From Nitrososphaeria archaeon (GTDB lineage: Archaea; Thermoproteota; Nitrososphaeria; Nitrososphaerales; JANXEG01), in the NCBI GenBank assembly GCA_029775915.1, contig JARVKA010000001.1, positions 348,594 to 412,593 on the forward strand: DNA of 64,000 bases. Reading direction: 5' to 3'. The notes beneath the pieces were generated by a model, which searched no databases, was not told the DNA's origin, and saw only the letters and a list, made by a program, of their open reading frames with translations. Below, in pieces: positions 1 to 64,000 of the stretch. Made by a program: the position numbers and the translations under genes. Each line of letters starts with the position of its first letter. Positions within the stretch are counted from its first letter, which is position 1.

Positions 1-46
1 AATTTTAATTGGTTAATGCTATATTAATAGAAAAATAGGTGGGGCT

Positions 47-2233
47 TTGGCTAAGAGTAAAGCTACAGCTGTTCAATTAAGAGTGGCTGAAGCTAAGCAA
101 AGAGATGTAGGAAAGGCTAGAGCTAGAATGCCTCCTGAAGCCCTTGATATATTGGGCGTTAAAGTAGGTGATGCAGTACAACTTATTGGGAAAAAATCTA
201 CAGTAGTCACAGCTTGGCCTTTCGATCCTGAAGACCATTCTCAAGGCATTATTAGAATTGATGGGCAAACGAGAAAGAATGCTGGTGTCTCCTTAAACGA
301 GTATGTTATCGTTAAAAGGGTAGATGTTAAAATAGCGAGAAGTGTTACCTTAGCACCTGTGAATAATAAATTGAATGTAGATAGAGATTTTGCTGAATTT
401 ATAAAGAATAGATTGAAAGGTTATTACGTTACTGAAGGCGATGAAATTTCTATAGTTATTTTAGGTAGCCCTATTGTATTACACGTAAGTAAGGTTAGCC
501 CAAGACCATCTGCAAAAATAGGAAATTCTACACGAGTGAATATTTTGAGTGAATCTATTGTTGAAGTTGTAGTAAGACCTAGGGTAACTTATGAGGAGAT
601 TGGTGGATTAAAAGAAGAGATTAAAAGATTGAGAGAAATTGTTGAATTACCTCTTCGCCACCCAGAAATCTTTCAAAGGCTTGGTATAGAACCTCCTAAT
701 GGTGTTTTACTTTACGGTCCACCAGGTTGTGGTAAGACATTAATTGCAAAAGCTCTCGCTAATGAATCTGAAGCTTACTTTATCTCAATTAGTGGTCCTG
801 AAATTATGAGTAAGTATTATGGTGAGAGTGAAGCTAGGCTTAGAAAAATCTTTCAAGAAGCGAAAGAAAATGCGCCAAGTATTATCTTTATAGATGAAAT
901 TGATGCTATAGCTCCAAAAAGGGAAGAAGTTATTGGTGATGTAGAGAAGAGAGTTGTAGCTCAATTATTAGCTTTAATGGATGGACTTTCTGAAAGGAGT
1001 GGTGTAATTGTGATTGGAGCAACGAATAGGCCTGAAAGTGTGGACCCAGCTTTACGAAGACCTGGTCGATTCGATAGAGAAGTTGAGATTGGTGTGCCAA
1101 ATGTAGAGAGTAGGTTAGAAATCTTACAAATTCATACAAGAGGGATGCCTTTAGCTGATGATGTAGATTTGAAAGAGTTAGCTAAAGAGTTACATGGTTA
1201 TACTGGTGCTGATTTGAAAGCTTTATGTCGTGAAGCTGCTTTAAAGGCTTTAGAAAGATATTTGCCAGAAGTCGATCCTAGGAGTGAGAGAATTCCACCT
1301 GAGATTTTAGAAAAAATGGTTGTAACTCAAAGAGATTTTCGTGAGGCTTGTAAAGAAGTTATTCCCACAGCTATGAGAGAATTTTATGTAGAGATACCAA
1401 AGGTGAGATTGAATGATATTGGTGGATTGGATTCTGCTAAACAAATTTTAGAAGAAAATATAATCTGGGCAATTAAGAATCCAGAAAAATTTCAAAAAAT
1501 TGGTGTTAAACCAATTAGAGGTGCTCTTTTGTATGGCCCGCCAGGTTGTGGTAAAACTCTTTTAGCTCGAGCTATAGCGATGGAAAGTGGTGCTAATTTT
1601 ATTACTGTAAAAGGGCCAGAGATCATGTCAAAATGGGTTGGCGAGTCTGAGAAAGCGGTTAGGGAAATCTTTCGAAAAGCTAGAGCATCAGCCCCATGTA
1701 TCGTCTTTTTGGATGAGATTGACTCATTAGCACGAATAAGAGGAAGCACTTTTGAAGATTCAAATGTAAGTGAGAGAGTACTTAGTCAATTGTTAACAGA
1801 AATTGATAGCATATACAATGTGATGGGGGTTTATGTTATAGGCGCTACCAATAGGCCAGATTTAATCGACCCATCGCTCTTAAGGCCTGGAAGATTGGAT
1901 CTTTTAGTTTACGTTCCCCCACCAGATACAAAAGGCAGGTTAGAAATTCTTAAGGTTATTACGCGAAAGATGTCTCTATCCGACGATATCTCATTGGAAG
2001 AGATAGCCTCATTAACTAAAGGTTATTCTGGAGCTGATTTAGAGTCTTTATGTAGAGAGGCAGCTATAATCGCTATGAAAAGGAATGATTGCAAAACTCA
2101 AATATGCAAAGAAGACTTTGAGAAAGCGCTTAATAAAATTAGCCCTTCAATTAGCCCAGAGATAGAAAGATGGTATGCATCTTTAAGTGAGAAAATGAAA
2201 ACGATTCATAAAGTTCAACCATTCTTTGGATAA
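47..2233 (+). CDS. cdc48: Cdc48/VCP-like double-ring AAA+ ATPase
   Basis: This cytosolic hexameric unfoldase extracts and unfolds proteins and can feed them to the proteasome. An N-terminal substrate/cofactor domain (about 1-185) is followed by two AAA+ modules. Walker A is GPPGCGKT at about 224-231 and again at 497-504. Walker B is FIDEID near 285 and FLDEID near 557, and each ring has a GATNRP second region of homology with the RPGR arginines. The 728-residue length is normal for archaeal Cdc48. It begins with TTG behind the G-rich stretch at 36-44. Both Walker A motifs carry Cys where Thr is usual. The C-terminus (QPFFG) is not a hydrophobic-Tyr-X proteasome-docking end. A winged-helix gene follows after 5 nt. 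Confidence 0.96.
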   Translation: MAKSKATAVQLRVAEAKQRDVGKARARMPPEALDILGVKVGDAVQLIGKKSTVVTAWPFDPEDHSQGIIRIDGQTRKNAGVSLNEYVIVKRVDVKIARSVTLAPVNNKLNVDRDFAEFIKNRLKGYYVTEGDEISIVILGSPIVLHVSKVSPRPSAKIGNSTRVNILSESIVEVVVRPRVTYEEIGGLKEEIKRLREIVELPLRHPEIFQRLGIEPPNGVLLYGPPGCGKTLIAKALANESEAYFISISGPEIMSKYYGESEARLRKIFQEAKENAPSIIFIDEIDAIAPKREEVIGDVEKRVVAQLLALMDGLSERSGVIVIGATNRPESVDPALRRPGRFDREVEIGVPNVESRLEILQIHTRGMPLADDVDLKELAKELHGYTGADLKALCREAALKALERYLPEVDPRSERIPPEILEKMVVTQRDFREACKEVIPTAMREFYVEIPKVRLNDIGGLDSAKQILEENIIWAIKNPEKFQKIGVKPIRGALLYGPPGCGKTLLARAIAMESGANFITVKGPEIMSKWVGESEKAVREIFRKARASAPCIVFLDEIDSLARIRGSTFEDSNVSERVLSQLLTEIDSIYNVMGVYVIGATNRPDLIDPSLLRPGRLDLLVYVPPPDTKGRLEILKVITRKMSLSDDISLEEIASLTKGYSGADLESLCREAAIIAMKRNDCKTQICKEDFEKALNKISPSISPEIERWYASLSEKMKTIHKVQPFFG

Positions 2234-2238
2234 AAAAA

Positions 2239-2475
2239 GTGATAGAATTGGTTTTAAAATACCCTTTAAAAGTATTGGTTTATGAGACCATAAAGCAAAA
2301 AAAGGTTATTACCGACTTAGACTTGTTAAATGAAATAAATAAGAATAGCGGTGAAATTTTAATGAGAGATTTGAATAAAGCATTGCTGCACTTAGAAATA
2401 ATTGGCTTAATTAATGTGAAGTGGATTGGTAAAGATAAACGAAGAATTGAAATTATTGAGAAATCACAATCTTAA
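2239..2475 (+). CDS. Small winged-helix-like protein downstream of cdc48
   Basis: A 78-residue protein of predicted alpha/beta winged-helix character: helix, helix (LLNEINKNSG), helix (LMRDLNKALLHLEIIG) and a basic strand pair ending KRRIEIIE. It has no signal peptide or membrane segment. The GTG start lies 5 nt after the cdc48 stop, so the two are probably co-transcribed. The fold is inferred from the pattern and resembles small archaeal wHTH proteins, but I do not recognise a named family. It could bind nucleic acid or serve as a protein-protein adaptor. Confidence 0.7.
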   Translation: MIELVLKYPLKVLVYETIKQKKVITDLDLLNEINKNSGEILMRDLNKALLHLEIIGLINVKWIGKDKRRIEIIEKSQS

Positions 2476-2558
2476 ATTTAATCCCTTATTCATTTGTAAT
2501 TTTTTATGAACAAAGATAAAAGTAAGTGTGATTTTTAACATATAAGGGGCTTATTTTA

Positions 2559-3581
2559 TTGGGTGTAGATATTAAAGATATAGTTAAATCAACAAAACTC
2601 ACGTTAGAGCAATTATCTGGAATGATTATAGCTATAGATGCATACAATGCCCTTTATCAATTTCTCGCAATTATAAGGGGTGAAGCTGGAGAGCATTTAA
2701 TGGATAAGCAAGGTAGGGTAACCAGCCATTTAAGTGGCTTATTTTATAGAAATATTAATTTATTAACGATAGGTATAAAACCGATTTATATTCTCGATGG
2801 CCAACCACCCGCATTGAAGTTTATGGAGATTGAGAGAAGAAAGGCTGTAAAGCAACAAGCGGTAATAAAATATCTTGAAGCCCTTTCAAGGAAGGATTAT
2901 GAGGGAGCTAAGAAATATGCTCAAGCTACATCGATTATTAAGGATTACATGATAGATGATACAAAGCGCATTCTCGATTTATTGGGCATACCTTGGATAG
3001 AAGCGCCTTCTGAAGGTGAGGCTACAGCTGCATATCTTACCCAAATAGGTTTAGCAACAGCTACCGCTAGCCAAGACTTTGATAGTTTGCTCTTTGGGGC
3101 TAATCAACTTATAAGAAATATTACAATAAGCGGTAGGAGAAAGCTCCCTGGAAAGAAAGCTTACATAGATGTAGAGCCTGAGAAGATTGAGTTAAATAGT
3201 TTGCTTAAAGATTTAGGGATAACGAGAGAACAATTGATCGATATCGGTATTCTTGTAGGTACAGATTATAATCCAGATGGTTTTAAAGGAATTGGCCCTG
3301 TAAAAGCTTTAAAGTTGATTAAGAAATATGGTAAATTGGAAAATATTCCTGAAATACAAGATATGTTAAGTAAAATTGATTATGAAGCAATTAGGCAGAT
3401 TTTTTTAAAGCCAAGTGTGGTAAAGCCTTCAAAGTTAGAATGGAAGCCTATAGATATTGATGGGTTAATTCACTTTCTTTGTGATGAAAGAGACTTCTCT
3501 AAAGCTAGAGTTACAAATGCTTTAGAGAAATTAAAAGAGGCTCAACGTAAAAAGTCTGAGAGTTTGGAGCGGTGGTTTTAA
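2559..3581 (+). CDS. fen: Flap endonuclease 1
   Basis: This structure-specific nuclease removes 5' flaps in Okazaki fragment maturation and base excision repair. The 340 residues hold an XPG-N domain (about 1-105) and an XPG-I domain (about 145-240). Metal-binding acids are present: Asp27 in AIDAYNALY, Asp near 80 in YILDGQPP, the Glu pair in SEGEA, the Asp pair in SQDFDSLLFG, and Asp in VGTDYNPDG. The extreme C-terminus (SLERWF) matches a PCNA-interacting peptide. The start is TTG behind AAGGGG. Its stop overlaps the start of pcm (TAATG), so the two genes form an operon. Confidence 0.95.
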   Translation: MGVDIKDIVKSTKLTLEQLSGMIIAIDAYNALYQFLAIIRGEAGEHLMDKQGRVTSHLSGLFYRNINLLTIGIKPIYILDGQPPALKFMEIERRKAVKQQAVIKYLEALSRKDYEGAKKYAQATSIIKDYMIDDTKRILDLLGIPWIEAPSEGEATAAYLTQIGLATATASQDFDSLLFGANQLIRNITISGRRKLPGKKAYIDVEPEKIELNSLLKDLGITREQLIDIGILVGTDYNPDGFKGIGPVKALKLIKKYGKLENIPEIQDMLSKIDYEAIRQIFLKPSVVKPSKLEWKPIDIDGLIHFLCDERDFSKARVTNALEKLKEAQRKKSESLERWF

Positions 3582-4285
3582 TGGTTGATTTTGCAGAGTT
3601 AAGAAGAAGAATGGTGGAGAATTTAGTTAGAGAGGGTATTATAAAATCTGATGAGGTTCGGAGAGCTATGCTCACAGTTCCAAGAGAGGAGTTTGTATGG
3701 CCAAATACTAAAGATAAAGCTTATTGGGATACACCACTCCCCTTAGGTGCAACGGGCCAAACAATCTCTGCTCCCCATATGGTAGCGATTATGCTTGAAG
3801 AGTGTGAGTTGGAGAGGGGTATGAGAGTGTTAGAGATTGGTGCGGGTAGTGGCTATAATGCAGCTTTAATAGCTGAAATAGTAAGTCCAACAGGTAGCAA
3901 GATAAGTGGCAAAGTAGTAACAGTGGATCGGGTAAAAGATTTAGTTGAGTTTGCAAAAATGAATATTAAAAGAACTGGTTATCAAGATCGTGTAGAGGTT
4001 TATCTTGCGGATGGTTCTTTAGGCTACCCCGAGGGTTGTGAAGAAGAGCTTTATGATCGTATTATGGTTACAGCAGCATCTCCCAAAGTGCCTAAAATGC
4101 TAAAAAAACAATTGAAGAAAGGAGGGGTACTTTTAATACCAGTAGGTAATATATGGGCGCAAAGTTTAGTAAAACTTGTGAAGCATGAAGATGGGAGCTT
4201 TGATGAAAAATATGTATGTGAATGTGTATTCGTTCCTTTAATAGGTAAAGATGGTTATTCTGAGCAAATGAATGAAAAACAATAA
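3581..4285 (+). CDS. pcm: Protein-L-isoaspartate O-methyltransferase
   Basis: The enzyme uses S-adenosylmethionine to methylate damaged L-isoaspartyl residues and start their repair. The substrate motif GQTISAPHMVA and the SAM-binding motif LEIGAGSGYN are clear, and the 234-residue length fits PCMT. I place the start at ATG 3581, which overlaps the fen stop as TAATG and sits behind GGAGCGGTGG. A GTG three codons upstream (3572) is in frame but would lie inside that ribosome-binding site. Pairing with fen suggests a maintenance operon. Confidence 0.93.
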   Translation: MVDFAELRRRMVENLVREGIIKSDEVRRAMLTVPREEFVWPNTKDKAYWDTPLPLGATGQTISAPHMVAIMLEECELERGMRVLEIGAGSGYNAALIAEIVSPTGSKISGKVVTVDRVKDLVEFAKMNIKRTGYQDRVEVYLADGSLGYPEGCEEELYDRIMVTAASPKVPKMLKKQLKKGGVLLIPVGNIWAQSLVKLVKHEDGSFDEKYVCECVFVPLIGKDGYSEQMNEKQ

Positions 4286-4343
4286 CAATAATATCTTCAA
4301 TTTTATCAATGCTTAAATAAGATGAATTTAACATAATAAATGA

Positions 4344-4883
4344 ATGAAACAAAATTTATTGAATTTTCTTAAACTGGCTTATAAATTAAAGAGAGAGATT
4401 CGAAAAGGTTGGGTAATTAAAGCAGGTATTAAAAATCCAGAATCAGTTGCTGATCATGTGTGCTTTACTGCTCTCCTCTCTATGATTATAGGTGATATGA
4501 AACGCCTTAATACTTCTAAGATGATAAAAATGGCATTAATTCACGATATTGGTGAGGCATTGATAGGAGATATAATTCCTAATGAAGTTCAAGATAAATA
4601 TCAAAGAGATAATGAAGCAGTAATTAAAATTTTATCTTACCTTCCAAATAATGTCCGTGAATCTTATTTAGAATTATGGAGGGATTTAATAACCCGTCAA
4701 TCGGAAGAATCAAGATTGATTTGGGAATTGGATAAGTTTGAGATGGCTCTACAAGCTTATGAATATCTCAATGAAGGTTACGAGTGGGAAAAGTTGATAG
4801 AATTCTTCACATCAGCGGAGAGGCAAGTAAAAGATCCTTTTTTAAAAACTTTACTTACAGAGTTGAAACCTAATCGCCATTAA
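4344..4883 (+). CDS. HD-domain phosphohydrolase (YfbR/HDDC2-like)
   Basis: This is a metal-dependent HD phosphohydrolase of 179 residues. The metal ligands are visible as SVADHV (about 34-39), the HD pair in LIHDIGEAL (about 67-75) and a later Asp in ELDKFEMALQAYEY. This pattern matches the 5'-deoxynucleotidase (YfbR) and HDDC2 group, which dephosphorylates deoxynucleoside monophosphates. The substrate here is inferred from the family only. It is cytosolic. It lies 58 nt after pcm on the same strand and may be the last gene of that unit. Confidence 0.85.
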   Translation: MKQNLLNFLKLAYKLKREIRKGWVIKAGIKNPESVADHVCFTALLSMIIGDMKRLNTSKMIKMALIHDIGEALIGDIIPNEVQDKYQRDNEAVIKILSYLPNNVRESYLELWRDLITRQSEESRLIWELDKFEMALQAYEYLNEGYEWEKLIEFFTSAERQVKDPFLKTLLTELKPNRH

Positions 4884-5003
4884 AATTCGATAAAAAAGTT
4901 AATTTGGAAATGACAAATTTTAATTTATTGCTATTTGAGTAAAAATTAAGTTTGATTTTTGAATAGAAAATTTTCTGATTAAATTATTTATGTATTAAAA
5001 TTT

Positions 5004-5720
5004 TTAAATTTTATTTAATCTGCCGTGAGGGCATATATACACACATAATCCACATAATCTCTCTCCAAGCTTCTCCTCTCTCTTCATCATATAATCTTCA
5101 CATAAGTGTGCATTAAACCTCACCTCTCTAGGTTCGGAAGGATTGAATGGGACGCCTGTAAATGCTTTAATTGGACAAATTTTAACACATTCACCACAAT
5201 TACCACATTTCATGTCGATTGGTGAACCAGTTTTTAATGGTGCATTTGTGAGTATAGATGCGAATCTTACTCTTGGGCCGTATTGAGGTGTGATTAAAAG
5301 GCAACTTTTACCTATCCAACCGAGGCCAGATAGATTCGCTACAAGTTTATGAGAGATAACTCCAATAAGCTTGTTACGATCAATTCTTTGAGAAGCGGGT
5401 ATTGGTAAAGCTTGATAACCACTCTCTTGAATCTTCTTTGCCAATAAAAGGGCTATGTGATCTAAACGTGAATTAACCGTATTGTAAAGCGCTTTATATG
5501 TAAATATGACTCCCAAATCTTCATGTCTATATAATTCATCAACGATCGCATCTAATAATCGAATACCTATCGATACAGCTCTTGGAAACTTTCTCAAATA
5601 CTCTCCACCTTGTTTACATATAAAATCTTGTGCAATCGTTAAATCAGCAAAGCCGATTAAATCAGCTCCAAGCTCCTTCGCCATTCTTTCAAGCTCGATT
5701 TGTAATGATATTTCGCCCAA
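5004..5720 (-). CDS. QueG-like 4Fe-4S protein (epoxyqueuosine reductase family)
   Basis: A 238-residue protein related to epoxyqueuosine reductases, with a corrinoid-domain-like N-terminal half and a ferredoxin-like C-terminal half. Two cysteine clusters are visible, CGNCGECVKICP near 171-182 and CGLCVYICP near 223-231, consistent with two [4Fe-4S] centres. It is shorter than bacterial QueG and lacks its C-terminal repeat domain. Archaea use archaeosine rather than queuosine, so a literal QueG role is unlikely and the true substrate is unknown. The gene stands alone, upstream of and divergent from the HD-protein gene, and does not overlap EF-2. Confidence 0.75.
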   Translation of the reverse strand: MGEISLQIELERMAKELGADLIGFADLTIAQDFICKQGGEYLRKFPRAVSIGIRLLDAIVDELYRHEDLGVIFTYKALYNTVNSRLDHIALLLAKKIQESGYQALPIPASQRIDRNKLIGVISHKLVANLSGLGWIGKSCLLITPQYGPRVRFASILTNAPLKTGSPIDMKCGNCGECVKICPIKAFTGVPFNPSEPREVRFNAHLCEDYMMKREEKLGERLCGLCVYICPHGRLNKI

Positions 5721-5781
5721 TTAAATTCACCCTATTATTGGTATAATTGGTATATAAAGCAAATTTTTATTTATTTTATAA

Positions 5782-8003
5782 TTACTCTTTATCAATAAAT
5801 TCTTCTGCCTTTGGAGGTTCTGCACTCAATCCTTTTCTCTTTCTAATTTCTGCAATAATCGATGGCATTAATGATGTTGGTAAGGGAGACCATGCTTTAA
5901 AATATGTATTCCACAAAGCTTTGCCAGCAGTTGCTCCTCTCATAACTTCACTTAAATCAAAGGTTTCTGAAGCTGGAATCTCACCTTGAATAATAGCCAA
6001 CATGCCTTTTTGCTCTACATTTAACAATTTTCCTCTTTTTGATGAGATTACACTAGCTACTGCACCAATTAACTCAGATGGGCATTTTACCTCAATCCCT
6101 AATACGGGTTCTAATAAAATAGGTTCAGCAGAAAGTAACGCACCCAATAAAGCTCTCCTTGTTGCAGGCACCAATTGAGCATAAGTTCTATGAGCTGGGT
6201 CCTCATGTGGAATGAAGTGATGCAATATTACTTTAATCCCTCTACAATACTCATAAGCTAATGGGCCGTTAATCATAATATCTATAAAGCCAGCTCTAAT
6301 TGAATCTAATGACTCTTGAAGGAATTGAACACCTTTTGTAGCGTCAACCAATATATTCCCTCGTTCATCTATAGCTACTACATTACGTGCTTCTTCTGCA
6401 TCCCAACCATGCTCTCTTAAAATCTTTGCTATCGCTTTTCTATCCATAGCCTCATGAATTTGACCAGTTCTGATTAACTCAACAATATCCTCTCCCAAGG
6501 GTTCTACACGTATATAAATTTTATTATGCTTATTTGGAGACTTTGCCATTACAGGTCCAGCCTTGCTTTTAATAGTTTCACGATAGTTAATTAATGGTTT
6601 AGAGGTAATTATCTCTAAGCCTTGTTGATTGAGTAAAGTGGTAACGATCTCTAAGTGAAGAACACCCATACCCGACATTAATGTTTCACCAGTTTCCTCA
6701 TTAATTTTAATTACCAAATTTGGATCTTCAATACTCATTCTTCTCAATGCTTCAACAAGTTTGGGTAAATCTCGAGGATTTTTTGGCTCTATAGCTTCAG
6801 TAACTACAGGCTCAGAGACATATTTAATCGACTCAAAAGGTACAATATCTCTTATAGATGAAATAGTTTCACCAGCTCTAGCATGCTCAAGGCCGAGAAG
6901 TGCTGGGATATTACCCGCAGTTAACATTCCGACTATCTCTCGATGTGGACCCATAAACATAGTAACAGATTGTATTCTTTCCTCTCTTTTCGCACCAATT
7001 AAATGAACTATATCACCATCCCTAACCGTGCCTGAGAAGAGCCTACCAGTTGCTACAACACCAGCTTGAGGATCTACAACAACATTTGTAACCATCATCA
7101 CTATCGGCTTATTATCATCACAATCCAATAAAGCCTTACCTATTTCAGAATTTAAATCGCCCTTCCAAATTTTTGGTATACGATACTTTTGAGCAATGTG
7201 GGGAGGTGGTAAGTGTTTAATCACCATACTTAAAACTGCTTCATGTAAAGGAGCTTTTTCAACTAGCTCTGCAACCTTTCCTTTTGAATATGCATCGTAA
7301 ATATCACCAAAGCGAATACCAATCTTTTGTGCCATTTCAAAGTTAAATCCCCATTTATCCTTTGCGGAACCGAATGCTACACTATTTCCTTGTATACTAA
7401 CTAGCCATTTATCACGATATTCTGGCTCAGCATAAACTTTAATCAAACGGTTAAAATCATTAATAATATTCGCTAACCAAGTTTGCATTTTATCGGGTGT
7501 AAGTCTCAATTCTTTTACCAATCGATCGATTTTATTAATGAATAATACTGGCCTGACTCTCTCTTCTAAAGCTTGTCGAGTAACGGTTTCAGTTTGAGTC
7601 ATTACACCTTCAACTGCATCAACCACTACTACCGCACCATCAATAGCTCTTAAGCTTCTCGTAACCTTACCAGTAAAGTCAATATGCCCCGGAGTATCAA
7701 TCATATTCATTACGTAAGGCTTACCATCATATTCATAATATAGTGTAACGTTAGCTGCTTTAATCGTCATTTGCCTTTGTTGCTCTAACTCCATAAAATC
7801 TAAAGCTAAAGCTTGACCAGCTACTGAAGGGCTAAGCATACCACATGCTGCTAAGAGACTATCGCTCATCGTAGTTTATACGGCTGATCAGAAAATTCTG
7901 ATCAGTTTCCGTGATCTACGTGAGCGATAATCCCAAAGTTCCTTATTTGTTCCTTTACACCGATTATCTTCAATACCTCAGCAGTAGTTTTAAACCTTGG
8001 CAT
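5782..8003 (-). CDS. fusA: Elongation factor 2, interrupted by a 29-nt intron
   Basis: This GTPase drives ribosome translocation. The unbroken frame (5782-7869) starts at MSDSLLAACGM and lacks the G1 motif. That motif lies upstream in another frame, with start ATG 8001-8003 (MPRFKTTAEVLK) running to AHVDHG. Joining 8003-7907 to 7877-5782 removes 29 nt and gives AHVDHGKTTMSDS, a normal archaeal EF-2 of 730 residues. G3 DTPGHID and G4 NKID follow. Domain IV retains the presumed diphthamide His as AHRTYAQ, where GPAQ or GGGQ follows HR in most EF-2 proteins. Read without splicing, the product stops after 33 residues. A GGTGAT ribosome-binding site lies about 8 nt upstream of the ATG. Confidence 0.93.
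7878..7906 (-). other. Candidate bulge-helix-bulge intron in EF-2
   Basis: On the transcript the insertion is bounded by AA^A on the 5' side and AU^A on the 3' side. ACGG before it pairs with CCGU near its end (4-bp central helix). The intron interior forms a 9-10-bp hairpin (CUGAUCAGA with UCUGAUCAG). The flanking exons pair through CGUAG/CUACG and UAUCGCUCA/UGAGCGAUA. Cutting between bases 2 and 3 of each bulge, the known archaeal splicing-endonuclease rule, restores the P-loop lysine codon and the frame. The intron is phase 1 in codon 33. The inner bulge is canonical, and the outer side is a looser internal loop. Confidence 0.88.
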
Positions 8004-8219
8004 AGCGTTAATCACCATTAATCGAAAGGATAATAGGATGTTAAGAATCTTTCCCTTAGCATAATATTAAGATTTCTAAGGATTAATGAAAAATTGGAAG
8101 GGAATATAAACTTCATAATAACGCTTACCAATTATCCTAATCTTAATTTAATATTGTGTTAGGTTGAGGAATAAATTTATAATAAATTCACAAATAAAAG
8201 TGTAGGGTAGTGAAAAAAT
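8004..8219. promoter_or_regulatory. Divergent promoter region, EF-2 and D-hydroxyacid dehydrogenase
   Basis: This AT-rich gap of 216 nt lies between divergent genes. Rightward, ATTTATAATAAAT near 8173-8187 is a good archaeal TATA box about 40 nt before ATG 8220. Leftward, EF-2 has GGTGAT just before its ATG but no single clear TATA box. No RNA gene was recognised here. Confidence 0.45.
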
Positions 8220-9182
8220 ATGTCTAATATGCGATTTAAGGTATTTATCCCAGAGCCAGAGTGTGAAGAATCGCATAAAATCCTTGAGGAAATAGCTGAA
8301 GTGAAGATAGGGGAGCCTAACATAAAGTATACTGAAGATCGATTAATTGAAGAAATAAAGGGCGTAGATGCAATTATTATTACATCCCAACATCATATAA
8401 CAAAGAGAGTTATAGAAGCGGCGGATAAATTAAAAATTATCGTAAAGTATGGATCGAAACCTGGAATAGATAATGTAGATCTTGAAGCAGCAATTAAGAA
8501 AGGAATTATTGTGAGCTATACTCCTCAAGCAAATTCTGATAGTGTTGCTGAACATACAATAACACTAATGCTCGCTTTATTGAAAAAGTTGAATATATTT
8601 TCACAACGTTTAAAGAATGGATTATGGAGAGATAGAAAATTGTTAGGTTACGAACTTTTAGGGAAGACGGTAGGAATTATTGGGTTAGGAGCGGTTGGTT
8701 ACAAAGTTGCTGAAAAGATAAAGGGTTTTGGGGTTAAGTTGTTAGCTTATGATCCATACGTATCAAATGAGCGCGCGGAAAGTGTTGGGGCAAAATTGGT
8801 AGATTTAAATGTTTTATTGAAAGAATCTGATATAGTAACGATTCATGCAACATTAACAAAAGAAACCACGCATTTAATTGGAGAGAGGGAATTGAGAATG
8901 ATGAAAAAAAGCGCAATTATAGTTAATACAGCTAGAGGGGCGATAATTGATGAGAAGAGTTTGATTAAAGCTTTAAAAGAAGGTTGGATTGCTGGTGCAG
9001 CATTAGATGTGTTTGAAGAAGAACCTCTAAATCCTGATAATCCATTACTCAAAATGGATAATGTTATTGCAACACCTCATGCCGCTTCATGTACTTACGA
9101 AGCTTGGAGAAGGGAGGGGTTTATGGCTGCTGAAGAGGTTTTGAGAGTTTTAAAAGGGGAAAAGCCAATATTCTCTATCTAA
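8220..9182 (+). CDS. D-2-hydroxyacid dehydrogenase (NAD-dependent)
   Basis: This enzyme interconverts a 2-oxoacid and a D-2-hydroxyacid with NAD(P). The 320 residues contain the split catalytic domain and a Rossmann domain with GLGAVG near 157-162. The catalytic set is complete: Arg in NTARGAIID, Glu in DVFEEEPL and His in ATPHAAS. Family members include phosphoglycerate, glyoxylate and formate dehydrogenases. The short length without an ACT domain, and the altered KYGSKPGID in place of the usual GxGxD loop, prevent a firm substrate call. The start is ATG 8220, and ATG 8229 is an alternative. It is a single gene with its own TATA box. Confidence 0.85.
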   Translation: MSNMRFKVFIPEPECEESHKILEEIAEVKIGEPNIKYTEDRLIEEIKGVDAIIITSQHHITKRVIEAADKLKIIVKYGSKPGIDNVDLEAAIKKGIIVSYTPQANSDSVAEHTITLMLALLKKLNIFSQRLKNGLWRDRKLLGYELLGKTVGIIGLGAVGYKVAEKIKGFGVKLLAYDPYVSNERAESVGAKLVDLNVLLKESDIVTIHATLTKETTHLIGERELRMMKKSAIIVNTARGAIIDEKSLIKALKEGWIAGAALDVFEEEPLNPDNPLLKMDNVIATPHAASCTYEAWRREGFMAAEEVLRVLKGEKPIFSI

Positions 9183-9321
9183 TAAAAAATAAAATTTTAA
9201 ATTTAAAATGAAGTAATAAAGGCTAAGAGACTAAAAATAAAGTTAGTATTCATTAAGGCGATATAAGTAATGAATATATCATGGAGAGAATGCTAATAAG
9301 AATAACAAGATGGCGAATTCG

Positions 9322-9338
9322 TAAGCTTTAAATAAATT
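9322..9338 (+). promoter_or_regulatory. TATA box of the EamA transporter gene
   Basis: AAGCTTTAAATAAATT is a TATA-like element whose centre lies about 33 nt before ATG 9364. This spacing predicts a very short or absent 5' leader. The rest of the gap 9183-9363 shows only AT-rich sequence. Confidence 0.5.
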
Positions 9339-9363
9339 CTAAAAAAAGATAATTCCACAAAAG

Positions 9364-10233
9364 ATGCTTGCTCAATTACTCGCTATCTTAGCAGCTTTCA
9401 TATTATCTCTTGGTGTAGTCTTAATAAGAAGGAATATAAATAAAGAGAATTTTTTCTCATTCATTATTATAGTAACGATAATTGGTAATATTGTTGTATG
9501 GCCATTAATATTAATATATCCACCAAGAAATTTAAGTATAAATGCATTAATCATATTCAGTGTAGTTGGACTTCTTCATCCTGGCATTACTCGAATATTA
9601 TACTTTTCAGGTATGATGAATGTTGGTGCTTCTATAAATGCCTCTATATTTGCAATATATCCTTTAATTAGTACATTATTAGCAATACTCATACTTAATG
9701 AGCAACCTACAGTATTAAGTTGGCTTGGTATACTCCTTGTAATAATTGGTGGCATATTTATCCACAATGCTATACATAAAGAAAAAAGCGTGCATAAGGG
9801 CAAACCAATTCCATCCTTACTTGCAATGATTATCGCTGGATTCGCTTATACATTAAAAAAGATAGGTTTAAACTTATGTAAAGAGCCGTTAACAGCCACG
9901 GCTATAACATACTTTATATCACTTACACTCTACATCTTTATAATATGCTTTTCTAAAAGTATAAGAGAGAATTTACAAGTTGATACAAATGTACTTAAGT
10001 TATTTTGGAAAGGTGGTCTTTGTTTAGCAATAGGCGCGATTATACCATTTTATGCTTTAATGTATGGTAATGTATTCACAGTTACGCCTTTACTTCAAAC
10101 AGAACCATTATTTATACTTCTACTCTTACATATATTCTTAAGAGCGATAGAAAAAGTATCTAAAAATATTGTGATAGGTACACTTATGGTTGTTACGGGC
10201 ATTATGTTAATTACATTTTTATCACATATATAA
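9364..10233 (+). CDS. EamA/DMT-family transporter
   Basis: A 289-residue integral membrane protein with about ten hydrophobic helices arranged as two five-helix repeats, the hallmark of EamA-type drug/metabolite transporters. Helices run from residue 1 (LAQLLAILAAFILSLGVVL) to the C-terminus (LMVVTGIMLITFL). The first repeat ends with a Lys/His-rich cytoplasmic linker (HNAIHKEKSVHKGK, about 138-151). The family exports or imports small metabolites such as amino acids or sugars, and the substrate cannot be told from sequence. The gene is monocistronic and convergent with the respiratory operon. Confidence 0.82.
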   Translation: MLAQLLAILAAFILSLGVVLIRRNINKENFFSFIIIVTIIGNIVVWPLILIYPPRNLSINALIIFSVVGLLHPGITRILYFSGMMNVGASINASIFAIYPLISTLLAILILNEQPTVLSWLGILLVIIGGIFIHNAIHKEKSVHKGKPIPSLLAMIIAGFAYTLKKIGLNLCKEPLTATAITYFISLTLYIFIICFSKSIRENLQVDTNVLKLFWKGGLCLAIGAIIPFYALMYGNVFTVTPLLQTEPLFILLLLHIFLRAIEKVSKNIVIGTLMVVTGIMLITFLSHI

Positions 10234-10407
10234 TCAAATTTTAATCACAAAACTAATTTAAAACTTCTATTGTTTTAGCACAATATTTAAAGAGTAAAGA
10301 AAAGATAGCTTATTTACATATATGCTTAAATCACAATATTAAAAATTGAATTCAACATTTACAAAATTTCTTTCATAGAGATTTCGATTTTACTATTAAT
10401 TTATATA

Positions 10408-11244
10408 TCATCTTTCATTAGTAGAATCACGTTGATTTTTAAACACAGTTCGAGGTGGTGGTTGAGGTACATCTAATTTACGCGTAACTTCGGTTAAGGG
10501 TGGTGCAACTGGAGCTGCCGTTTTTATTTTTTTCAAGCCGAGTTTAGTGGTTGTTATGCTTTTCTTTAACAATTGGATCGCTAATGCAGGATCAACACCC
10601 CTCGGACATACTTGTGAGCATGAACCTGCAAAGTGGCATCGCCAACACCCATGTGGTGAATCTATAATATCGAATCGCTCATTATATCCATCATCTCTAG
10701 AATCTGAGATATACCTATATGCTTGAGCGAGTACAAAAGGCCCTAAATATCTATTATCTGATGATATTGGACAAGCGCTCCAACAAAGTCCACATTTGAT
10801 ACAAAGGGCAAATTGTAAAATATTAAAAAATTCATTGGGCTTTTGAAGATACTCACGAGTTGGATTATCTAATTCAGAATCTTTCCTAATAATGTATGGT
10901 TTAATCATTTTATGCTTAGCGAAAAGATTTGAAAAGTTAGTAACTAAATCTTTAATAATTGGATTATTTGATAAAGGCTCAATTAAAATGATATTAGATT
11001 TAAGCATCGATACTTGAGTTTTACAAGCAAGCATCGGTATGCCATTTATTCTCATACCACAAGAGCCACAAATACCCATTCTACATGAGTATCTAATCGC
11101 TAAAGAATTGTCCAATCTTTCCTTAATGTAAAGTAGAGCCTCTAAAACCGTTGTACCTTTATCAATCGTTATTTTATATTGCTTATAATATGGTGATACA
11201 TCTTTACTTGGATCGAATCTATGTATTTTAAATACCACTTCCAT
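10408..11244 (-). CDS. sdhB: Succinate dehydrogenase/fumarate reductase iron-sulfur subunit
   Basis: This subunit carries electrons between the flavoprotein and the membrane quinone site. The N-terminal plant-ferredoxin domain has CRMGICGSCGMRINGIPMLAC for the [2Fe-2S] centre near 54-74. The C-terminal domain has CIKCGLCWSACP and CHFAGSCSQVCP for the [4Fe-4S] and [3Fe-4S] type centres. At 278 residues it is longer than usual, with a Pro/Thr-rich tail (PVAPPLTEVTRKLDVPQPPP) after the last cluster. It is the last gene of the unit and follows the anchor gene after 3 nt. Direction (succinate oxidation or fumarate reduction) cannot be set from sequence. Confidence 0.94.
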   Translation of the reverse strand: MEVVFKIHRFDPSKDVSPYYKQYKITIDKGTTVLEALLYIKERLDNSLAIRYSCRMGICGSCGMRINGIPMLACKTQVSMLKSNIILIEPLSNNPIIKDLVTNFSNLFAKHKMIKPYIIRKDSELDNPTREYLQKPNEFFNILQFALCIKCGLCWSACPISSDNRYLGPFVLAQAYRYISDSRDDGYNERFDIIDSPHGCWRCHFAGSCSQVCPRGVDPALAIQLLKKSITTTKLGLKKIKTAAPVAPPLTEVTRKLDVPQPPPRTVFKNQRDSTNER

Positions 11245-11247
11245 AAG

Positions 11248-11598
11248 CTACACCAAAATTGCAACAATTGTCATGTAAAAGCTGTATAGAAATGCTATTA
11301 TTCCAACGATTAAACACATTAAAGAAATTAGTCTTTCAAACTTTTTACTTAAAGGTAGCTCACTAACCATAAATCTAACTCGATACATCGAATGATATAT
11401 TATAGCGCCTAGCAACAATATAGAAGAGATAACGTATGGTAAATTCTTAGCTCTAGCTATAACCTCCTCATAACTCATAGCTGTTGCATAACCAGGGCCT
11501 ATGATTAAACTTGAAAAATTAATAAGATGAATTGGAAGTGTAATTATCATTATTATTAAAGTGACCAATTCTATAATCCAAAGTGTTGATTCTCTCAA
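11248..11598 (-). CDS. sdhD: Succinate dehydrogenase membrane anchor (SdhD-like)
   Basis: A 116-residue protein with three membrane helices (about 7-30, 50-68 and 87-112). IYHSMYRVRFMV at the end of helix two supplies a His in the position typical of heme-b ligation. It pairs with the other small anchor just upstream to form the quinone-binding membrane domain. Sequence conservation in this family is low, so the call rests on size, topology and position between sdhC and sdhB. Confidence 0.8.
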   Translation of the reverse strand: MRESTLWIIELVTLIIMIITLPIHLINFSSLIIGPGYATAMSYEEVIARAKNLPYVISSILLLGAIIYHSMYRVRFMVSELPLSKKFERLISLMCLIVGIIAFLYSFYMTIVAILV

Positions 11599-11604
11599 AC
11601 CCTA

Positions 11605-12036
11605 TCACCTTATGAAGAATAGAAACTCTCCCAAAGCCACTATTATAAGAATAATAGCAACACTTATTAAAATAAAAAGAATAACTCTTTCAGCTTTTCC
11701 AATTGATGATGGTGGATAAGGATAAACTGGTAACTTAGGCTTTCCGATAAAGAATCCTAATTGAGTGAGAATCAATCGCAAACCATTTGCCCCATGAATC
11801 ATAATGGCTGTTACGAAAATAAAACTCATTGGATACATTGTTGGATTACCAAAAGCGGTTTTTATCGATGCCCAAAGTGCTGCATCAATCCTTTGGTTAT
11901 AAATGAATATGTGAATATAAAAGTAAGAGACAAGGAATATACCAGTCGCTCTTTGAATAAAAAACATGTATCTCTCTAAGTTATAACGTTTGGGGTAACT
12001 AGCAACGGCATGCTTTTTTGTTTCGGTTATACTCAA
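11605..12036 (-). CDS. sdhC: Succinate dehydrogenase cytochrome b subunit (SdhC-like)
   Basis: A 143-residue anchor with three membrane helices. It starts with a basic cytoplasmic tail (KKHAVASYPKRYNLER) and carries FIQRATGIFLVSYFYIHIF, close to the SdhC signature, then MIHGANGLRLILTQLG, the family heme-ligand helix. Both His positions suit b-type heme binding. The gene sits 11 nt after sdhA and 6 nt before the second anchor in the same unit. Confidence 0.87.
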   Translation of the reverse strand: MSITETKKHAVASYPKRYNLERYMFFIQRATGIFLVSYFYIHIFIYNQRIDAALWASIKTAFGNPTMYPMSFIFVTAIMIHGANGLRLILTQLGFFIGKPKLPVYPYPPSSIGKAERVILFILISVAIILIIVALGEFLFFIR

Positions 12037-12047
12037 TATTTATCACC

Positions 12048-13763
12048 TCAATACTTTCTTTCAACTGGTAACCATTTTATAATTCTTACGGGTATATAAT
12101 CGAGCTTTGGTCCTTCAGGTGTATAATAAGCTAAAGTATGCTTAAGCCAATTTTTATCATCCCTTTGTGGATAATCAATTCTGTAATGTGCACCCCTCGA
12201 TTCAGTTCTAGCAAGAGCACTGTAAGCAATAACTTCAGCCAAATCAAGCATATTTTCAATTTCAAGTACCCCTATTATATTCGTATTATACACTCTACTC
12301 TTATCCACAACTTTAATATTTTTAAAACGTTTCTTTAAGTTTCGAATCTCCTTTGCAGCCTCTTTAAGATCAGACTCTGTTCTAAAGATACCGACTTTTT
12401 TATCCATAAGGTTTCTCAATTCCTCTTTAATTTCGAATGGATTCTCACCACCCTCTTTACCTAAAACTTCATCAAATACTCTTTTTTCTTCCATTTGAAT
12501 CGAATCTAAAGGTACATTTGAATATGATGATTGAGAAAGTGCATATTGAGTTGCAGCTCGACCTGTAAGTGTACCATAAACTAAACACTCAGCAGTTGAG
12601 TTAGTACCAAGTCTATTCGCTCCATGAATACTTACACAAGCTACTTCACCAGCCGCCCATAAGCCTTGAATTGGTGTTGCACCATAAGTATCTGTATGAA
12701 TACCACCCATTGTGTAATGTGCAGCAGGTCTAACTGGTATGGGTTCATAAATTGGATCTATACCATTTAACCTTATTGAATACTCCCTTATTGACATGAG
12801 TCTTTCTAAAATCTTCTCGCGGCCGAGATGACTAATATCAAGATGTACATAATCTAAACCATCTGGTCGCTTAAACCCTCTTCCTTCGATAATCTCCGTC
12901 ATTATGCTTCTTGACACAATATCTCTAGGTGCTAACTCCATAAGCTTTGGTGCATATCTCTTCATAAATCGCTCCCCTTCCTTATTTAATAAATAACCCC
13001 CTTCACCCCTCGCTCCCTCAGTAATTAAAACGCCTGATGGGACTAATCCAGTAGGATGGAATTGTATAAACTCCATATCCTTTAATGGTATTCCAGCTCT
13101 ATACGCTACAGCTTGCCCATCACCCGTGGTGGTATGTGAATAAGTTGTAAAGCTGTAAATTCTTCCAGCACCGCCTGTTGCTATTATTCCCGCTTTTGCT
13201 TTAATAGCATGCATATTACCACTCTTCATCTCAATAGCCGTAATACCTTTAAACTTATTCTCTTCAATGAGTAATGAGGTCATAAACCACTCTTCATAAA
13301 TCTTCACATTATCATACTTTTGAAGTGTATCATACAATGTGTGCATCTCAGCAAAGCCGGTATAATCACCAGCATAGCAAGCTCTTGGAAAGCTATGCCC
13401 CCCAAATGGTCTTTGATCAACCCTACCATCCGCTCTCCTACTCCATAAAATACCCCAATGCTCAAGTTGTATAAGCTCACTTGGAAGAAGTCTAACAAAG
13501 AGTTCAACAGCATCTTGATCAGCAAGAAAGTCTGAACCTTTAATCGTATCCCATTCGTGAAGTTCAAAGCTATCACCCTCTTCAACCCTTAATACACCAG
13601 CTGTACCTCCTTCTGCACATACTGAGTGGGCGCGAAGAGCTTGTGTTTTAGTTACAATCGCTACATCGAGCTTTCCTTTACTGAATCTTGATGCTTCAAT
13701 AGCAGCTCTAAGACCAGCCAAACCCGAACCAATTATTACTAAATCATGCTTAATTATTTCCAT
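12048..13763 (-). CDS. sdhA: Succinate dehydrogenase/fumarate reductase flavoprotein
   Basis: The catalytic subunit interconverts succinate and fumarate on FAD. The N-terminal dinucleotide fold is IIGSGLAGLRAAIEA. RAHSVCAEGG contains His46, the expected covalent FAD attachment. Active-site features include HPTGLVPSG, TEGARGEGGYLLN and PAAHYTMGGI. The length, 571 residues, is standard. The gene follows the 157-residue membrane protein gene by 12 nt, so it appears to share a transcript with the upstream molybdoenzyme genes. The enzyme would face the cytoplasm. Confidence 0.96.
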   Translation of the reverse strand: MEIIKHDLVIIGSGLAGLRAAIEASRFSKGKLDVAIVTKTQALRAHSVCAEGGTAGVLRVEEGDSFELHEWDTIKGSDFLADQDAVELFVRLLPSELIQLEHWGILWSRRADGRVDQRPFGGHSFPRACYAGDYTGFAEMHTLYDTLQKYDNVKIYEEWFMTSLLIEENKFKGITAIEMKSGNMHAIKAKAGIIATGGAGRIYSFTTYSHTTTGDGQAVAYRAGIPLKDMEFIQFHPTGLVPSGVLITEGARGEGGYLLNKEGERFMKRYAPKLMELAPRDIVSRSIMTEIIEGRGFKRPDGLDYVHLDISHLGREKILERLMSIREYSIRLNGIDPIYEPIPVRPAAHYTMGGIHTDTYGATPIQGLWAAGEVACVSIHGANRLGTNSTAECLVYGTLTGRAATQYALSQSSYSNVPLDSIQMEEKRVFDEVLGKEGGENPFEIKEELRNLMDKKVGIFRTESDLKEAAKEIRNLKKRFKNIKVVDKSRVYNTNIIGVLEIENMLDLAEVIAYSALARTESRGAHYRIDYPQRDDKNWLKHTLAYYTPEGPKLDYIPVRIIKWLPVERKY

Positions 13764-13775
13764 AAATACTCACCA

Positions 13776-14249
13776 CTATATGTAAGCTTTAACACCTGTT
13801 AAAACAGCGAATAATGCGCTTAAAGTCACTAATATAATAGTGATTAAAGCTAAAATAAATGTTATACGAGCTTCTCTCTTACTTTCCATGCCCCAAGCTA
13901 AAGCAATAGCGCCTGAGCCTGTTAATGAACCGAGAATTATAGACCATATTTTAAGATCAAAGAGAAGTGCTGTGAATGGATCACTAGCTCTAATTTTTGG
14001 ATCAACATACACTCTAAATGTAGGATATGTGAGGCTTGCAGTAAAAAGTCCAATAATAGCAAAAATCCAACCAATTAAGAATGTTAAAGTAACCCATATT
14101 CTTGTTTCCCTATCTACAATATTATGCTTAATAGTTAATGTTAATGCTATACCTAAAAGCCAAAGTATAGCACTTGCTGAAAATGCTGCTAAATGTATGA
14201 GAACCAAGGCGGGAGCGGCAAATTCTTCAAATGGTATCAAACTCATCAC
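13776..14249 (-). CDS. Four-helix membrane protein of the respiratory operon
   Basis: A 157-residue integral membrane protein with four predicted helices (about 10-36, 47-70, 95-116 and 127-150). A conserved-looking polar loop between helices two and three (TYPTFRVYVDPKIRASDP) probably lies outside. I do not recognise the family. It is inserted between the NrfD gene (start codon adjacent, no spacer) and sdhA (12 nt), so it is likely a subunit or assembly partner of one of the two quinone enzymes. No heme-binding CXXCH is present. Confidence 0.7.
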   Translation of the reverse strand: MMSLIPFEEFAAPALVLIHLAAFSASAILWLLGIALTLTIKHNIVDRETRIWVTLTFLIGWIFAIIGLFTASLTYPTFRVYVDPKIRASDPFTALLFDLKIWSIILGSLTGSGAIALAWGMESKREARITFILALITIILVTLSALFAVLTGVKAYI

Positions 14250-15824
14250 CTAAATCTTTGAGATTTTATATAACTGATATATAGTGTATCCTAATGCGAT
14301 CCAAGCACAAGTTATAGCGATTATTACCAAGCTTACCACGCTTATAGCAAAAGCTTGATTATAAGCGATAACACCCTCTTGCGAGTATACGGGAAAGATA
14401 ATCGCTCTAGATATCACGTAAAGAATTATGAAATAAGCGCTTATTACTATCATTAATAACCAAATGGGCACACTTGATGCTATAGGAGTTACTCTCGACT
14501 CTTCATAAGGATTGACTTTTGAAGGTTCTATTTTATCCAACCCCATAACTTCCCATACAGATACTGGTGGAAAGATTTTGATAAAAATTAAGTAAAACAA
14601 GGTAAATAAGGAAAAAGATCCAACAAGTATGGAGAACTCAACCCATGTTGGCGTATATGTCGCTATAGGGTATGGTAAGAACGGTCTTGAAAGGGTTGGA
14701 GCTACTATTTGATACCTTTCTAAATACATTCCAATATTAATAAGGATTGATGCTAAAAATGTCCCATTAACTACCCACTCCTTTTTGTAAAGAAGTATAA
14801 TAGATAAGATTAACAATGGAACAACTATATCTATAATTATGTACGACCAGAAAATGAGTGCCCATTCTCCAAACATAAGACTATCTATTAATGCTACACT
14901 AGCTACATCACCCCCATAATAATCGATTAATAAGTGGCCAACTGTCATGTAAATTAAAGCAAAGTTCAAGCTAAAAAGAAGCCAACCGAGATAAGTAAAG
15001 TGTTCATGTTTAATGTAATCTTCACTTTGGAATATTTTACGGTAAAACCACATAACAATAATTACAGCACCCACACCTGAATATATCGCTCCTGTTACGA
15101 AATAAGGACCAAATATTGTACTATGCCAACCTGCTCTAATACTCATCGCAAATACCCAAGAGACTACGGTGTGTACTGTAACCATAATTGGTATGATAGC
15201 AGCAGTCATTACTTTTATCGCTTTTTCAAGCCTCTTATATTGCTCTTCAGTACCTCTCCAATTTAATGAAAGAACTCTATATATTCTAGCCTTCCATTTA
15301 GGTAATTTATCATACTTTAAAAAGAGAGCGAAATCTGGAACCATCGCCGTATATAAAAAGATTGAACTCGCAACAAAGTATGTGAGTATTGAGCAGAAAT
15401 CCCATAGCATAGGTGATTGAATTCTACCGAAGACTATAGCATGTAAAATTCTATCAGGCCTACCCATATCAATAATTACTTGTGCTACTGCTAATAAAAG
15501 GGCAAAAACTGTTATAGCTTCTGCCATACGAGTTATAGGCTTTCTCCACTCAGCTTTTGTAACTCTTAGTATAGCTGATATTAATGTACCCGCATGGCTA
15601 ATACCTATAAAGAATACGAATGATGAAAGATACATGCCCCAAAAGATTGTAGTACTCAATCCAGTTACACCTAAACCTAGCATTAATTGTACTAAATAAG
15701 CAAAAAGTGCTAATAAAACAAGAATCGTCACAATTCCAATAGTGATATAGTATCTTTTAGAAGTGTAAACTACCGGTTTTGCTAATTCCTCTTTAATAAT
15801 CTCTTTAGCCATATTTGCTCTCAC
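14250..15824 (-). CDS. NrfD/PsrC-family quinone-interacting membrane subunit
   Basis: A 524-residue polytopic protein with about ten membrane helices, the length of ActC/HmeB/QrcD-type members rather than the short eight-helix NrfD. Motif-like segments include FWGMYLSSFVFFIGISHAGT and SCAWIALGYT-like final helices. This family moves electrons between a periplasmic Fe-S/molybdenum arm and the quinone pool. Its start overlaps the end of the Fe-S subunit gene by 4 nt, and a four-helix membrane protein gene follows directly. Confidence 0.88.
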   Translation of the reverse strand: MRANMAKEIIKEELAKPVVYTSKRYYITIGIVTILVLLALFAYLVQLMLGLGVTGLSTTIFWGMYLSSFVFFIGISHAGTLISAILRVTKAEWRKPITRMAEAITVFALLLAVAQVIIDMGRPDRILHAIVFGRIQSPMLWDFCSILTYFVASSIFLYTAMVPDFALFLKYDKLPKWKARIYRVLSLNWRGTEEQYKRLEKAIKVMTAAIIPIMVTVHTVVSWVFAMSIRAGWHSTIFGPYFVTGAIYSGVGAVIIVMWFYRKIFQSEDYIKHEHFTYLGWLLFSLNFALIYMTVGHLLIDYYGGDVASVALIDSLMFGEWALIFWSYIIIDIVVPLLILSIILLYKKEWVVNGTFLASILINIGMYLERYQIVAPTLSRPFLPYPIATYTPTWVEFSILVGSFSLFTLFYLIFIKIFPPVSVWEVMGLDKIEPSKVNPYEESRVTPIASSVPIWLLMIVISAYFIILYVISRAIIFPVYSQEGVIAYNQAFAISVVSLVIIAITCAWIALGYTIYQLYKISKI

Positions 15825-16699
15825 CTTCTTACAATCCTTCTACGCTCACTAGTAAGATATATAACACTTGGTTTAGTTCCTTTATCTTCTAAAAGGCGAA
15901 AAGCTCTGGTATCTTTAGAAAGCTTTGATACTAAGCTTTCTGGATCACTTAAATCACCGAAAATTATCGCTCTTGCAGGGCATGTTTGAACACAAGCTGG
16001 AAGGAATTGAAAATCGTTAAGCTCAAAATCATCCCAAAAATGCTCTTGAATCTCAATTTGATCATCATCCCTTTCTAAAAGTTTTGACATGAGTAAATTT
16101 ATCGCTTTGCTCCAAATATAATCCAATTTATTAACACCCTTTAACTCAGCCTCTTTCTCCCAATTCTTTACTTTACTCATTATAATTTTTGGTGCTTTTC
16201 CTATTTCTAAATAATACTTAAGTTTATCCAATCTTGGGTAGCAAAATATGCATTTATGAACAATACCTTTTGGTGGTGGATCTATATCTGGATTTTGTGA
16301 TAATTTTAATGTACTTGGTAAATTCAATTTAGAGTAATCGAACCATGTGAAGCTTCTAACATCATATGGACATCCTGTCATACATGCTCTACAACCTATA
16401 CATCTATTATAATCTTGCATCGTTATACCATCATTACGCTTATACGTTGCACCAACTGGGCAATACTTTACACATAATGGAATTTCACATTGCATACATG
16501 GTCTGGGAATAACTTGAATATATACATCAGGATATTCACCTTCTTTGATAACTAAAAGATCCATCCATCTCGCAACTCTAAATGAATCATACTCTTCTTC
16601 AAATGATGGATGGACGTTATTTTGTTGCTTACAAGCTACAACACAAGCACCACATGCCACACATTTATCCAAATCGATTACCATACCCCATTTAACCAA
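15821..16699 (-). CDS. Four-cluster ferredoxin subunit (PsrB/DmsB/NrfC-like)
   Basis: This electron-transfer subunit of 292 residues links a molybdopterin catalytic subunit to the NrfD protein. Cysteine groups are CVACGACVVACKQ (near 13-25), CMQCEIPLCVKYCP, CIGCRACMTGCPYD, CIFCYP and CVQTCPARA, enough for four [4Fe-4S] clusters. It has no signal peptide of its own, as is usual for subunits carried by a Tat partner. An insertion near 170-225 (LKYYLEIGK to IQEHFWDD) separates the cluster pairs. The gene follows the catalytic subunit by 6 nt. Confidence 0.92.
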   Translation of the reverse strand: MVKWGMVIDLDKCVACGACVVACKQQNNVHPSFEEEYDSFRVARWMDLLVIKEGEYPDVYIQVIPRPCMQCEIPLCVKYCPVGATYKRNDGITMQDYNRCIGCRACMTGCPYDVRSFTWFDYSKLNLPSTLKLSQNPDIDPPPKGIVHKCIFCYPRLDKLKYYLEIGKAPKIIMSKVKNWEKEAELKGVNKLDYIWSKAINLLMSKLLERDDDQIEIQEHFWDDFELNDFQFLPACVQTCPARAIIFGDLSDPESLVSKLSKDTRAFRLLEDKGTKPSVIYLTSERRRIVRR

Positions 16700-16705
16700 T
16701 AATTA

Positions 16706-19138
16706 TCACCTAGATTTGTAAACCTTAACTCGTGTACCAAAGTATCCTGGAGATGCTACTAAAGAATCTCTCACATTTAAAATTACTCTATTCGGATTAG
16801 CACCTCTACCACTTGCCCATCTACCATAACTTATATGGCCTTGTTCAAAAGGCATAGCTATAACACCAGGCATAATTTCTTCACAAACTTTAGCTATCGC
16901 TTTAACTTTACCCTTAATGGATTCAACCCATATAATATCTCCATCGCGTATACCATATTTAGCTGCATCTTTTGAATTGATTTGTACCCAAGTCTTCCAA
17001 GCAGTTTTATTGTAAACCCATCCATGAAGTTCTTGAAGATATGGTACATTACCCCCTCTACCTTCTGCATGTAACATAGTTTTGAAAGAGATAAGGATGA
17101 ATGGATAATCATCTTTAATTGTTGAAAATGATGAAGGTGCATATTGAGGTGGTTCATAATGTATTAGAAATAAATCATCACCAATTGAATTAAGCCCCCA
17201 TTTCTCCTTTAGTATGAGAAAAGCTTTTTCCTCACTTAAATTCTCTCTTTTCGCTACTTCACTCACAACTTTCATTAATCTCTCTTTTAATGTATTAGAG
17301 TAAAATTCGAATTTACCAGTAGGTGTTTTGAATTGATAACCCCAATCATAAAAATGCTTGTAAGGAGGATTATACCAAAATCCATACTTAAATAAAGCAC
17401 TCCAAAACTCATCAAAACTTTTGAAATTGATTAAAGGCTTCATTGCTACTCTACCTATTTTATACTCCCAAATATTTTGAAGTCTAAATTTTAAGTATTC
17501 TTCATAAGATCTCCAAGGTATTGATTTTTCAACATTCCCTCCAATTTCATGAGCTAAAGTTATGAGAAGATCTCCAAAATTCATAGTATTGTATAAAGGT
17601 TGAATAACTGGTTGCCTCACACTTATTTGTGGAAAGCCAAAGCTTGGATAATGTTCTGTAAGATCTAATCTTTCTAAATATGTGTGATCTGGTAAAATTA
17701 AATCACAATAAAGCTCTGTATCGCCAAGAAATGGTGATGTACTTACGATGTAATCAATCTTTTGCATCGCTTTCTCAAACTCTTCAAGATTTGGTGTAAA
17801 GAAAATTGGATTGGTATAATATATCATAAGAAGCTTTATCTCATACGGTTTGCCAGTTAAAGCTGTATTAGCAACTCTTTGATAAAAGTTATTTGCTAAT
17901 GGTGCTTCTTCAGTACCAATCATATCTATTCTTGGCATGTTAAGACCTTGCTTTGCTTTATCATCCAAAATTAAAAGTGGTCCTAATGGTGTTAATGGTG
18001 CTCTCTCCATGGCTATAACACCACCTGGTATTCCAATACTACCTACAAGTGCATTTAAAGCATGAATAGCCATGTAATTAAATAATCCATTATTCCAAGA
18101 TGCAACACCTCTATGACCGGCTGCTATAGCTGGTTTTGTAGTTGCAAACTCTTTTGCAATTCTTTTTATAGTATCAACTGGAATTCCCGTAATAGATGAA
18201 GCCCATTCAGGTGTATAATTCTTAATTACAAGCTCTTTAAATTTATCAAATCCATAAGTATGCTTATTCACATAATCAATATCATAAAGCCCTTCTTTAA
18301 TGATAACATGAGCTAAACCTAATGCTAATGCCCCATCAGTTCCAGGCTTTATTGGTAACCATTCATCAGCTTTATACGCTGAAACAGATAATCTAGGATC
18401 AACAATAACTACTTTCGCTTTAATTGATCTCTCAGCTCTTATTCTTCCCCAAATTCTTAAAAGCCTTACAGTAGGAATCCATGCTTCAAGAAGGCTTCCA
18501 CCAAAGATTAAAAGATAATTTACACGCTCAAAATCGTAAGCCATAAGGTTATGATAACCTACAGTCATTTCATGAGCTGCTTCAATACTACCATAAGTGA
18601 GATGATTAATGTGATTTGGAGAGCCATATGCTTGAGTGAATTGATTTATCAAATCTTTCATAAATGTATTTGGTTCTAATCTCCCACTTAATAATACAAA
18701 TTTATGAGGTTCATTAACTCTCAAATCTTTTAATCTCTTAGTTAATTCTTTAATAGCATCGCCCCAATCTATTCTCTCAAACTTACCACTGCCCCGCTCA
18801 CCTATACGTTTCATCGGCCCTTTTATTCGATCGGGATCATAAAGTACTTGTAAGCCAGCTTGTCCTTTTGGACATACACCACCTCTATTATTTGGGCTTA
18901 ATGGATTTCCCTCAATCTTTACAGCTTTATTATCAATCACTCTTACGATAAGTTGGCACACAGCTGGGCATTGAAGGCATGTGGTTGCAACCCATTTCTC
19001 ATTAATTATTGGTGATTGATAAATGCTATACTTAGGCTCGAATGTAAATTGCCATTTTTCAAATTTTTTAAAGTTTGTAAAAAATGCGAATGTTGCTAAT
19101 GCGAGTAATCCCTTAATTAAATTTCGTCTACTCTTCAT
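16706..19138 (-). CDS. Molybdopterin oxidoreductase, CISM catalytic subunit
   Basis: An 810-residue DMSO-reductase-superfamily protein. The N-terminus has a Tat signal (SRRNLIK at 3-9, then a hydrophobic stretch), so the enzyme is exported. Cys54, Cys57, Cys61 and Cys89 (CLQCPAVC, later GGVCPKG) bind one [4Fe-4S] cluster. A C-terminal molybdopterin-dinucleotide-binding domain is present (HGWVYNKTAW to RGANPNRVILN). The GGSLLEAW segment at 213-220 is typical of polysulfide/thiosulfate/tetrathionate-type and ActB/QrcB-like proteins. TYGS stands at 181-184, where many relatives have the Mo-ligand Cys. The substrate is unknown, and a sulfur-compound reductase is my best guess. It is the first gene of the unit. 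Confidence 0.88.
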   Translation of the reverse strand: MKSRRNLIKGLLALATFAFFTNFKKFEKWQFTFEPKYSIYQSPIINEKWVATTCLQCPAVCQLIVRVIDNKAVKIEGNPLSPNNRGGVCPKGQAGLQVLYDPDRIKGPMKRIGERGSGKFERIDWGDAIKELTKRLKDLRVNEPHKFVLLSGRLEPNTFMKDLINQFTQAYGSPNHINHLTYGSIEAAHEMTVGYHNLMAYDFERVNYLLIFGGSLLEAWIPTVRLLRIWGRIRAERSIKAKVVIVDPRLSVSAYKADEWLPIKPGTDGALALGLAHVIIKEGLYDIDYVNKHTYGFDKFKELVIKNYTPEWASSITGIPVDTIKRIAKEFATTKPAIAAGHRGVASWNNGLFNYMAIHALNALVGSIGIPGGVIAMERAPLTPLGPLLILDDKAKQGLNMPRIDMIGTEEAPLANNFYQRVANTALTGKPYEIKLLMIYYTNPIFFTPNLEEFEKAMQKIDYIVSTSPFLGDTELYCDLILPDHTYLERLDLTEHYPSFGFPQISVRQPVIQPLYNTMNFGDLLITLAHEIGGNVEKSIPWRSYEEYLKFRLQNIWEYKIGRVAMKPLINFKSFDEFWSALFKYGFWYNPPYKHFYDWGYQFKTPTGKFEFYSNTLKERLMKVVSEVAKRENLSEEKAFLILKEKWGLNSIGDDLFLIHYEPPQYAPSSFSTIKDDYPFILISFKTMLHAEGRGGNVPYLQELHGWVYNKTAWKTWVQINSKDAAKYGIRDGDIIWVESIKGKVKAIAKVCEEIMPGVIAMPFEQGHISYGRWASGRGANPNRVILNVRDSLVASPGYFGTRVKVYKSR

Positions 19139-19508
19139 CGAGTAAATTCCCTATCAATGGGGATAATTTTTAACTATTTTAGTTTTACTAAGTATTAAGA
19201 TTATAAAAGAACGTCTCATATTGGGAGATTAAATAAAGTATTAATAAAAACAATTGCTAATTTGCGTAATCATCAATACGATTAATAATTAATCGTGCTT
19301 ATTGAAGAGCAACTAATTCATTAAAATTATCATTACCTTTAGCCCCAATTATATCGAATGTTTTAGACAAATTTGGCTTATAAAATAATTATCCGCTCTT
19401 CTGTGAAAAAATAAAATTATTGTTTTTAAAATTTAAAAAATACAAATTATTATCATAAATTTAGCATAATTTATTTAACTTAAAGATTTTGGTATAATTT
19501 AAAGCCTT
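19139..19508. promoter_or_regulatory. 370-nt upstream region of the respiratory operon
   Basis: No open frame or RNA gene is recognised. On the minus strand, CTTTTATAATCTT near 19192-19204 is a plausible TATA box about 55-60 nt before the molybdoenzyme ATG. A 19-bp palindrome lies further upstream (listed separately). The distal part is plain AT-rich sequence up to the amrS stop. Confidence 0.45.
19278..19296. promoter_or_regulatory. Perfect 19-bp palindrome, candidate operator
   Basis: ACGATTAAT and ATTAATCGT form perfect 9-bp inverted arms around a single A. It lies about 140 nt upstream of the molybdoenzyme start and about 70 nt beyond the likely TATA box. The size and symmetry suit a dimeric regulator. 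Function is inferred. Confidence 0.4.
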
Positions 19509-20576
19509 TTAAATAACTGGAAAGAATCGATTCTTTAAACTTCCTTTACTCAACTTACCTATTATTGGTATCTCATATCCGCATTTTATACATCGGTTAT
19601 ACTCATCCAAATACCAACCAGTAATATCAAACCCATACCTTTTAACCACAATTTCTTCACAACCTGGGCAATAGGTATGCTCAAGAGGATGGCCAGGAAT
19701 ATTGCCCAAATATACAAATCTTAATCCAACTTCTTTTGCCACTTGATAATGCTTCTCTAAAGTCTTTATAGGCGTCCATGGTAAATGTATTAACTTGTAA
19801 TCTGGGTGGAATCTAAGGAAATGAATAGGTGTATTTGGACCTAAATTATCATATATCCACTTAGATAATTTGCGCGCTTCATTTAAATTATCTCCAATCT
19901 CAGGCACTATTAAATCAGTAATTTCGATGTGAATCTTTGTTTTATTTTTAATCTCCAATAAAGTTTGGAATATTGGCTCGGGACTTGGTACGCCAGCGTA
20001 TAAGCGAAGAAAATTTTCCTCACCATTACCTTTAAAATCAACAGTAATACCGTCGAGAAATTCACTCATCATCTTTACACTATCTGGTGTGCCATAACCA
20101 TTTGATACGTAAAGATTAATCAATCCTTCTTTTTTAGCTATCACACCAACATCATGTGAAAATTCTATTGAAATTATAGGTTCATTGTAAGTGTAAGCAA
20201 TACCTTGACAATCATATTCTTTTGTGAGTTGCACAATTTCTTCAGGTGTAATATCCTTTCCTTCAACCTTTCTGCGCTGACTAATATCATAATTCAAACA
20301 ATAATGGCAAAGCCAACTACAACCCGTAGTGGCTATAGAGAATACTTTTGATCCTGGCATGTAATGAACAAATGGTTTTTTCTCAATAGGGTCTACATGA
20401 GCGGTAATAATCTTACCGTAAGCCATTAAATACAACTTTCCTCCGATATTCTTCCGAATACCACAAAAACCGATTTTATCCTTTGGAATATTACAATACC
20501 TTGCGCAAGCGGTACATTTTACTCTACCTTCAGCGAGTTGTTTGTAAAGTATTGCCTCTTTACCGATAATGCTCAT
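19509..20576 (-). CDS. amrS: AmmeMemoRadiSam-type radical SAM enzyme
   Basis: A 355-residue radical S-adenosylmethionine protein. The cluster motif is CSWLCHYC (Cys86, Cys90, Cys93). An N-terminal CTACARYCN...GFCG zinc-like cysteine group and a C-terminal CPGCEEIVV...CIKCGYEIP group are typical of AmrS, which is genetically linked in many prokaryotes to Memo and AMMECR1 proteins. Those two partners are not in this window. The molecular reaction in archaea is not settled. The gene is single, with its own upstream gap of 150 nt shared with a divergent Cys-rich gene. Confidence 0.88.
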
Positions 20577-20729
20577 CTAGATATTAAATGGATAATTCAA
20601 TTATAAAATGATTTTCACAATTAGGATACAAAGTTTTTTATTTATAAAATCTTGTATTAAGATTTAAGCAAATTTATCAGAAAAATTTTTAACCTAACCT
20701 TAATTAATTAAAGATTGAAGAGAGGTTAA

Positions 20730-21035
20730 TTGCCTCAAGAAGGTCCAGATTCTCAAGGCCTTTGCTGGCCTAAGTGTATTTGGTTTAAATGTGCGAAGCG
20801 TGCGTTATGGATACGAGGTAATACTTTGTGGTGTAATTGGAGTAATGAGAATTGCATTGGTTCATCATGCTCCTATGCCTTATGTGTAAGAGCGAAAATG
20901 CTACCTCAAGGCCGTTGTGGCCTTGTTGTGAAGAGAGTTACTACAGATAAAATAAAGCTTGAAGATTTCAAATTGGATGTTAAAATTCCGGGTAAGCTTG
21001 CGCAACGTATAGGCGATGATAAAGATTTGGTATAA
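20730..21035 (+). CDS. Cysteine-rich protein of unknown function
   Basis: I do not recognise this 101-residue protein. Its first 65 residues hold eight cysteines (12, 16, 21, 35, 42, 47, 52, 63) and several tryptophans, e.g. LCWPKCIWFKC and CNWSNENC. This is consistent with bound Zn or Fe-S clusters. The remaining C-terminal third is charged and Cys-free (KIKLEDFKLDVKIPG). It has no signal peptide. The TTG start follows GAGAGGTTA. It stands divergent from amrS and convergent with the TRAM gene. Confidence 0.72.
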   Translation: MPQEGPDSQGLCWPKCIWFKCAKRALWIRGNTLWCNWSNENCIGSSCSYALCVRAKMLPQGRCGLVVKRVTTDKIKLEDFKLDVKIPGKLAQRIGDDKDLV

Positions 21036-21115
21036 TAGAATGAAATAAAAAAAGAAGAAAAAATAATAATAAAAATTACGGAGTATTCAGCATATACCTA
21101 CGTTGTTTAATCTTG

Positions 21116-21355
21116 CTATACAACTTGACCAACAGCATGAGTAGGTTTGACTTGGGTTATTTTAATCTTCACATGATCTCCTTGCTTTGTATTTGGTACG
21201 AATATTACATACCCTTGAACTCTAGTTAAACCATCGCCTCTACGACTTATTTCAGATATAGTTACATCCAGCTCATCGCCAATTTTAACGGGCTTCGCTT
21301 TAAAGTATGAGCGTGGTAAATGCTGTCGCTCCCTAACTGGTCGCTCTTCACTCAA
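21116..21355 (-). CDS. TRAM-domain RNA-binding protein
   Basis: A 79-residue protein that is essentially one TRAM beta-barrel (about 20-79): VKIGDELDVTISEISRRGDG, VIFVPNTKQGD and VKIKITQVKPTHAVGQV. A basic N-terminal tail precedes it. Free-standing archaeal TRAM proteins bind RNA and have been proposed to act as RNA chaperones. The TTG start is set by a strong Shine-Dalgarno (GGAGGTGAG) about 8 nt upstream. It is a single gene. Confidence 0.9.
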   Translation of the reverse strand: MSEERPVRERQHLPRSYFKAKPVKIGDELDVTISEISRRGDGLTRVQGYVIFVPNTKQGDHVKIKITQVKPTHAVGQVV

Positions 21356-21524
21356 TCTTATATCTCACCTCCCTTACGTTCATCGGTCTTCCGATAATCC
21401 ATTCGAATTCATTCCGATGTAAGTAACCCTCAGAACCCTCTAAATTATAAGCTTTACTAAAAGTTATAGAATGTTTAAAAAATAGTATTTCGATATTTAA
21501 TATGCGAAAAGTTTTCTTAAAGGA

Positions 21525-22349
21525 TTGAAATCAATTAAATTGATAAAGGGGTGTGACTTGACATTTAATAACGCAATTCAAGAAGGGCAGTATGTTCTTC
21601 TATATTTAGATAAAAAAAGAAAGTGGCTCGTTAAAATTTTAAAGGATGCGAAGATTCATACACATGTGGGATACGTGACACTTAACACACTTATTGGAAA
21701 GTCATACGGTTCCTCCATTGAATCGAGTCTTGGTGTAACTCTTTGGGCTTTAAAGCCAACGATTGAGGATTACGCTTTAAAAGCTGAAAGAAAAACACAA
21801 GTAGTTTATCCGAAAGATATGGGCATGATTGCAGTCAAAACGGGTGTATCATCTGGTAGTATCGTTGTTGAAGCTGGAACTGGTAGTGGCGTATTATGCA
21901 TGTTTCTTGCAAATCTTGTTCGTCCAAATGGTCATGTTTATTCATATGAAATAAGAAAGGAATTTCTCGAATTAGCAAAAAAGAATTTAGAAAAAGCTGG
22001 ATTGAGTAAATATGTGACTTTAAAGGAGGCTGATGCAAGGAAGGGTTTAGATGTGGTAAATGCTGATGTGGCTATAATAGATGTAGGAGATCCTTGGTCT
22101 TTAGTAAAACCCATGTATAATGCTTTAAAAGGCGGTGGTATGTTAGCTGCAATTTGCCCTACAATGAATCAAGTAGAGAAGTTGGTTGAAGAGTTAAAAG
22201 CAAACAACTTTATCGATATTGAGAGTATGGAAGTTATCGTTCGAGGGTTAGAAGCTCGTATGGGTATGACCAGACCAGTTACTAGAATGATTGCACATAC
22301 CGCTTACCTTACATTTGCAAGAAAAACCCAACCAAGTGATAAAGGTTAA
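21525..22349 (+). CDS. trmI: tRNA (adenine-N1) methyltransferase, TrmI family
   Basis: This SAM-dependent enzyme methylates adenine 58 (and in archaea also 57) in the T-loop of tRNA. The 274 residues comprise an N-terminal beta domain (about 1-70) and a Rossmann methyltransferase domain with VVEAGTGSGVLCMFLANLV near 112-130, SYEIRKEF, and DVAIIDVGDPW as the motif IV-like segment. ETQ/MTRPV elements near the C-terminus fit the family. The TTG start sits after a weak AAAGGA. A small membrane protein gene follows after 25 nt. Confidence 0.9.
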   Translation: MKSIKLIKGCDLTFNNAIQEGQYVLLYLDKKRKWLVKILKDAKIHTHVGYVTLNTLIGKSYGSSIESSLGVTLWALKPTIEDYALKAERKTQVVYPKDMGMIAVKTGVSSGSIVVEAGTGSGVLCMFLANLVRPNGHVYSYEIRKEFLELAKKNLEKAGLSKYVTLKEADARKGLDVVNADVAIIDVGDPWSLVKPMYNALKGGGMLAAICPTMNQVEKLVEELKANNFIDIESMEVIVRGLEARMGMTRPVTRMIAHTAYLTFARKTQPSDKG

Positions 22350-22374
22350 ATCTTAATAATTAATACACATAGCC

Positions 22375-22992
22375 TTGATAAGTTTGAACAAGCTTGAATT
22401 TGCTGAAGATTTCGCATTTATTCTTTATCTTATACCATTAATTCTGAATGGGATATATGGAATTTTATTGTGGATACAAAGTGGGTTATCACTTACTATT
22501 GTATATTTAATGGTGAGTAAAGATCCATACATCTTCCTAATCGGTCTTTTAGTTGTGTATATAGCGACTATTATTGAGGTAAATTTAAATCCAATTGATA
22601 AAAGATCGATAAAGCTTGAAGAGAATGCACGTAGAATGCAATTTTTAGCTATAATTTGCATAATACTCGCCTTTTTATCTGCATATTTCGCTGTAGGATA
22701 CTCTCTTAGTGATACAATTGAGTTAATACTTAAAGGAAGATATCCTTTAATTTATCCTACTTTATTAATCCTCACATCCTATTTAATAAGTCCTAGATTA
22801 AAATGGAGTAAACCAAATTTAAATCAAATTACGAAGATATGCGCTATTACCCTAATTTTAATCTCACCATTTATTTTATTCTTAACTTGGAGGAGTAAAA
22901 TGATATGGATAATTGTTTACAGCTTACCACTTATAACCCTTTTAATCGGTATAATTCTTTTAACTTATACGATGATAAAAAGTCGCATGTAA
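22375..22992 (+). CDS. Six-helix membrane protein of unknown function
   Basis: A 205-residue hydrophobic protein with about six membrane helices (near 13-31, 40-63, 86-107, 122-139, 150-168 and 174-200). The loop after helix two carries Lys/Arg/Glu (NPIDKRSIKLEENARR) and is probably cytoplasmic. No family signature or catalytic motif is seen. The TTG start lies 25 nt after trmI on the same strand, so co-transcription is possible but a functional link is not evident. Confidence 0.68.
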   Translation: MISLNKLEFAEDFAFILYLIPLILNGIYGILLWIQSGLSLTIVYLMVSKDPYIFLIGLLVVYIATIIEVNLNPIDKRSIKLEENARRMQFLAIICIILAFLSAYFAVGYSLSDTIELILKGRYPLIYPTLLILTSYLISPRLKWSKPNLNQITKICAITLILISPFILFLTWRSKMIWIIVYSLPLITLLIGIILLTYTMIKSRM

Positions 22993-23016
22993 TTAATTTT
23001 TATAAGATATTGATTA

Positions 23017-23415
23017 TTAACTTTTACTATTTGAAACTTCCCTCTTTAAATACTCAGTCAAGCCTAACTTTAAAGCTTTAATTGGTAGGAGTAAGCATTC
23101 TATTCTCGTTGGACCTGGATCTGGTAGATCTAAAGCTTTTATAATATCCTTTTTATTTAATCTTTTTAACTCCTTAAGCTTTTTTCCAGAAATTATCTCA
23201 GTTAAAACTGATGCAGCAGCTATACTAAGCGCACATCCTTTTCCACTAAATTTAACATCTGCAACGCTACCATTTGTATTTAATTTTATGTAAAGTTCTA
23301 TATCATCACCACACAAAGGGTTAGATTCTTTAACTTCAATATCGGGATTATCCAATTTACCAAAATTGCGAGGATTTTTATAATGATCTATAACTTTCTC
23401 TCTATAAATACTCAA
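23017..23415 (-). CDS. sufU: Fe-S cluster scaffold, SufU/IscU type
   Basis: A 132-residue U-type scaffold or sulfur-acceptor protein. Three conserved cysteines stand in NPLCGDDIEL, SGKGCALSIAAAS and RIECLLLPIKAL, with the Asp after the first. It receives persulfide sulfur from the cysteine desulfurase encoded immediately upstream. The start overlaps the sufS stop by 4 nt, so the two are translationally coupled. It is the last gene of the larC-larE-sufS-sufU unit. Confidence 0.93.
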   Translation of the reverse strand: MSIYREKVIDHYKNPRNFGKLDNPDIEVKESNPLCGDDIELYIKLNTNGSVADVKFSGKGCALSIAAASVLTEIISGKKLKELKRLNKKDIIKALDLPDPGPTRIECLLLPIKALKLGLTEYLKREVSNSKS

Positions 23416-24650
23416 ATTTTAAACACCTCTTTTATCTCCTTTAAAACATTCACCATTATATCAATTTCTTCCTTTGTATTATATATATAAAAGCTGGCTC
23501 GATTTACAGCTGGCACATTAAGCCTCTCCATTAAAGGTTGAGCACAATGATGACCAGACCTTATCGCTATACCTTCACTATCAAGAATTGTAGCTACATC
23601 ATGGGGGTGAATATTACCTATATTAAAAGAAATTACTCCACATCTATAATTAACATCAATTGGGCCGTAAATCTTTAAATTCTCAATTTCGCTCATTTTA
23701 TTTAATGCGTACGATGTGAGATCTACCTCATGAGCTCTCACATTTTCCATACCTATTTTATTTAAATAATCAATCGCTGCACCAAAACCTATAACATCTG
23801 CAATATTAGCAGTCCCAGCTTCAAACTTCCAAGGTAAATCATTCCATTTTGCATAATTCAAATGTACTTCTTTAATCATATCCCCTCCACCTTGAAATGG
23901 TTCCATATTTTCTAACAACTCTCTCTTTCCATATAATATGCCAACACCTGTAGGCCCTAACATTTTATGGCTTGAAAATGCTAAAAAATCACAATCTAAA
24001 TCTTGAACATTAACTGGCATATGAGGTACACTTTGTGCACCATCTACAAGTACAATAACACCATTCTTATGTGCATATCTAACGATTTCTTTAATAGGAT
24101 TAATCGTACCCAATACATTAGATACATGAGTAATAGCCAATATCTTTGGATGATTATCCAAATATTCTTTTATCTCATCATCTTTTAGAAAGCCATCATC
24201 AGTTATACCTATGTACTTTAAATTGGCCGATTTTTCCTTCGCTAATAATTGCCAAGGTATGATATTGCTATGATGCTCCATTTCAGTTAATAATATTGTA
24301 TCACCTTTGCTAATATTCGCTCTACCCCAACTGTAAGCGACTAAATTGATAGCCTCTGTTGTATTTCTAACGAATAAAACTTCTTCACGATGCTTCGCAT
24401 TGATAAATTTAACGACTTTATCTCTAACATTCTCATAAGCTTCAGTAGCCTCTACACCCAATTTATGTATCGTTCGATGAATATTCGCATTGTAAAGTGA
24501 GTAATACTTTGAGATTGCATTTATAACTTGTCGAGGCTTTTGTGATGTTGCTGCATTATCAAAATATATTAACGATTTACCATTAATTTTTCGCTTTAAT
24601 ATTGGAAAGTCTTTTCTAATAGCTTCAACATTTATGCCTTTTAATTTCAA
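23412..24650 (-). CDS. sufS: Cysteine desulfurase, SufS type
   Basis: This PLP enzyme releases sulfur from cysteine as a protein persulfide for Fe-S clusters and other thio-cofactors. The 412 residues have the PLP lysine in SSHKMLGPTG (Lys229) and the catalytic Cys369 in SGHHCAQPL, the short type-II loop of SufS. TEMEHHSNIIPW and DGAQSVPHM are family signatures. It lies 45 nt after larE in the same direction and overlaps sufU. Placement with LarE, which consumes sulfur, suggests a shared sulfur supply. Confidence 0.95.
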   Translation of the reverse strand: MKLKGINVEAIRKDFPILKRKINGKSLIYFDNAATSQKPRQVINAISKYYSLYNANIHRTIHKLGVEATEAYENVRDKVVKFINAKHREEVLFVRNTTEAINLVAYSWGRANISKGDTILLTEMEHHSNIIPWQLLAKEKSANLKYIGITDDGFLKDDEIKEYLDNHPKILAITHVSNVLGTINPIKEIVRYAHKNGVIVLVDGAQSVPHMPVNVQDLDCDFLAFSSHKMLGPTGVGILYGKRELLENMEPFQGGGDMIKEVHLNYAKWNDLPWKFEAGTANIADVIGFGAAIDYLNKIGMENVRAHEVDLTSYALNKMSEIENLKIYGPIDVNYRCGVISFNIGNIHPHDVATILDSEGIAIRSGHHCAQPLMERLNVPAVNRASFYIYNTKEEIDIMVNVLKEIKEVFKI

Positions 24651-24695
24651 TCCTTAACCTCCTTTTACTATCTTCATTTTATTTAATTGATACTT

Positions 24696-25559
24696 TTAGC
24701 TTTTAAGATTTTTAGAAGGTATTATCCTCTCAAATAAAATTTCATCCATACTACCAGTTCGATATCCAATTAAATCTATTGTAACATACTTAAAGCCAAG
24801 CTCCTTCAATTTTGCATCGATTATCTCCATTAATTTTTCATCAAAAAGCTTTTTGCGCTCATCTTTACCTACTTCTATCCTTGCAATTCCATCATGATCT
24901 CTAACACGCAATACTTTAACATTTGTAAGCTCTCTTATAACTCTCTCAGCCTCAGCTATTCGCCTTATACTCTCAATAGTAATACTTTGACCATATGGGA
25001 TACGTGATGATAAACATGCGTTAGATGGTTTATCAGCATTTGGTAAATTAAGGAGGATCGCGATCTTTCTCACTTCATCTTTACTTATACCAACTTCTGC
25101 TAATGGACTATAAATTCCCTCTTCACAAAGTGCGATTGCACCTGGACGGTGAGTATTCATATCATCCGCATTTGTGCCATCAACTATCGTTTTTATCCCT
25201 TCTTTTTCAGCGATTTGCTTCAATTTGATACTAAGTTCCTTCTTACAATAATAGCAACGATTCAAAGGATTTGATGTAAAGAGAGGATTTTTAAGCTCCT
25301 CAGTTTTGAATATTATATGGCGTATTCCTAAAAGTTTAGTGATTTTAATCGCATCTTCCAAATCTTTTGGATCAATAATCTCTGAGCTTGATGTAGCTGC
25401 TATTACCCCATCATTTAAAGCTAACTTTGCCACAGCTGCAACCACGGAGCTATCTACACCACCTGAAAGTGCAACTAAAACTTTATCTTTTAACTTAAAC
25501 CATTCGATAAGCCTTTGTAACTTTTGCTCAACAATACCATTTAATGTAGCGTTATACAT
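24696..25559 (-). CDS. larE: LarE, sulfur transferase for nickel-pincer cofactor
   Basis: This ATP-dependent PP-loop sulfurtransferase converts the carboxylates of the LarB product to thiocarboxylates during nickel-pincer nucleotide synthesis. The PP-loop is ALSGGVDSSVVAA (about 30-42). Cys102 and Cys105 (RCYYCKKE) and Cys182 (NACLSSRIPYG) are positioned as a possible three-Cys cluster site. Lactobacillus LarE instead sacrifices a single cysteine at the place of Cys182. Which chemistry operates here is inference. It follows larC by 14 nt and precedes sufS. Confidence 0.88.
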   Translation of the reverse strand: MYNATLNGIVEQKLQRLIEWFKLKDKVLVALSGGVDSSVVAAVAKLALNDGVIAATSSSEIIDPKDLEDAIKITKLLGIRHIIFKTEELKNPLFTSNPLNRCYYCKKELSIKLKQIAEKEGIKTIVDGTNADDMNTHRPGAIALCEEGIYSPLAEVGISKDEVRKIAILLNLPNADKPSNACLSSRIPYGQSITIESIRRIAEAERVIRELTNVKVLRVRDHDGIARIEVGKDERKKLFDEKLMEIIDAKLKELGFKYVTIDLIGYRTGSMDEILFERIIPSKNLKS

Positions 25560-25573
25560 TGAAAATTATAATG

Positions 25574-26833
25574 TTATATAATATCTAATAACTTTTTCTT
25601 CAAAATTATCTTTCGAATCTCCTCTCTTACCTCATCCATTGCAATTCTGAGCGGTATAGCACTATCTTTTGAAATTTCTTTCACATCTTCATATTCTGGT
25701 TTCGCTTGAATTATATTCCCATAATTATCCTTAACTAATTTTACCCTCACTGTAAACTTCTTTCCATGAAATTGAATGCATAAGGGAATGATATCTCTAA
25801 TAACCACGTGGCGTGTAGCATTTAAAATCCGTACGCCGAGAGTACCAGTCTCCATAAATAAAATATTGGATAATTTAGTCGCATCAGCTTTATCAGCAAT
25901 TACCCTCACTATATAACCTGGACGATTCTTTTTTGTAAATATTGGGATGAATGATACATCATAAGCGCCTTCTTTAAATAATCTCTCCATCATATAGCCC
26001 AAAACTTCACCACTCACATCATCTATATTCGTCTCAAGAATGGAAATTTCATTCATATATGTTAACTCTGAAGCTTTACCTATTATTACTCTAAGCATGT
26101 TAATTATCTTCGGAAACTCCCTCGCTCCAGCCCCATATCCAACAGCTACGGGTATCATAGCTGGATAAAATGGTACGCACTTATCCGTTAAATTAACAAG
26201 GATTGATGCACCAGTAGGCGTAGTTAATTCAGCCTCAATCATACCACCCACTATAATGTATCCTTTAGCTCTTAAAATCTCAAGTGTTACAGGGCTTGGT
26301 GCAGAAATATTACCATGAGCCATTTCAATTACACCACCTCCCACAGCGATAGGCATTGAATACCTTTCATATCCGTTAAATAAGCCAAGATTATCAGCGG
26401 CAACCGTAACTCCAACAATATCAGCTACTGTATCTGCAGAACCTAACTCATGAAGTTTAACATTTAAGGGCTCAACATTATGAACTTTAGCTTCCGCTGA
26501 AAGAAAGGTATTTATAACCGATTTTGAAAACTCTATAGCTCTTTCCGATAATGAGAGCGCTTTAACGGTATTTAAAATCGCCTCCTTAATTTCTTTACCA
26601 GACCTCTCACTTTTCGTCTCATGAATCTTTATGTCGAGTTGCTTTCCCTTTAAATTATGTTTACTTACATCTTTAAAGGTCACATGAATCTCTTTTACAC
26701 CTTCAAGATAATTTGCAGATAACTCCATTGCGTCAATAACCTTTTTTTCATTCGCACCAAGATCGATAAGAGCTGCTACGATCATATCGCCAGATATTCC
26801 ACTTACTTGTGGATCGATAATAAATATATTCAA
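25574..26833 (-). CDS. larC: LarC, nickel insertase of the pincer cofactor
   Basis: A 419-residue LarC that inserts nickel into the dithio-pyridinium mononucleotide using CTP. It starts DPQVSGISGDMIVAALIDLG, the family N-terminal signature, followed by HELGSADTVADIVG and a C-terminal domain (ETNIDDVSGEVLGYMMERL). In Lactobacillus the gene needs a programmed frameshift between larC1 and larC2, whereas here one continuous frame encodes both. It is the first gene of a unit with larE, sufS and sufU. Confidence 0.9.
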   Translation of the reverse strand: MNIFIIDPQVSGISGDMIVAALIDLGANEKKVIDAMELSANYLEGVKEIHVTFKDVSKHNLKGKQLDIKIHETKSERSGKEIKEAILNTVKALSLSERAIEFSKSVINTFLSAEAKVHNVEPLNVKLHELGSADTVADIVGVTVAADNLGLFNGYERYSMPIAVGGGVIEMAHGNISAPSPVTLEILRAKGYIIVGGMIEAELTTPTGASILVNLTDKCVPFYPAMIPVAVGYGAGAREFPKIINMLRVIIGKASELTYMNEISILETNIDDVSGEVLGYMMERLFKEGAYDVSFIPIFTKKNRPGYIVRVIADKADATKLSNILFMETGTLGVRILNATRHVVIRDIIPLCIQFHGKKFTVRVKLVKDNYGNIIQAKPEYEDVKEISKDSAIPLRIAMDEVREEIRKIILKKKLLDII

Positions 26834-26891
26834 TCCAAAAATTCCAAAAACGATTTTGTTAAAATAAATATAAATTTGTTTTTGGCGAATC

Positions 26892-27413
26892 TTAATAGCG
26901 CTTTATAATAAACCGACTCGTTATCAATTTCACTTTATGCATCGATGTAGAATACAATTGTTGTCGTGAAGGATTATGTTGAATCTCTATTAACTCAATG
27001 ATCGTTCGATATAACTTTTCAGAATCTCCTTTATTTACTCCTGGGCAAGGGTATGATTTATCTACATATACGTAATAATCTTCACCTTTATAGCGGAATA
27101 GTGCATCTTTATATTCAAATTTAGGCCTTTTATAAATTATGAATGGCCATATTTTACATGCAAGGGGTTTCATACCTAAAGGTTGAAGCGAACATAGATT
27201 ATTTGCATCTTGAAATATGCATTTACCATTAACCTTCTTAAGGCATGGATTCCCCAAATTATCAATATAAATGGTATTGTATCCAAATCTTTTTGAGATT
27301 ATAGCATAATCATAAGGTGTGAGGATTATTTTAAATTGTTTACAACATTCACCACAAGTTAAGCATGACCATGACTTTATACTCGTCCATGGTACATATC
27401 TGCGCATTACCAT
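26892..27413 (-). CDS. YkgJ-family cysteine-cluster protein
   Basis: A 173-residue protein of the zinc/iron-chelating YkgJ family (PF03692 type). The hallmark is CLTCGECCKQF near 18-28, followed by CLKKVNGKCIF, LCSLQPLGMKPLACKIWPF and a later CPG. Such proteins probably bind a metal cluster, and the biochemical role is unknown. It stands 58 nt upstream of larC on the same strand, so it may be transcribed with the lar/suf genes, and a link to metal cofactor assembly is possible. Confidence 0.85.
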   Translation of the reverse strand: MVMRRYVPWTSIKSWSCLTCGECCKQFKIILTPYDYAIISKRFGYNTIYIDNLGNPCLKKVNGKCIFQDANNLCSLQPLGMKPLACKIWPFIIYKRPKFEYKDALFRYKGEDYYVYVDKSYPCPGVNKGDSEKLYRTIIELIEIQHNPSRQQLYSTSMHKVKLITSRFIIKRY

Positions 27414-27502
27414 CCTTTAAAACCCTCTTTCATGCATAAAGTTAATTTTGCTTTATCCTTTAACAGAAAATAAATAAAGCTTTAATTTATAAGTTTATGT
27501 AG

Positions 27503-28414
27503 TTGATCACAATAATCGGTAGTGGAAGGATCGGCAGCGCAATTGCTACACAAATTGTAGCAGAAGGCTTAGATGATGTAATGTTAATAGATGTTGTTGA
27601 AGGCTTGCCTCAAGGCGAAGCATTGGATATTGGCCATTTCTCTGCAGTAAGAGGATCTGATGTAAAGATTAAAGGTTCCAATGATTATAAAGATATGGCA
27701 GATTCTGAGATTGTAATCGTTAGTGCAGGCTTTCCAAGAAAGCCTGGTATGACTCGAATGGATTTATTGTATAAAAATGCTGGAATTATAAAACAAGTAT
27801 CTAAAGAGATTGCAAAATATGCACCCAATTCTAAAGTATTGATGATCACAAACCCACTCGATGTTATGACTTATGTAGCGCTAAAAGTCACAAACTTCTC
27901 TCCAAATAGAGTCTTTGGTATGGGCGGGATACTCGATTCTTCAAGATTCAAATCTATATTGGCTGGGATGTTAAATATTGCACCATCGAGTATTCAAGCT
28001 TTAGTTATAGGTGAGCATGGTGAATCCATGTTACCTTTATCTCGATATACATCAATTTGTGGCATCCCGATACTTGAGCTTTTAAATGAGGAAAAAGTAA
28101 AGGAAGCGATTGAGAAAACGAGGAGAATAGCTGCTGAGGTAATAGCATTAAAGGGTGCTACTGTATACGCACCAGCTCAAAGCGTAGTAAGGATGATAGA
28201 TTCCATTTTGAATGATAAAAAGTCAGTATATCCTGTATCAACTTATTTAAATGGTCAATACGGTGTGAGTGGGATCTGTATTGGTGTACCAGTTGTACTT
28301 GGTAAGGATGGTGTGGAGAGAATTATAGAGTTAAAGCTAAACGATGAGGAGAAAGCAATCTTTATGAAAGGGGTTGAAAGTATAAAAGCAGCTATCTCAA
28401 GCCTTGAATTATAG
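27503..28414 (+). CDS. mdh: Malate dehydrogenase, LDH-like type
   Basis: This enzyme oxidises L-malate to oxaloacetate with NAD(P). The 303 residues begin with the nucleotide fold TIIGSGRIGSAIA. The specificity residue is Arg79 in GFPRKPGMTR, which marks malate rather than lactate dehydrogenase. Arg85 is the second substrate Arg. TNPLDVMTY and the catalytic His in GEHGESM follow. The TTG start at 27503 directly precedes the first strand. The larB gene follows after 28 nt on the same strand, hinting at hydroxyacid metabolism shared with the nickel-pincer pathway. Confidence 0.92.
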   Translation: MITIIGSGRIGSAIATQIVAEGLDDVMLIDVVEGLPQGEALDIGHFSAVRGSDVKIKGSNDYKDMADSEIVIVSAGFPRKPGMTRMDLLYKNAGIIKQVSKEIAKYAPNSKVLMITNPLDVMTYVALKVTNFSPNRVFGMGGILDSSRFKSILAGMLNIAPSSIQALVIGEHGESMLPLSRYTSICGIPILELLNEEKVKEAIEKTRRIAAEVIALKGATVYAPAQSVVRMIDSILNDKKSVYPVSTYLNGQYGVSGICIGVPVVLGKDGVERIIELKLNDEEKAIFMKGVESIKAAISSLEL

Positions 28415-28442
28415 CTTTATAAAATTTAGATAGGTGAATTGA

Positions 28443-29231
28443 TTGAGAGACTTACTGGAAAGATTAATGAAAGGTGAAATTTCATTAAATGAAGCTGAGA
28501 AGCTTTTAAGATTGAGTGCCATTGAAGAAGTGGAGCGAATTGCGAAAATCGATGTATCACGTGAGGAAAGAAAAGGCATACCTGAAATTATTCTTGCAGA
28601 AGGCAAGAATGTGAATGATACTTTACGTATCGCTAAGGCTTTTGTAGATAGAAAAGGAAGAGCGATTATTAGTAGAGCTAATGATAATTTATTCAAGCTC
28701 GTAAAAAGAAAATTTCGCAATAACTTCGATATTATGTTAAATCGAGATGCAAAGATTGTAGTAATAAAGAAGAAAGGTTATAAAGTGGAGAAAACTGGTG
28801 GAAGGATTGGTATCATTACCGCTGGCACTTCAGATATTCCTATTGCTGAAGAGGCTAAAATTGTAGCTGAAGAGATGGGTTGTGAAGTTATTACTGAATA
28901 TGATGTAGGTGTCGCTGGTATTCATAGACTCTTTCCTACACTTAAAAATATGATTGAAAAGGATGTGGATGTAATTGTGGTAATTGCTGGTAGAGAGGGC
29001 GCATTACCTTCAGTGATTAGCAGCATGGTAAATATCCCTATAATAGCTGTTCCAACATCGATTGGTTATGGTTTAGGAGAGCGTGGGGTTGGAGCGTTAA
29101 TCGCTATGCTCCAATCTTGCTCTTTAGGGTTAGCGGTTGTAAATATAGATGGTGGAGTCCAAGCTGGGGCTATTGCAGCGTTAATCGCTAATAGAGTTGC
29201 AAAATGGCGAAATAAATGCCCTATTATATAA
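28443..29231 (+). CDS. larB: LarB, first enzyme of nickel-pincer synthesis
   Basis: LarB carboxylates the pyridinium ring of nicotinic acid adenine dinucleotide and hydrolyses the phosphoanhydride. The 262-residue protein has the PurE-like C-terminal domain: GIITAGTSDIPIAEEA near 123-138, DVGVAGIHRLFP, VIAGREGALPSVISSM, VPTSIGYGLGERG and NIDGGVQAGAIA. The helical N-terminal domain spans about 1-60. The TTG start is preceded by AGGTGA. With larE and larC nearby this completes the cofactor pathway. The enzyme using the cofactor (LarA family) is not in this window. Confidence 0.92.
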   Translation: MRDLLERLMKGEISLNEAEKLLRLSAIEEVERIAKIDVSREERKGIPEIILAEGKNVNDTLRIAKAFVDRKGRAIISRANDNLFKLVKRKFRNNFDIMLNRDAKIVVIKKKGYKVEKTGGRIGIITAGTSDIPIAEEAKIVAEEMGCEVITEYDVGVAGIHRLFPTLKNMIEKDVDVIVVIAGREGALPSVISSMVNIPIIAVPTSIGYGLGERGVGALIAMLQSCSLGLAVVNIDGGVQAGAIAALIANRVAKWRNKCPII

Positions 29232-29464
29232 TATTGTTAGGTAATTTTAGGATTGCCAAAAGGGGTGATAAAATAAATTGAGAATAAGCTTGAATTCATT
29301 ATTTCGATAATATTTAACGAGTAAAATTTAAAGTTTTTAATGCTAAAATAAAAATTTTTACTATAAAAGGATAGTGTTAAGATTTAAAATTAATAATCGA
29401 TGTAAACTTAATAAAAAATTTCGAAAATAACTAAATTTATTAAATTGATTGATATAATAAATTT

Positions 29465-30745
29465 ATGATAGAACCCTCCATAGTAAAGGAGATAATACCA
29501 TTGAACGGAAGTCCTTTAGAAAATGCACTTAAGCAACTTGAGATAGCAGCTGAGATTTTAAAACTAAACCCCGAAATTCATGAAAGATTGAAATATCCAG
29601 AAAGATCTTTAACCGTTTCTATACCAGTTAAAATGGATAATGGTCAAGTTAAAACTTTCATAGGTTATAGGGTTCAACACAATAGTGCAAGAGGCCCATA
29701 TAAAGGTGGGATAAGGTATCATCCAGATGTAACATTAGAAGAGGTTAAAGCGTTAGCTATGTGGATGACTTGGAAGTGTGCTGTTGTTGATATTCCTTAT
29801 GGTGGTGCTAAGGGAGGTGTTATTTGTAATCCTAAAGAAATGTCTTTGAGTGAAAAAGAGAGGTTAACGAGAAGATACACTATTGCTATTGCACCTATAA
29901 TAGGGCCTTATCAAGATATACCCGCACCTGATGTATATACAGATGCTCAAACTATGGCTTGGATTATGGATACATATAGCCAATTAAAGGGTTATAGAGA
30001 ACCCGGGGTTGTTACAGGTAAACCTGTAAATTGTGGCGGATTGTTGGGAAGAGAGCAATCTACTGGAAGAGGTGTAGCCCTTTGTGTTCGTGAAGCTACA
30101 AAAGTTTTAGGTATTAAGTTTAAGAATGCAACTGTAGCTATTCAAGGCTATGGGAATGTTGGAGTTTATGCTGCATTAATCTTAAAGGAAATGGGTGCGA
30201 AAATAATTGCGGTAAGTGATTCAAAAGGTGGTATTTACTCAAAGAGTGGCATCGATCCTAAAGCTGCTTTATCACATAAACAAAAAACTGGGAGTGTGGT
30301 TGGACTTGCAGGTTGTGAAACGATTAGTAATGAAGAATTATTAACGATAGAGTGTGATATTTTAATACCAGCCGCTTTGGAGAATGTAATAACTAAGAGT
30401 AATGCATCAAATATTAAAGCAAAGGCTATAGTTGAAGGAGCGAATGGACCTACTACAACTGAGGCTGATGAAATTCTCAATGCTAATAAAGTACTCGTAG
30501 TCCCTGATATTCTTGCTAATGCTGGTGGCGTAACGGTAAGCTATTTCGAATGGATTCAAAATCTAACTAGAGAGTCTTGGAGCGAAGAAACTGTAAATAA
30601 AAAGCTTGAAGAAAAGATAGTTAATGCATTCTACCAAGTATATAAATGGTCACAAGAACTTAAGAGACCGATGAGATTAGCAGCGCTTGCTCTCGCTGTG
30701 AATAGAGTCGCTGAGGCTATGAAAATGTTCGGTTTCGGTTCTTGA
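29465..30745 (+). CDS. gdhA: Glutamate dehydrogenase
   Basis: A 426-residue Glu/Leu/Phe/Val-family dehydrogenase that interconverts glutamate with 2-oxoglutarate and ammonia. The substrate segment has GGIRYHP and MTWKCAVVDIPYGGAKGGV (Lys ligands), followed by APDVYTD. The Rossmann domain has AIQGYGNVGVYAA near 222-234 and EGANGPTT. The likely promoter is an AT-rich TATA element just upstream (near 29436-29447), so the transcript is probably leaderless or nearly so. The 232-nt gap before it (29232-29464) holds no recognised gene. Confidence 0.94.
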   Translation: MIEPSIVKEIIPLNGSPLENALKQLEIAAEILKLNPEIHERLKYPERSLTVSIPVKMDNGQVKTFIGYRVQHNSARGPYKGGIRYHPDVTLEEVKALAMWMTWKCAVVDIPYGGAKGGVICNPKEMSLSEKERLTRRYTIAIAPIIGPYQDIPAPDVYTDAQTMAWIMDTYSQLKGYREPGVVTGKPVNCGGLLGREQSTGRGVALCVREATKVLGIKFKNATVAIQGYGNVGVYAALILKEMGAKIIAVSDSKGGIYSKSGIDPKAALSHKQKTGSVVGLAGCETISNEELLTIECDILIPAALENVITKSNASNIKAKAIVEGANGPTTTEADEILNANKVLVVPDILANAGGVTVSYFEWIQNLTRESWSEETVNKKLEEKIVNAFYQVYKWSQELKRPMRLAALALAVNRVAEAMKMFGFGS

Positions 30746-30875
30746 GTAGTAAAAATCGATTTTATTAAAAATATATCGGCAATTTAAATTAATAAAAAAT
30801 TGATATTAACCCATTATAAAAAATAATAGCGCACTTAACAGATGTGTATAATCCGTTAAGAGTATAAAGATCCCT

Positions 30876-31301
30876 TTAAATCTCTTCTAATAGACTTGTG
30901 AATGTATCGTGATGCTCTTCTTCATCTGCTAGAATCTCTCTGAAGATTCTTGCAGTTGTTACATCCCCTTCTTTTAAAGCCACCTCATTTATTTGCTTGT
31001 ATAATTTTATAGCATCCTCCTCATCCTTCACATCTCGCTCTAACATCTCTTTTAACTTCTCTCCAACAAAGATCGGTTTTGGTTGTGTAGTTGGCTTACC
31101 TCCAAGATAATTAAGCCTTTCAGCGATCGTTTCAGCATGCTTCATCTCAGTTATCGCTATCTTTCTCAACTCATCCTTTACAGCGAATCCTTTTACACCC
31201 CTCCATTGAACATGTTGCCACATATATTGAATTGATACTTGCAATTCACGTGCTATCGCTTCATTTAATAAATTTAACAATTCTTGTGAAAACATAATCA
31301 C
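30876..31301 (-). CDS. Ferritin-like/bacterioferritin-like di-iron protein
   Basis: A 141-residue four-helix protein. Di-iron ligands are visible as Glu in ELQVSIQYMWQH, ExxH in ITEMKHAETIAERL, Glu in VKDEEDAIKLY and ExxH in DEEEHHDTFTSLL. This is the bacterioferritin/ferritin-like pattern with a spacing close to archaeal Dps-like and bacterioferritin-domain proteins. It probably stores iron or detoxifies peroxide in the cytoplasm. No heme-binding Met is obvious. It is a single gene on the strand opposite gdhA. Confidence 0.85.
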   Translation of the reverse strand: MIMFSQELLNLLNEAIARELQVSIQYMWQHVQWRGVKGFAVKDELRKIAITEMKHAETIAERLNYLGGKPTTQPKPIFVGEKLKEMLERDVKDEEDAIKLYKQINEVALKEGDVTTARIFREILADEEEHHDTFTSLLEEI

Positions 31302-31348
31302 ACCTTAAAATAGTTTACATTCCCATACTTTTAAGTATTTCGCAATAA

Positions 31349-32308
31349 TTAAATTAAACAAAGTGATTTAACTACTTCAATCCATGCTTCTGCCGTTTTC
31401 TCAGCGGAATATCCTCCACCACCAAAAGCAATAATTTTACCATCACAAAATTTATGGGAAAACATATGGAGTTTCCTTGTGGCGTAACGATGAGCTTCAA
31501 TTGTGTATTGCAAATGAGTAATCGGATCATCCTTTAAACCATCAGCACCACATTGAAATAATATAATATCAGGCTTAGCTTTCACAATAAATTCGTCAAT
31601 TTTATCAAAAGCGACTTTAAATTCTTTATCACCAGATCCTGGATCGAGCGGTAAGTTGAGTTTAGTACCAACTGCATCTTTAGAACCGATCTCATTAGTG
31701 AAGCCCGTTCCAGGATATAAATATCGCCCATCTTCATGAATATCCATAATATAAATCGATGGATCATCATAAAATTCATAAAATACACCATCTCCATGAT
31801 GAGCATCTATATCCACATACAAAATTCTTCTCAATCCATAAACCCTTTTAGCTCTCATAATAGTTATAGCAAGATCGTTGAAAACGCAAAAGCCAGCTGC
31901 TCTATCTCTCCGTGCATGATGCAAACCGCCAACTGGAATAAAAACGTGATCAATTTCTTTTCTCATAATCAAATCCAAGGCTTTTAAAGCTGAGCCTACT
32001 ACAAAGCTTGAGGCTTCGTAAATCCCTTTAAATGCTGGTGTATCACCATAATCAAGATAACCATAACCAGATTGTGAAATACTCTCTACAAATTTAACAT
32101 AATCTTCAGTATGAAAAGAAAGTATGTCATCTCTCTCAGCTTTAATTGGCTCAAAGATTTGAATATTATTAATCCTCGTTAAACCTTGCTTCACCATTAA
32201 CTCCCAAAACAATTCCACACGTTTGCGATTTAAAGGATGATTCTTTGGGAAAGAATATTTCAAAAGTCCTTCGCCATAAAACATACCTATTCTACACATC
32301 TTTACCAA
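31349..32308 (-). CDS. Histone deacetylase/AcuC-family hydrolase
   Basis: A 319-residue Zn-dependent amidohydrolase of the arginase/deacetylase fold. Catalytic features are PVGGLHHARRDRAAGFCVFN (tandem His), YVDIDAHHGDGV with Asp and His zinc ligands, FQCGADGLKDDP with the third ligand, and GGGGYS near the end. Substrates in archaea may be acetylated proteins, acetyl-polyamines or acetate-linked enzymes, and sequence cannot decide. It is a single gene divergent from aIF1 across a 109-nt promoter region. Confidence 0.9.
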   Translation of the reverse strand: MVKMCRIGMFYGEGLLKYSFPKNHPLNRKRVELFWELMVKQGLTRINNIQIFEPIKAERDDILSFHTEDYVKFVESISQSGYGYLDYGDTPAFKGIYEASSFVVGSALKALDLIMRKEIDHVFIPVGGLHHARRDRAAGFCVFNDLAITIMRAKRVYGLRRILYVDIDAHHGDGVFYEFYDDPSIYIMDIHEDGRYLYPGTGFTNEIGSKDAVGTKLNLPLDPGSGDKEFKVAFDKIDEFIVKAKPDIILFQCGADGLKDDPITHLQYTIEAHRYATRKLHMFSHKFCDGKIIAFGGGGYSAEKTAEAWIEVVKSLCLI

Positions 32309-32417
32309 ATAAATCCACTATAAGTTTAAACTTTCATAAATATAAATGTGAATCGAATTATAAGATGTTTTACCCATTAGCAAACTATTAATACTACAAA
32401 TACATAAGGTATGTTGG

Positions 32418-32726
32418 ATGGCTGAAGTCTGTAAAAGATGCGGTCTCCCACGTGACCTTTGTGTTTGTGAAGAGTTAGAAAAAGATGAAACGAGAATTGT
32501 TGTGAGACTTGAAATGAGACGTTTTGGAAAGCCGACCACGATGATTGAAGGGTTGAATCCAAAGCGAACGGATTTATCTAAAATAGCTCAAAAATTGAAG
32601 AGTAAGTTAGCTTGCGGAGGCACTGCAAAGGATGGATATATTTTACTACAAGGCGATCATAGAGAGGCTATTAAAAATGAATTGATACAACTTGGCTTCA
32701 ACCCATCATCTATAGAGGTTCAATAA
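32418..32726 (+). CDS. Translation initiation factor aIF1 (SUI1)
   Basis: This 102-residue factor acts on the small ribosomal subunit in start-codon selection. The SUI1 fold spans about 25-100, with RFGKPTTMIEGL and CGGTAKDGYILLQGDHRE as signatures. The N-terminus has four cysteines (CKRCGLPRDLCVC), a zinc knuckle seen in archaeal aIF1. The ATG start sits in a short leader after AT-rich promoter sequence. A small zinc-ribbon gene and a CPBP gene follow on the same strand. Confidence 0.95.
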   Translation: MAEVCKRCGLPRDLCVCEELEKDETRIVVRLEMRRFGKPTTMIEGLNPKRTDLSKIAQKLKSKLACGGTAKDGYILLQGDHREAIKNELIQLGFNPSSIEVQ

Positions 32727-32797
32727 TTCACTATCCCATAAATACAAACCATAAAGTACATACGTAACGATAACCATAATTAAAGGGGTAATTAAGA

Positions 32798-32974
32798 ATG
32801 GGGTTTAAGATAACCTTTAATAAAAACTTATCATACCGCAAGAAGTTATGCCCCAATTGCCTTAATGAGTTAAAGTTAGAATCACCTTTGGCTGGTTTGA
32901 TAGTACCAGAATCATACTTTTGTGATAAATGTGGTTATTCTGGATCGGTAGCACTTGAAGTTAATCAATCTTAG
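32798..32974 (+). CDS. Small zinc-ribbon protein, 58 residues
   Basis: This short gene begins MGFKITFNKNLSYRKKLCPN and ends LEVNQS, behind AAAGGGG. Two cysteine pairs, CPNC (18-21) and CDKC (near 43-46), make a treble-clef or ribbon-type zinc site, and the flanks are basic. Its stop lies 13 nt before the CPBP gene. Small zinc ribbons next to aIF1 could bind nucleic acid or the ribosome, but I know of no function. The coding call rests on codon use, the RBS and the intact Cys pairs. Confidence 0.65.
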   Translation: MGFKITFNKNLSYRKKLCPNCLNELKLESPLAGLIVPESYFCDKCGYSGSVALEVNQS

Positions 32975-32987
32975 GGGAACTTATTAA

Positions 32988-34001
32988 TTGTCAAAATCTT
33001 TGAATTATATAAAAGGAGTGGGCGATAAACCTCTTATAATCTTATCCACCATTTTTGTATTGAGCATTTCATTTATTATAGCTTTAATGCTCTTCTCATT
33101 CATCATTGGCGTTTATATAATCTTCTTTACAAAGGAAGGGATTTTAATGAGTAAAAACTTAATCAATACACCTTACATATTAATAGCTGGGTTACCAATT
33201 CCTATTCCAATTTCCATTACAATAGGCACATTATTCACTTTTTCTTGGATAATTTATCTCATATTCTTTATTATCGCTCTTAAGGAACCACGTAACTTTA
33301 TTGAGGTTTTAAAGGTTATTCGTAAAGAAGGGCCTAAGGCAATATTGGATAACACCATCTTTACTGTTACATCAATCTTTACTATACTCGTAATAACCAC
33401 GCTCATTATTCAATATTTACAAGAGAGCTCAGGCATACCTACAGGCTCGATGCCTGAAACGGAGCCTATATTAATGTTTGTTTCAATATCCATAGCTCCA
33501 CTCATTGAAGAAATAGGTTTTAGATTAAGTCTCATAGGTTTATTAGCTGCTTATTTAGCATTTATGGCGCATAAAAGCACGTATTCATTTTATGCTTTGT
33601 GGCATCCTAAAAATTGCCTTAAGAAGGTAATCGGGAATAATTTATCTAAAGAGATGGGAATACTCAATATAATGATAATTTTGAGTAGTGTGTTTTTTGG
33701 TATGGCCCACATAACTTATGGTGCGGGTTGGGGTATTGGTAAAGTGACTCAAGCAGCGTTGGCAGGAATCGCATTAGGTTGGCTATATTTACATTATGGA
33801 TTTCCCGCTACCGTGCTTTTACATTGGGCTTTTAATTACTTTACTAGCGCATACCATTATTTCAATAAAATTGTGCATATTATTTATCTCACAGATTTAA
33901 CAAGCATCTCCATAATTTTCACGGGAATGCTTGGATATTTAGTTATAATAATTTTAATAATTGAAAAAAGGTTGAGATTATCCACGAATCAAATTTCTTA
34001 A
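32988..34001 (+). CDS. CPBP-family intramembrane metalloprotease
   Basis: A 337-residue polytopic membrane protein with about eight helices. The CPBP (CaaX protease/Abi) motifs are present: EEIGFRLSL with the EExxxR glutamates near 175, His in FFGMAHITYG, and His/Asn in LLHWAFNYF. Related enzymes cleave membrane-embedded or prenylated substrates, and archaeal targets are unknown. The TTG start follows TTAGGGGAA. It may share a transcript with the zinc-ribbon gene upstream. Confidence 0.87.
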   Translation: MSKSLNYIKGVGDKPLIILSTIFVLSISFIIALMLFSFIIGVYIIFFTKEGILMSKNLINTPYILIAGLPIPIPISITIGTLFTFSWIIYLIFFIIALKEPRNFIEVLKVIRKEGPKAILDNTIFTVTSIFTILVITTLIIQYLQESSGIPTGSMPETEPILMFVSISIAPLIEEIGFRLSLIGLLAAYLAFMAHKSTYSFYALWHPKNCLKKVIGNNLSKEMGILNIMIILSSVFFGMAHITYGAGWGIGKVTQAALAGIALGWLYLHYGFPATVLLHWAFNYFTSAYHYFNKIVHIIYLTDLTSISIIFTGMLGYLVIIILIIEKRLRLSTNQIS

Positions 34002-34013
34002 TGGTTTACAAAC

Positions 34014-34050
34014 CTTTATAAATTTTATATGAAAAAGCTTAAATATTTTT
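34014..34050 (+). promoter_or_regulatory. Promoter elements within the apparent TFB N-terminus
   Basis: Two TATA-like elements are visible: CTTTATAAATTTTAT at 34015-34029 and CTTAAATATTTTT at 34038-34050, each preceded by purine-rich BRE-like bases. A start about 25 nt downstream of either would lie after the first ATG at 34029. This makes the far-upstream start codon unlikely. Confidence 0.45.
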
Positions 34051-34082
34051 TTAGTAAAAAAGATTTTGAAGATAAAAACTTT

Positions 34083-35033
34083 ATGGTGTTTGGAATGGGT
34101 TTGGGAAAAGATTTTTCAACGTTATCTAAATTACAGCGTTTTATAGATCGTTGCCCTCGATGTGGAAAAGGTCCGATGGTAATGGATACAGCGGGTGGAG
34201 AATTGCTATGTGGTAATTGTGGTTATGTGCTTAAAGAGAAGATTGAAGAAGTTGGGCCTGAATGGAGAGCTTTTTCAAAGGAGGAGAAAGAGGATCGCAG
34301 CCGCACAGGTATACCATCATCATTAGCGATGCATGATATGGGCTTAGCAACGGTTATTGGGCCAGAGGATCGAGATGCATCGGGTAAATCATTATCAGCA
34401 TCTATGAAAGCCACTATAGAGCGCCTTCGTACATGGGATAGTCGAAGCCAAGTTCATGAGCCAATGGATAGGAATTTAAGACAAGCGTTTAGTGAGTTGG
34501 ATAGGCTTGCAGACAAGCTGAATGTGAGTGAAGCAGTTATAGAAAAATCGGCGTATATTTATCGAAAAGCGTTGGAGAAGGGATTGGTTAGAGGTAGATC
34601 GATCTCAGCTTTAATTGCAGCATCATTATACGCTGCATGTAGAGATACTGAAACGCCAAGAACTTTGAAGGATATTGCGGCGGTTAGTAATGTAAAGAAG
34701 AAAGATATTGCTAGATGTTATAGACTTTTACTAAGAGAGATGGATTTAAAGATGCCAGTGGTAAATCCAACAAAATGTGTTGCTAGAATAGCGAGTAAAG
34801 CAGGTCTTTCTGAAAAGACTAAAAGAAGAGCATTAGAGATTTTAAAGAAGGCTATGGAGGCAAAAATCTCTGCAGGTAAAGATCCTATGGGCCTTGCTGC
34901 TGCAGCCCTTTATGTAGCTTGCGTTCTTGAGGGTGAGAATAAGACTCAAAAGGATGTTGCAGAAGCGGCTGGTGTAACTGAAGTAACGATTAGAAATCGA
35001 TATAAAGGGCTTAAAGCTGCGCTAAAACTTTAA
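34083..35033 (+). CDS. tfb: Transcription initiation factor B
   Basis: TFB bridges TBP and RNA polymerase at archaeal promoters. A zinc ribbon (RCPRCGKGP...LLCGNCGYVL) is followed by the B-finger/linker (GPEWRAFSKEE) and two cyclin repeats ending in a helix-turn-helix (VTEVTIRNRYKGL). I set the start at ATG 34083. ATG 34095 is equally possible. The in-frame ATG 34029 adds about 18 residues but lies between promoter-like elements. The N-terminus before the ribbon is still longer than in most TFBs. It is a single gene. Confidence 0.92.
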   Translation: MVFGMGLGKDFSTLSKLQRFIDRCPRCGKGPMVMDTAGGELLCGNCGYVLKEKIEEVGPEWRAFSKEEKEDRSRTGIPSSLAMHDMGLATVIGPEDRDASGKSLSASMKATIERLRTWDSRSQVHEPMDRNLRQAFSELDRLADKLNVSEAVIEKSAYIYRKALEKGLVRGRSISALIAASLYAACRDTETPRTLKDIAAVSNVKKKDIARCYRLLLREMDLKMPVVNPTKCVARIASKAGLSEKTKRRALEILKKAMEAKISAGKDPMGLAAAALYVACVLEGENKTQKDVAEAAGVTEVTIRNRYKGLKAALKL

Positions 35034-35075
35034 TATAAATCCACTCTTTATCAAGAATAAAAAATTTTGATAAAG

Positions 35076-35621
35076 TTATTTTCTCTCAGGAATGATTTCT
35101 ATTCCTACTCTCCTTCTTGACTTTTGAATAAGAAATTCTTTAGAAAAAATATCTTTAAACTCCCTTTGGAGAAGGTCTATGTAAAATGATACTTCTTCAT
35201 CACTCATATATTGAAAGAAGTACTCACCTGTATATGGTGATGGTTCACCTATTCTAGTAATAAACTCAATATGCATAAGTGGATCACCACGCTTTATCGT
35301 TATTGGCATTCTATCATTACTTAAATTAACAAGCTCTAAAGCCAATCTACCAACGAATCCACTATGAACCTTTGCAGCATTTAAAAATGATAAACCCATT
35401 CTTCCATACTTACTTTTAGCAGTTAAATGGGCAATATAATTTGGCGGTGTAAATACTATCTCATATGAGATGAGATTCTTATGTTCAAGGTAATGAAGTG
35501 TTGTTTCTTCTTTAACAGTTAATACATAACCATCACCATCTAAAAGTTGATAGTCGAATGGATGAATGCATTTATACCTCTCAATAAGCTTTATGAGTTC
35601 ACTTCTTCCTATCACACACAT
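35076..35621 (-). CDS. dcd: dCTP deaminase/dUTPase-family protein
   Basis: This trimeric nucleotide enzyme converts dCTP to dUTP or removes dUTP. Family motifs are AKSKYGRMGLSFLNAAKVHS, GFVGRLALELVNLS and IKRGDPLMHIEF. The 181-residue length from ATG 35621 suits Dcd. That start is chosen over ATG 35648 because AAAGGTGATAAT lies directly before it. The usual SSxxR loop is modified (SKYGR), so whether it deaminates dCTP, hydrolyses dUTP or both is uncertain. It is a single gene. Confidence 0.83.
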   Translation of the reverse strand: MCVIGRSELIKLIERYKCIHPFDYQLLDGDGYVLTVKEETTLHYLEHKNLISYEIVFTPPNYIAHLTAKSKYGRMGLSFLNAAKVHSGFVGRLALELVNLSNDRMPITIKRGDPLMHIEFITRIGEPSPYTGEYFFQYMSDEEVSFYIDLLQREFKDIFSKEFLIQKSRRRVGIEIIPERK

Positions 35622-35710
35622 ATTATCACCTTTAATCAAAATTAACAATTAATAACATTTGGTATCAATTTATGAATTAAAGATTCTGAACCAAATACTC
35701 AACAAATATT

Positions 35711-35947
35711 TTATGTAATAACCATCATAGTAAGGGTTGATCTAACTTTATCGATTCTCCTTATTTTATTAATAACTACCTCTTTTAATTTCTCTACACT
35801 CTCTGCTTCAACCTTCACTATAATATCATATACACCGTATACAAAGTATACTTCTTTAACACCCTCTATACTTTTTAACTCTTTCATCAATTCTGTTTCC
35901 TTACCCAATTCTGTATTTATAAGTACATATGCCATAGCCATAATCAT
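35711..35947 (-). CDS. Stand-alone Lrp/AsnC ligand-binding (RAM) domain
   Basis: A 78-residue protein made only of the RAM (ACT-like) domain found at the C-terminus of Lrp/AsnC regulators: AYVLINTELGKETELMKELK, GVKEVYFVYGVYDIIVKVE and SVEKLKEVVINKIRRID. It has no DNA-binding helix-turn-helix. Such proteins form oligomers, can bind amino acids, and may modulate full-length Lrp proteins or enzymes. The target is unknown. The gene is divergent from the next gene across an 81-nt AT-rich promoter region. Confidence 0.9.
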   Translation of the reverse strand: MIMAMAYVLINTELGKETELMKELKSIEGVKEVYFVYGVYDIIVKVEAESVEKLKEVVINKIRRIDKVRSTLTMMVIT

Positions 35948-36028
35948 TCACATATAAAAATTATAAAGCACTCCTTTTTAAATCTTTTAAATGTAAAAGG
36001 GTATGTAGATTGAAAGCTGGGTAAGGTT

Positions 36029-37030
36029 ATGCAAAATATACAAATTTTAAAAGAGCTTGTGAATTATATTCAACTCAAACATCCAAATGCTTCAATAGGT
36101 CTTATAGGATGCCATAGTGTGAAATTAAATTATCCAATTTGTGAATATGATTTTTTAATAATAAATGAGTGTGAAGCTTCTCAATTTAGAGTCTCATTCC
36201 AAGAACATGTTTTGGATATAATTAATATTCCTAAAGGTATTGAGTTGAGTAAAATCGATCCATGGTTATTAATGGCTTTAAAAGATGTTCAAATTTTAAT
36301 AGATCACGATTGGTCGCTTCACTCATTAAAGTTAAATGTTACTGAATTTATAAATGAAATTCGGTTAAAATTTGTTAAAAAGCATTTGTATTATGCTTTA
36401 TTAAAACTTGCAAGATCTATTAATAGCTTTTCACAAAATGATATAATAAGTGCAAATTTTTGGTTAAAATCAATGGCTTATGATTGTATAAAAGCTTTAA
36501 TAACTCATTTTATAGATTCGCCTCGACCGAGCCATTTATTTGAGCAATTTCGAGCCATCCCAAATTTCACCCAATTGAATATAAGAGAAATTATTAATGA
36601 TGTAATTGGGCTTAGCTTCGCAACTGAATCATCATTAATGAGAATGATTAAAGCTTTCGACATGGTAATTGAGTTTAATGAGTTTAATAATCAAAAATTC
36701 TCACCATATAACCTTCCTTTACATATTGAATATCCTTTGATTAAAAAGCGAGTGAAATACTTAATCGATACCGCTAATATAATTCAAGCGTATTGCTACT
36801 TAAATTATGAAGTGATTAGAGGTTTAGAATTTCTATACGACGGTATTTGCCAAAGTATGAAGATTTATCCTAGTTATGAGCGAATAATATCTGAGTTAAT
36901 GAGTTATTCTAAATTCAAAATTGATATGAATATGTTAGGATTCATTGTTGATCAACAAAAGATTAATGAACAAATTAAAATAATGAAGAAATTAATTAAA
37001 GAGTTTGATGATAAACTCTCCGATGGGTAA
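36029..37030 (+). CDS. Protein of unknown function, nucleotidyltransferase-like N-terminus
   Basis: A 333-residue soluble protein that I do not recognise as a named family. Near residues 22-46, GLIGCHSVKL followed by YDFLIINE resembles the Gly-Ser and Asp-x-Asp region of minimal nucleotidyltransferases, but the Gly-Ser is GCHS and only one Asp is clear. The rest is strongly helical (e.g. FVKKHLYYALLKLARSINSF, 113-132), like the helical domains that partner such enzymes. It has no signal or membrane segment. An AAGGTT precedes the ATG. The adenosine-specific kinase gene follows after 38 nt. Confidence 0.72.
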   Translation: MQNIQILKELVNYIQLKHPNASIGLIGCHSVKLNYPICEYDFLIINECEASQFRVSFQEHVLDIINIPKGIELSKIDPWLLMALKDVQILIDHDWSLHSLKLNVTEFINEIRLKFVKKHLYYALLKLARSINSFSQNDIISANFWLKSMAYDCIKALITHFIDSPRPSHLFEQFRAIPNFTQLNIREIINDVIGLSFATESSLMRMIKAFDMVIEFNEFNNQKFSPYNLPLHIEYPLIKKRVKYLIDTANIIQAYCYLNYEVIRGLEFLYDGICQSMKIYPSYERIISELMSYSKFKIDMNMLGFIVDQQKINEQIKIMKKLIKEFDDKLSDG

Positions 37031-37068
37031 AAATATTTGATATTATGAATAAATAAAAGGGGGTGTTT

Positions 37069-37551
37069 ATGGAACTCTCGGTGGTAAAGTTGGAAATTCC
37101 CGAAGGGATAAATATTATACTTGGTCAAAGCCATTTCATAAAGACTGTTGAAGATTTGTATGAAGCTTTAATCACAAGTGGTTCATCAATAAAGTTTGGA
37201 ATTGCATTTTGTGAATCGAGCGGACCAGCTTTAATTAGGCATGATGGTAATGATAAGGAATTGGAAGATTTAGCTGTAAATTTCGCCTCAAAACTCTCAG
37301 CAGGTCATGTTTTTGTAGTTGTATTGAAGAATGCATATCCAATAAATGTATTAGAGAGGATTAAAAGAGTTGATGAAGTAGTCTCAATATTTTGCGCTAC
37401 AGCTAATCCAGTAGAGGTGATTATTGCAGAGACTTCTCAAGGTAGAGGTGTACTTGGTGTAATTGATGGAGTAAAAAGTAAAGGTATAGAGACGGATAAA
37501 GATAAAGCAGCTAGAAGAGAATTTTTGAGAAAGATCGGTTACAAATTTTAA
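37069..37551 (+). CDS. Adenosine-specific kinase family protein
   Basis: A 160-residue protein of the small archaeal adenosine-specific kinase family (PF04008 type, PAE2307-like). Conserved segments are [61 protein letters not shown] and [10 protein letters not shown]. The start is ATG 37069, since AAAGGGGG lies 5 nt before it. GTG 37063 is inside that site. The physiological role is thought to be nucleoside or nucleotide binding, with weak evidence. Confidence 0.85.
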
Positions 37552-37600
37552 TTATTCAAGTAAAACCTATAAGTCGCTAAATTATTTTATTAAATTCGAA

Positions 37601-37831
37601 ATGTCCAACACATTACAATTACTTTCATTATCTGGTATCATTTTAATCTTGATAGGGATTATACTCATTTTAATCCCATTTTTAATACGAGCGATACCAT
37701 CTTTGGAATCTTTAGAGCGAATTCCGCCTATAATTCTTTATATTTATCGGAGTGATGGTTTCTTCTTTGCTACATCACCAATCTTAATCATTTTAGGATT
37801 GATTTATCTCATTTGGAATCTTATAAGATGA
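37601..37831 (+). CDS. DUF131-like two-helix membrane protein
   Basis: A 76-residue protein with a long first hydrophobic helix (about 7-30), a short loop (PSLESLERIPP) and a second helix (about 52-73). Size, topology and the FATSP motif match the archaeal DUF131 family of unknown function. Expression probably starts at ATG 37601 in a short leader. It stands between the kinase-like gene and moeA with 49 and 69 nt gaps. Confidence 0.7.
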   Translation: MSNTLQLLSLSGIILILIGIILILIPFLIRAIPSLESLERIPPIILYIYRSDGFFFATSPILIILGLIYLIWNLIR

Positions 37832-37900
37832 AAGATCGGTCTTAAAGAGCTGTCATTTTGGAAAGCTTAATTCAAAAATACTTATCATATTTTAATTATA

Positions 37901-39163
37901 GTGATGGGGTTGAAGGAGTTTAAGAAAACGATAAATATTGAAGAAGCGCTCAATATATTATTCAAAAATATTCAAATTAAAGATTTGGAAGTTGAAGAAG
38001 TATACCTTAAAGATGGTTTGAATAGAGTATTGAGTGATGATATTATAGCCCCTATGAATATACCATCTTTTAATAAATCTGCTGTAGATGGTTATGCGGT
38101 TATAGCTGAGGATACTTTTGGTGCGTCTCAAACAAATCCATGTGTTCTCACCATAGTAGGATCGGTATCGATGGGTAAAGTTCCAGATTTACAAATTAAA
38201 AGATTGGAAGCGGTTGAAGTAACTACAGGCTCAATAATACCTAATGGTGCAAATGCTGTTGTTATGATTGAATATACTAAAAAGATTGATGAAAAAAAGA
38301 TTGAAGTATACTCATCAGTAGCGCCAAACGAAAATATTTCAAGGATTGGTGAGGATATTAAAAAGGGAGATATTGTATTAAAGAAAGGTACAAGGCTTAA
38401 ACCACCACATTTGGGAGTTTTAGCAAGCCTTGGTTTTACTAAAGTGAGTGTATTTCGAAAACCAAAAGTAGCAGTTTTATCAACTGGAGATGAATTAATA
38501 GAGATTGGCACGCCAATTGAAATGGGAAAAACGATTGATGTTAATAGATTAATTATTTCATTAATGGTGGAAGAGTTAGGTGGTGAAGTTATTGACTTAG
38601 GCATCGCTCCAGATAATATTGATGTGATAAAATCTAAATTGAAAAAGGGCTTGATGAATGCTGATATAGTTGTGATTAGTGGTGGTACTTCTGTAAGTAA
38701 AATCGATTTAGTACCTGAAGCTATAAATCAAATTGGTAAACCCGGAGTTATAGTTCATGGTATATCGATTCGACCAGCGATGCCTACAGGGATTGCAATT
38801 GTAAATGGTAAACCAATATTTATGCTTTCAGGCTATCCCGTAGCTGCTATTATAGGATTTAATTTATTCGTTAAACCTCTTATACTACGCCTTTTATTCA
38901 CGCAAGATGAGCCAAAACCTATCGTTAAATGTAGAGTTTTGCGCCGAATACCACATTCAACCGGTTTAAGAACATTCGTTCGTGTATTTGTGAAAAAAGT
39001 TGGTGAGGAGTATGTGGTTGAACCATTACGAATAACTGGTTCTGGTTTACTTACGAGTATGACGAAAGCTAACGGTATTCTAATTATACCAGAGAATGTA
39101 GAGGGTTATGAAGTTGGAGATTTGGTAGATGTTACATTAATAGGGCCTGTAATGGAGGCATAA
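37901..39163 (+). CDS. moeA: Molybdopterin molybdenumtransferase MoeA
   Basis: MoeA inserts molybdate or tungstate into adenylated molybdopterin. The 420 residues show the family order: N-terminal domain, PSFNKSAVDGYAV near 61-73, GSIIPNGANAVVMIE, the MoCF/MoaB-like core with LSTGDEL and SGGTSVSK, and a C-terminal domain (GSGLLTSM). The start is GTG 37901, or ATG 37904 if leaderless. A second MoeA with an extra domain follows after 2 nt, so the pair is an operon. It would serve the molybdoenzyme in this window. Confidence 0.94.
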   Translation: MMGLKEFKKTINIEEALNILFKNIQIKDLEVEEVYLKDGLNRVLSDDIIAPMNIPSFNKSAVDGYAVIAEDTFGASQTNPCVLTIVGSVSMGKVPDLQIKRLEAVEVTTGSIIPNGANAVVMIEYTKKIDEKKIEVYSSVAPNENISRIGEDIKKGDIVLKKGTRLKPPHLGVLASLGFTKVSVFRKPKVAVLSTGDELIEIGTPIEMGKTIDVNRLIISLMVEELGGEVIDLGIAPDNIDVIKSKLKKGLMNADIVVISGGTSVSKIDLVPEAINQIGKPGVIVHGISIRPAMPTGIAIVNGKPIFMLSGYPVAAIIGFNLFVKPLILRLLFTQDEPKPIVKCRVLRRIPHSTGLRTFVRVFVKKVGEEYVVEPLRITGSGLLTSMTKANGILIIPENVEGYEVGDLVDVTLIGPVMEA

Positions 39164-39165
39164 TA

Positions 39166-41163
39166 ATGGAAAAAAGGAGGATCTTTAAAACTCTTTTGAG
39201 TATTGAAGATGCTAAAAATAAACTCCTTCAATACTATACACCAAAACCTTTAGACTTTGAATATACAGATTTGGAATTTGTATATGGTAGAGTATTGGCT
39301 GAAGATATATTCTCTCCGATAGATGTGCCTAATTTCGATAGAGCGAGTATGGACGGTTTTGCAGTAAGAGCTGAAGATACTTTTGGTGCAGATGAGGATA
39401 AACCCATTGAATTGAATATTATTGGTAAAATCGATACTGGTGAAAAACCTATAATAAGCGTGAATAAAGGAGAGGCTGTTGAAATAGGGACTGGTGCTGC
39501 TATGCCTAAAGGTGCGGATGCTGTAATTATGGTTGAATATACTGAAAGATTTGGCTCAAAGGTATTTGTCTTTAAGTCTGTTACACCGAATGAAAATGTG
39601 ATTACAGCTGGCTCAGATATTATGATTGGTGAACTTGTATTGAGAAAGGGCCAATTAATTACATCTAAAGAAATTGGAGTTTTAGCCGCTTTAGGGTTAA
39701 GAAAGGTTAAGGTCTTTAAAAAGCCTAGAGTAGCGATTTTATCCACAGGTAATGAATTAACCCCTCCCGGTAATCCTCTCGAATATGGCAAGATTTATGA
39801 TATTAATACCTACTCTATAGCTGGAGCGGTAATTGAATGTGGATGTGAGCCAATTATAATGGGTGTGGTGAAAGATGATTGGAAAGATATGGAAAATAAA
39901 TTAAAGGAGGCTTTTAAGATTGGTGATTGTGTAATTACATCGGGTAGTACATCAGCCGGTGTTGGTGATTTAATTTATAAAGTGATTGATTCACTTGGCG
40001 AACCGGGTATAATTGTACATGGATTGGCGGTAAAACCTGGTAAGCCTACAATAATTGGTATGATTAATGGAAAGCTATTCTTTGGTTTGCCCGGTTATCC
40101 TACATCAGCGATGATTATCTTTCGATTAATAGTTCAACCTATACTCACCAAATTATCGGGTTTAAGTGAGGGGTTTACAGAAGCGAATCTTGAGGCAAAA
40201 GTTGCTCAAAAAATCTTCTCAACTAAAGGTAGAAGAGAATATTTACCTGTTCATATAGTAATGGATGAGAAGGGCGAGTATAATGCATATCCTATCCTTA
40301 CTGGTTCAGGTGCTATCACTACATTCGCATTAGCTGATGGTTTTATTGAGATTCCTGAAGAGATAGCGATTATAGATGAGAATGAGAAGGTTACCGTTAA
40401 GTTAATTACACCAAAGTTGAGGTTAGCTGATTTAGTAATTATAGGGAGCCACTGTGTAGGTGTTGATATTCTTGTAAATTGTTTAAGAGAGATCCAATCG
40501 AGCTTTACAGCTAAAATAATTAATGTAGGTTCATTGGGCGGGTTACATGCAATAAAGCGTGGTGAAGCTGATCTCTCAGGTATACATTTAATTGATGAGT
40601 CTTCAGGCGAATATAATTTACCATTTCTTAAAACTCCAGATTTATTAGGTAAAGCGGTATTGATTAAAGGTTATAAAAGAGAGCAAGGCCTTATCACAGC
40701 TCCAGGTAATCCAAAAAAGATTACTAGCATAAGTGATTTGATACGCGACGATGTAACTTTTATCAATCGAAATCTTGGATCGGGTACTCGCATATTAATA
40801 GATCGTTATCTCAAAATATATGCTGAAGAGCAGGGGATAAGCTTTAATGAACTTAAATCTAAAATCTCTGGTTATAATACAATAGCGAAATCCCATTCAG
40901 CAGTAGCAGCAAGTATCGCATATGGCAAAGCAGATGTTGGTGTGGGGATAAGAGCGGTTGCTGAGTATTACAAATTGCATTTTATACCATTGGCAAATGA
41001 GCAATACGATTTCGTAACTCTCAAGAATAAGTTACAAAAAAAGTCTGTAAAGAGTTTTATCGATATGCTCTCATCAAACTTCTTTAAAGAAGAATTAAAT
41101 AAAAGGGCTCCTGGCTTAATCACAGATTCCGAGACTGGTTCGATAATTGATATAAATATGTAA
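39166..41163 (+). CDS. moeA2: MoeA fused to a periplasmic-binding-like domain
   Basis: A 665-residue fusion known from archaea. Residues 1-410 form a second MoeA (PNFDRASMDGFAV, GAAMPKGADAVIMVEY, LSTGNELTPPG, SGSTSAGVGD). Residues about 420-650 form a LysR-substrate/PBP-like domain with IIGSHCVGVDILVNCL, RNLGSGTRILIDRYL and SHSAVAASIAYGKADVGVG. The domain has no signal peptide, so it acts in the cytoplasm, perhaps sensing or delivering oxyanion or cofactor. The ATG overlaps the upstream stop region (GGAGGCATAATAATGG). The two MoeA proteins may prefer different metals, which is inference. Confidence 0.93.
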   Translation: MEKRRIFKTLLSIEDAKNKLLQYYTPKPLDFEYTDLEFVYGRVLAEDIFSPIDVPNFDRASMDGFAVRAEDTFGADEDKPIELNIIGKIDTGEKPIISVNKGEAVEIGTGAAMPKGADAVIMVEYTERFGSKVFVFKSVTPNENVITAGSDIMIGELVLRKGQLITSKEIGVLAALGLRKVKVFKKPRVAILSTGNELTPPGNPLEYGKIYDINTYSIAGAVIECGCEPIIMGVVKDDWKDMENKLKEAFKIGDCVITSGSTSAGVGDLIYKVIDSLGEPGIIVHGLAVKPGKPTIIGMINGKLFFGLPGYPTSAMIIFRLIVQPILTKLSGLSEGFTEANLEAKVAQKIFSTKGRREYLPVHIVMDEKGEYNAYPILTGSGAITTFALADGFIEIPEEIAIIDENEKVTVKLITPKLRLADLVIIGSHCVGVDILVNCLREIQSSFTAKIINVGSLGGLHAIKRGEADLSGIHLIDESSGEYNLPFLKTPDLLGKAVLIKGYKREQGLITAPGNPKKITSISDLIRDDVTFINRNLGSGTRILIDRYLKIYAEEQGISFNELKSKISGYNTIAKSHSAVAASIAYGKADVGVGIRAVAEYYKLHFIPLANEQYDFVTLKNKLQKKSVKSFIDMLSSNFFKEELNKRAPGLITDSETGSIIDINM

Positions 41164-41238
41164 ATTAACAAAATTGTCATCGCAAATTTTTACAGAATAT
41201 TTAATAATATGTTGTATTATTAATTCATTTGAGTATAA

Positions 41239-41865
41239 TTGGTAGGATGGGTAGCGCTTACCCCATTAGAGAGTATTATTCAAGTAATAGGTGCGTATGT
41301 GGGATATTCAGTGGCTAAAATTGCGCATCGTGGTTATGTAGCTACACATAGCCCCACTTTATTAAGACTTACCTTTGCTTTCACTCTCCTTAGTGTAGGT
41401 TTTATAATCTCTAGCTTATCTGGCTTTATAGAGATGGGTTTAATCCCCAATATTGCATCTTTAGTTGGTATTTTGATTACTTTAGCTGCTGTACTCGAAA
41501 TGATAGGTTACTTCTTCTTAGCATTCTCTCATATTGTAGATGTAAGAACGATGTATAAAATGGTACCCTCTGTTACCATGCCAGTAATCGTAGTAACTGC
41601 TGCAATAAAGTCTCTCTCACTATACTTTCTACTTTATACAATTACAGAAACGATTATCGCATACATGAAAATGAAAAAGCGCACAACCTTAATTATAGCT
41701 ATAGGTTTAATATTAATTGTATGCGGTGAATTTACACGTTGGATTAGCTTTCTTTACCCTGAATTGAGTATTATATTCTTAATATCAATACTCATGAAAG
41801 TTGGTGGCTTATCAACTTTTTACACACCCGTTTTAAAATTCTCTTTAAAGAAAGGTGGTTTATAA
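41239..41865 (+). CDS. Multi-helix membrane protein paired with an HTH regulator
   Basis: A 208-residue hydrophobic protein with about six or seven helices (near 10-24, 42-62, 66-90, 92-112, 118-138, 148-166 and 172-194). A conserved-looking DVRTMYKMVPSVTMPVI loop joins the middle helices. No enzyme motif is seen and I do not know the family. Its TAA stop ends just before ATG 41866 of a winged-helix regulator (TTTATAAATGG), so the pair is co-transcribed and probably acts together, for example as a sensor or a regulated membrane function. Confidence 0.72.
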   Translation: MVGWVALTPLESIIQVIGAYVGYSVAKIAHRGYVATHSPTLLRLTFAFTLLSVGFIISSLSGFIEMGLIPNIASLVGILITLAAVLEMIGYFFLAFSHIVDVRTMYKMVPSVTMPVIVVTAAIKSLSLYFLLYTITETIIAYMKMKKRTTLIIAIGLILIVCGEFTRWISFLYPELSIIFLISILMKVGGLSTFYTPVLKFSLKKGGL

Positions 41866-42153
41866 ATGGTTACTTACCGTACCCAAGTAAAAATCGTTGC
41901 AGATATTCTTACAACAGCTAGAGATTATGGGAATAATGGTGAAGGTGTTGGTGTTACTACTTTATTAAGAAAGGCAAATTTATCATATTCAAGATTAATG
42001 AAGATATTGAAAGAGCTTGTGAAATCGGGATTATTGGAAGAAATTGCGCAAGATAAATCAAGTAAATATAGAATTAGTGAGAAAGGTCTTGAGTTTTTAG
42101 AAGTTTATTCGCGTTTTGAAGAGTTTGCACAATCTTTTGGACTTAGGCTTTAA
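41866..42153 (+). CDS. Winged-helix transcriptional regulator (HTH_45 type)
   Basis: A 95-residue DNA-binding protein. The winged helix spans about 1-75: VTTLLRKANLSYSRLMKILK is the helix-turn-helix, and LLEEIAQDKSSKYRISEKG is the wing. The C-terminal helix (LEVYSRFEEFAQSF) suits dimerisation. This is the short archaeal HTH_45/PF14947 type. It directly follows the membrane protein gene with no spacer and is convergent with tyrA. Targets are unknown. Confidence 0.88.
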   Translation: MVTYRTQVKIVADILTTARDYGNNGEGVGVTTLLRKANLSYSRLMKILKELVKSGLLEEIAQDKSSKYRISEKGLEFLEVYSRFEEFAQSFGLRL

Positions 42154-42177
42154 AAATTATTCATCTAAATGGTAGTA

Positions 42178-43041
42178 TTAATCTAAGATGTCTATAATTC
42201 GATAAATATCTTGATAAGATTGGCTATAACGCTCATCCTTCATTAATTCCGCTTTTATTCCCTTTATTAAATCTTTAAATTTTGAAGTATCACTTGAATG
42301 AAGTATGCGGTAAATATTCTTTGCATTCTCTATAAATTTTTGTATACAATTCAACGCGAATTTATTTTCTTTCATAAGTGATAAAATCAATTCAGGATCC
42401 TCACTTAATATAGCTTCTATAAGTGTTAATTGAACTTTAAAGTTTGTGCCAGCGAGCTTTCTAAGTGTTGATGGGTTTTGCTCTATAATTGTTGATGAAA
42501 GAGCTATATTAGCAAAGTAGGTGAGTGAGAGTATAATTGCCATAAAGTAATCATGCTCGTCAGCTCTCAACTTAACCATCTTAACTTTAGGGAAGATTTT
42601 ATGAAAAATAGCAATTTCATTATCCTCATTAATGATAGGGATGAGTGCTATTAACCTACCTTGTAAATCTTTAGCTCCAGGTCCGAATAATGGATGTATT
42701 GATAAGGTGATTATTCCTAAATCAGCAATTTTTCTTAAAGTCTCTATTACGCCACTCTTTAATGAAGTAATCTCTATCACTATCATGCCTTTCTTTAAGA
42801 ATTTTGATATCTCTTGTAAAACCTTTGGAGTGGTTTCAATCGGCACTGAGACAAAAATCACATCACTACTCTTTACGGCCTCATCTAAACTATTCGCAAA
42901 ATTTACACGGAATTTATTAGCAATTTTTTCAACTTCAAGCATCTTTATATCATAAAGTGTAAGTGAGTACCTTTCTTTAACAAAGTATTCTGTAAATAAC
43001 TGGCCCATCTTGCCAGCTGCGCCTATTACAGTTACTCTCAA
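42178..43041 (-). CDS. tyrA: Prephenate dehydrogenase
   Basis: This NAD(P)-dependent enzyme oxidises prephenate to 4-hydroxyphenylpyruvate for tyrosine. The 287 residues start with the nucleotide fold VTVIGAAGKMGQLF. SVPIETTPKVL, EITSLKSGV and SIHPLFGPGAKDLQGR (catalytic His region) are family signatures, with a helical dimerisation domain after 165. No ACT domain is attached. The start overlaps the stop of the chorismate mutase fusion by 4 nt. It is the last gene of the lysC-aro unit. Confidence 0.92.
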   Translation of the reverse strand: MRVTVIGAAGKMGQLFTEYFVKERYSLTLYDIKMLEVEKIANKFRVNFANSLDEAVKSSDVIFVSVPIETTPKVLQEISKFLKKGMIVIEITSLKSGVIETLRKIADLGIITLSIHPLFGPGAKDLQGRLIALIPIINEDNEIAIFHKIFPKVKMVKLRADEHDYFMAIILSLTYFANIALSSTIIEQNPSTLRKLAGTNFKVQLTLIEAILSEDPELILSLMKENKFALNCIQKFIENAKNIYRILHSSDTSKFKDLIKGIKAELMKDERYSQSYQDIYRIIDILD

Positions 43042-44405
43042 AGAATTAACTCACCAATCCTCTTAATACCCTCCAAAATAAGTTCCTCAGATTGGCATAA
43101 AGATAATCTTATATAATTGGGATAATTCCCAAATATCGTTCCAGGCATAATAGCAACACCTTTCTTTTCTAATAAATCATTTGAGAATTTTTCACTATTA
43201 AAATTATCAATATTCGCTTTAGCGAATATAAAAATCCCTCCATCAGGCTTTTTAAAATCAAAAGGCAATTTTGCCAATGCTTTCGTAGCTACTTCTCTTC
43301 TTTTTAGCATAATTTCAAAATTCTTAACAATGTCAGATTTACATTCAATACTTTTAAGTGCAACATATTGAATAAATTTTGGCATACCCATTAATAAAGC
43401 GCTTTGCAACTTAATCATTTTCTCAATCGTTTGAGGATCAGATATCGCATAACATAATTCAATACCAATTAAATTAATTGGAAATGATCCTATTACTATA
43501 GATTTACAATTTTCAAATTGTAAAAGGCTTTTAAATTCTGTAAATGCATAAGTTGAGTAAAATTCATCACTCAAAATTTGTAAATTATAATCATGAGCCA
43601 AATCTACTATAGCTCTTAATGTATGTGAATCGATTATCTTTCCAGTAGGGTTATTTGGATTATTGAGAATAATCATGCATGTAGAGTCATTAATAATCTC
43701 ATTAATGTGTGTAAGATTGGGAGACCAATCATCTTTAAGATAAGTTTGGATTTTAATAACTCTACCACCCATAAGTTCAAACCATGGTTGATAACTTAAA
43801 TATGATGGTTGGAATATAATAATCTCATTACCAGGTGTGATGTGTAAATAAGTAGTGATAAATGTGGTGTATTTGCGACCAAGTGTGATTATCACATTCT
43901 TTGATGATAAATCCACTTTAAATTTTTCATTTATATATTTAGCTATCGCTTCCCTCAATTCGTACAATCCGCTCGCTTCTGTATAGTTTGGATAGGGCGA
44001 TTTTAAAGTATTGTGAAAAGCATCTATTACAAATTGTGAGGGTAAAAAATTAAGTTCATCTAACTCAAGATGTATAACACTCTTTCCTTGAGATTCTAAA
44101 TAATTTGCTTTAGCCAAAATATCTGGCAATGAAATTGATTCTTCCATTTGAATTCGCACAGACTCTTTTATTAAAAGGCTGAGAAGATGTGAAGCAAAGC
44201 GTTGATTTATACCTAGTTTATTACACTTCTTAAGAATTAAGCTTCTCAATTGAGCTTCAACAAATTTATCCTCAATATCTAACCCTTTTTCCCGCTTAAT
44301 CTCACCAATAGCTTTAGCGATTGCTAACCTTTTAGATACTAAATCAAATATTTGTAAAGTAATTCTTTTTATATCCTCTCTCAAAGATCTTAATTGTTGA
44401 TTCAT
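43038..44405 (-). CDS. Chorismate mutase fused to a lysine-less aminotransferase-like domain
   Basis: A 455-residue fusion. Residues 1-92 are an AroQ-type chorismate mutase (LRSLREDIKRITLQIFDLVS, KRLAIAKAIGEIKREKG). Residues about 95-455 are a fold-type I class I/II aminotransferase: NNPNNPTG at 248-255 and SDEFYST at 279-285 are intact, and RLSL near the end supplies the carboxylate Arg. At 306-319, where relatives have SxSKxxxxxGxRxGY, the sequence is GSFPINLIGIELCY, so both the PLP lysine and the following Arg are gone. Mutase activity is likely. Transamination is doubtful. It overlaps aroC and tyrA by 4 nt each. Confidence 0.85.
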   Translation of the reverse strand: MNQQLRSLREDIKRITLQIFDLVSKRLAIAKAIGEIKREKGLDIEDKFVEAQLRSLILKKCNKLGINQRFASHLLSLLIKESVRIQMEESISLPDILAKANYLESQGKSVIHLELDELNFLPSQFVIDAFHNTLKSPYPNYTEASGLYELREAIAKYINEKFKVDLSSKNVIITLGRKYTTFITTYLHITPGNEIIIFQPSYLSYQPWFELMGGRVIKIQTYLKDDWSPNLTHINEIINDSTCMIILNNPNNPTGKIIDSHTLRAIVDLAHDYNLQILSDEFYSTYAFTEFKSLLQFENCKSIVIGSFPINLIGIELCYAISDPQTIEKMIKLQSALLMGMPKFIQYVALKSIECKSDIVKNFEIMLKRREVATKALAKLPFDFKKPDGGIFIFAKANIDNFNSEKFSNDLLEKKGVAIMPGTIFGNYPNYIRLSLCQSEELILEGIKRIGELIL

Positions 44406-45514
44406 AAATTACACTTACGAGTAAGAACATTAGGAATGAATCCAGATCTCAAAGCTTGATCGGCTAGCACCAAGCTAGTTACACTCTCAACCACTGGTAC
44501 TGCTCTCGGCACTATGCATGGATCATGCTTACCAGATATTGTAATCTCTATTTCTTCCATAGTTTCTAAATTTACCGTTTTTTGAGGTTTAGCTATTGAT
44601 GCAGTCGGTTTAAATGCAACTCTGAATACAATGGGCATGCCATTACTAATACCGCCTAAAATCCCTCCTGCATTATTTGTTGCAGTAACAATCTTTCCAT
44701 TCACTATTTTGTATGGATCATTATTCTCTGAGCCTAACTTTCTCGCAGCATTAAAACCAATGCCAAACTCAACACCTTTAACTCCAGGTATGGAGAATAA
44801 AGCTTTGCTTAACTCTGAATCTAAAGATGAAAAAATAGGTTCACCAAGGCCTATAGGTACATTATTCACCACACATTCAATAATCCCTCCTACACTATCA
44901 CCAATCTTTTGAACTTCCAATATTTTATCTCTCATTTGTGAAGCAACCTGTAAATCCGGACATCTTACTTCATTTGTATATCTTAATCTACGCGCCTCAT
45001 CAAGATTAATCTTACCCGCTTTTATACCACCAATCTCTATTGTGTACGCTATAATCTCTAATCCCAATGTGTAATTAAGTAATTTTTTAGCTACCGCACC
45101 AGCCATAACAAAGCTAGCAGTTACTCTACCTGAAAATCTACCACCGCCTCGATAATCATTAAATCCACTATACTTTACATAAGCTGGATAATCTTCACGA
45201 CCAGGTCTTGGAGTTTTTGTAATAAGATCATAAGGTTTAGAATCAACATCTTTATTCCAAATTATCATGCAAATTGGTGCACCTGTAGTAAATCCATTGA
45301 ATACACCAGATAATATCTCAACTTTATCTTCTTCTTTGCGAGGAGTTGTGATTAATGATACTCCAGGCTTTCTCAAATCTAATTCATTTTGTATATCAAT
45401 CTCGCTTAAGGGGAGTCCAGCTGGGCACCCATCAATTACCACACCTACGCATTTACCATGACTTTCTCCAAAAGTAACGATTACAAAACGCTCTCCTAAA
45501 ATATTACCTGTCAA
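44402..45514 (-). CDS. aroC: Chorismate synthase
   Basis: This enzyme uses reduced FMN to convert 5-enolpyruvylshikimate 3-phosphate to chorismate. The 370 residues carry [18 protein letters not shown] near 16-33, the central [11 protein letters not shown] signature, [12 protein letters not shown], and the final [19 protein letters not shown]. All His and Arg residues of these motifs are present. It overlaps aroA upstream by 4 nt and the mutase fusion downstream by 4 nt. Confidence 0.96.
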
Positions 45515-46815
45515 TTCTTTATAACCTCTAACTCACCATTTAATGCCATTAAATCTTTAATAAAATTTGGGTATGAAACACTTACAGTCTCAGCCCCTTC
45601 AACTATACAACCATTCTTTGAGATTAAGCCAGCTATACAAAATGCCATAAATAATCTATGATCATTATGAGCATCGAGAATTGCATATTTTAAATCTTTA
45701 CTCTCTTGTATTATCAAACCATCTTTTAGCTCTTTTACATCCACACCTAATTTATTTAACTCTAAAGCGAGATTTGAAATTCGATCACTTTCTTTAAATC
45801 TTGCATGCTCCACACCATATATTTTAACACTACCTTTAGCTTTTAATCCAAGAATAGCTAATACTGGTAAGAGATCGGGCGAATCGGATAGGTTAAATTC
45901 TCCACCTTCTAGCTTTCCTCCTTCAATTGTTGCATAGCCTTGATGCTCATTAACCTCAATATTTGCACCCATAACCTTAAGAATATCAATAATCTTCATA
46001 TCTGCTTGTGGTAATGAAAAATCAAGATTCTTCACAATTACCTTACTACCACAAAGAGCACCAGCAGCAAGTATAAATGATGCAGAGCTAAAATCACCAG
46101 GGACTTTAAATTCACATGGAGAATATTCTTGATTTGGAGGGATGCGATAACCTTCGTTCTCTTCTATAACTTTACCATTGTAACGTTTAATCATCTCTAA
46201 AGTTGCTTTAACATAAGGCCATGAAACACGCTTACCTGTAACTTTAATAAGTGTCTCTTTCTTTGCTTTTGGAGATGATATAAGAAGAGCAGATATAAAT
46301 TGGGATGAGATATCACTTCTAATCTCTGCAATTCCACCAAGCATACCACCACCTTTAACTATAATTGGTGGTAAACCATTCAATCTCGAAGACCAGCATT
46401 CGACGCCCAATTGATTTAATGCATCAAGAAGTGGTTGCATTGGCCGTTTTCGAATACTTGCATCGCCTGTTATTACAGTATAACCACTCGAGGTTAATGA
46501 TGAAACAGCTGTGATAATCCTTAAAGTGGTACCTGAATTTTCAACATTAATCACATCATCTGGTGGATTAAGAATTGATTTTCCCTTTACTAATACCTTA
46601 TCTTTCTCTTCTATAATCTCTGCACCAAAGCTTTTACATGCATTTAAAGTTGCATAAGTATCTTGGGAGTAAAGAGGATTAATAATTACAGATTTACCAT
46701 TGGATAAAGTAGAGAGGATTAAAGCTCTATGTGTATAACTTTTACTTGATGGTACTTCAACAATTCCTGAAATTATAGATGGATAAACCCGTACCTTACT
46801 CAATTTTAACACCAT
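45511..46815 (-). CDS. aroA: EPSP synthase (3-phosphoshikimate 1-carboxyvinyltransferase)
   Basis: This enzyme adds the enolpyruvyl group from phosphoenolpyruvate to shikimate 3-phosphate. The 434 residues contain VEVPSSKSYTHRALILSTLS (substrate Lys/Ser near 18-37), NSGTTLRIITAVSSL, GDASIRKRPMQPLLDALNQL and SPDLLPVLAILG, DHRLFMAFCIAGL. The whole family core is complete. The start overlaps aroK by 20 nt, and aroC follows with a 4-nt overlap. Confidence 0.95.
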   Translation of the reverse strand: MVLKLSKVRVYPSIISGIVEVPSSKSYTHRALILSTLSNGKSVIINPLYSQDTYATLNACKSFGAEIIEEKDKVLVKGKSILNPPDDVINVENSGTTLRIITAVSSLTSSGYTVITGDASIRKRPMQPLLDALNQLGVECWSSRLNGLPPIIVKGGGMLGGIAEIRSDISSQFISALLISSPKAKKETLIKVTGKRVSWPYVKATLEMIKRYNGKVIEENEGYRIPPNQEYSPCEFKVPGDFSSASFILAAGALCGSKVIVKNLDFSLPQADMKIIDILKVMGANIEVNEHQGYATIEGGKLEGGEFNLSDSPDLLPVLAILGLKAKGSVKIYGVEHARFKESDRISNLALELNKLGVDVKELKDGLIIQESKDLKYAILDAHNDHRLFMAFCIAGLISKNGCIVEGAETVSVSYPNFIKDLMALNGELEVIKN

Positions 46816-47671
46816 AAGCCTTGCTATTATTTACCATCGTTTTTATAACTTTACCTGGGAGCTTTGACCAAGATGAGACTATTTTATTAACAACATTTTC
46901 TTCACATACTGCTGCGATTGCTGGACCTTTACCCGATAAACCAGCTGCTAATGCGCCATTCATTAAAGCATCAATAATTGGTTGTGGAGAGAAGCCTAAT
47001 GCAGCAGAGTAAACGAGACCATTTAATGTAAGAGCTTTCCAATAATCGCCCTTTTCAGCCAATTTAAAAATTTCATTAACCAAAGGGCTCAACTTCTCCA
47101 AATTTGATTTATTTACATCCTTCGTATATAACTTCATTTCAGGTACATAAATAACTACTTGTAAATGATTTGGAGATGGTTCAAGCTTTACAATATGCCT
47201 TGAATAATTATCCGTTAATACGAAGCCACCAAAATAACTTGCACAAGCATCATCAAAAGCTCCAGTAATACTTACACCAGACTCAAGAGAGGCTTCCACA
47301 CCCAATTTTATTAAATCTATATCATCAAAACTTTTATCTAAAGCAGCACATGTGGCAAGTATAATAGCATTCGATACTGCACTTGAGCTTTTCAAACCTT
47401 TTGCAATTGGAATCTCAGATTTTGTAATAACTTTAGCACCAAGATTACTTATTGATAAAGCTTTAAAAACTCTCTCAACAGATTTTTTTGCTAAATCTAA
47501 ATTCTCATTCTTTGCATTTAAAATTTCTACCGAAATTTCTTCACCTTTAAAGATTTCAACCTCAGCCTCAACCTTTAATTTTATACCTAACGCTCCACCT
47601 TTTCCTGAAGCTATCGCATTTACTATTGAGATAGCCCCATGGGCTATACCTTTACCTTTCAATCTCGCCAC
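46796..47671 (-). CDS. aroK: Shikimate kinase, archaeal GHMP type
   Basis: This kinase phosphorylates shikimate but belongs to the GHMP superfamily rather than the bacterial AroK fold. The 291 residues have the ATP-binding IPIAKGLKSSSAVSNAIIL near 88-106, SVSITGAFDDACASYFGG and the C-terminal GLSGKGPAIAAV. The early HGAISIVNAIASGKGGALGI segment is typical. ATG 47671 lies inside the end of aroE (20-nt overlap), and aroA follows with a 20-nt overlap. Confidence 0.94.
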   Translation of the reverse strand: MARLKGKGIAHGAISIVNAIASGKGGALGIKLKVEAEVEIFKGEEISVEILNAKNENLDLAKKSVERVFKALSISNLGAKVITKSEIPIAKGLKSSSAVSNAIILATCAALDKSFDDIDLIKLGVEASLESGVSITGAFDDACASYFGGFVLTDNYSRHIVKLEPSPNHLQVVIYVPEMKLYTKDVNKSNLEKLSPLVNEIFKLAEKGDYWKALTLNGLVYSAALGFSPQPIIDALMNGALAAGLSGKGPAIAAVCEENVVNKIVSSWSKLPGKVIKTMVNNSKAYGVKIE

Positions 47672-48539
47672 CTTTTAACTCTCTTATTACAACTCTTTCC
47701 ATTATATCCTTTGGAGGTTCTATACCAGTCCATAATCGAAAGGAAGCAGCACCTTGCTCTACCAACATTTCATATCCAGGTATTGTAATTGCATTAACAG
47801 CTTCAGCATCTTTAATTAGTTTTGTTTTCAATGGGTTATAAACAATATCATAAACGATCATATTTGGCTTTATCAAATTTAAAGGAATTGGACTTTCATT
47901 AATATTTGGATACATACCGATTGGTGTAGCATTTACAATGATATCTGCATTCTTAATAACTTTAGAGATTTTTTCATCAATTAATAAATCGATCGAACAT
48001 TTTATATTGGTTCTTTTATAAATATAAGTAACTAAGTCTTCAGCTTTACTAATCGTTCTTGCAAGTATTGTGATATTTTTGCATCCTTCACGGATTAAAG
48101 CAGATACACATGCTCTAGCAGCACCACCTGAACCAAGAATAATTACTTTCATAGTTTGAATATTTGAGATTCTTCTCTTTAAGGGCTCTATAAAACCTTT
48201 CACATCCGTATTATAACCTATAAATCTTCCATTATCATTTACAACAGTATTTACTGCACCAGTATCTAAAGCGGTTTCATCAAGTGAATCAAGATATGTT
48301 ATAATGCTAACTTTATGCGGTATAGTTACATTAAATCCTTTCACATTCATAACTTTAAAACCTTCAATCGCTGCTTTAAGCCCATTCGGCTTTATATTGA
48401 AAGCTAAATAAACGTAATTCAAACCCTTTGATTTAAAAGCCTCATTCTGCATAATTGGCGAGAGAGAATGTTCAATAGGTGAACCTATAACACATATGAG
48501 CCTTGTTGATGAATTAATCTTCCAATTTAAGTATTGCAT
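47652..48539 (-). CDS. aroE: Shikimate dehydrogenase
   Basis: This NADP-dependent enzyme reduces 3-dehydroshikimate to shikimate. The 295 residues hold CVIGSPIEHSLSPIMQNEAF (substrate Ser pair), FNVTIPHKVSI with the catalytic Lys, NTDVKGFIEPL, ILGSGGAARACVSAL, the NADP-binding fold near 133, and MLVEQGAASFRLWTG at the end. The start overlaps aroD by 26 nt, and the end overlaps aroK by 20 nt, so all three are translationally coupled. Confidence 0.95.
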   Translation of the reverse strand: MQYLNWKINSSTRLICVIGSPIEHSLSPIMQNEAFKSKGLNYVYLAFNIKPNGLKAAIEGFKVMNVKGFNVTIPHKVSIITYLDSLDETALDTGAVNTVVNDNGRFIGYNTDVKGFIEPLKRRISNIQTMKVIILGSGGAARACVSALIREGCKNITILARTISKAEDLVTYIYKRTNIKCSIDLLIDEKISKVIKNADIIVNATPIGMYPNINESPIPLNLIKPNMIVYDIVYNPLKTKLIKDAEAVNAITIPGYEMLVEQGAASFRLWTGIEPPKDIMERVVIRELKGGEIER

Positions 48540-49209
48540 AAAGATCTAACATATCAACAAGGTTAAGTTGGCTTGGAGCTGCTGGTAAATTAAAGCTAGC
48601 GTATGTAAAAGGGCTTCCTAAATATGGGCATAAAATTCTGGAAATAATACCTTTTTCACCCATACAAAAAGCTATTAATTTCTTATCCTTAACTTCACGA
48701 TATAATGAGAGAATTTTAATGTTATCAGAGAAGTTAGATGCCATAGTAACTATCTTAATATAATTTGAGTAAGAGCTAGCTTCTTGAATGATTTTTAAAA
48801 GCTCATTTTTAGAAGGGGTTTTCTCAAAATCATGCCATGAAACAATTATATTCGTACCACTATTGAGAATATGAAGTGAATAATCATCCTTTCTTTTAAT
48901 AGTTGAAAGCTCTAAATCTAAATAAGCAGGCTTAAGTAAACTAAGCTCCCATAAAATTCTTAATCGCTCTTTTTCATCACCATTAAAATATCCCCCCTCA
49001 CTTTTGCAACGCATAGTGAATATACATTTATCAATGAATTCACTCAAAGTATTACATATCATTCTTAAATCGATATGAGTCATAAAATCGAGTCTTATCT
49101 CTATTAAATCACTACCTAATCTCAAAGCTTCTAAAATAGATTTTTTTAAACTCTCTAACTCTTTAGAAAGAATTGTTGTACAAATTTTAGGTCTTTTATT
49201 AAACTTCAT
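48514..49209 (-). CDS. aroD: 3-dehydroquinate dehydratase, type I
   Basis: This Schiff-base enzyme dehydrates 3-dehydroquinate to 3-dehydroshikimate. The 231-residue TIM barrel has LIEIRLDFM near 36-44, FTMRCKSEGG, IIVSWHDFEKTPS with the catalytic His, YIKIVTMASN with the Schiff-base Lys, and FCMGEKGIISRIL. It follows aroB' with a 4-nt overlap and overlaps aroE by 26 nt. Confidence 0.94.
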   Translation of the reverse strand: MKFNKRPKICTTILSKELESLKKSILEALRLGSDLIEIRLDFMTHIDLRMICNTLSEFIDKCIFTMRCKSEGGYFNGDEKERLRILWELSLLKPAYLDLELSTIKRKDDYSLHILNSGTNIIVSWHDFEKTPSKNELLKIIQEASSYSNYIKIVTMASNFSDNIKILSLYREVKDKKLIAFCMGEKGIISRILCPYLGSPFTYASFNLPAAPSQLNLVDMLDLYAILKLED

Positions 49210-50279
49210 TTTTCTAATAAAAATTCCTCTACACTTAACCCAAAGTGCCTACCAACTTTTTGGGAAATATTAACTAAAACTTCATCCCCTTTTTTAAGAT
49301 TCGTTACAGCAATAAGTTTACCATCTCTACCAACAAATCTTATCGTTTCTGCATTTTGCACAATCACAGAACCAATCTCTCCATCACATTCAGCTTTTAC
49401 AAGCATAAGTGGTCTTCGCTCAATCTTCATTCTACCTACAGTAACTATTTTTTGTGTACCATTTTGATTTACAATAAGTACTTCATCACCAGACTCTATT
49501 TCAGACAAATACTTAGTCTTACCATTTGGGACTTGAATGTAACTATGAATCGCACCAGCATTCACTCGAAATGGTCTTGGCGATGTAAATTCTGAACCTA
49601 TTGATTCATTATGAATTAAAAAGAAAAAGTTTGAACGACTCCCTACAAGCATACCATCGCCAAAGCTTAGTATAGAAGTTGTATCGATACAAGCCCTATC
49701 ACCCATACCAACTTCTCTTACATCAATAACTTTTGCAAACTTTAATTCAATTGGATTAAGTGGCGAAAGAATTAATTTCGCTTCTCTTACTTCATCAATA
49801 CTTTTTGCTGTTAATACTACACCATCCACACCCTTTTCCAATACTCCGAATAAGGTTTTAATTTCTTTAGGCTCAGAAATTCGCGTATATAACTTGCTTT
49901 GAAGCTTTTGAAATTCAGCTACTAAATTCTCCAATGGTATAATTCTCCAATCACTAGTCTCAACCAATACTGCATATGCACCATTTTTAGCTGCATTAAT
50001 CACAACTTCTATATCCTCTTTACTCTTAATCTCCATTGAGAATATAAATGGCTTTTTCAATACTTTTACTCTTTCAATATCCTCAATTTTATCAATTAAA
50101 ATTATATCCGCAAATTCTGAGTTATGAATTATTGAAAAATTTACTTTATCAAATTTTATCCGTTGTGGATCACATACGAAAAGCTTTATACCTTCATTAA
50201 CACAAAATTTGATGAATGATGATAAATCTTCAATTCCTTCATCCAATTGAATGATAATCTCTTTAAACTTTTGTGGCAT
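49206..50279 (-). CDS. aroB': 3-dehydroquinate synthase II (archaeal)
   Basis: This archaeal enzyme converts 2-amino-3,7-dideoxyheptulosonate to 3-dehydroquinate using NAD, replacing bacterial AroB and DAHP synthase. The 357 residues include VEVINAAKNGAYAVLVET-like and GVDGVVLTAKSIDEVREAK segments, GMGDRACIDTTS and GDGMLVGSRSNFFFLIHNES near 206-240, RPFRVNAGAIHSY, and a beta-rich C-terminal domain. The start overlaps the ADH synthase gene by 17 nt. Confidence 0.93.
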   Translation of the reverse strand: MPQKFKEIIIQLDEGIEDLSSFIKFCVNEGIKLFVCDPQRIKFDKVNFSIIHNSEFADIILIDKIEDIERVKVLKKPFIFSMEIKSKEDIEVVINAAKNGAYAVLVETSDWRIIPLENLVAEFQKLQSKLYTRISEPKEIKTLFGVLEKGVDGVVLTAKSIDEVREAKLILSPLNPIELKFAKVIDVREVGMGDRACIDTTSILSFGDGMLVGSRSNFFFLIHNESIGSEFTSPRPFRVNAGAIHSYIQVPNGKTKYLSEIESGDEVLIVNQNGTQKIVTVGRMKIERRPLMLVKAECDGEIGSVIVQNAETIRFVGRDGKLIAVTNLKKGDEVLVNISQKVGRHFGLSVEEFLLEK

Positions 50280-51060
50280 TTTCTAACTCCTTTAATGCTT
50301 CTTCAACAGATGCATTCTTCATAATTATTAAATGTAAAGCTTTCACAATCGCTGTAGGATTGCTATGTTGAAAAACATTCCTTCCAAAGGTAACGCCCAT
50401 AGCACCAGCTTCCATTGCGCCCTTTGCCATTTCTAAAATTTCACGATCTGTCTCTGCTTTCGGCCCTCCTGCAATTACTACAGGTACTGGACAACCTTTT
50501 ACAACCTTTTTAAATGAATCTGGATCACCAGTATATGGGGTTTTAACGATATCAGCACCTAACTCAGCACCAACTCTCGCCACATGAGCAGCAACATCAG
50601 AGTTACGAGGATCTTTAATATACTTACCACGTGGATACATCATAGCTATTAATGGTATACCCCATTCATCACAATCATCAGCTACACTACCCAATTTTAC
50701 CAGCATCTCTGGCTCCTCATCACAACCGATATTCACATGAACTGAAACAGCATCTGCACCAAGTTTTATCGCTTCCTCTACAGATGATACCCACATTTTT
50801 CTATTTGGGGAAGGTCCTAAATCAGTACTCGCTGAAAGGTGCATAATCAAACCACAATTTACAGGCTTTTTTAAAGATCGAATTATACCTTTATGAATGA
50901 GTATTGCTGTAGCCCCACCTCTCTCTATCTTCTCAATAGTGTTATGAATTTCGTCGAGGCCTTTAACAGGCCCCATACTAACTCCATGATCCATAGGTAT
51001 ACAAAGCATCTTTCCATTACATGTTATTCTATTAATACGAACTTCTTTACCAAATACCAT
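50263..51060 (-). CDS. aroA': 2-amino-3,7-dideoxy-D-threo-hept-6-ulosonate synthase
   Basis: This class I aldolase condenses L-aspartate semialdehyde with 6-deoxy-5-ketofructose phosphate, the first step of the archaeal shikimate route. The 265-residue barrel shows CIPMDHGVSMGPVKGLDEI near 21-39, LIHKGIIRSL, GADAVSVHVNIG, MMYPRGKYI, VKTPYTGDPDSFKKVVKG with the Schiff-base Lys, VIAGGPKAETDREIL and FGRNVFQH. It lies 4 nt after asd, whose product is its substrate. Confidence 0.94.
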   Translation of the reverse strand: MVFGKEVRINRITCNGKMLCIPMDHGVSMGPVKGLDEIHNTIEKIERGGATAILIHKGIIRSLKKPVNCGLIMHLSASTDLGPSPNRKMWVSSVEEAIKLGADAVSVHVNIGCDEEPEMLVKLGSVADDCDEWGIPLIAMMYPRGKYIKDPRNSDVAAHVARVGAELGADIVKTPYTGDPDSFKKVVKGCPVPVVIAGGPKAETDREILEMAKGAMEAGAMGVTFGRNVFQHSNPTAIVKALHLIIMKNASVEEALKELENATKV

Positions 51061-51064
51061 AATC

Positions 51065-52120
51065 TTACACCCATCCTTGAGCTAAAAGCAATTCAGCTGC
51101 AAGTATTGCGGTGCCAGCAGCTCCTCGAATGGTATTGTGGCTAAGTAGTGTAAGTTGTAAAGAATGCTCATCAATACCTCTTCTCACTCTACCTACAACC
51201 ACGCTCATACCAGGTATTGAACCAGCCATTCTATCTAACCTCGGTTGAGGTCTATCAAGCTCTTCTCTAACTATTATAGGTTGAGTAGGTGCGGTTGGTA
51301 ATTTAAGCCTTTGAGGCTCACCTTGGAAAGATCTCAAAGTTTCCTTAACATCATCTACATCTAGTTTATCCGATGATTCGATATACACCGTTTCTAAGTG
51401 ACCATCTAAAGTTGGAACACGATTACATGATACTGCAATTTTTAAATTCGCATTCATAATCTTCTCGCCATCAAATTTACCTAAAAGCTTTAAAGTTTCG
51501 ATTCTTACCTTCTCTTCCTCATCTTTAATATATGGAATCACATTCTCTATAATTAATAATGATGGAACTCCAGGAAATCCCGCTCCAGATACCGCTTGCA
51601 TGGTAGTAACGATTACTTTATTTATTTGGTATTTATCACAAAGTGGCTTTAATACCAAAGCCAATCCAACCGTAGTACAATTCGGTGTAGTTACTATAAA
51701 ACCGTCCCAACTTCTATTCTTCTTTTGAATCTTAATCAATTCGATATGATCTGGATTAACTTCAGGTATTATTAAAGGTACATCCTTTTCCATTCTATGC
51801 GTGCTTGCATCACTCACCAATGGGAAGCCAGCTTTTGCAAATAAAGGCTCAACCGTTTTAGCAACATCCGTAGGTAATGGTGAGAAAACCAAATCTGCAT
51901 CAATTACCCTTGGATCTGTAGGTAAAACTTCTAAATCTGCATATTTTGAAGGAATGTCATAAGCACCTTTCCAAGAAGCAGCTTCACCATAACGCTTACC
52001 AACAGACTCACTACCAGTTAAACATTTCACTCTAAAGTATGGATGATTAGCAAGCATATGTATGTAATCTTGACCAACCATTCCCGTAGCTCCTAATATT
52101 GCAACATCTATACTCTTCAT
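51065..52120 (-). CDS. asd: Aspartate-semialdehyde dehydrogenase
   Basis: This enzyme reduces aspartyl phosphate to aspartate semialdehyde. The 351 residues have the NADP fold ILGATGMVGQDYIHML, the catalytic Cys in TTPNCTTVGLALVLKP, TMQAVSGAGFPGVPSL, SCNRVPTLDGHLETVYIE with the active His, and GSIPGMSVVVGRVRRG. This is the archaeal/fungal subtype. It overlaps lysC by 4 nt and precedes ADH synthase, so its product can enter both amino-acid and aromatic synthesis. Confidence 0.95.
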   Translation of the reverse strand: MKSIDVAILGATGMVGQDYIHMLANHPYFRVKCLTGSESVGKRYGEAASWKGAYDIPSKYADLEVLPTDPRVIDADLVFSPLPTDVAKTVEPLFAKAGFPLVSDASTHRMEKDVPLIIPEVNPDHIELIKIQKKNRSWDGFIVTTPNCTTVGLALVLKPLCDKYQINKVIVTTMQAVSGAGFPGVPSLLIIENVIPYIKDEEEKVRIETLKLLGKFDGEKIMNANLKIAVSCNRVPTLDGHLETVYIESSDKLDVDDVKETLRSFQGEPQRLKLPTAPTQPIIVREELDRPQPRLDRMAGSIPGMSVVVGRVRRGIDEHSLQLTLLSHNTIRGAAGTAILAAELLLAQGWV

Positions 52121-53328
52121 GCTTCACTCACCATTAATGCAGATTTTAACATCGATATTACCTTATCGGCTTCATCCCTCTTAATAAAGAGTTTTATAGA
52201 TGAGCTAATCGTTGCGATGCCAAAGATATTTATGCCTTCACGCGCTAACGGTTGAGTAACCCTTTGGATCATGCCGGGTACAGTCTCAATAGCTGGCCCT
52301 CTTATTGTGATCATCGCTAAATCCCCATAAGCACTTAAAGCTTTACCCAATCCTTTATTAATCATTATGTTATGCAAGCGATTTGGTATATTCTCACCAC
52401 CAGCTATATAAAGTATAATAGATTTAGGCTCAATACTCATTGAAACTAACACACCACCACTTCTCTTTACTTCATCTATAAATAAGCGAATAGACTCAAG
52501 TTCAGAAGCTTCACTACCAATAATCGTTACCATTGAAATAGGCTCATTCATTCGCTCAATCTTTAATTCTATAGCACCACCATCAATTACAGTTCCTCCA
52601 AGGCTACCATTTGCTAAGCTTGCTATTCTTAACCTCACATTAGCACGTTTATACGCTAAAGCTTTTGGATGAAGAAATTTCGCTCCACCTAGAGTTAAAG
52701 CGTAAGCTTCTTCTGCATCAAGTTGAGTAATGGGTATTGGATTCTCTACCAAATCTGGATCGCTTGAGAAAACTGTATCCACATCTTTTACTAATACAAC
52801 TTCTTTTGCATTTAAGCAACTACCCAATAATATTGCTGTAGTATCACTACCACCTCGACCTAAAGTGGTAACTTTACCGCTTTCACTCTTTCCTAAAAAT
52901 CCACAAACTATAGGTATCTTACCAGCCTCTAATATAGGCATCAACTTCTCCATAACCAAGATGGATGTTTTTTGATAATCTGGGTTAGCATCCAAAAAGT
53001 TCTCATCAGTGATTATAGGCCAATTATCAAAGCTAGGATCGACAATTACTGGATTTAAGCCTTTAGCGATTAATGCATTTGCAAAAAGTCTCGCACTCGT
53101 TCTTTCACCCATAGAGAGTATTTCATCCATTAAATCTTTTGGTGTATTTGGATTCACCTTCTTCGCTAAATTGATTAAACTATCTGTAACGCCTTTTAAT
53201 GCTGAGATAACGATTACTGTTCTAAGACCCTTTTCTACACAATTCTTCACAGCATTCGCAGCACGCTCTATCATCTTCTCATTTGAAAGTACAGACCCAC
53301 CGAATTTTATAACTATTATTTCATTCAT
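52117..53328 (-). CDS. lysC: Aspartate kinase with ACT domains
   Basis: This kinase phosphorylates aspartate to aspartyl-4-phosphate. The 403 residues start IVIKFGGSVLSNEKM. GFLGKSESGKVTTLGRGGSD is the catalytic loop near 146-165, and KDVDTVFSSDP lies near 204. The last about 140 residues are a tandem ACT region (MITIRGPAIETVPGMIQRV, EGINIFGIATISSSIKLFI), the usual site for amino-acid feedback inhibition. It is the first gene of the 11-gene aromatic unit and divergent from trpE. Confidence 0.95.
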   Translation of the reverse strand: MNEIIVIKFGGSVLSNEKMIERAANAVKNCVEKGLRTVIVISALKGVTDSLINLAKKVNPNTPKDLMDEILSMGERTSARLFANALIAKGLNPVIVDPSFDNWPIITDENFLDANPDYQKTSILVMEKLMPILEAGKIPIVCGFLGKSESGKVTTLGRGGSDTTAILLGSCLNAKEVVLVKDVDTVFSSDPDLVENPIPITQLDAEEAYALTLGGAKFLHPKALAYKRANVRLRIASLANGSLGGTVIDGGAIELKIERMNEPISMVTIIGSEASELESIRLFIDEVKRSGGVLVSMSIEPKSIILYIAGGENIPNRLHNIMINKGLGKALSAYGDLAMITIRGPAIETVPGMIQRVTQPLAREGINIFGIATISSSIKLFIKRDEADKVISMLKSALMVSEA

Positions 53329-53638
53329 TTAATATCACCATGAGATTTTGCATATGAGATGTAGAAGATATTTAAGAGATTTAATGATAAGTGTTCAAAG
53401 TGGGAAAATCTTTTAGAGAATATAAAGGTGATCGCCCCTCAAGTCCACCACTAACCAAATCTTAGTTAAGTCAATAGTATATAAATTTTAAGTTTAATAT
53501 AGTTTTAAACCTAAGTCTTTAAATCATTTAATCGATAGAAGTTTGCATAATTAATTAAAATTGTTTATATCTGTAATTTTTTGTTCATTAATGTTTAAAT
53601 ATATCCTTATATGCACTTTATTAAGCGAAGATGATAAA
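53329..53638. promoter_or_regulatory. Divergent promoter region between lysC-aro and trp operons
   Basis: This 310-nt AT-rich gap holds no gene in my reading. Rightward, TATATAAATTTT at 53479-53490 and TTTAAATATATCC near 53592-53604 are TATA-like. The second suits ATG 53639. Leftward, CTTTATATTC (minus strand) near 53420-53429 is TATA-like for lysC. A GC-rich block (53428-53456) and a TAAC-N9-GTTA symmetry (53452-53468) lie between the outward TATA boxes and may be operators. Confidence 0.5.
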
Positions 53639-55045
53639 ATGGAAGCCTATACCTCGCCCTTTAAATATGTGAGTTCTGAACTTAAACTCGTTAAATTTAA
53701 TTATAAAAATACTCCATTTAACCTCTTTGCAAAACTTTATGAAAAATTTGATTATGCATATATTTTAGAGTCTGTTAATGGTCCTGAGAAACTTGCAGAA
53801 TATTCGTTCTTAGGGTTTGAACCACAACTCATTATTAGTGCTAAGGATAAAAGAGCTGAAGTTTATGATAAATCAAGAAATAGGATTATAAAAGAGATAG
53901 TTAATGATCCTTTATTAATTGTAAAAGAGATTGTTAAGGGGAATAATATTGCACAAAATAACCTTAGATTTATTGGTGGTGCTGTAGGTTACATCTCTTA
54001 CGATGTGATTAGGTATTGGGAAAGAATTCCAAAGATGGCTATAGATGATTTTAAATTGCCAGATTTAGAAATGGCAATATACAATGATGGTATAATTTTT
54101 AATCACAAAAATCATGAAGCTTATTACTATTATTTTAATAAAAACCGCTTTAAAGAAATTGAAGCTATAGTTAAGAGTGATTGTGATTTTAAAAACTTCT
54201 CTTATTCAAATTTAAAAACGAATATTGAAAAAGAGGATTTTGAAGATCTCATTATTAAAGCTAAGAATTACATAAATTCAGGTGATATATTTCAAGTTGT
54301 ACTTTCAAAGCGTTACAATTTCAATTTTAAAGGTGATCTCATTCCATTTTACAAAGCACTTCGCATAATCAATCCATCACCTTACATGTACTTCTTAAAA
54401 ATGGGGAATTGCCAAATTATAGGCTCAAGCCCTGAGATGCTCGTTAGGGTTGAGAATAACATTGTTGAAACTTTCCCAATAGCTGGAACTAAACCTCGAG
54501 TTAAGAATAATGTTAAGAAAGATGAAGCTTTAACTCAAGAGTTAATTCAAGATCCGAAAGAGCGAGCTGAGCATGTAATGCTTGTAGATCTTGCTAGAAA
54601 TGATATTGGAAAAGTTTCAGAGTTTGGATCAGTTTATGTGCCAGAGTTTATGAAGGTTTACAAATATAGCCATGTTCAACATATAGTCTCTCATGTTGTA
54701 GGAAAGCTTAGGAAGGATTGCTGTTGCTATGATGCTTTAAGAGCTATGTTTCCAGCTGGGACTGTCTCGGGAGCTCCTAAGGTGAGAGCTATGGAGATTA
54801 TTGAAGAATGTGAGCCTATTAGAAGAGGACCATACGCAGGAGCGGTAGGTTATTTCTCCTACAATGGAAATGCAGATTTTGCTATAGCTATAAGAACTTT
54901 AATCGCAAAAGGTGATAAAGCATACATTCAAGTTGGGGCTGGAATTGTTGCAGATTCAATTCCAGAAAAAGAGTGGTTTGAGACAGAGTATAAAGCATCA
55001 GCTTTAATTAAAGCCATTCAACTTGCATCTGAGCGTGATAATTAA
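53639..55045 (+). CDS. trpE: Anthranilate synthase component I
   Basis: TrpE converts chorismate plus ammonia to anthranilate. The 468 residues have the tryptophan-binding-like [19 protein letters not shown], then the catalytic half with [30 protein letters not shown] and [21 protein letters not shown] set the start at ATG 53639. The upstream in-frame extension to 53561 crosses the TATA-like element and looks non-coding. It is the first gene of the trp operon. trpG starts directly at its stop (TAAATG). Confidence 0.94.
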
Positions 55046-55630
55046 ATGATAGTTCTCATTATTGATAATTACGATTCTTTCGTTTATAATTTAGCTCAAT
55101 ATTTTGGAGAATTAGGTGCAAAGCCAATAGTTTATCGAAATGATCAAATAACTTTGAAAAAGGCTTTAAAAATTAAGCCAAATAGAATCGTAATTTCACC
55201 AGGTCCGGGCACACCAGAAGAGCCTCGCTACTTTGGTATTTGCTCCCAAATTTTAAGGTATATGAGTTTAAAAATACCAACCTTAGGAGTTTGTTTAGGC
55301 CATCAAGGTATCGCTTATTCATTTGGTGGAAGGATTAAAAGAGCTAAAAGAGTAATGCATGGTAAAACGAGTTTTATAAAACATGATGGTGAAGGTATAT
55401 TTCGAGGAATAAAGAATCCTATTCGAGCTACACGCTATCACTCACTTGTAGTTGATAAAAATAGCCTTCCAAATTGCCTTAAGTTAACCGCATTAGCATT
55501 AGATGATAGTGAGGTTATGGGTATTCGCCATAAAGTGTATCCAATCGAGGGTGTACAATTCCATCCCGAATCGATACTTACTGAGCAAGGTAAGGATATT
55601 TTGAAAAACTTTCTTGATTGGAGTGGGTAA
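55046..55630 (+). CDS. trpG: Anthranilate synthase component II (glutaminase)
   Basis: A 194-residue class I glutamine amidotransferase that provides ammonia to TrpE. It has the oxyanion loop ISPGPGTPEEP, the catalytic Cys in GVCLGHQGIAYSFGG near 79-93, and the His/Glu in VQFHPESILTEQG. TrpE and TrpG are encoded adjacently and would form the enzyme complex. The start immediately follows the trpE stop. Confidence 0.94.
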   Translation: MIVLIIDNYDSFVYNLAQYFGELGAKPIVYRNDQITLKKALKIKPNRIVISPGPGTPEEPRYFGICSQILRYMSLKIPTLGVCLGHQGIAYSFGGRIKRAKRVMHGKTSFIKHDGEGIFRGIKNPIRATRYHSLVVDKNSLPNCLKLTALALDDSEVMGIRHKVYPIEGVQFHPESILTEQGKDILKNFLDWSG

Positions 55631-55631
55631 A

Positions 55632-56696
55632 ATGATTCGAGAGGCTATTGAGAAATTGGTAAATGGAAATAACCTTTCCTATTATGAAGCTTGTGAGATT
55701 ATGAAGGAGATAATGTCTGGAGAAGCGACACCAGCTCAAATAGCCTCTTTTCTTACCGCATTAAGAATGAAGGGTGAAACTATTGATGAGATAATAGCTT
55801 TTGCTACTGTAATGAGAAGTTTTTGTTATAAAATTCTGCCAAATGTTAATGGAAGGCTTATAGATACGTGTGGAACTGGAGGGGATAAGATTAAAACATT
55901 TAACGTTAGTACTACAGCTGCTTTTATAATAGCTGGTGCTGGAATTTTTGTAGCGAAGCATGGTAATCGTTCAATTACAAGTAAATGCGGGAGTGCAGAT
56001 GTGTTAAAATATTTAGGACTTAATCTAAATGTAAACCCAGAGACTGTGAAAAAGGCTATTGAAAGTATTAAAATAGGATTTATGTTTGCGCCTATTTTTC
56101 ATCCAGCTATGAAGTATGTAATTAATGTGAGAGTTGAGATTGGCATTAGAACTGTTTTTAATATCCTTGGACCATTAACCAATCCAGCTTTTGTAGATGC
56201 TCAATTATTAGGAGTTTACGATGCTAACCTTGTAGAGAAGATCGCTTATGTGCTTAAGGGTTTAGGCTTAAAAGAAGTGATGATTGTTCATGGATTGGAT
56301 GGGCTTGATGAAATTTCAACGATAGGCAAAACCTTGATAGCTTGGCTTAAGAATGAGGAAATTAAAACCTTTGAGGTTAAGCCTGAAGATTTAGGTGTTA
56401 AAAAGGCTACAATAGAAAGTATAATTGAAACAAGTTTAGAAGAAAGTGTTGAGACGACTTTTAAAATACTTTATGGATGCATGAAAGCTGGAGAGCCAAA
56501 AAGGGATCTTGCATGTGTGAATGCTGCTGCAGGGATGATTATTGGTGGAATATCTGATAATTTCTCTTATGGATTAGAATTAGCGAATAAATCGATTGAG
56601 AGTGGTGCTGCTTACAAAAAGTTAAAGGAATTGATTAAATTCTATGAAGGGAGTAATCCCGAAAAGCTTGAGGAGCTTGAAGCTAAATATGGTTGA
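55632..56696 (+). CDS. trpD: Anthranilate phosphoribosyltransferase
   Basis: This enzyme transfers phosphoribosyl from PRPP to anthranilate. From ATG 55632 (1 nt after the trpG stop) it has 354 residues. GRLIDTCGTGGDKIKTFNVS near 74-93 binds PRPP. KHGNRSITSKCGSADVL and RVEIGIRTVFNILGPLTNPA follow. ATG 55632 is preferred over GTG/ATG forms inside trpG because GAGTGGGT precedes it closely. Its end overlaps trpC. Confidence 0.94.
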   Translation: MIREAIEKLVNGNNLSYYEACEIMKEIMSGEATPAQIASFLTALRMKGETIDEIIAFATVMRSFCYKILPNVNGRLIDTCGTGGDKIKTFNVSTTAAFIIAGAGIFVAKHGNRSITSKCGSADVLKYLGLNLNVNPETVKKAIESIKIGFMFAPIFHPAMKYVINVRVEIGIRTVFNILGPLTNPAFVDAQLLGVYDANLVEKIAYVLKGLGLKEVMIVHGLDGLDEISTIGKTLIAWLKNEEIKTFEVKPEDLGVKKATIESIIETSLEESVETTFKILYGCMKAGEPKRDLACVNAAAGMIIGGISDNFSYGLELANKSIESGAAYKKLKELIKFYEGSNPEKLEELEAKYG

Positions 56697-57468
56697 TTTT
56701 TTAGATGTTTTAGTGAATGATGCTATAAAAACTTTACAAAGTGGATACTATAATTTGAAGATTAACAATATTAAGTGTAAAGTAAGCTTGAAGAAGTTTA
56801 TAATTAATTGCAAGCATACACCAATAATTACTGAAATAAAACCTATTTCTCCATCTTATGGTAATTTGAGAATAATAACAAATGTAAAAGATATTGCTCA
56901 AGATATGGAAGCTGGTGGAGCTATTGGTATATCAGTTTTAACTGAGCCAAAGCATTTTGGCGGCTCTCTTATGAATTTAATTAAGGTTAAAAAATGTGTA
57001 AATTTACCAGTTTTAATGAAAGATATAATTATTGATCCTATTCAAATTGAGGCTGCAGCTAAAATAGGTGCTGATGCAATTCTACTCATTTATTCAATCT
57101 TTGAAAGAAGGTATGTAAATTACTCAATTAATGAATTAATTCATCTCGCTCAATCAATGGGTTTAGAAGTTCTTCTTGAGACTCATAATAAAGAAGAATT
57201 CTTAGCAGCACTTAAAACTAATGCAAATCTCATAGGTATAAACAATAGAGATTTAAAAACACTTAAAGTGGATTTACAAATAACTAAAGAGATTTTATCA
57301 AGTATTAATGGATGTGATAAGATTGTAATAAGTGAGAGTGGCATTCAAACGCCAGAAGATATACGATTTTTATGGAGTTGTGGCGCTAAAGCATTTTTAA
57401 TTGGCTCAACAATTATGAGGGCTAAAAATATTAAAGAGAAGGTTAAGGAGTTTGTGATGGTTTTATGA
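56689..57468 (+). CDS. trpC: Indole-3-glycerol-phosphate synthase
   Basis: This TIM-barrel enzyme closes the indole ring. From ATG 56689, which overlaps the trpD stop by 8 nt, it has 259 residues. The longer in-frame start at 56644 lies within trpD coding sequence. Catalytic features are PIITEIKPISPSYG near 48-61, VLTEPKHFGGS, LMKDIIIDPIQI, LLIYSIF, LGVLLETH-like SLEVLLETHN, GINNRDLKT and ISESGIQTPEDI. Its stop overlaps trpF by 4 nt. Confidence 0.93.
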   Translation: MVDFLDVLVNDAIKTLQSGYYNLKINNIKCKVSLKKFIINCKHTPIITEIKPISPSYGNLRIITNVKDIAQDMEAGGAIGISVLTEPKHFGGSLMNLIKVKKCVNLPVLMKDIIIDPIQIEAAAKIGADAILLIYSIFERRYVNYSINELIHLAQSMGLEVLLETHNKEEFLAALKTNANLIGINNRDLKTLKVDLQITKEILSSINGCDKIVISESGIQTPEDIRFLWSCGAKAFLIGSTIMRAKNIKEKVKEFVMVL

Positions 57469-58148
57469 GAAGTGTAAAGGTTAAGATTTGTGGTGTAACA
57501 AGAGAAGAAGATGTGAGAATGATTTGTAAGTTAGGTGCTGATGCTATAGGTTTTGTTGTAAATGTCCCATCATCACCTCGATCTCTTAATTTAGAAAGGG
57601 CTAAAAACCTTTTCAAACTCGTATCTAATCATGTAAAAAAAGTTCTTGTTACTGTACCACAAAGTATAAATGAAATTTTAGAATTTTATGAATATCTCAA
57701 GCCAGATATTATTCAAATTCATGGTGAAAATATTAAAGAGTTTCATGAATTAAAGAAAAAATTATCAAAAGTTATTTTAATTCGAGCTTTATCTGTAAGG
57801 CTTAATGATGAAATTTTAAAAGTTGCTATGGAAGAGGTAAAGTTTTTTGATGCAATTCTTGTGGATTCTTTTGCTTTTGGTAAGTATGGTGGGATCGGTG
57901 TAACTCATGATTGGAATATAAGCAAGTATGTGAGAGAAGTTATTTATCCAAAGCCATTAATATTAGCTGGAGGATTAAACCCAGAAAATGTTAAAGAAGC
58001 TATCAATATGGTTATGCCTTATGCAGTAGATGTATCTACTGGAGTAGAATCGAAACTAGGGATTAAAAATTACAATAAAGTAAAAGCTTTCATTAAAAAT
58101 GCAAAAGAGGTGAGATTGAATTATTTAAATTATCTTGAATTATGGTGA
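57465..58148 (+). CDS. trpF: Phosphoribosylanthranilate isomerase
   Basis: This enzyme isomerises phosphoribosylanthranilate to the open-chain ketose. The 227-residue barrel has KICGVTREEDV with the catalytic Cys near 9, GADAIGFVVNVPSSPRSL, QIHGENI, VDSFAFGKYGGIGVTHDW with the catalytic Asp, and LILAGGLNPENVKEAINM. It overlaps trpC by 4 nt. Its stop lies just before the chosen trpB start. Confidence 0.93.
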   Translation: MRSVKVKICGVTREEDVRMICKLGADAIGFVVNVPSSPRSLNLERAKNLFKLVSNHVKKVLVTVPQSINEILEFYEYLKPDIIQIHGENIKEFHELKKKLSKVILIRALSVRLNDEILKVAMEEVKFFDAILVDSFAFGKYGGIGVTHDWNISKYVREVIYPKPLILAGGLNPENVKEAINMVMPYAVDVSTGVESKLGIKNYNKVKAFIKNAKEVRLNYLNYLELW

Positions 58149-58153
58149 GTTTT

Positions 58154-59329
58154 ATGGAGAATGGAAAGTTTGGTAAATATGGTGGAATGTTTGTAAGTGA
58201 GGTTTTAATACATGCACTTTTAGAACTTGATGAGGCTTTCAAAAAGATTTATCCAACTGATGAATTCCAAAAAGAATTTCATGAGTTACTTAAAGATTAT
58301 GGTGGTAGACCAACACCACTTTATTATGCAAAGAATTTTAGCAAACTTGTAGGATTTAAGGTATATCTTAAGCGTGAAGATCTTCTTTGTGGAGGTTCCC
58401 ATAAACTCAATAATGCTTTAGGTCAAGCATTACTCGCTAAAAAAATGGGGAAAAAACGCTTAATCACAGAAACGGCTGCAGGCCAGCATGGATTAGCTAC
58501 AGTTATGGCTGGTAATATTTGTGGATTAAAGACTGAGATTTTTATGGGGATTAAAGATATTGAGCGCCAAGCTTTAAATGTTAAAAAGATGGAGCTTTTA
58601 GGTGCAAAGATAAAGCCTATTAAAACTGGCGCTGGAGTTTTAAAAGATGCAGTTTCAGAAACTCTTCGTGAGTGGGCTGCTTGCTCTCGAACAACCCATT
58701 ATCTTATGGGCTCTACCGTAGGTCCTCATCCATTTCCAACGATTGTAGCAACATTTCAAAGTGTTATAGGTAATGAAATTAAGAAGCAAATCTTTGAGAA
58801 AGAAGGTAGACTTCCAAATGCTATTGTATGTTGTGGGAGTGGTGGTAGTAATGCTTTAGGAGCTTTTAAACCATTTATAAATGAACATGGCGTGAGATTG
58901 TATTTTGTTGAAGGTGGTGGAGAAAACCTTAATGCTGAAAATAGTGCAGCAGCTTTTCAAATCGGTAGCCCTTGTGTACTTCATGGTAGTATTATGCAAG
59001 CTATACAAGATAAATGGGGTCAAATCAAACCATCAAAAACGAGGGCTGCTGGTTTAAATTATCCTGGAAGAGGGCCAGAAATCTCTTATTTATGTGAGAT
59101 TGGTAGAGTTAAAGCTTGTTATGCTTTTGATCATGAAGTTTTTAATGCAGTTAAGTTTATTTGTAAAACTGAAGGGCTTATACCAGCTTTAGAGACTGCT
59201 CACGCTGTAGCTTTTGTGTTAAATCACCCTGAAGAATTTCACTCTGATGATATTGTGATTATTAACTTCTCAGGTAGAGGGGATAAAGATATAGAAACTA
59301 TTTTGAGGTTTTTTTATGGATTTAATTAA
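58154..59329 (+). CDS. trpB: Tryptophan synthase beta chain (TrpB1 type)
   Basis: TrpB joins indole and serine on PLP to make tryptophan. The PLP lysine stands in CGGSHKLNNALGQALLAKKM near 78-97. ETAAGQHGLATV carries the catalytic Glu, and VCCGSGGSNALGAF binds the phosphate. The 391-residue length and the nearby trpA fit the TrpA-dependent TrpB1 type. ATG 58154 is preferred over ATG 58142 because GGTGAG lies just upstream. The end overlaps trpA by 14 nt. Confidence 0.94.
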   Translation: MENGKFGKYGGMFVSEVLIHALLELDEAFKKIYPTDEFQKEFHELLKDYGGRPTPLYYAKNFSKLVGFKVYLKREDLLCGGSHKLNNALGQALLAKKMGKKRLITETAAGQHGLATVMAGNICGLKTEIFMGIKDIERQALNVKKMELLGAKIKPIKTGAGVLKDAVSETLREWAACSRTTHYLMGSTVGPHPFPTIVATFQSVIGNEIKKQIFEKEGRLPNAIVCCGSGGSNALGAFKPFINEHGVRLYFVEGGGENLNAENSAAAFQIGSPCVLHGSIMQAIQDKWGQIKPSKTRAAGLNYPGRGPEISYLCEIGRVKACYAFDHEVFNAVKFICKTEGLIPALETAHAVAFVLNHPEEFHSDDIVIINFSGRGDKDIETILRFFYGFN

Positions 59330-60134
59330 TGAGAAATTTTTAGAATTAAGAGATAGAAAAGAAGGAGCTCATATAGCTCATATTTATTATGGGGATCCAA
59401 ATGAAGAATTCTCTATAAAGTTGGTAGAAATATTGGTTAAGAATGGTGTTGATATGATAGAATTTGGCATACCTTTTTCTGATCCTATAGCTGATGGTCC
59501 AATATTTCAAGCATCATGTGAACGAGCATTAAATGCTGGTATAACACCTATTAAGTGTATTAATGGAATTAAAAAGCTTAAAGATTTGAAAATACCTATA
59601 ATCGTAACCACATATTTCAATATTCCATACGTTATAGGTTTTGAAAAATTTTTAGAAATGATAAAAGAGACTGGTGCAGAAGGGATTTTAATCCCAGACT
59701 TGCCTTTAGAAGAAGCTGAACCATATTTAAAAATGATTCGAGAGAAAGATTTGCACTTAATTCTCCAAGTGGCTCCAACAACCTCTAATGAAAGGCTTAA
59801 GAGAATTCTAATGAATGCTTCAGGCTTTATTTATTTAATAAGCCTTGAAGGGGTTACTGGTTCAAAATTGAGGATAAATCCTTCAATATTAAAGCTTATT
59901 AAAGATATTAAAGCTCAAAGTACCATACCGATAATAGTTGGCTTTGGTATATCAAAAAAAGAGCATGCAGAGATTATAATTGCTAATGGAGCTGATGGTA
60001 TTGCAATTGGAAGTGCTTATGCAAGAATTTACTCAAAAGATTTAAAGAATCCTTATCGAAAATTATTTGAGATAGCTAAACTTGCGAGAGAGATTAAAAT
60101 TGGTTGTATAAATGGATATAGAAAAAGATTATAG
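59316..60134 (+). CDS. trpA: Tryptophan synthase alpha chain
   Basis: TrpA cleaves indole-3-glycerol phosphate and passes indole to TrpB. The 272-residue barrel has MIEFGIPFSDPIADGP with the catalytic Glu and Asp near 48-63, GAEGILIPDLPLEEAEPYL, QVAPTTSNERL, YLISLEGVTGSKL, VGFGISKKEHAEII and GADGIAIGSAY. It overlaps trpB by 14 nt, which suits the tight alpha-beta complex. It is the last gene of the trp operon. Confidence 0.95.
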   Translation: MDLINEKFLELRDRKEGAHIAHIYYGDPNEEFSIKLVEILVKNGVDMIEFGIPFSDPIADGPIFQASCERALNAGITPIKCINGIKKLKDLKIPIIVTTYFNIPYVIGFEKFLEMIKETGAEGILIPDLPLEEAEPYLKMIREKDLHLILQVAPTTSNERLKRILMNASGFIYLISLEGVTGSKLRINPSILKLIKDIKAQSTIPIIVGFGISKKEHAEIIIANGADGIAIGSAYARIYSKDLKNPYRKLFEIAKLAREIKIGCINGYRKRL

Positions 60135-60164
60135 CTTATTAATCTCAAAGATTTTAAATTAATA

Positions 60165-60200
60165 ACTTCTCTTTTTGTAATAATAATTATTATTTTTATC
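60165..60200. terminator. Possible bidirectional terminator between trpA and MFS gene
   Basis: This convergent gap has CTCTTTTTG on the plus strand, then the symmetric AATAATAATTATTATTTTTAT. T-rich tracts on both strands suit archaeal transcription termination for the two converging genes. Confidence 0.35.
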
Positions 60201-61560
60201 TTAACTCTCCTCTTGCAAGAGATGCAAATATACCTAAAAAGCAAAGAGTGGTAAAGATAGTGAATGCTATTCTTATACTATTTAAAAAAGATTGATAATA
60301 TTCAAATGTAATTTGAACCCTTCCCATGTATATTGCAAATACAAGTGTAACGATACCCATACTTAATACTTGCCCAATCAATCTCATCGTTCCAATGGTT
60401 GCTGAAGCTACCCCATAAAATCTCTTATCAACAGAGCTCATAACTGCATTAGTATTTGGAGATGAGAAAAGAGCGAAGCCAAGACCTAGAATGATTAAAT
60501 TGATTAATATAAATTCTAAAATCGTTCTTTCATTTATGAATGTAAGAATAAAGAGCCCTATCGTTGTTAATCCCATACCTATAGAGGCAACGATTCTTGG
60601 CTCAATTTTATCTGAAAGTTTACCAGCTAATGGTGAGAAAATCGCTTGAACAAATGGTTGAGCTATTAAAATTAATCCTGCATTTTGAGGATTAAGCCCT
60701 TTGATATATTGAAGGTATAAGCTTAAAAGAAAGCTTACAGCGAATGTTGCACTATAATTAATCAATGCTGCTAAATTGGAGAAGGTAAAGACTGTATTAT
60801 TTTTAAATAACTTAAAGTTAAAAATTGGATTTTCCAAATTTGTCTCAAACTTAATGAATATTAAAACTCCTAAAGCACCTATTAAAATGAGTGATAAACC
60901 TAAAATTGATGGTAATAATGAAAAGCCCGATATTATGGTTAAAAGAGTAAATCCATAAATAATAGAGCCAATAAAATCAAATCTTTCACCTTTCGCTTCA
61001 GCCCATTCTCTTTTCAATTTTAATTTAGTAATAAGTAATATGAATAAACCTAAAGGAATATTAACAAAGAAAATACTTCTCCATCCAAAATTTTGTGTGA
61101 GAAAGCCTCCTAAAAAAGGTCCGAGGGATAAGCCTAAATAAACTGAGGCTACATTTATACCTAAAACTTTCCCTCTATCTTCAATGGGAAAGGCTGAGGT
61201 AAGAATTGCTACTGCTGTGCTATAAATCATAGCTCCTCCAATCCCTTGAAGTATTCGGAGAAGAATTAATATAATTGCAGAGTTTGCTACAGTTAAGAGA
61301 AAGGATGAAAATGTATAAATCATCATGCCATAAATAAAGACCTTTTTTCTTCCATGAATATCTGCTAATCTACCAAATGGTACAAGAGATATGGCTGATG
61401 CTAAAAGGAAGGATATGGCGATCCAACTTAAAAGAATTGCATCTATAGCAAATTCACTACCAATAGATGGTAATGCAATATTGATAGATGCGCCCATAAA
61501 AGGTGTGAGAAATGATCCTATAGTAGTAACGAGTAATACAGATCTTCTATCAAAACTCAT
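60196..61560 (-). CDS. MFS exporter, DHA2-like (EmrB/QacA family)
   Basis: A 454-residue major facilitator with 12 to 14 helices. The opening TTIGSFLTPFMGASINIALP is typical of the DHA2 drug:proton antiporter group, as is motif A (GRLADIHGRKKVFIYG, about 63-78) and motif C-like ASVYLGLSLGPFLGGFL. A substrate such as a drug or toxic metabolite is expected, but sequence cannot tell. TATA-like CTATAAGTTTAAT lies about 20-30 nt upstream on the minus strand. It is a single gene, convergent with trpA. Confidence 0.85.
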   Translation of the reverse strand: MSFDRRSVLLVTTIGSFLTPFMGASINIALPSIGSEFAIDAILLSWIAISFLLASAISLVPFGRLADIHGRKKVFIYGMMIYTFSSFLLTVANSAIILILLRILQGIGGAMIYSTAVAILTSAFPIEDRGKVLGINVASVYLGLSLGPFLGGFLTQNFGWRSIFFVNIPLGLFILLITKLKLKREWAEAKGERFDFIGSIIYGFTLLTIISGFSLLPSILGLSLILIGALGVLIFIKFETNLENPIFNFKLFKNNTVFTFSNLAALINYSATFAVSFLLSLYLQYIKGLNPQNAGLILIAQPFVQAIFSPLAGKLSDKIEPRIVASIGMGLTTIGLFILTFINERTILEFILINLIILGLGFALFSSPNTNAVMSSVDKRFYGVASATIGTMRLIGQVLSMGIVTLVFAIYMGRVQITFEYYQSFLNSIRIAFTIFTTLCFLGIFASLARGELR

Positions 61561-62037
61561 GATACTACAATGTTAAAGATAGGATTAAACTTATAGATTT
61601 TGTTAAAGTGGTTTTAATAATCAATTCAACTTTTGTAAAACTTGCCTTACCTTTACAAATAATACCTTTGAATTGCAATATAACTCACGAAGCGCTTTAA
61701 AATTTGAACTCTTCTTTATTAACTCTCTAGGTCCATTGTAATTCTCAAGGAGAATTTTGCTCTCCATTTACCATCAACCCATACTAAAACCTCTCTAGCC
61801 ATAACTCTCTATCTCGATATTCATTATCTTAGCTCCAAATATCTTCTTTATTGGTATAATTCACATGTTATATGTTATTTTCATTAATCACCTATCTTCT
61901 TTTAACTAACCTCGATAATGCTATTCTCACTATTTCTTTATCATATTCTTCTCTCTCCATCTTATTATAAAGCTCTTCATTATTCAATCTTAACGATCCT
62001 TCAATATCTTAAAGTAAATAATCCTCTCAACCTTTTT
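61561..62037. other. 477-nt stretch with small overlapping frames, likely decayed sequence
   Basis: No intact gene of normal length is found. On the minus strand several short frames follow one another with overlapping ends: one ending ALSRLVKRR near 61900, one ending MNIEIESYG, one at 61802 (MAREVLVWVDGKWRAKFSLR) and one from ATG 61767 to 61621 (MESKILLENY, 48 residues). They look protein-like (charged helices) but are out of frame with each other, which suggests remnants of one or more old genes or a cluster of very small genes. The MFS promoter occupies the left end. Confidence 0.4.
61621..61767 (-). CDS. Doubtful 48-residue frame in the decayed stretch
   Basis: The frame opens with ATG 61767 (MESKILLENYNGPRELIKKS) and runs to QVLQKLN. 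The sequence is Lys/Leu/Asn-rich and could be a small basic protein or the shifted tail of the overlapping 61802 frame (MAREVLVWVDGKWR). Reading both together with a one-base change gives one longer protein, so a frameshifted pseudogene is a fair alternative. No family is recognised. Confidence 0.3.
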   Translation of the reverse strand: MESKILLENYNGPRELIKKSSNFKALRELYCNSKVLFVKVRQVLQKLN

Positions 62038-63693
62038 TTACTTCAAAGTCTTAAACAATCCATTAGAGGTAGATAATTGCTCTTTTAACCCAATTGTATT
62101 TTGTATTCGTAAAATCTCTTCTTGAGTCATAGGATTGGCTTGAGGTCTCACTCTTAATATTGGTTTAAGAATTTTATTTAACTTAATTACTATATTCCTC
62201 ATCTTTTCAACCCTTTTAGATGATGCATACAAATAGATTTTATCATGAGTATCATTGGTTACGAGTATTATCACTCTTCCAGCAGTTCTCCTTCCAGTTC
62301 TACCCCTTCTTTGTATATATCTTATCTCAGATGGTATAGGTTCATAAAATATTACTAAATCTACTTCAGGTATATCCAAGCCCTCTTCAGCTATAGATGT
62401 TGCTACTAAAGTGTTGAGATATCCTTTTCTTAAATCATTAATCAATGATACTTGTTGCTCTTGTGTTAATCCTTTATCACCAAATTTAGTAGTTTGTCCT
62501 ACGAATCTCTCAGCTTTAACATTATTTATTTTATTCAATTCTTCAATAAGGTATGTTGCAGTATCTCTATATTGAGTGAATACAAGTATTCTTGAGTTAG
62601 GGTTTAAATTTAATTGATCTTTCACCACTCGTTTTAATAGCTCAACCTTAGGATGCTCAGCATAACATTTACCATTTAACAAATTTAATAACTCTTTATA
62701 AAGATTCTCTTTCATAATCATTTCATGAATTTTTTTATTATCACTCTTCATCCTCTCCATAAATACTTTAAGAGTATATGCACCTTGTGTCTCTAACAAT
62801 TCTAACATATGGAATAATGTTAATGCTGATGATTGTTGCATTATAGCTTGATAAATTGGACCTCTTTCTTCTTCAATACCCATTTCAATATTGTATCTTA
62901 ACTCATCTCCAAGCTCTATAAGTTGTTTTCTTGTAACTCTTGATATACTCTTTAAATACCCTTTACTTTGAAGCCATTTTAATCTCTCATTAAGCATACC
63001 TTTAAGAATATCTCTTAATGGTTGATATTGTAATGGTAAATCAACACTTTTCCATTCCAAATGAATAGGTTTAATGTACGGTTTAACATCAGAATCATTC
63101 TCACATCTATATTCAATATGCTCTATAAATAGCGATTCACAAACCATCTTAACCCTCTCAATATTTGATCCTGGAGATGCGGTCATTCCTAAAATTAATG
63201 GGTAATCTGAATTCTTCATATAATGTTGTGCAATTTCTGTATATGCATACTCTTTAACCGCTCTATGACATTCATCAAATACTAACAACCCAAAATCACT
63301 CAACTTCAAACCTCTCATTAAAATATCATTTCTAACAACTTGGGGAGTTGCGAATATTATTCTCGATGAGCCTTTCCATACAACTTCTCTAAATTCTGAC
63401 GATACTCTTCCAGTTAGTAAAGTGAAATCATCTTGAGGTAATCTAACAATCTTTTGGAATGTATCTTTATGCTGTATACATAAAGGCCTTGTAGGAGCCA
63501 TAATAAGAACTCTTTTATCTCGATAATTGTAAAGAATATTCACAGTTAGCAATAATGAGATTATAGTCTTGCCTAACGCTGTTGGTAAGATTACCATTGT
63601 ATTCTTATCTTTAGCAACTTCAACGATCCTTCTTTGATACTCTCTATCTTCAATCGTATTTGGGTAGATTAATGGGTGTGATACGTATTGCAT
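62038..63693 (-). CDS. hef: Hef/FANCM-type superfamily 2 DNA helicase, no nuclease domain
   Basis: This ATP-dependent helicase remodels stalled replication forks and branched DNA. The 551 residues show motif I ILPTALGKT near 35-43, motif Ia APTRPLCIQH, motif II FDECHRAVKEY (DECH) near 144, motif III GMTASPG, an insertion of about 100 residues between the RecA-like halves, and motif VI QRRGRTGR near 479. The ERCC4 nuclease and HhH regions of euryarchaeal Hef are absent, so the gene encodes only the helicase part. A conserved small protein gene lies 1 nt upstream. Confidence 0.9.
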   Translation of the reverse strand: MQYVSHPLIYPNTIEDREYQRRIVEVAKDKNTMVILPTALGKTIISLLLTVNILYNYRDKRVLIMAPTRPLCIQHKDTFQKIVRLPQDDFTLLTGRVSSEFREVVWKGSSRIIFATPQVVRNDILMRGLKLSDFGLLVFDECHRAVKEYAYTEIAQHYMKNSDYPLILGMTASPGSNIERVKMVCESLFIEHIEYRCENDSDVKPYIKPIHLEWKSVDLPLQYQPLRDILKGMLNERLKWLQSKGYLKSISRVTRKQLIELGDELRYNIEMGIEEERGPIYQAIMQQSSALTLFHMLELLETQGAYTLKVFMERMKSDNKKIHEMIMKENLYKELLNLLNGKCYAEHPKVELLKRVVKDQLNLNPNSRILVFTQYRDTATYLIEELNKINNVKAERFVGQTTKFGDKGLTQEQQVSLINDLRKGYLNTLVATSIAEEGLDIPEVDLVIFYEPIPSEIRYIQRRGRTGRRTAGRVIILVTNDTHDKIYLYASSKRVEKMRNIVIKLNKILKPILRVRPQANPMTQEEILRIQNTIGLKEQLSTSNGLFKTLK

Positions 63694-63694
63694 T

Positions 63695-64000
63695 TTAAAT
63701 TTCTAAAATTTCCTCACCAAACTTTCCAACCTTTTTAGGAGCTGGATTTATCTTATCTATAATCTTTAATAATGAGGAGAGTTTATCGTATTGAAAGATT
63801 TTATTAAACTCCTCAAGCTCTTTTAATGATCTTATAACTAAGCCTCTTTTCTTTGTAGGCGCACCAGATTCATCAACAGGATTTAATTCAATAGCGAGTT
63901 TAGCTGGATTATTCTTATACGCTGGTAGTTTTAATACAAATAAACCAGGTATTGTAGTCTTCATTCTAGCCCAATCTGAACCTGTTTTAAGGAATGATAC
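63695..64000 (-). CDS. Conserved protein upstream of hef, partial at window edge
   Basis: The frame runs to the window end without a stop. The visible part starts SFLKTGSDWARMKTTIPGLF and ends KKVGKFGEEILEI, so the Met at 63964 is probably internal. It has a beta-rich core (LFVLKLP, AKLAIELNPVD, RGLVIRS) and a helical tail and is soluble. I do not recognise a function. It sits one base before hef on the same strand, so it may act with the helicase. Confidence 0.65.
   Translation of the reverse strand, partial: VSFLKTGSDWARMKTTIPGLFVLKLPAYKNNPAKLAIELNPVDESGAPTKKRGLVIRSLKELEEFNKIFQYDKLSSLLKIIDKINPAPKKVGKFGEEILEI

Follow-up and report, generated by a model that had tools for sequence, protein, structure and literature searches.

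The EF-2 gene on the minus strand of the 64,000-nucleotide stretch of DNA analysed here (the window) is interrupted inside the codon for its P-loop lysine, and the interrupting nucleotides (positions 7906-7878) almost certainly represent a BHB intron, the type found in tRNAs, in an archaeal pre-mRNA, a reading in which the splicing itself is deduced from the sequence and the predicted fold. A BHB intron in this gene had been proposed in the initial annotation, and all the computational tests run speak in its favour: the single gene copy, the canonical cuts, the related genomes, the covariation, the flank codons, the enzymes and the intron-rich tRNAs. The comparative data, that is 55 genomes, seven positions and covariation, represent the decisive evidence. 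The gene is organized as follows.

7907-8003, minus strand: EF-2 exon 1, 97 nt, comprising codons 1-32 and the first base of Lys codon 33, with start ATG at 8003-8001; MPRFKTTAEVLKIIGVKEQIRNFGIIAHVDHG; conserved in relatives
7878-7906, minus strand: putative BHB intron, 29 nt, inside the P-loop Lys codon (A/AA); its excision restores HVDHGKTTMSDS
5782-7877, minus strand: EF-2 exon 2 including the stop codon, 2096 nt

Once joined, the two exons measure 97 + 2096 = 2193 nt and encode 730 aa plus a stop, with a complete P-loop HVDHGKTT. In a profile search, the joined protein scores 889.5 bits against NCBIfam TIGR00490 (aEF-2; cut-off 738) over residues 5-719 of 730, in base-for-base agreement with the initial view of a broken frame that yields a 730-residue EF-2 upon removal of 7878-7906. 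The spliced string spanning the junction is CACGGAAAAACTACGATG, with NFGIIAHVDHGK and TTMSDS as the protein on either side, and cuts between the second and third bulge bases restore the frame exactly, as had been claimed. In the unspliced mRNA a stop codon lies two codons past the glycine of HVDHG, and this mRNA, to judge from its sequence, cannot yield EF-2.

ORF finders start the unjoined frame at the ATG at 7869, which is in frame and is the start that an annotation pipeline would choose, so that the cell might be thought to make a 695-aa EF-2 preceded by an untranslated leader. GTP binding of translational GTPases depends on the P-loop lysine. The 695-aa product, which begins at position 35 of the aEF-2 profile, has no P-loop and would thus be without this residue; moreover, the protein sequence of exon 1 is conserved throughout the order, and intact relatives have it fused in frame to the rest of the gene, which makes a leader highly improbable. 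A decaying pseudogene, or an assembly or sequencing error, would also break the frame, and most of the genomes compared for EF-2 do look like multi-contig metagenome assemblies. Against this, the gene is the sole EF-2 copy of a source genome (handle G000) of 1.47 Mb in 10 contigs that is 99% complete: an intact second gene, named beforehand as one of the findings that would refute an intron, was sought across the whole of it and is absent, the next match (35% over 63 aa) being a different 602-aa frame. In addition, both exons are conserved, and EF-2 introns recur in many independent assemblies, including the single-contig genome G002, with different interiors at the same site; G002 belongs to family f2, and its intron measures 37 nt and interrupts the Asn codon. 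Decay or error is therefore extremely improbable.

Around the insert, which we continue to read as an intron, the transcript is predicted to adopt a structure composed of the following elements.

7909-7912, minus strand: 5' strand of the central helix, ACGG, exonic (codons His-Gly), partner of 7880-7883
7880-7883, minus strand: 3' strand of the central helix, CCGU, intronic, partner of 7909-7912
7906-7908, minus strand: 5' bulge, AAA, with its predicted cut site at 7907/7906
7877-7879, minus strand: 3' bulge, AUA, with its predicted cut site at 7878/7877
7884-7905, minus strand: inner hairpin CUGAUCAGA-AUUU-UCUGAUCAG, 9 bp
7916-7930, minus strand: 5' arm of the outer helix, UUAUCGCUCACGUAG, in exon 1, MFE partner of the 3' arm; z = -7.3 versus synonymous recodings
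7859-7874, minus strand: 3' arm of the outer helix, CUACG-A-UGAGCGAUAG, in exon 2

The local fold of the insert and its flanks amounts to -36.4 kcal/mol, compared with -13.0 +/- 2.9 for shuffles (z = -8.0). Specifically, the 4-bp central helix spans exon and intron, the two 3-nt bulges lie on opposite strands and give the mature product when cut canonically, and the 9-bp inner helix sits directly behind the central one, as BHB introns require. The ACGG/CCGU pairing, the AAA and AUA bulges and the near-perfect interior hairpin first described were all found; what had to be refined is the outer helix, which is long but starts past a 3x5 internal loop that sets it off from the 3' bulge, exon-1 AUC facing AUAAA. 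In other words, the predicted structure is a relaxed BHB on the exon side. Searched as a repeated element, the hairpin has a single occurrence in the genome, so that an origin as a copy of such an element is ruled out; an intein is likewise ruled out, the insert being 29 nt long and frame-breaking.

The source genome encodes two PF01974 proteins. The first (L088, 187 aa) keeps the catalytic Tyr-His-Lys pattern, its closest solved structure being the tRNA-splicing endonuclease 2cv8, and the second (L089, 179 aa), without the catalytic His and Lys, is likely the structural subunit of the splicing endonuclease. From this combination we infer an (alpha-beta)2 enzyme, a type known to accept relaxed BHBs (PMC6379350). 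An RtcB gene is present as well (L150), so that genes for both the splicing endonuclease and an RtcB-type ligase, as expected of a BHB host, are found. Introns interrupt a dozen or more of the tRNAs of this genome (L151-L177), and several of them apparently lie outside the anticodon loop, e.g., in the D arm. A scan for frame-joining BHBs over 464 kb (the window plus 400 kb sampled elsewhere, about a third of the genome) ranks the EF-2 structure first; no other convincing mRNA BHB intron emerged from these 464 kb, the candidates numbering 43 versus 31-43 in wrong-geometry controls. An interruption of cbf5 was sought in the source genome and in its relatives, where this gene is open in full.

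For the comparison with relatives, EF-2 5' ends were read in about 120 genomes picked from searches of the order (the archaeal order containing the Nitrososphaera and Nitrosopumilus groups), the class and the phylum. Introns were called as excisions restoring the motif I-R-N-x-G-x-x-A-H-V-D-H-G-K-T-T, and six genomes for which the initial motif had been too strict, their EF-2 being intact on inspection (G117, G209, G041, G052, G056 and G059), were left out of the intron count. Inserts of 16-63 nt (median 31) are present in 55 genomes belonging to at least 19 families of one phylum. The alignment of related EF-2 genes, indicated at the outset as a check, thus brought to light 54 further intron-bearing genomes together with intact sister genes. 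All inserts are confined to one stretch of approximately 18 codons, in which seven positions are used.

Asn codon of QIRN, phase 1: families f2, f3, f11, f12, f17, f18, f29, f34, f38 and f55
Asn codon of QIRN, phase 2: families f4 and f5
5' of the Val codon of HVDHG: families f30 and f49
Asp codon: a single genome of family f10
Lys codon, phase 1: families f1, f14 and f10
Lys codon, phase 2: families f10 and f40
Ser codon just before DSLL: family f53

The position of the source intron is also used in G001 and, with a diverged interior, in G014, G027, G067 and G077. Phase differences of one base track synonymous changes in the preceding codon (GGA versus GGG, CGA versus AGG), and the BHB helix seems, from these sequences, to slide with that codon. 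The central helix is 4/4 at canonical cuts in 50 of the 55 inserts, and the 5' bulge is usually AAA; in the f14 relatives, which share the source position, the helix is reduced to 2-3 bp. Compared with its own shuffles, each of the 55 introns reaches p values of about 0.0005-0.03, with two exceptions, in a calculation that ignores kinship. Relatives differ in both the sequence and the length of the inner hairpin, and its pairing is maintained. The smallest intron, of 16 nt, is found in G046 (L026), where the inner hairpin has 3 bp closed by a loop of 3 nt.

Compensatory changes couple exon and intron at several of these sites. At the Asn site UUCG/CGAA alternates with UCCG/CGGA (intron A/G matching Ile ATT/ATC); at the Lys site ACGG/CCGU alternates with AUGG/CCAU (His CAC/CAT with intron G/A, in both phases) and CGGG/CCCG with UGGG/CCCA; at the Val site GCCC/GGGU alternates with GCGC/GCGU (Ala GCC/GCG with intron G/C). 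As read from the aligned genes, these exon/intron changes keep the central helix through synonymous codon positions. The outer helix is entirely a matter of exons, whose flanks pair over about 14-17 bp in G000 and G001. Random synonymous recoding of the source flank codons costs about 20 kcal/mol (z = -7.3), and the synonymous codons of the source EF-2 appear to be selected for this helix. Within the class of the source genome most introns give flank z values of about -1 to -5, whereas no comparable selection on codons is seen in the exon flanks of the other classes of the phylum, most of which give z of about +1; 43 intact EF-2 genes given the same intron average -0.6. This difference between classes weighs against the intron reading, as do the short f14 helix and the relaxed exon side of the source BHB. 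One intact gene, a strong exception (G032, L069), has synonymous codons that still form the outer helix of a Lys-site intron (z = -6.2), and is likely the footprint of a recently lost intron of this type.

Reading through the insert is possible in none of the 55 genomes. Thirty-seven inserts shift the frame, and the 18 with a length multiple of three all carry an in-frame stop, mostly within 3 codons of the 5' cut; the product of the chance probabilities of these stops is 2e-7, a figure inflated by shared ancestry. A hairpin with an early stop, behind which the frame immediately resumes, is also what programmed translational bypassing or frameshifting would look like, the ribosome hopping the hairpin on uncut RNA as in phage T4 gene 60. 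In 15 of 16 Lys-site genes, however, the triplet standing in place of the P-loop lysine is not a Lys codon, being TAA in the source genome, TAG in f14 and GAG or AGA elsewhere. Since the lysine exists only after joining, and matched take-off and landing codons are absent, bypassing of the gene 60 type is rejected; moreover, hopping leaves the 4-bp helix and the 3-nt bulges at seven positions unexplained. Any such recoding must be considered very unlikely.

The introns have been gained and lost repeatedly. A quick tree of 92 EF-2 proteins, built on exon 2 only and weak in its deep branches, requires at least 25 changes of intron state, and none of 200 state shuffles reached as few. In particular, G071 (with intron) and G058 (without) are about 2% apart, and G305, with no intron, is placed among the Val-site carriers. 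A recent turnover of the EF-2 introns is clear from these sequences. The same P-loop hosts inteins, inserted between Lys and Thr (HGK/T) in families f6, f19 and f20 and in one Bathyarchaeota record; they are in frame and end in ...FVANGIIVHN/TT (L008, L126, L182-L186, L049). Genomes of other classes (G270, G312, G322, G332, G347, G377) carry two divergent EF-2 paralogues. In addition, EF-2 is a known casposon integration target in Thaumarchaeota (PMC6563490).

These observations can be assembled into a highly probable mechanism. In the folded EF-2 transcript, the exon codons on both sides would pair into a long outer helix and the intron into an inner hairpin, and the 4-bp helix flanked by its two 3-nt bulges would thereby be exposed. 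Both bulges would be cut between the second and third base by the splicing endonuclease, a heterotetramer, and RtcB would ligate the exons, giving a spliced mRNA from which the 730-aa EF-2, its P-loop lysine intact, could be translated; the excised 29-mer would probably be circularised or degraded. Phylum-wide, the codons of the P-loop region are a recurrent target of BHB introns, with many gains and losses. A more speculative proposal, which we hold to be rather doubtful, is that these codons are a phylum-wide hotspot in which introns are gained, shifted and lost, and are kept since splicing gates EF-2 synthesis and couples elongation capacity to tRNA supply via the shared endonuclease and ligase, synonymous codons being selected for the splice signal and introns for being untranslatable. 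If this were true, EF-2 output would depend on the enzymes that mature tRNAs.

Whatever the reason for their retention, closely related EF-2 pairs with and without intron allow direct tests of how introns in archaeal mRNAs are gained, lost and slide. EF-2 would be the second gene of this kind, an essential one whose most conserved motif is the site of interruption in dozens of genomes, and a case in which the synonymous sites of an essential gene appear to be selected for RNA splicing. By implication, gene models throughout the phylum would carry a P-loop-less or broken version of EF-2, a standard phylogenetic marker.

One of the closest known counterparts, the intron of the cbf5 pre-mRNA of Crenarchaeota, is reportedly the subject of papers by Watanabe in 2002 and Yoshinari in 2006. 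The view of cbf5 as the classic archaeal protein-coding intron, already expressed in the initial annotation, agrees with the literature: BHB introns of cbf5 are known in Crenarchaeota, with unconfirmed predictions mentioned for other genes (Yokobori 2009, PMC2738675), and a 2020 study gives cbf5 as the only such intron reported in archaeal mRNA, apart from the 5'-UTR substrate described there (PMC7714728). No prior report of an EF-2 intron was found in the open-access literature searched. Hence, the intron class is known, while EF-2 as a host, its repeated interruption and an outer helix encoded by exons appear to be unreported in that literature.

Like the cbf5 intron, the EF-2 element is a short BHB intron in an archaeal coding gene, with predicted removal by the tRNA-splicing endonuclease, a link to hetero-oligomeric endonucleases and lineage-specific gain and loss; it differs in the gene, in the lineages (Nitrososphaeria and other classes), in its seven positions and in the long exon-encoded outer helix. 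With the BHB introns of archaeal tRNA and rRNA it shares the 4-bp helix, the two 3-nt bulges and, as predicted, the same cuts and enzymes, but it lies in an mRNA, must keep the reading frame and carries no ORF. In Haloferax, the HVO_1309 BHB is an mRNA target of the archaeal enzyme (PMC7714728) and is located in a 5' UTR, whereas the EF-2 intron is within the coding sequence. Finally, the EF-2 inteins occupy the same conserved stretch but are protein-splicing elements of hundreds of residues, removed after translation.
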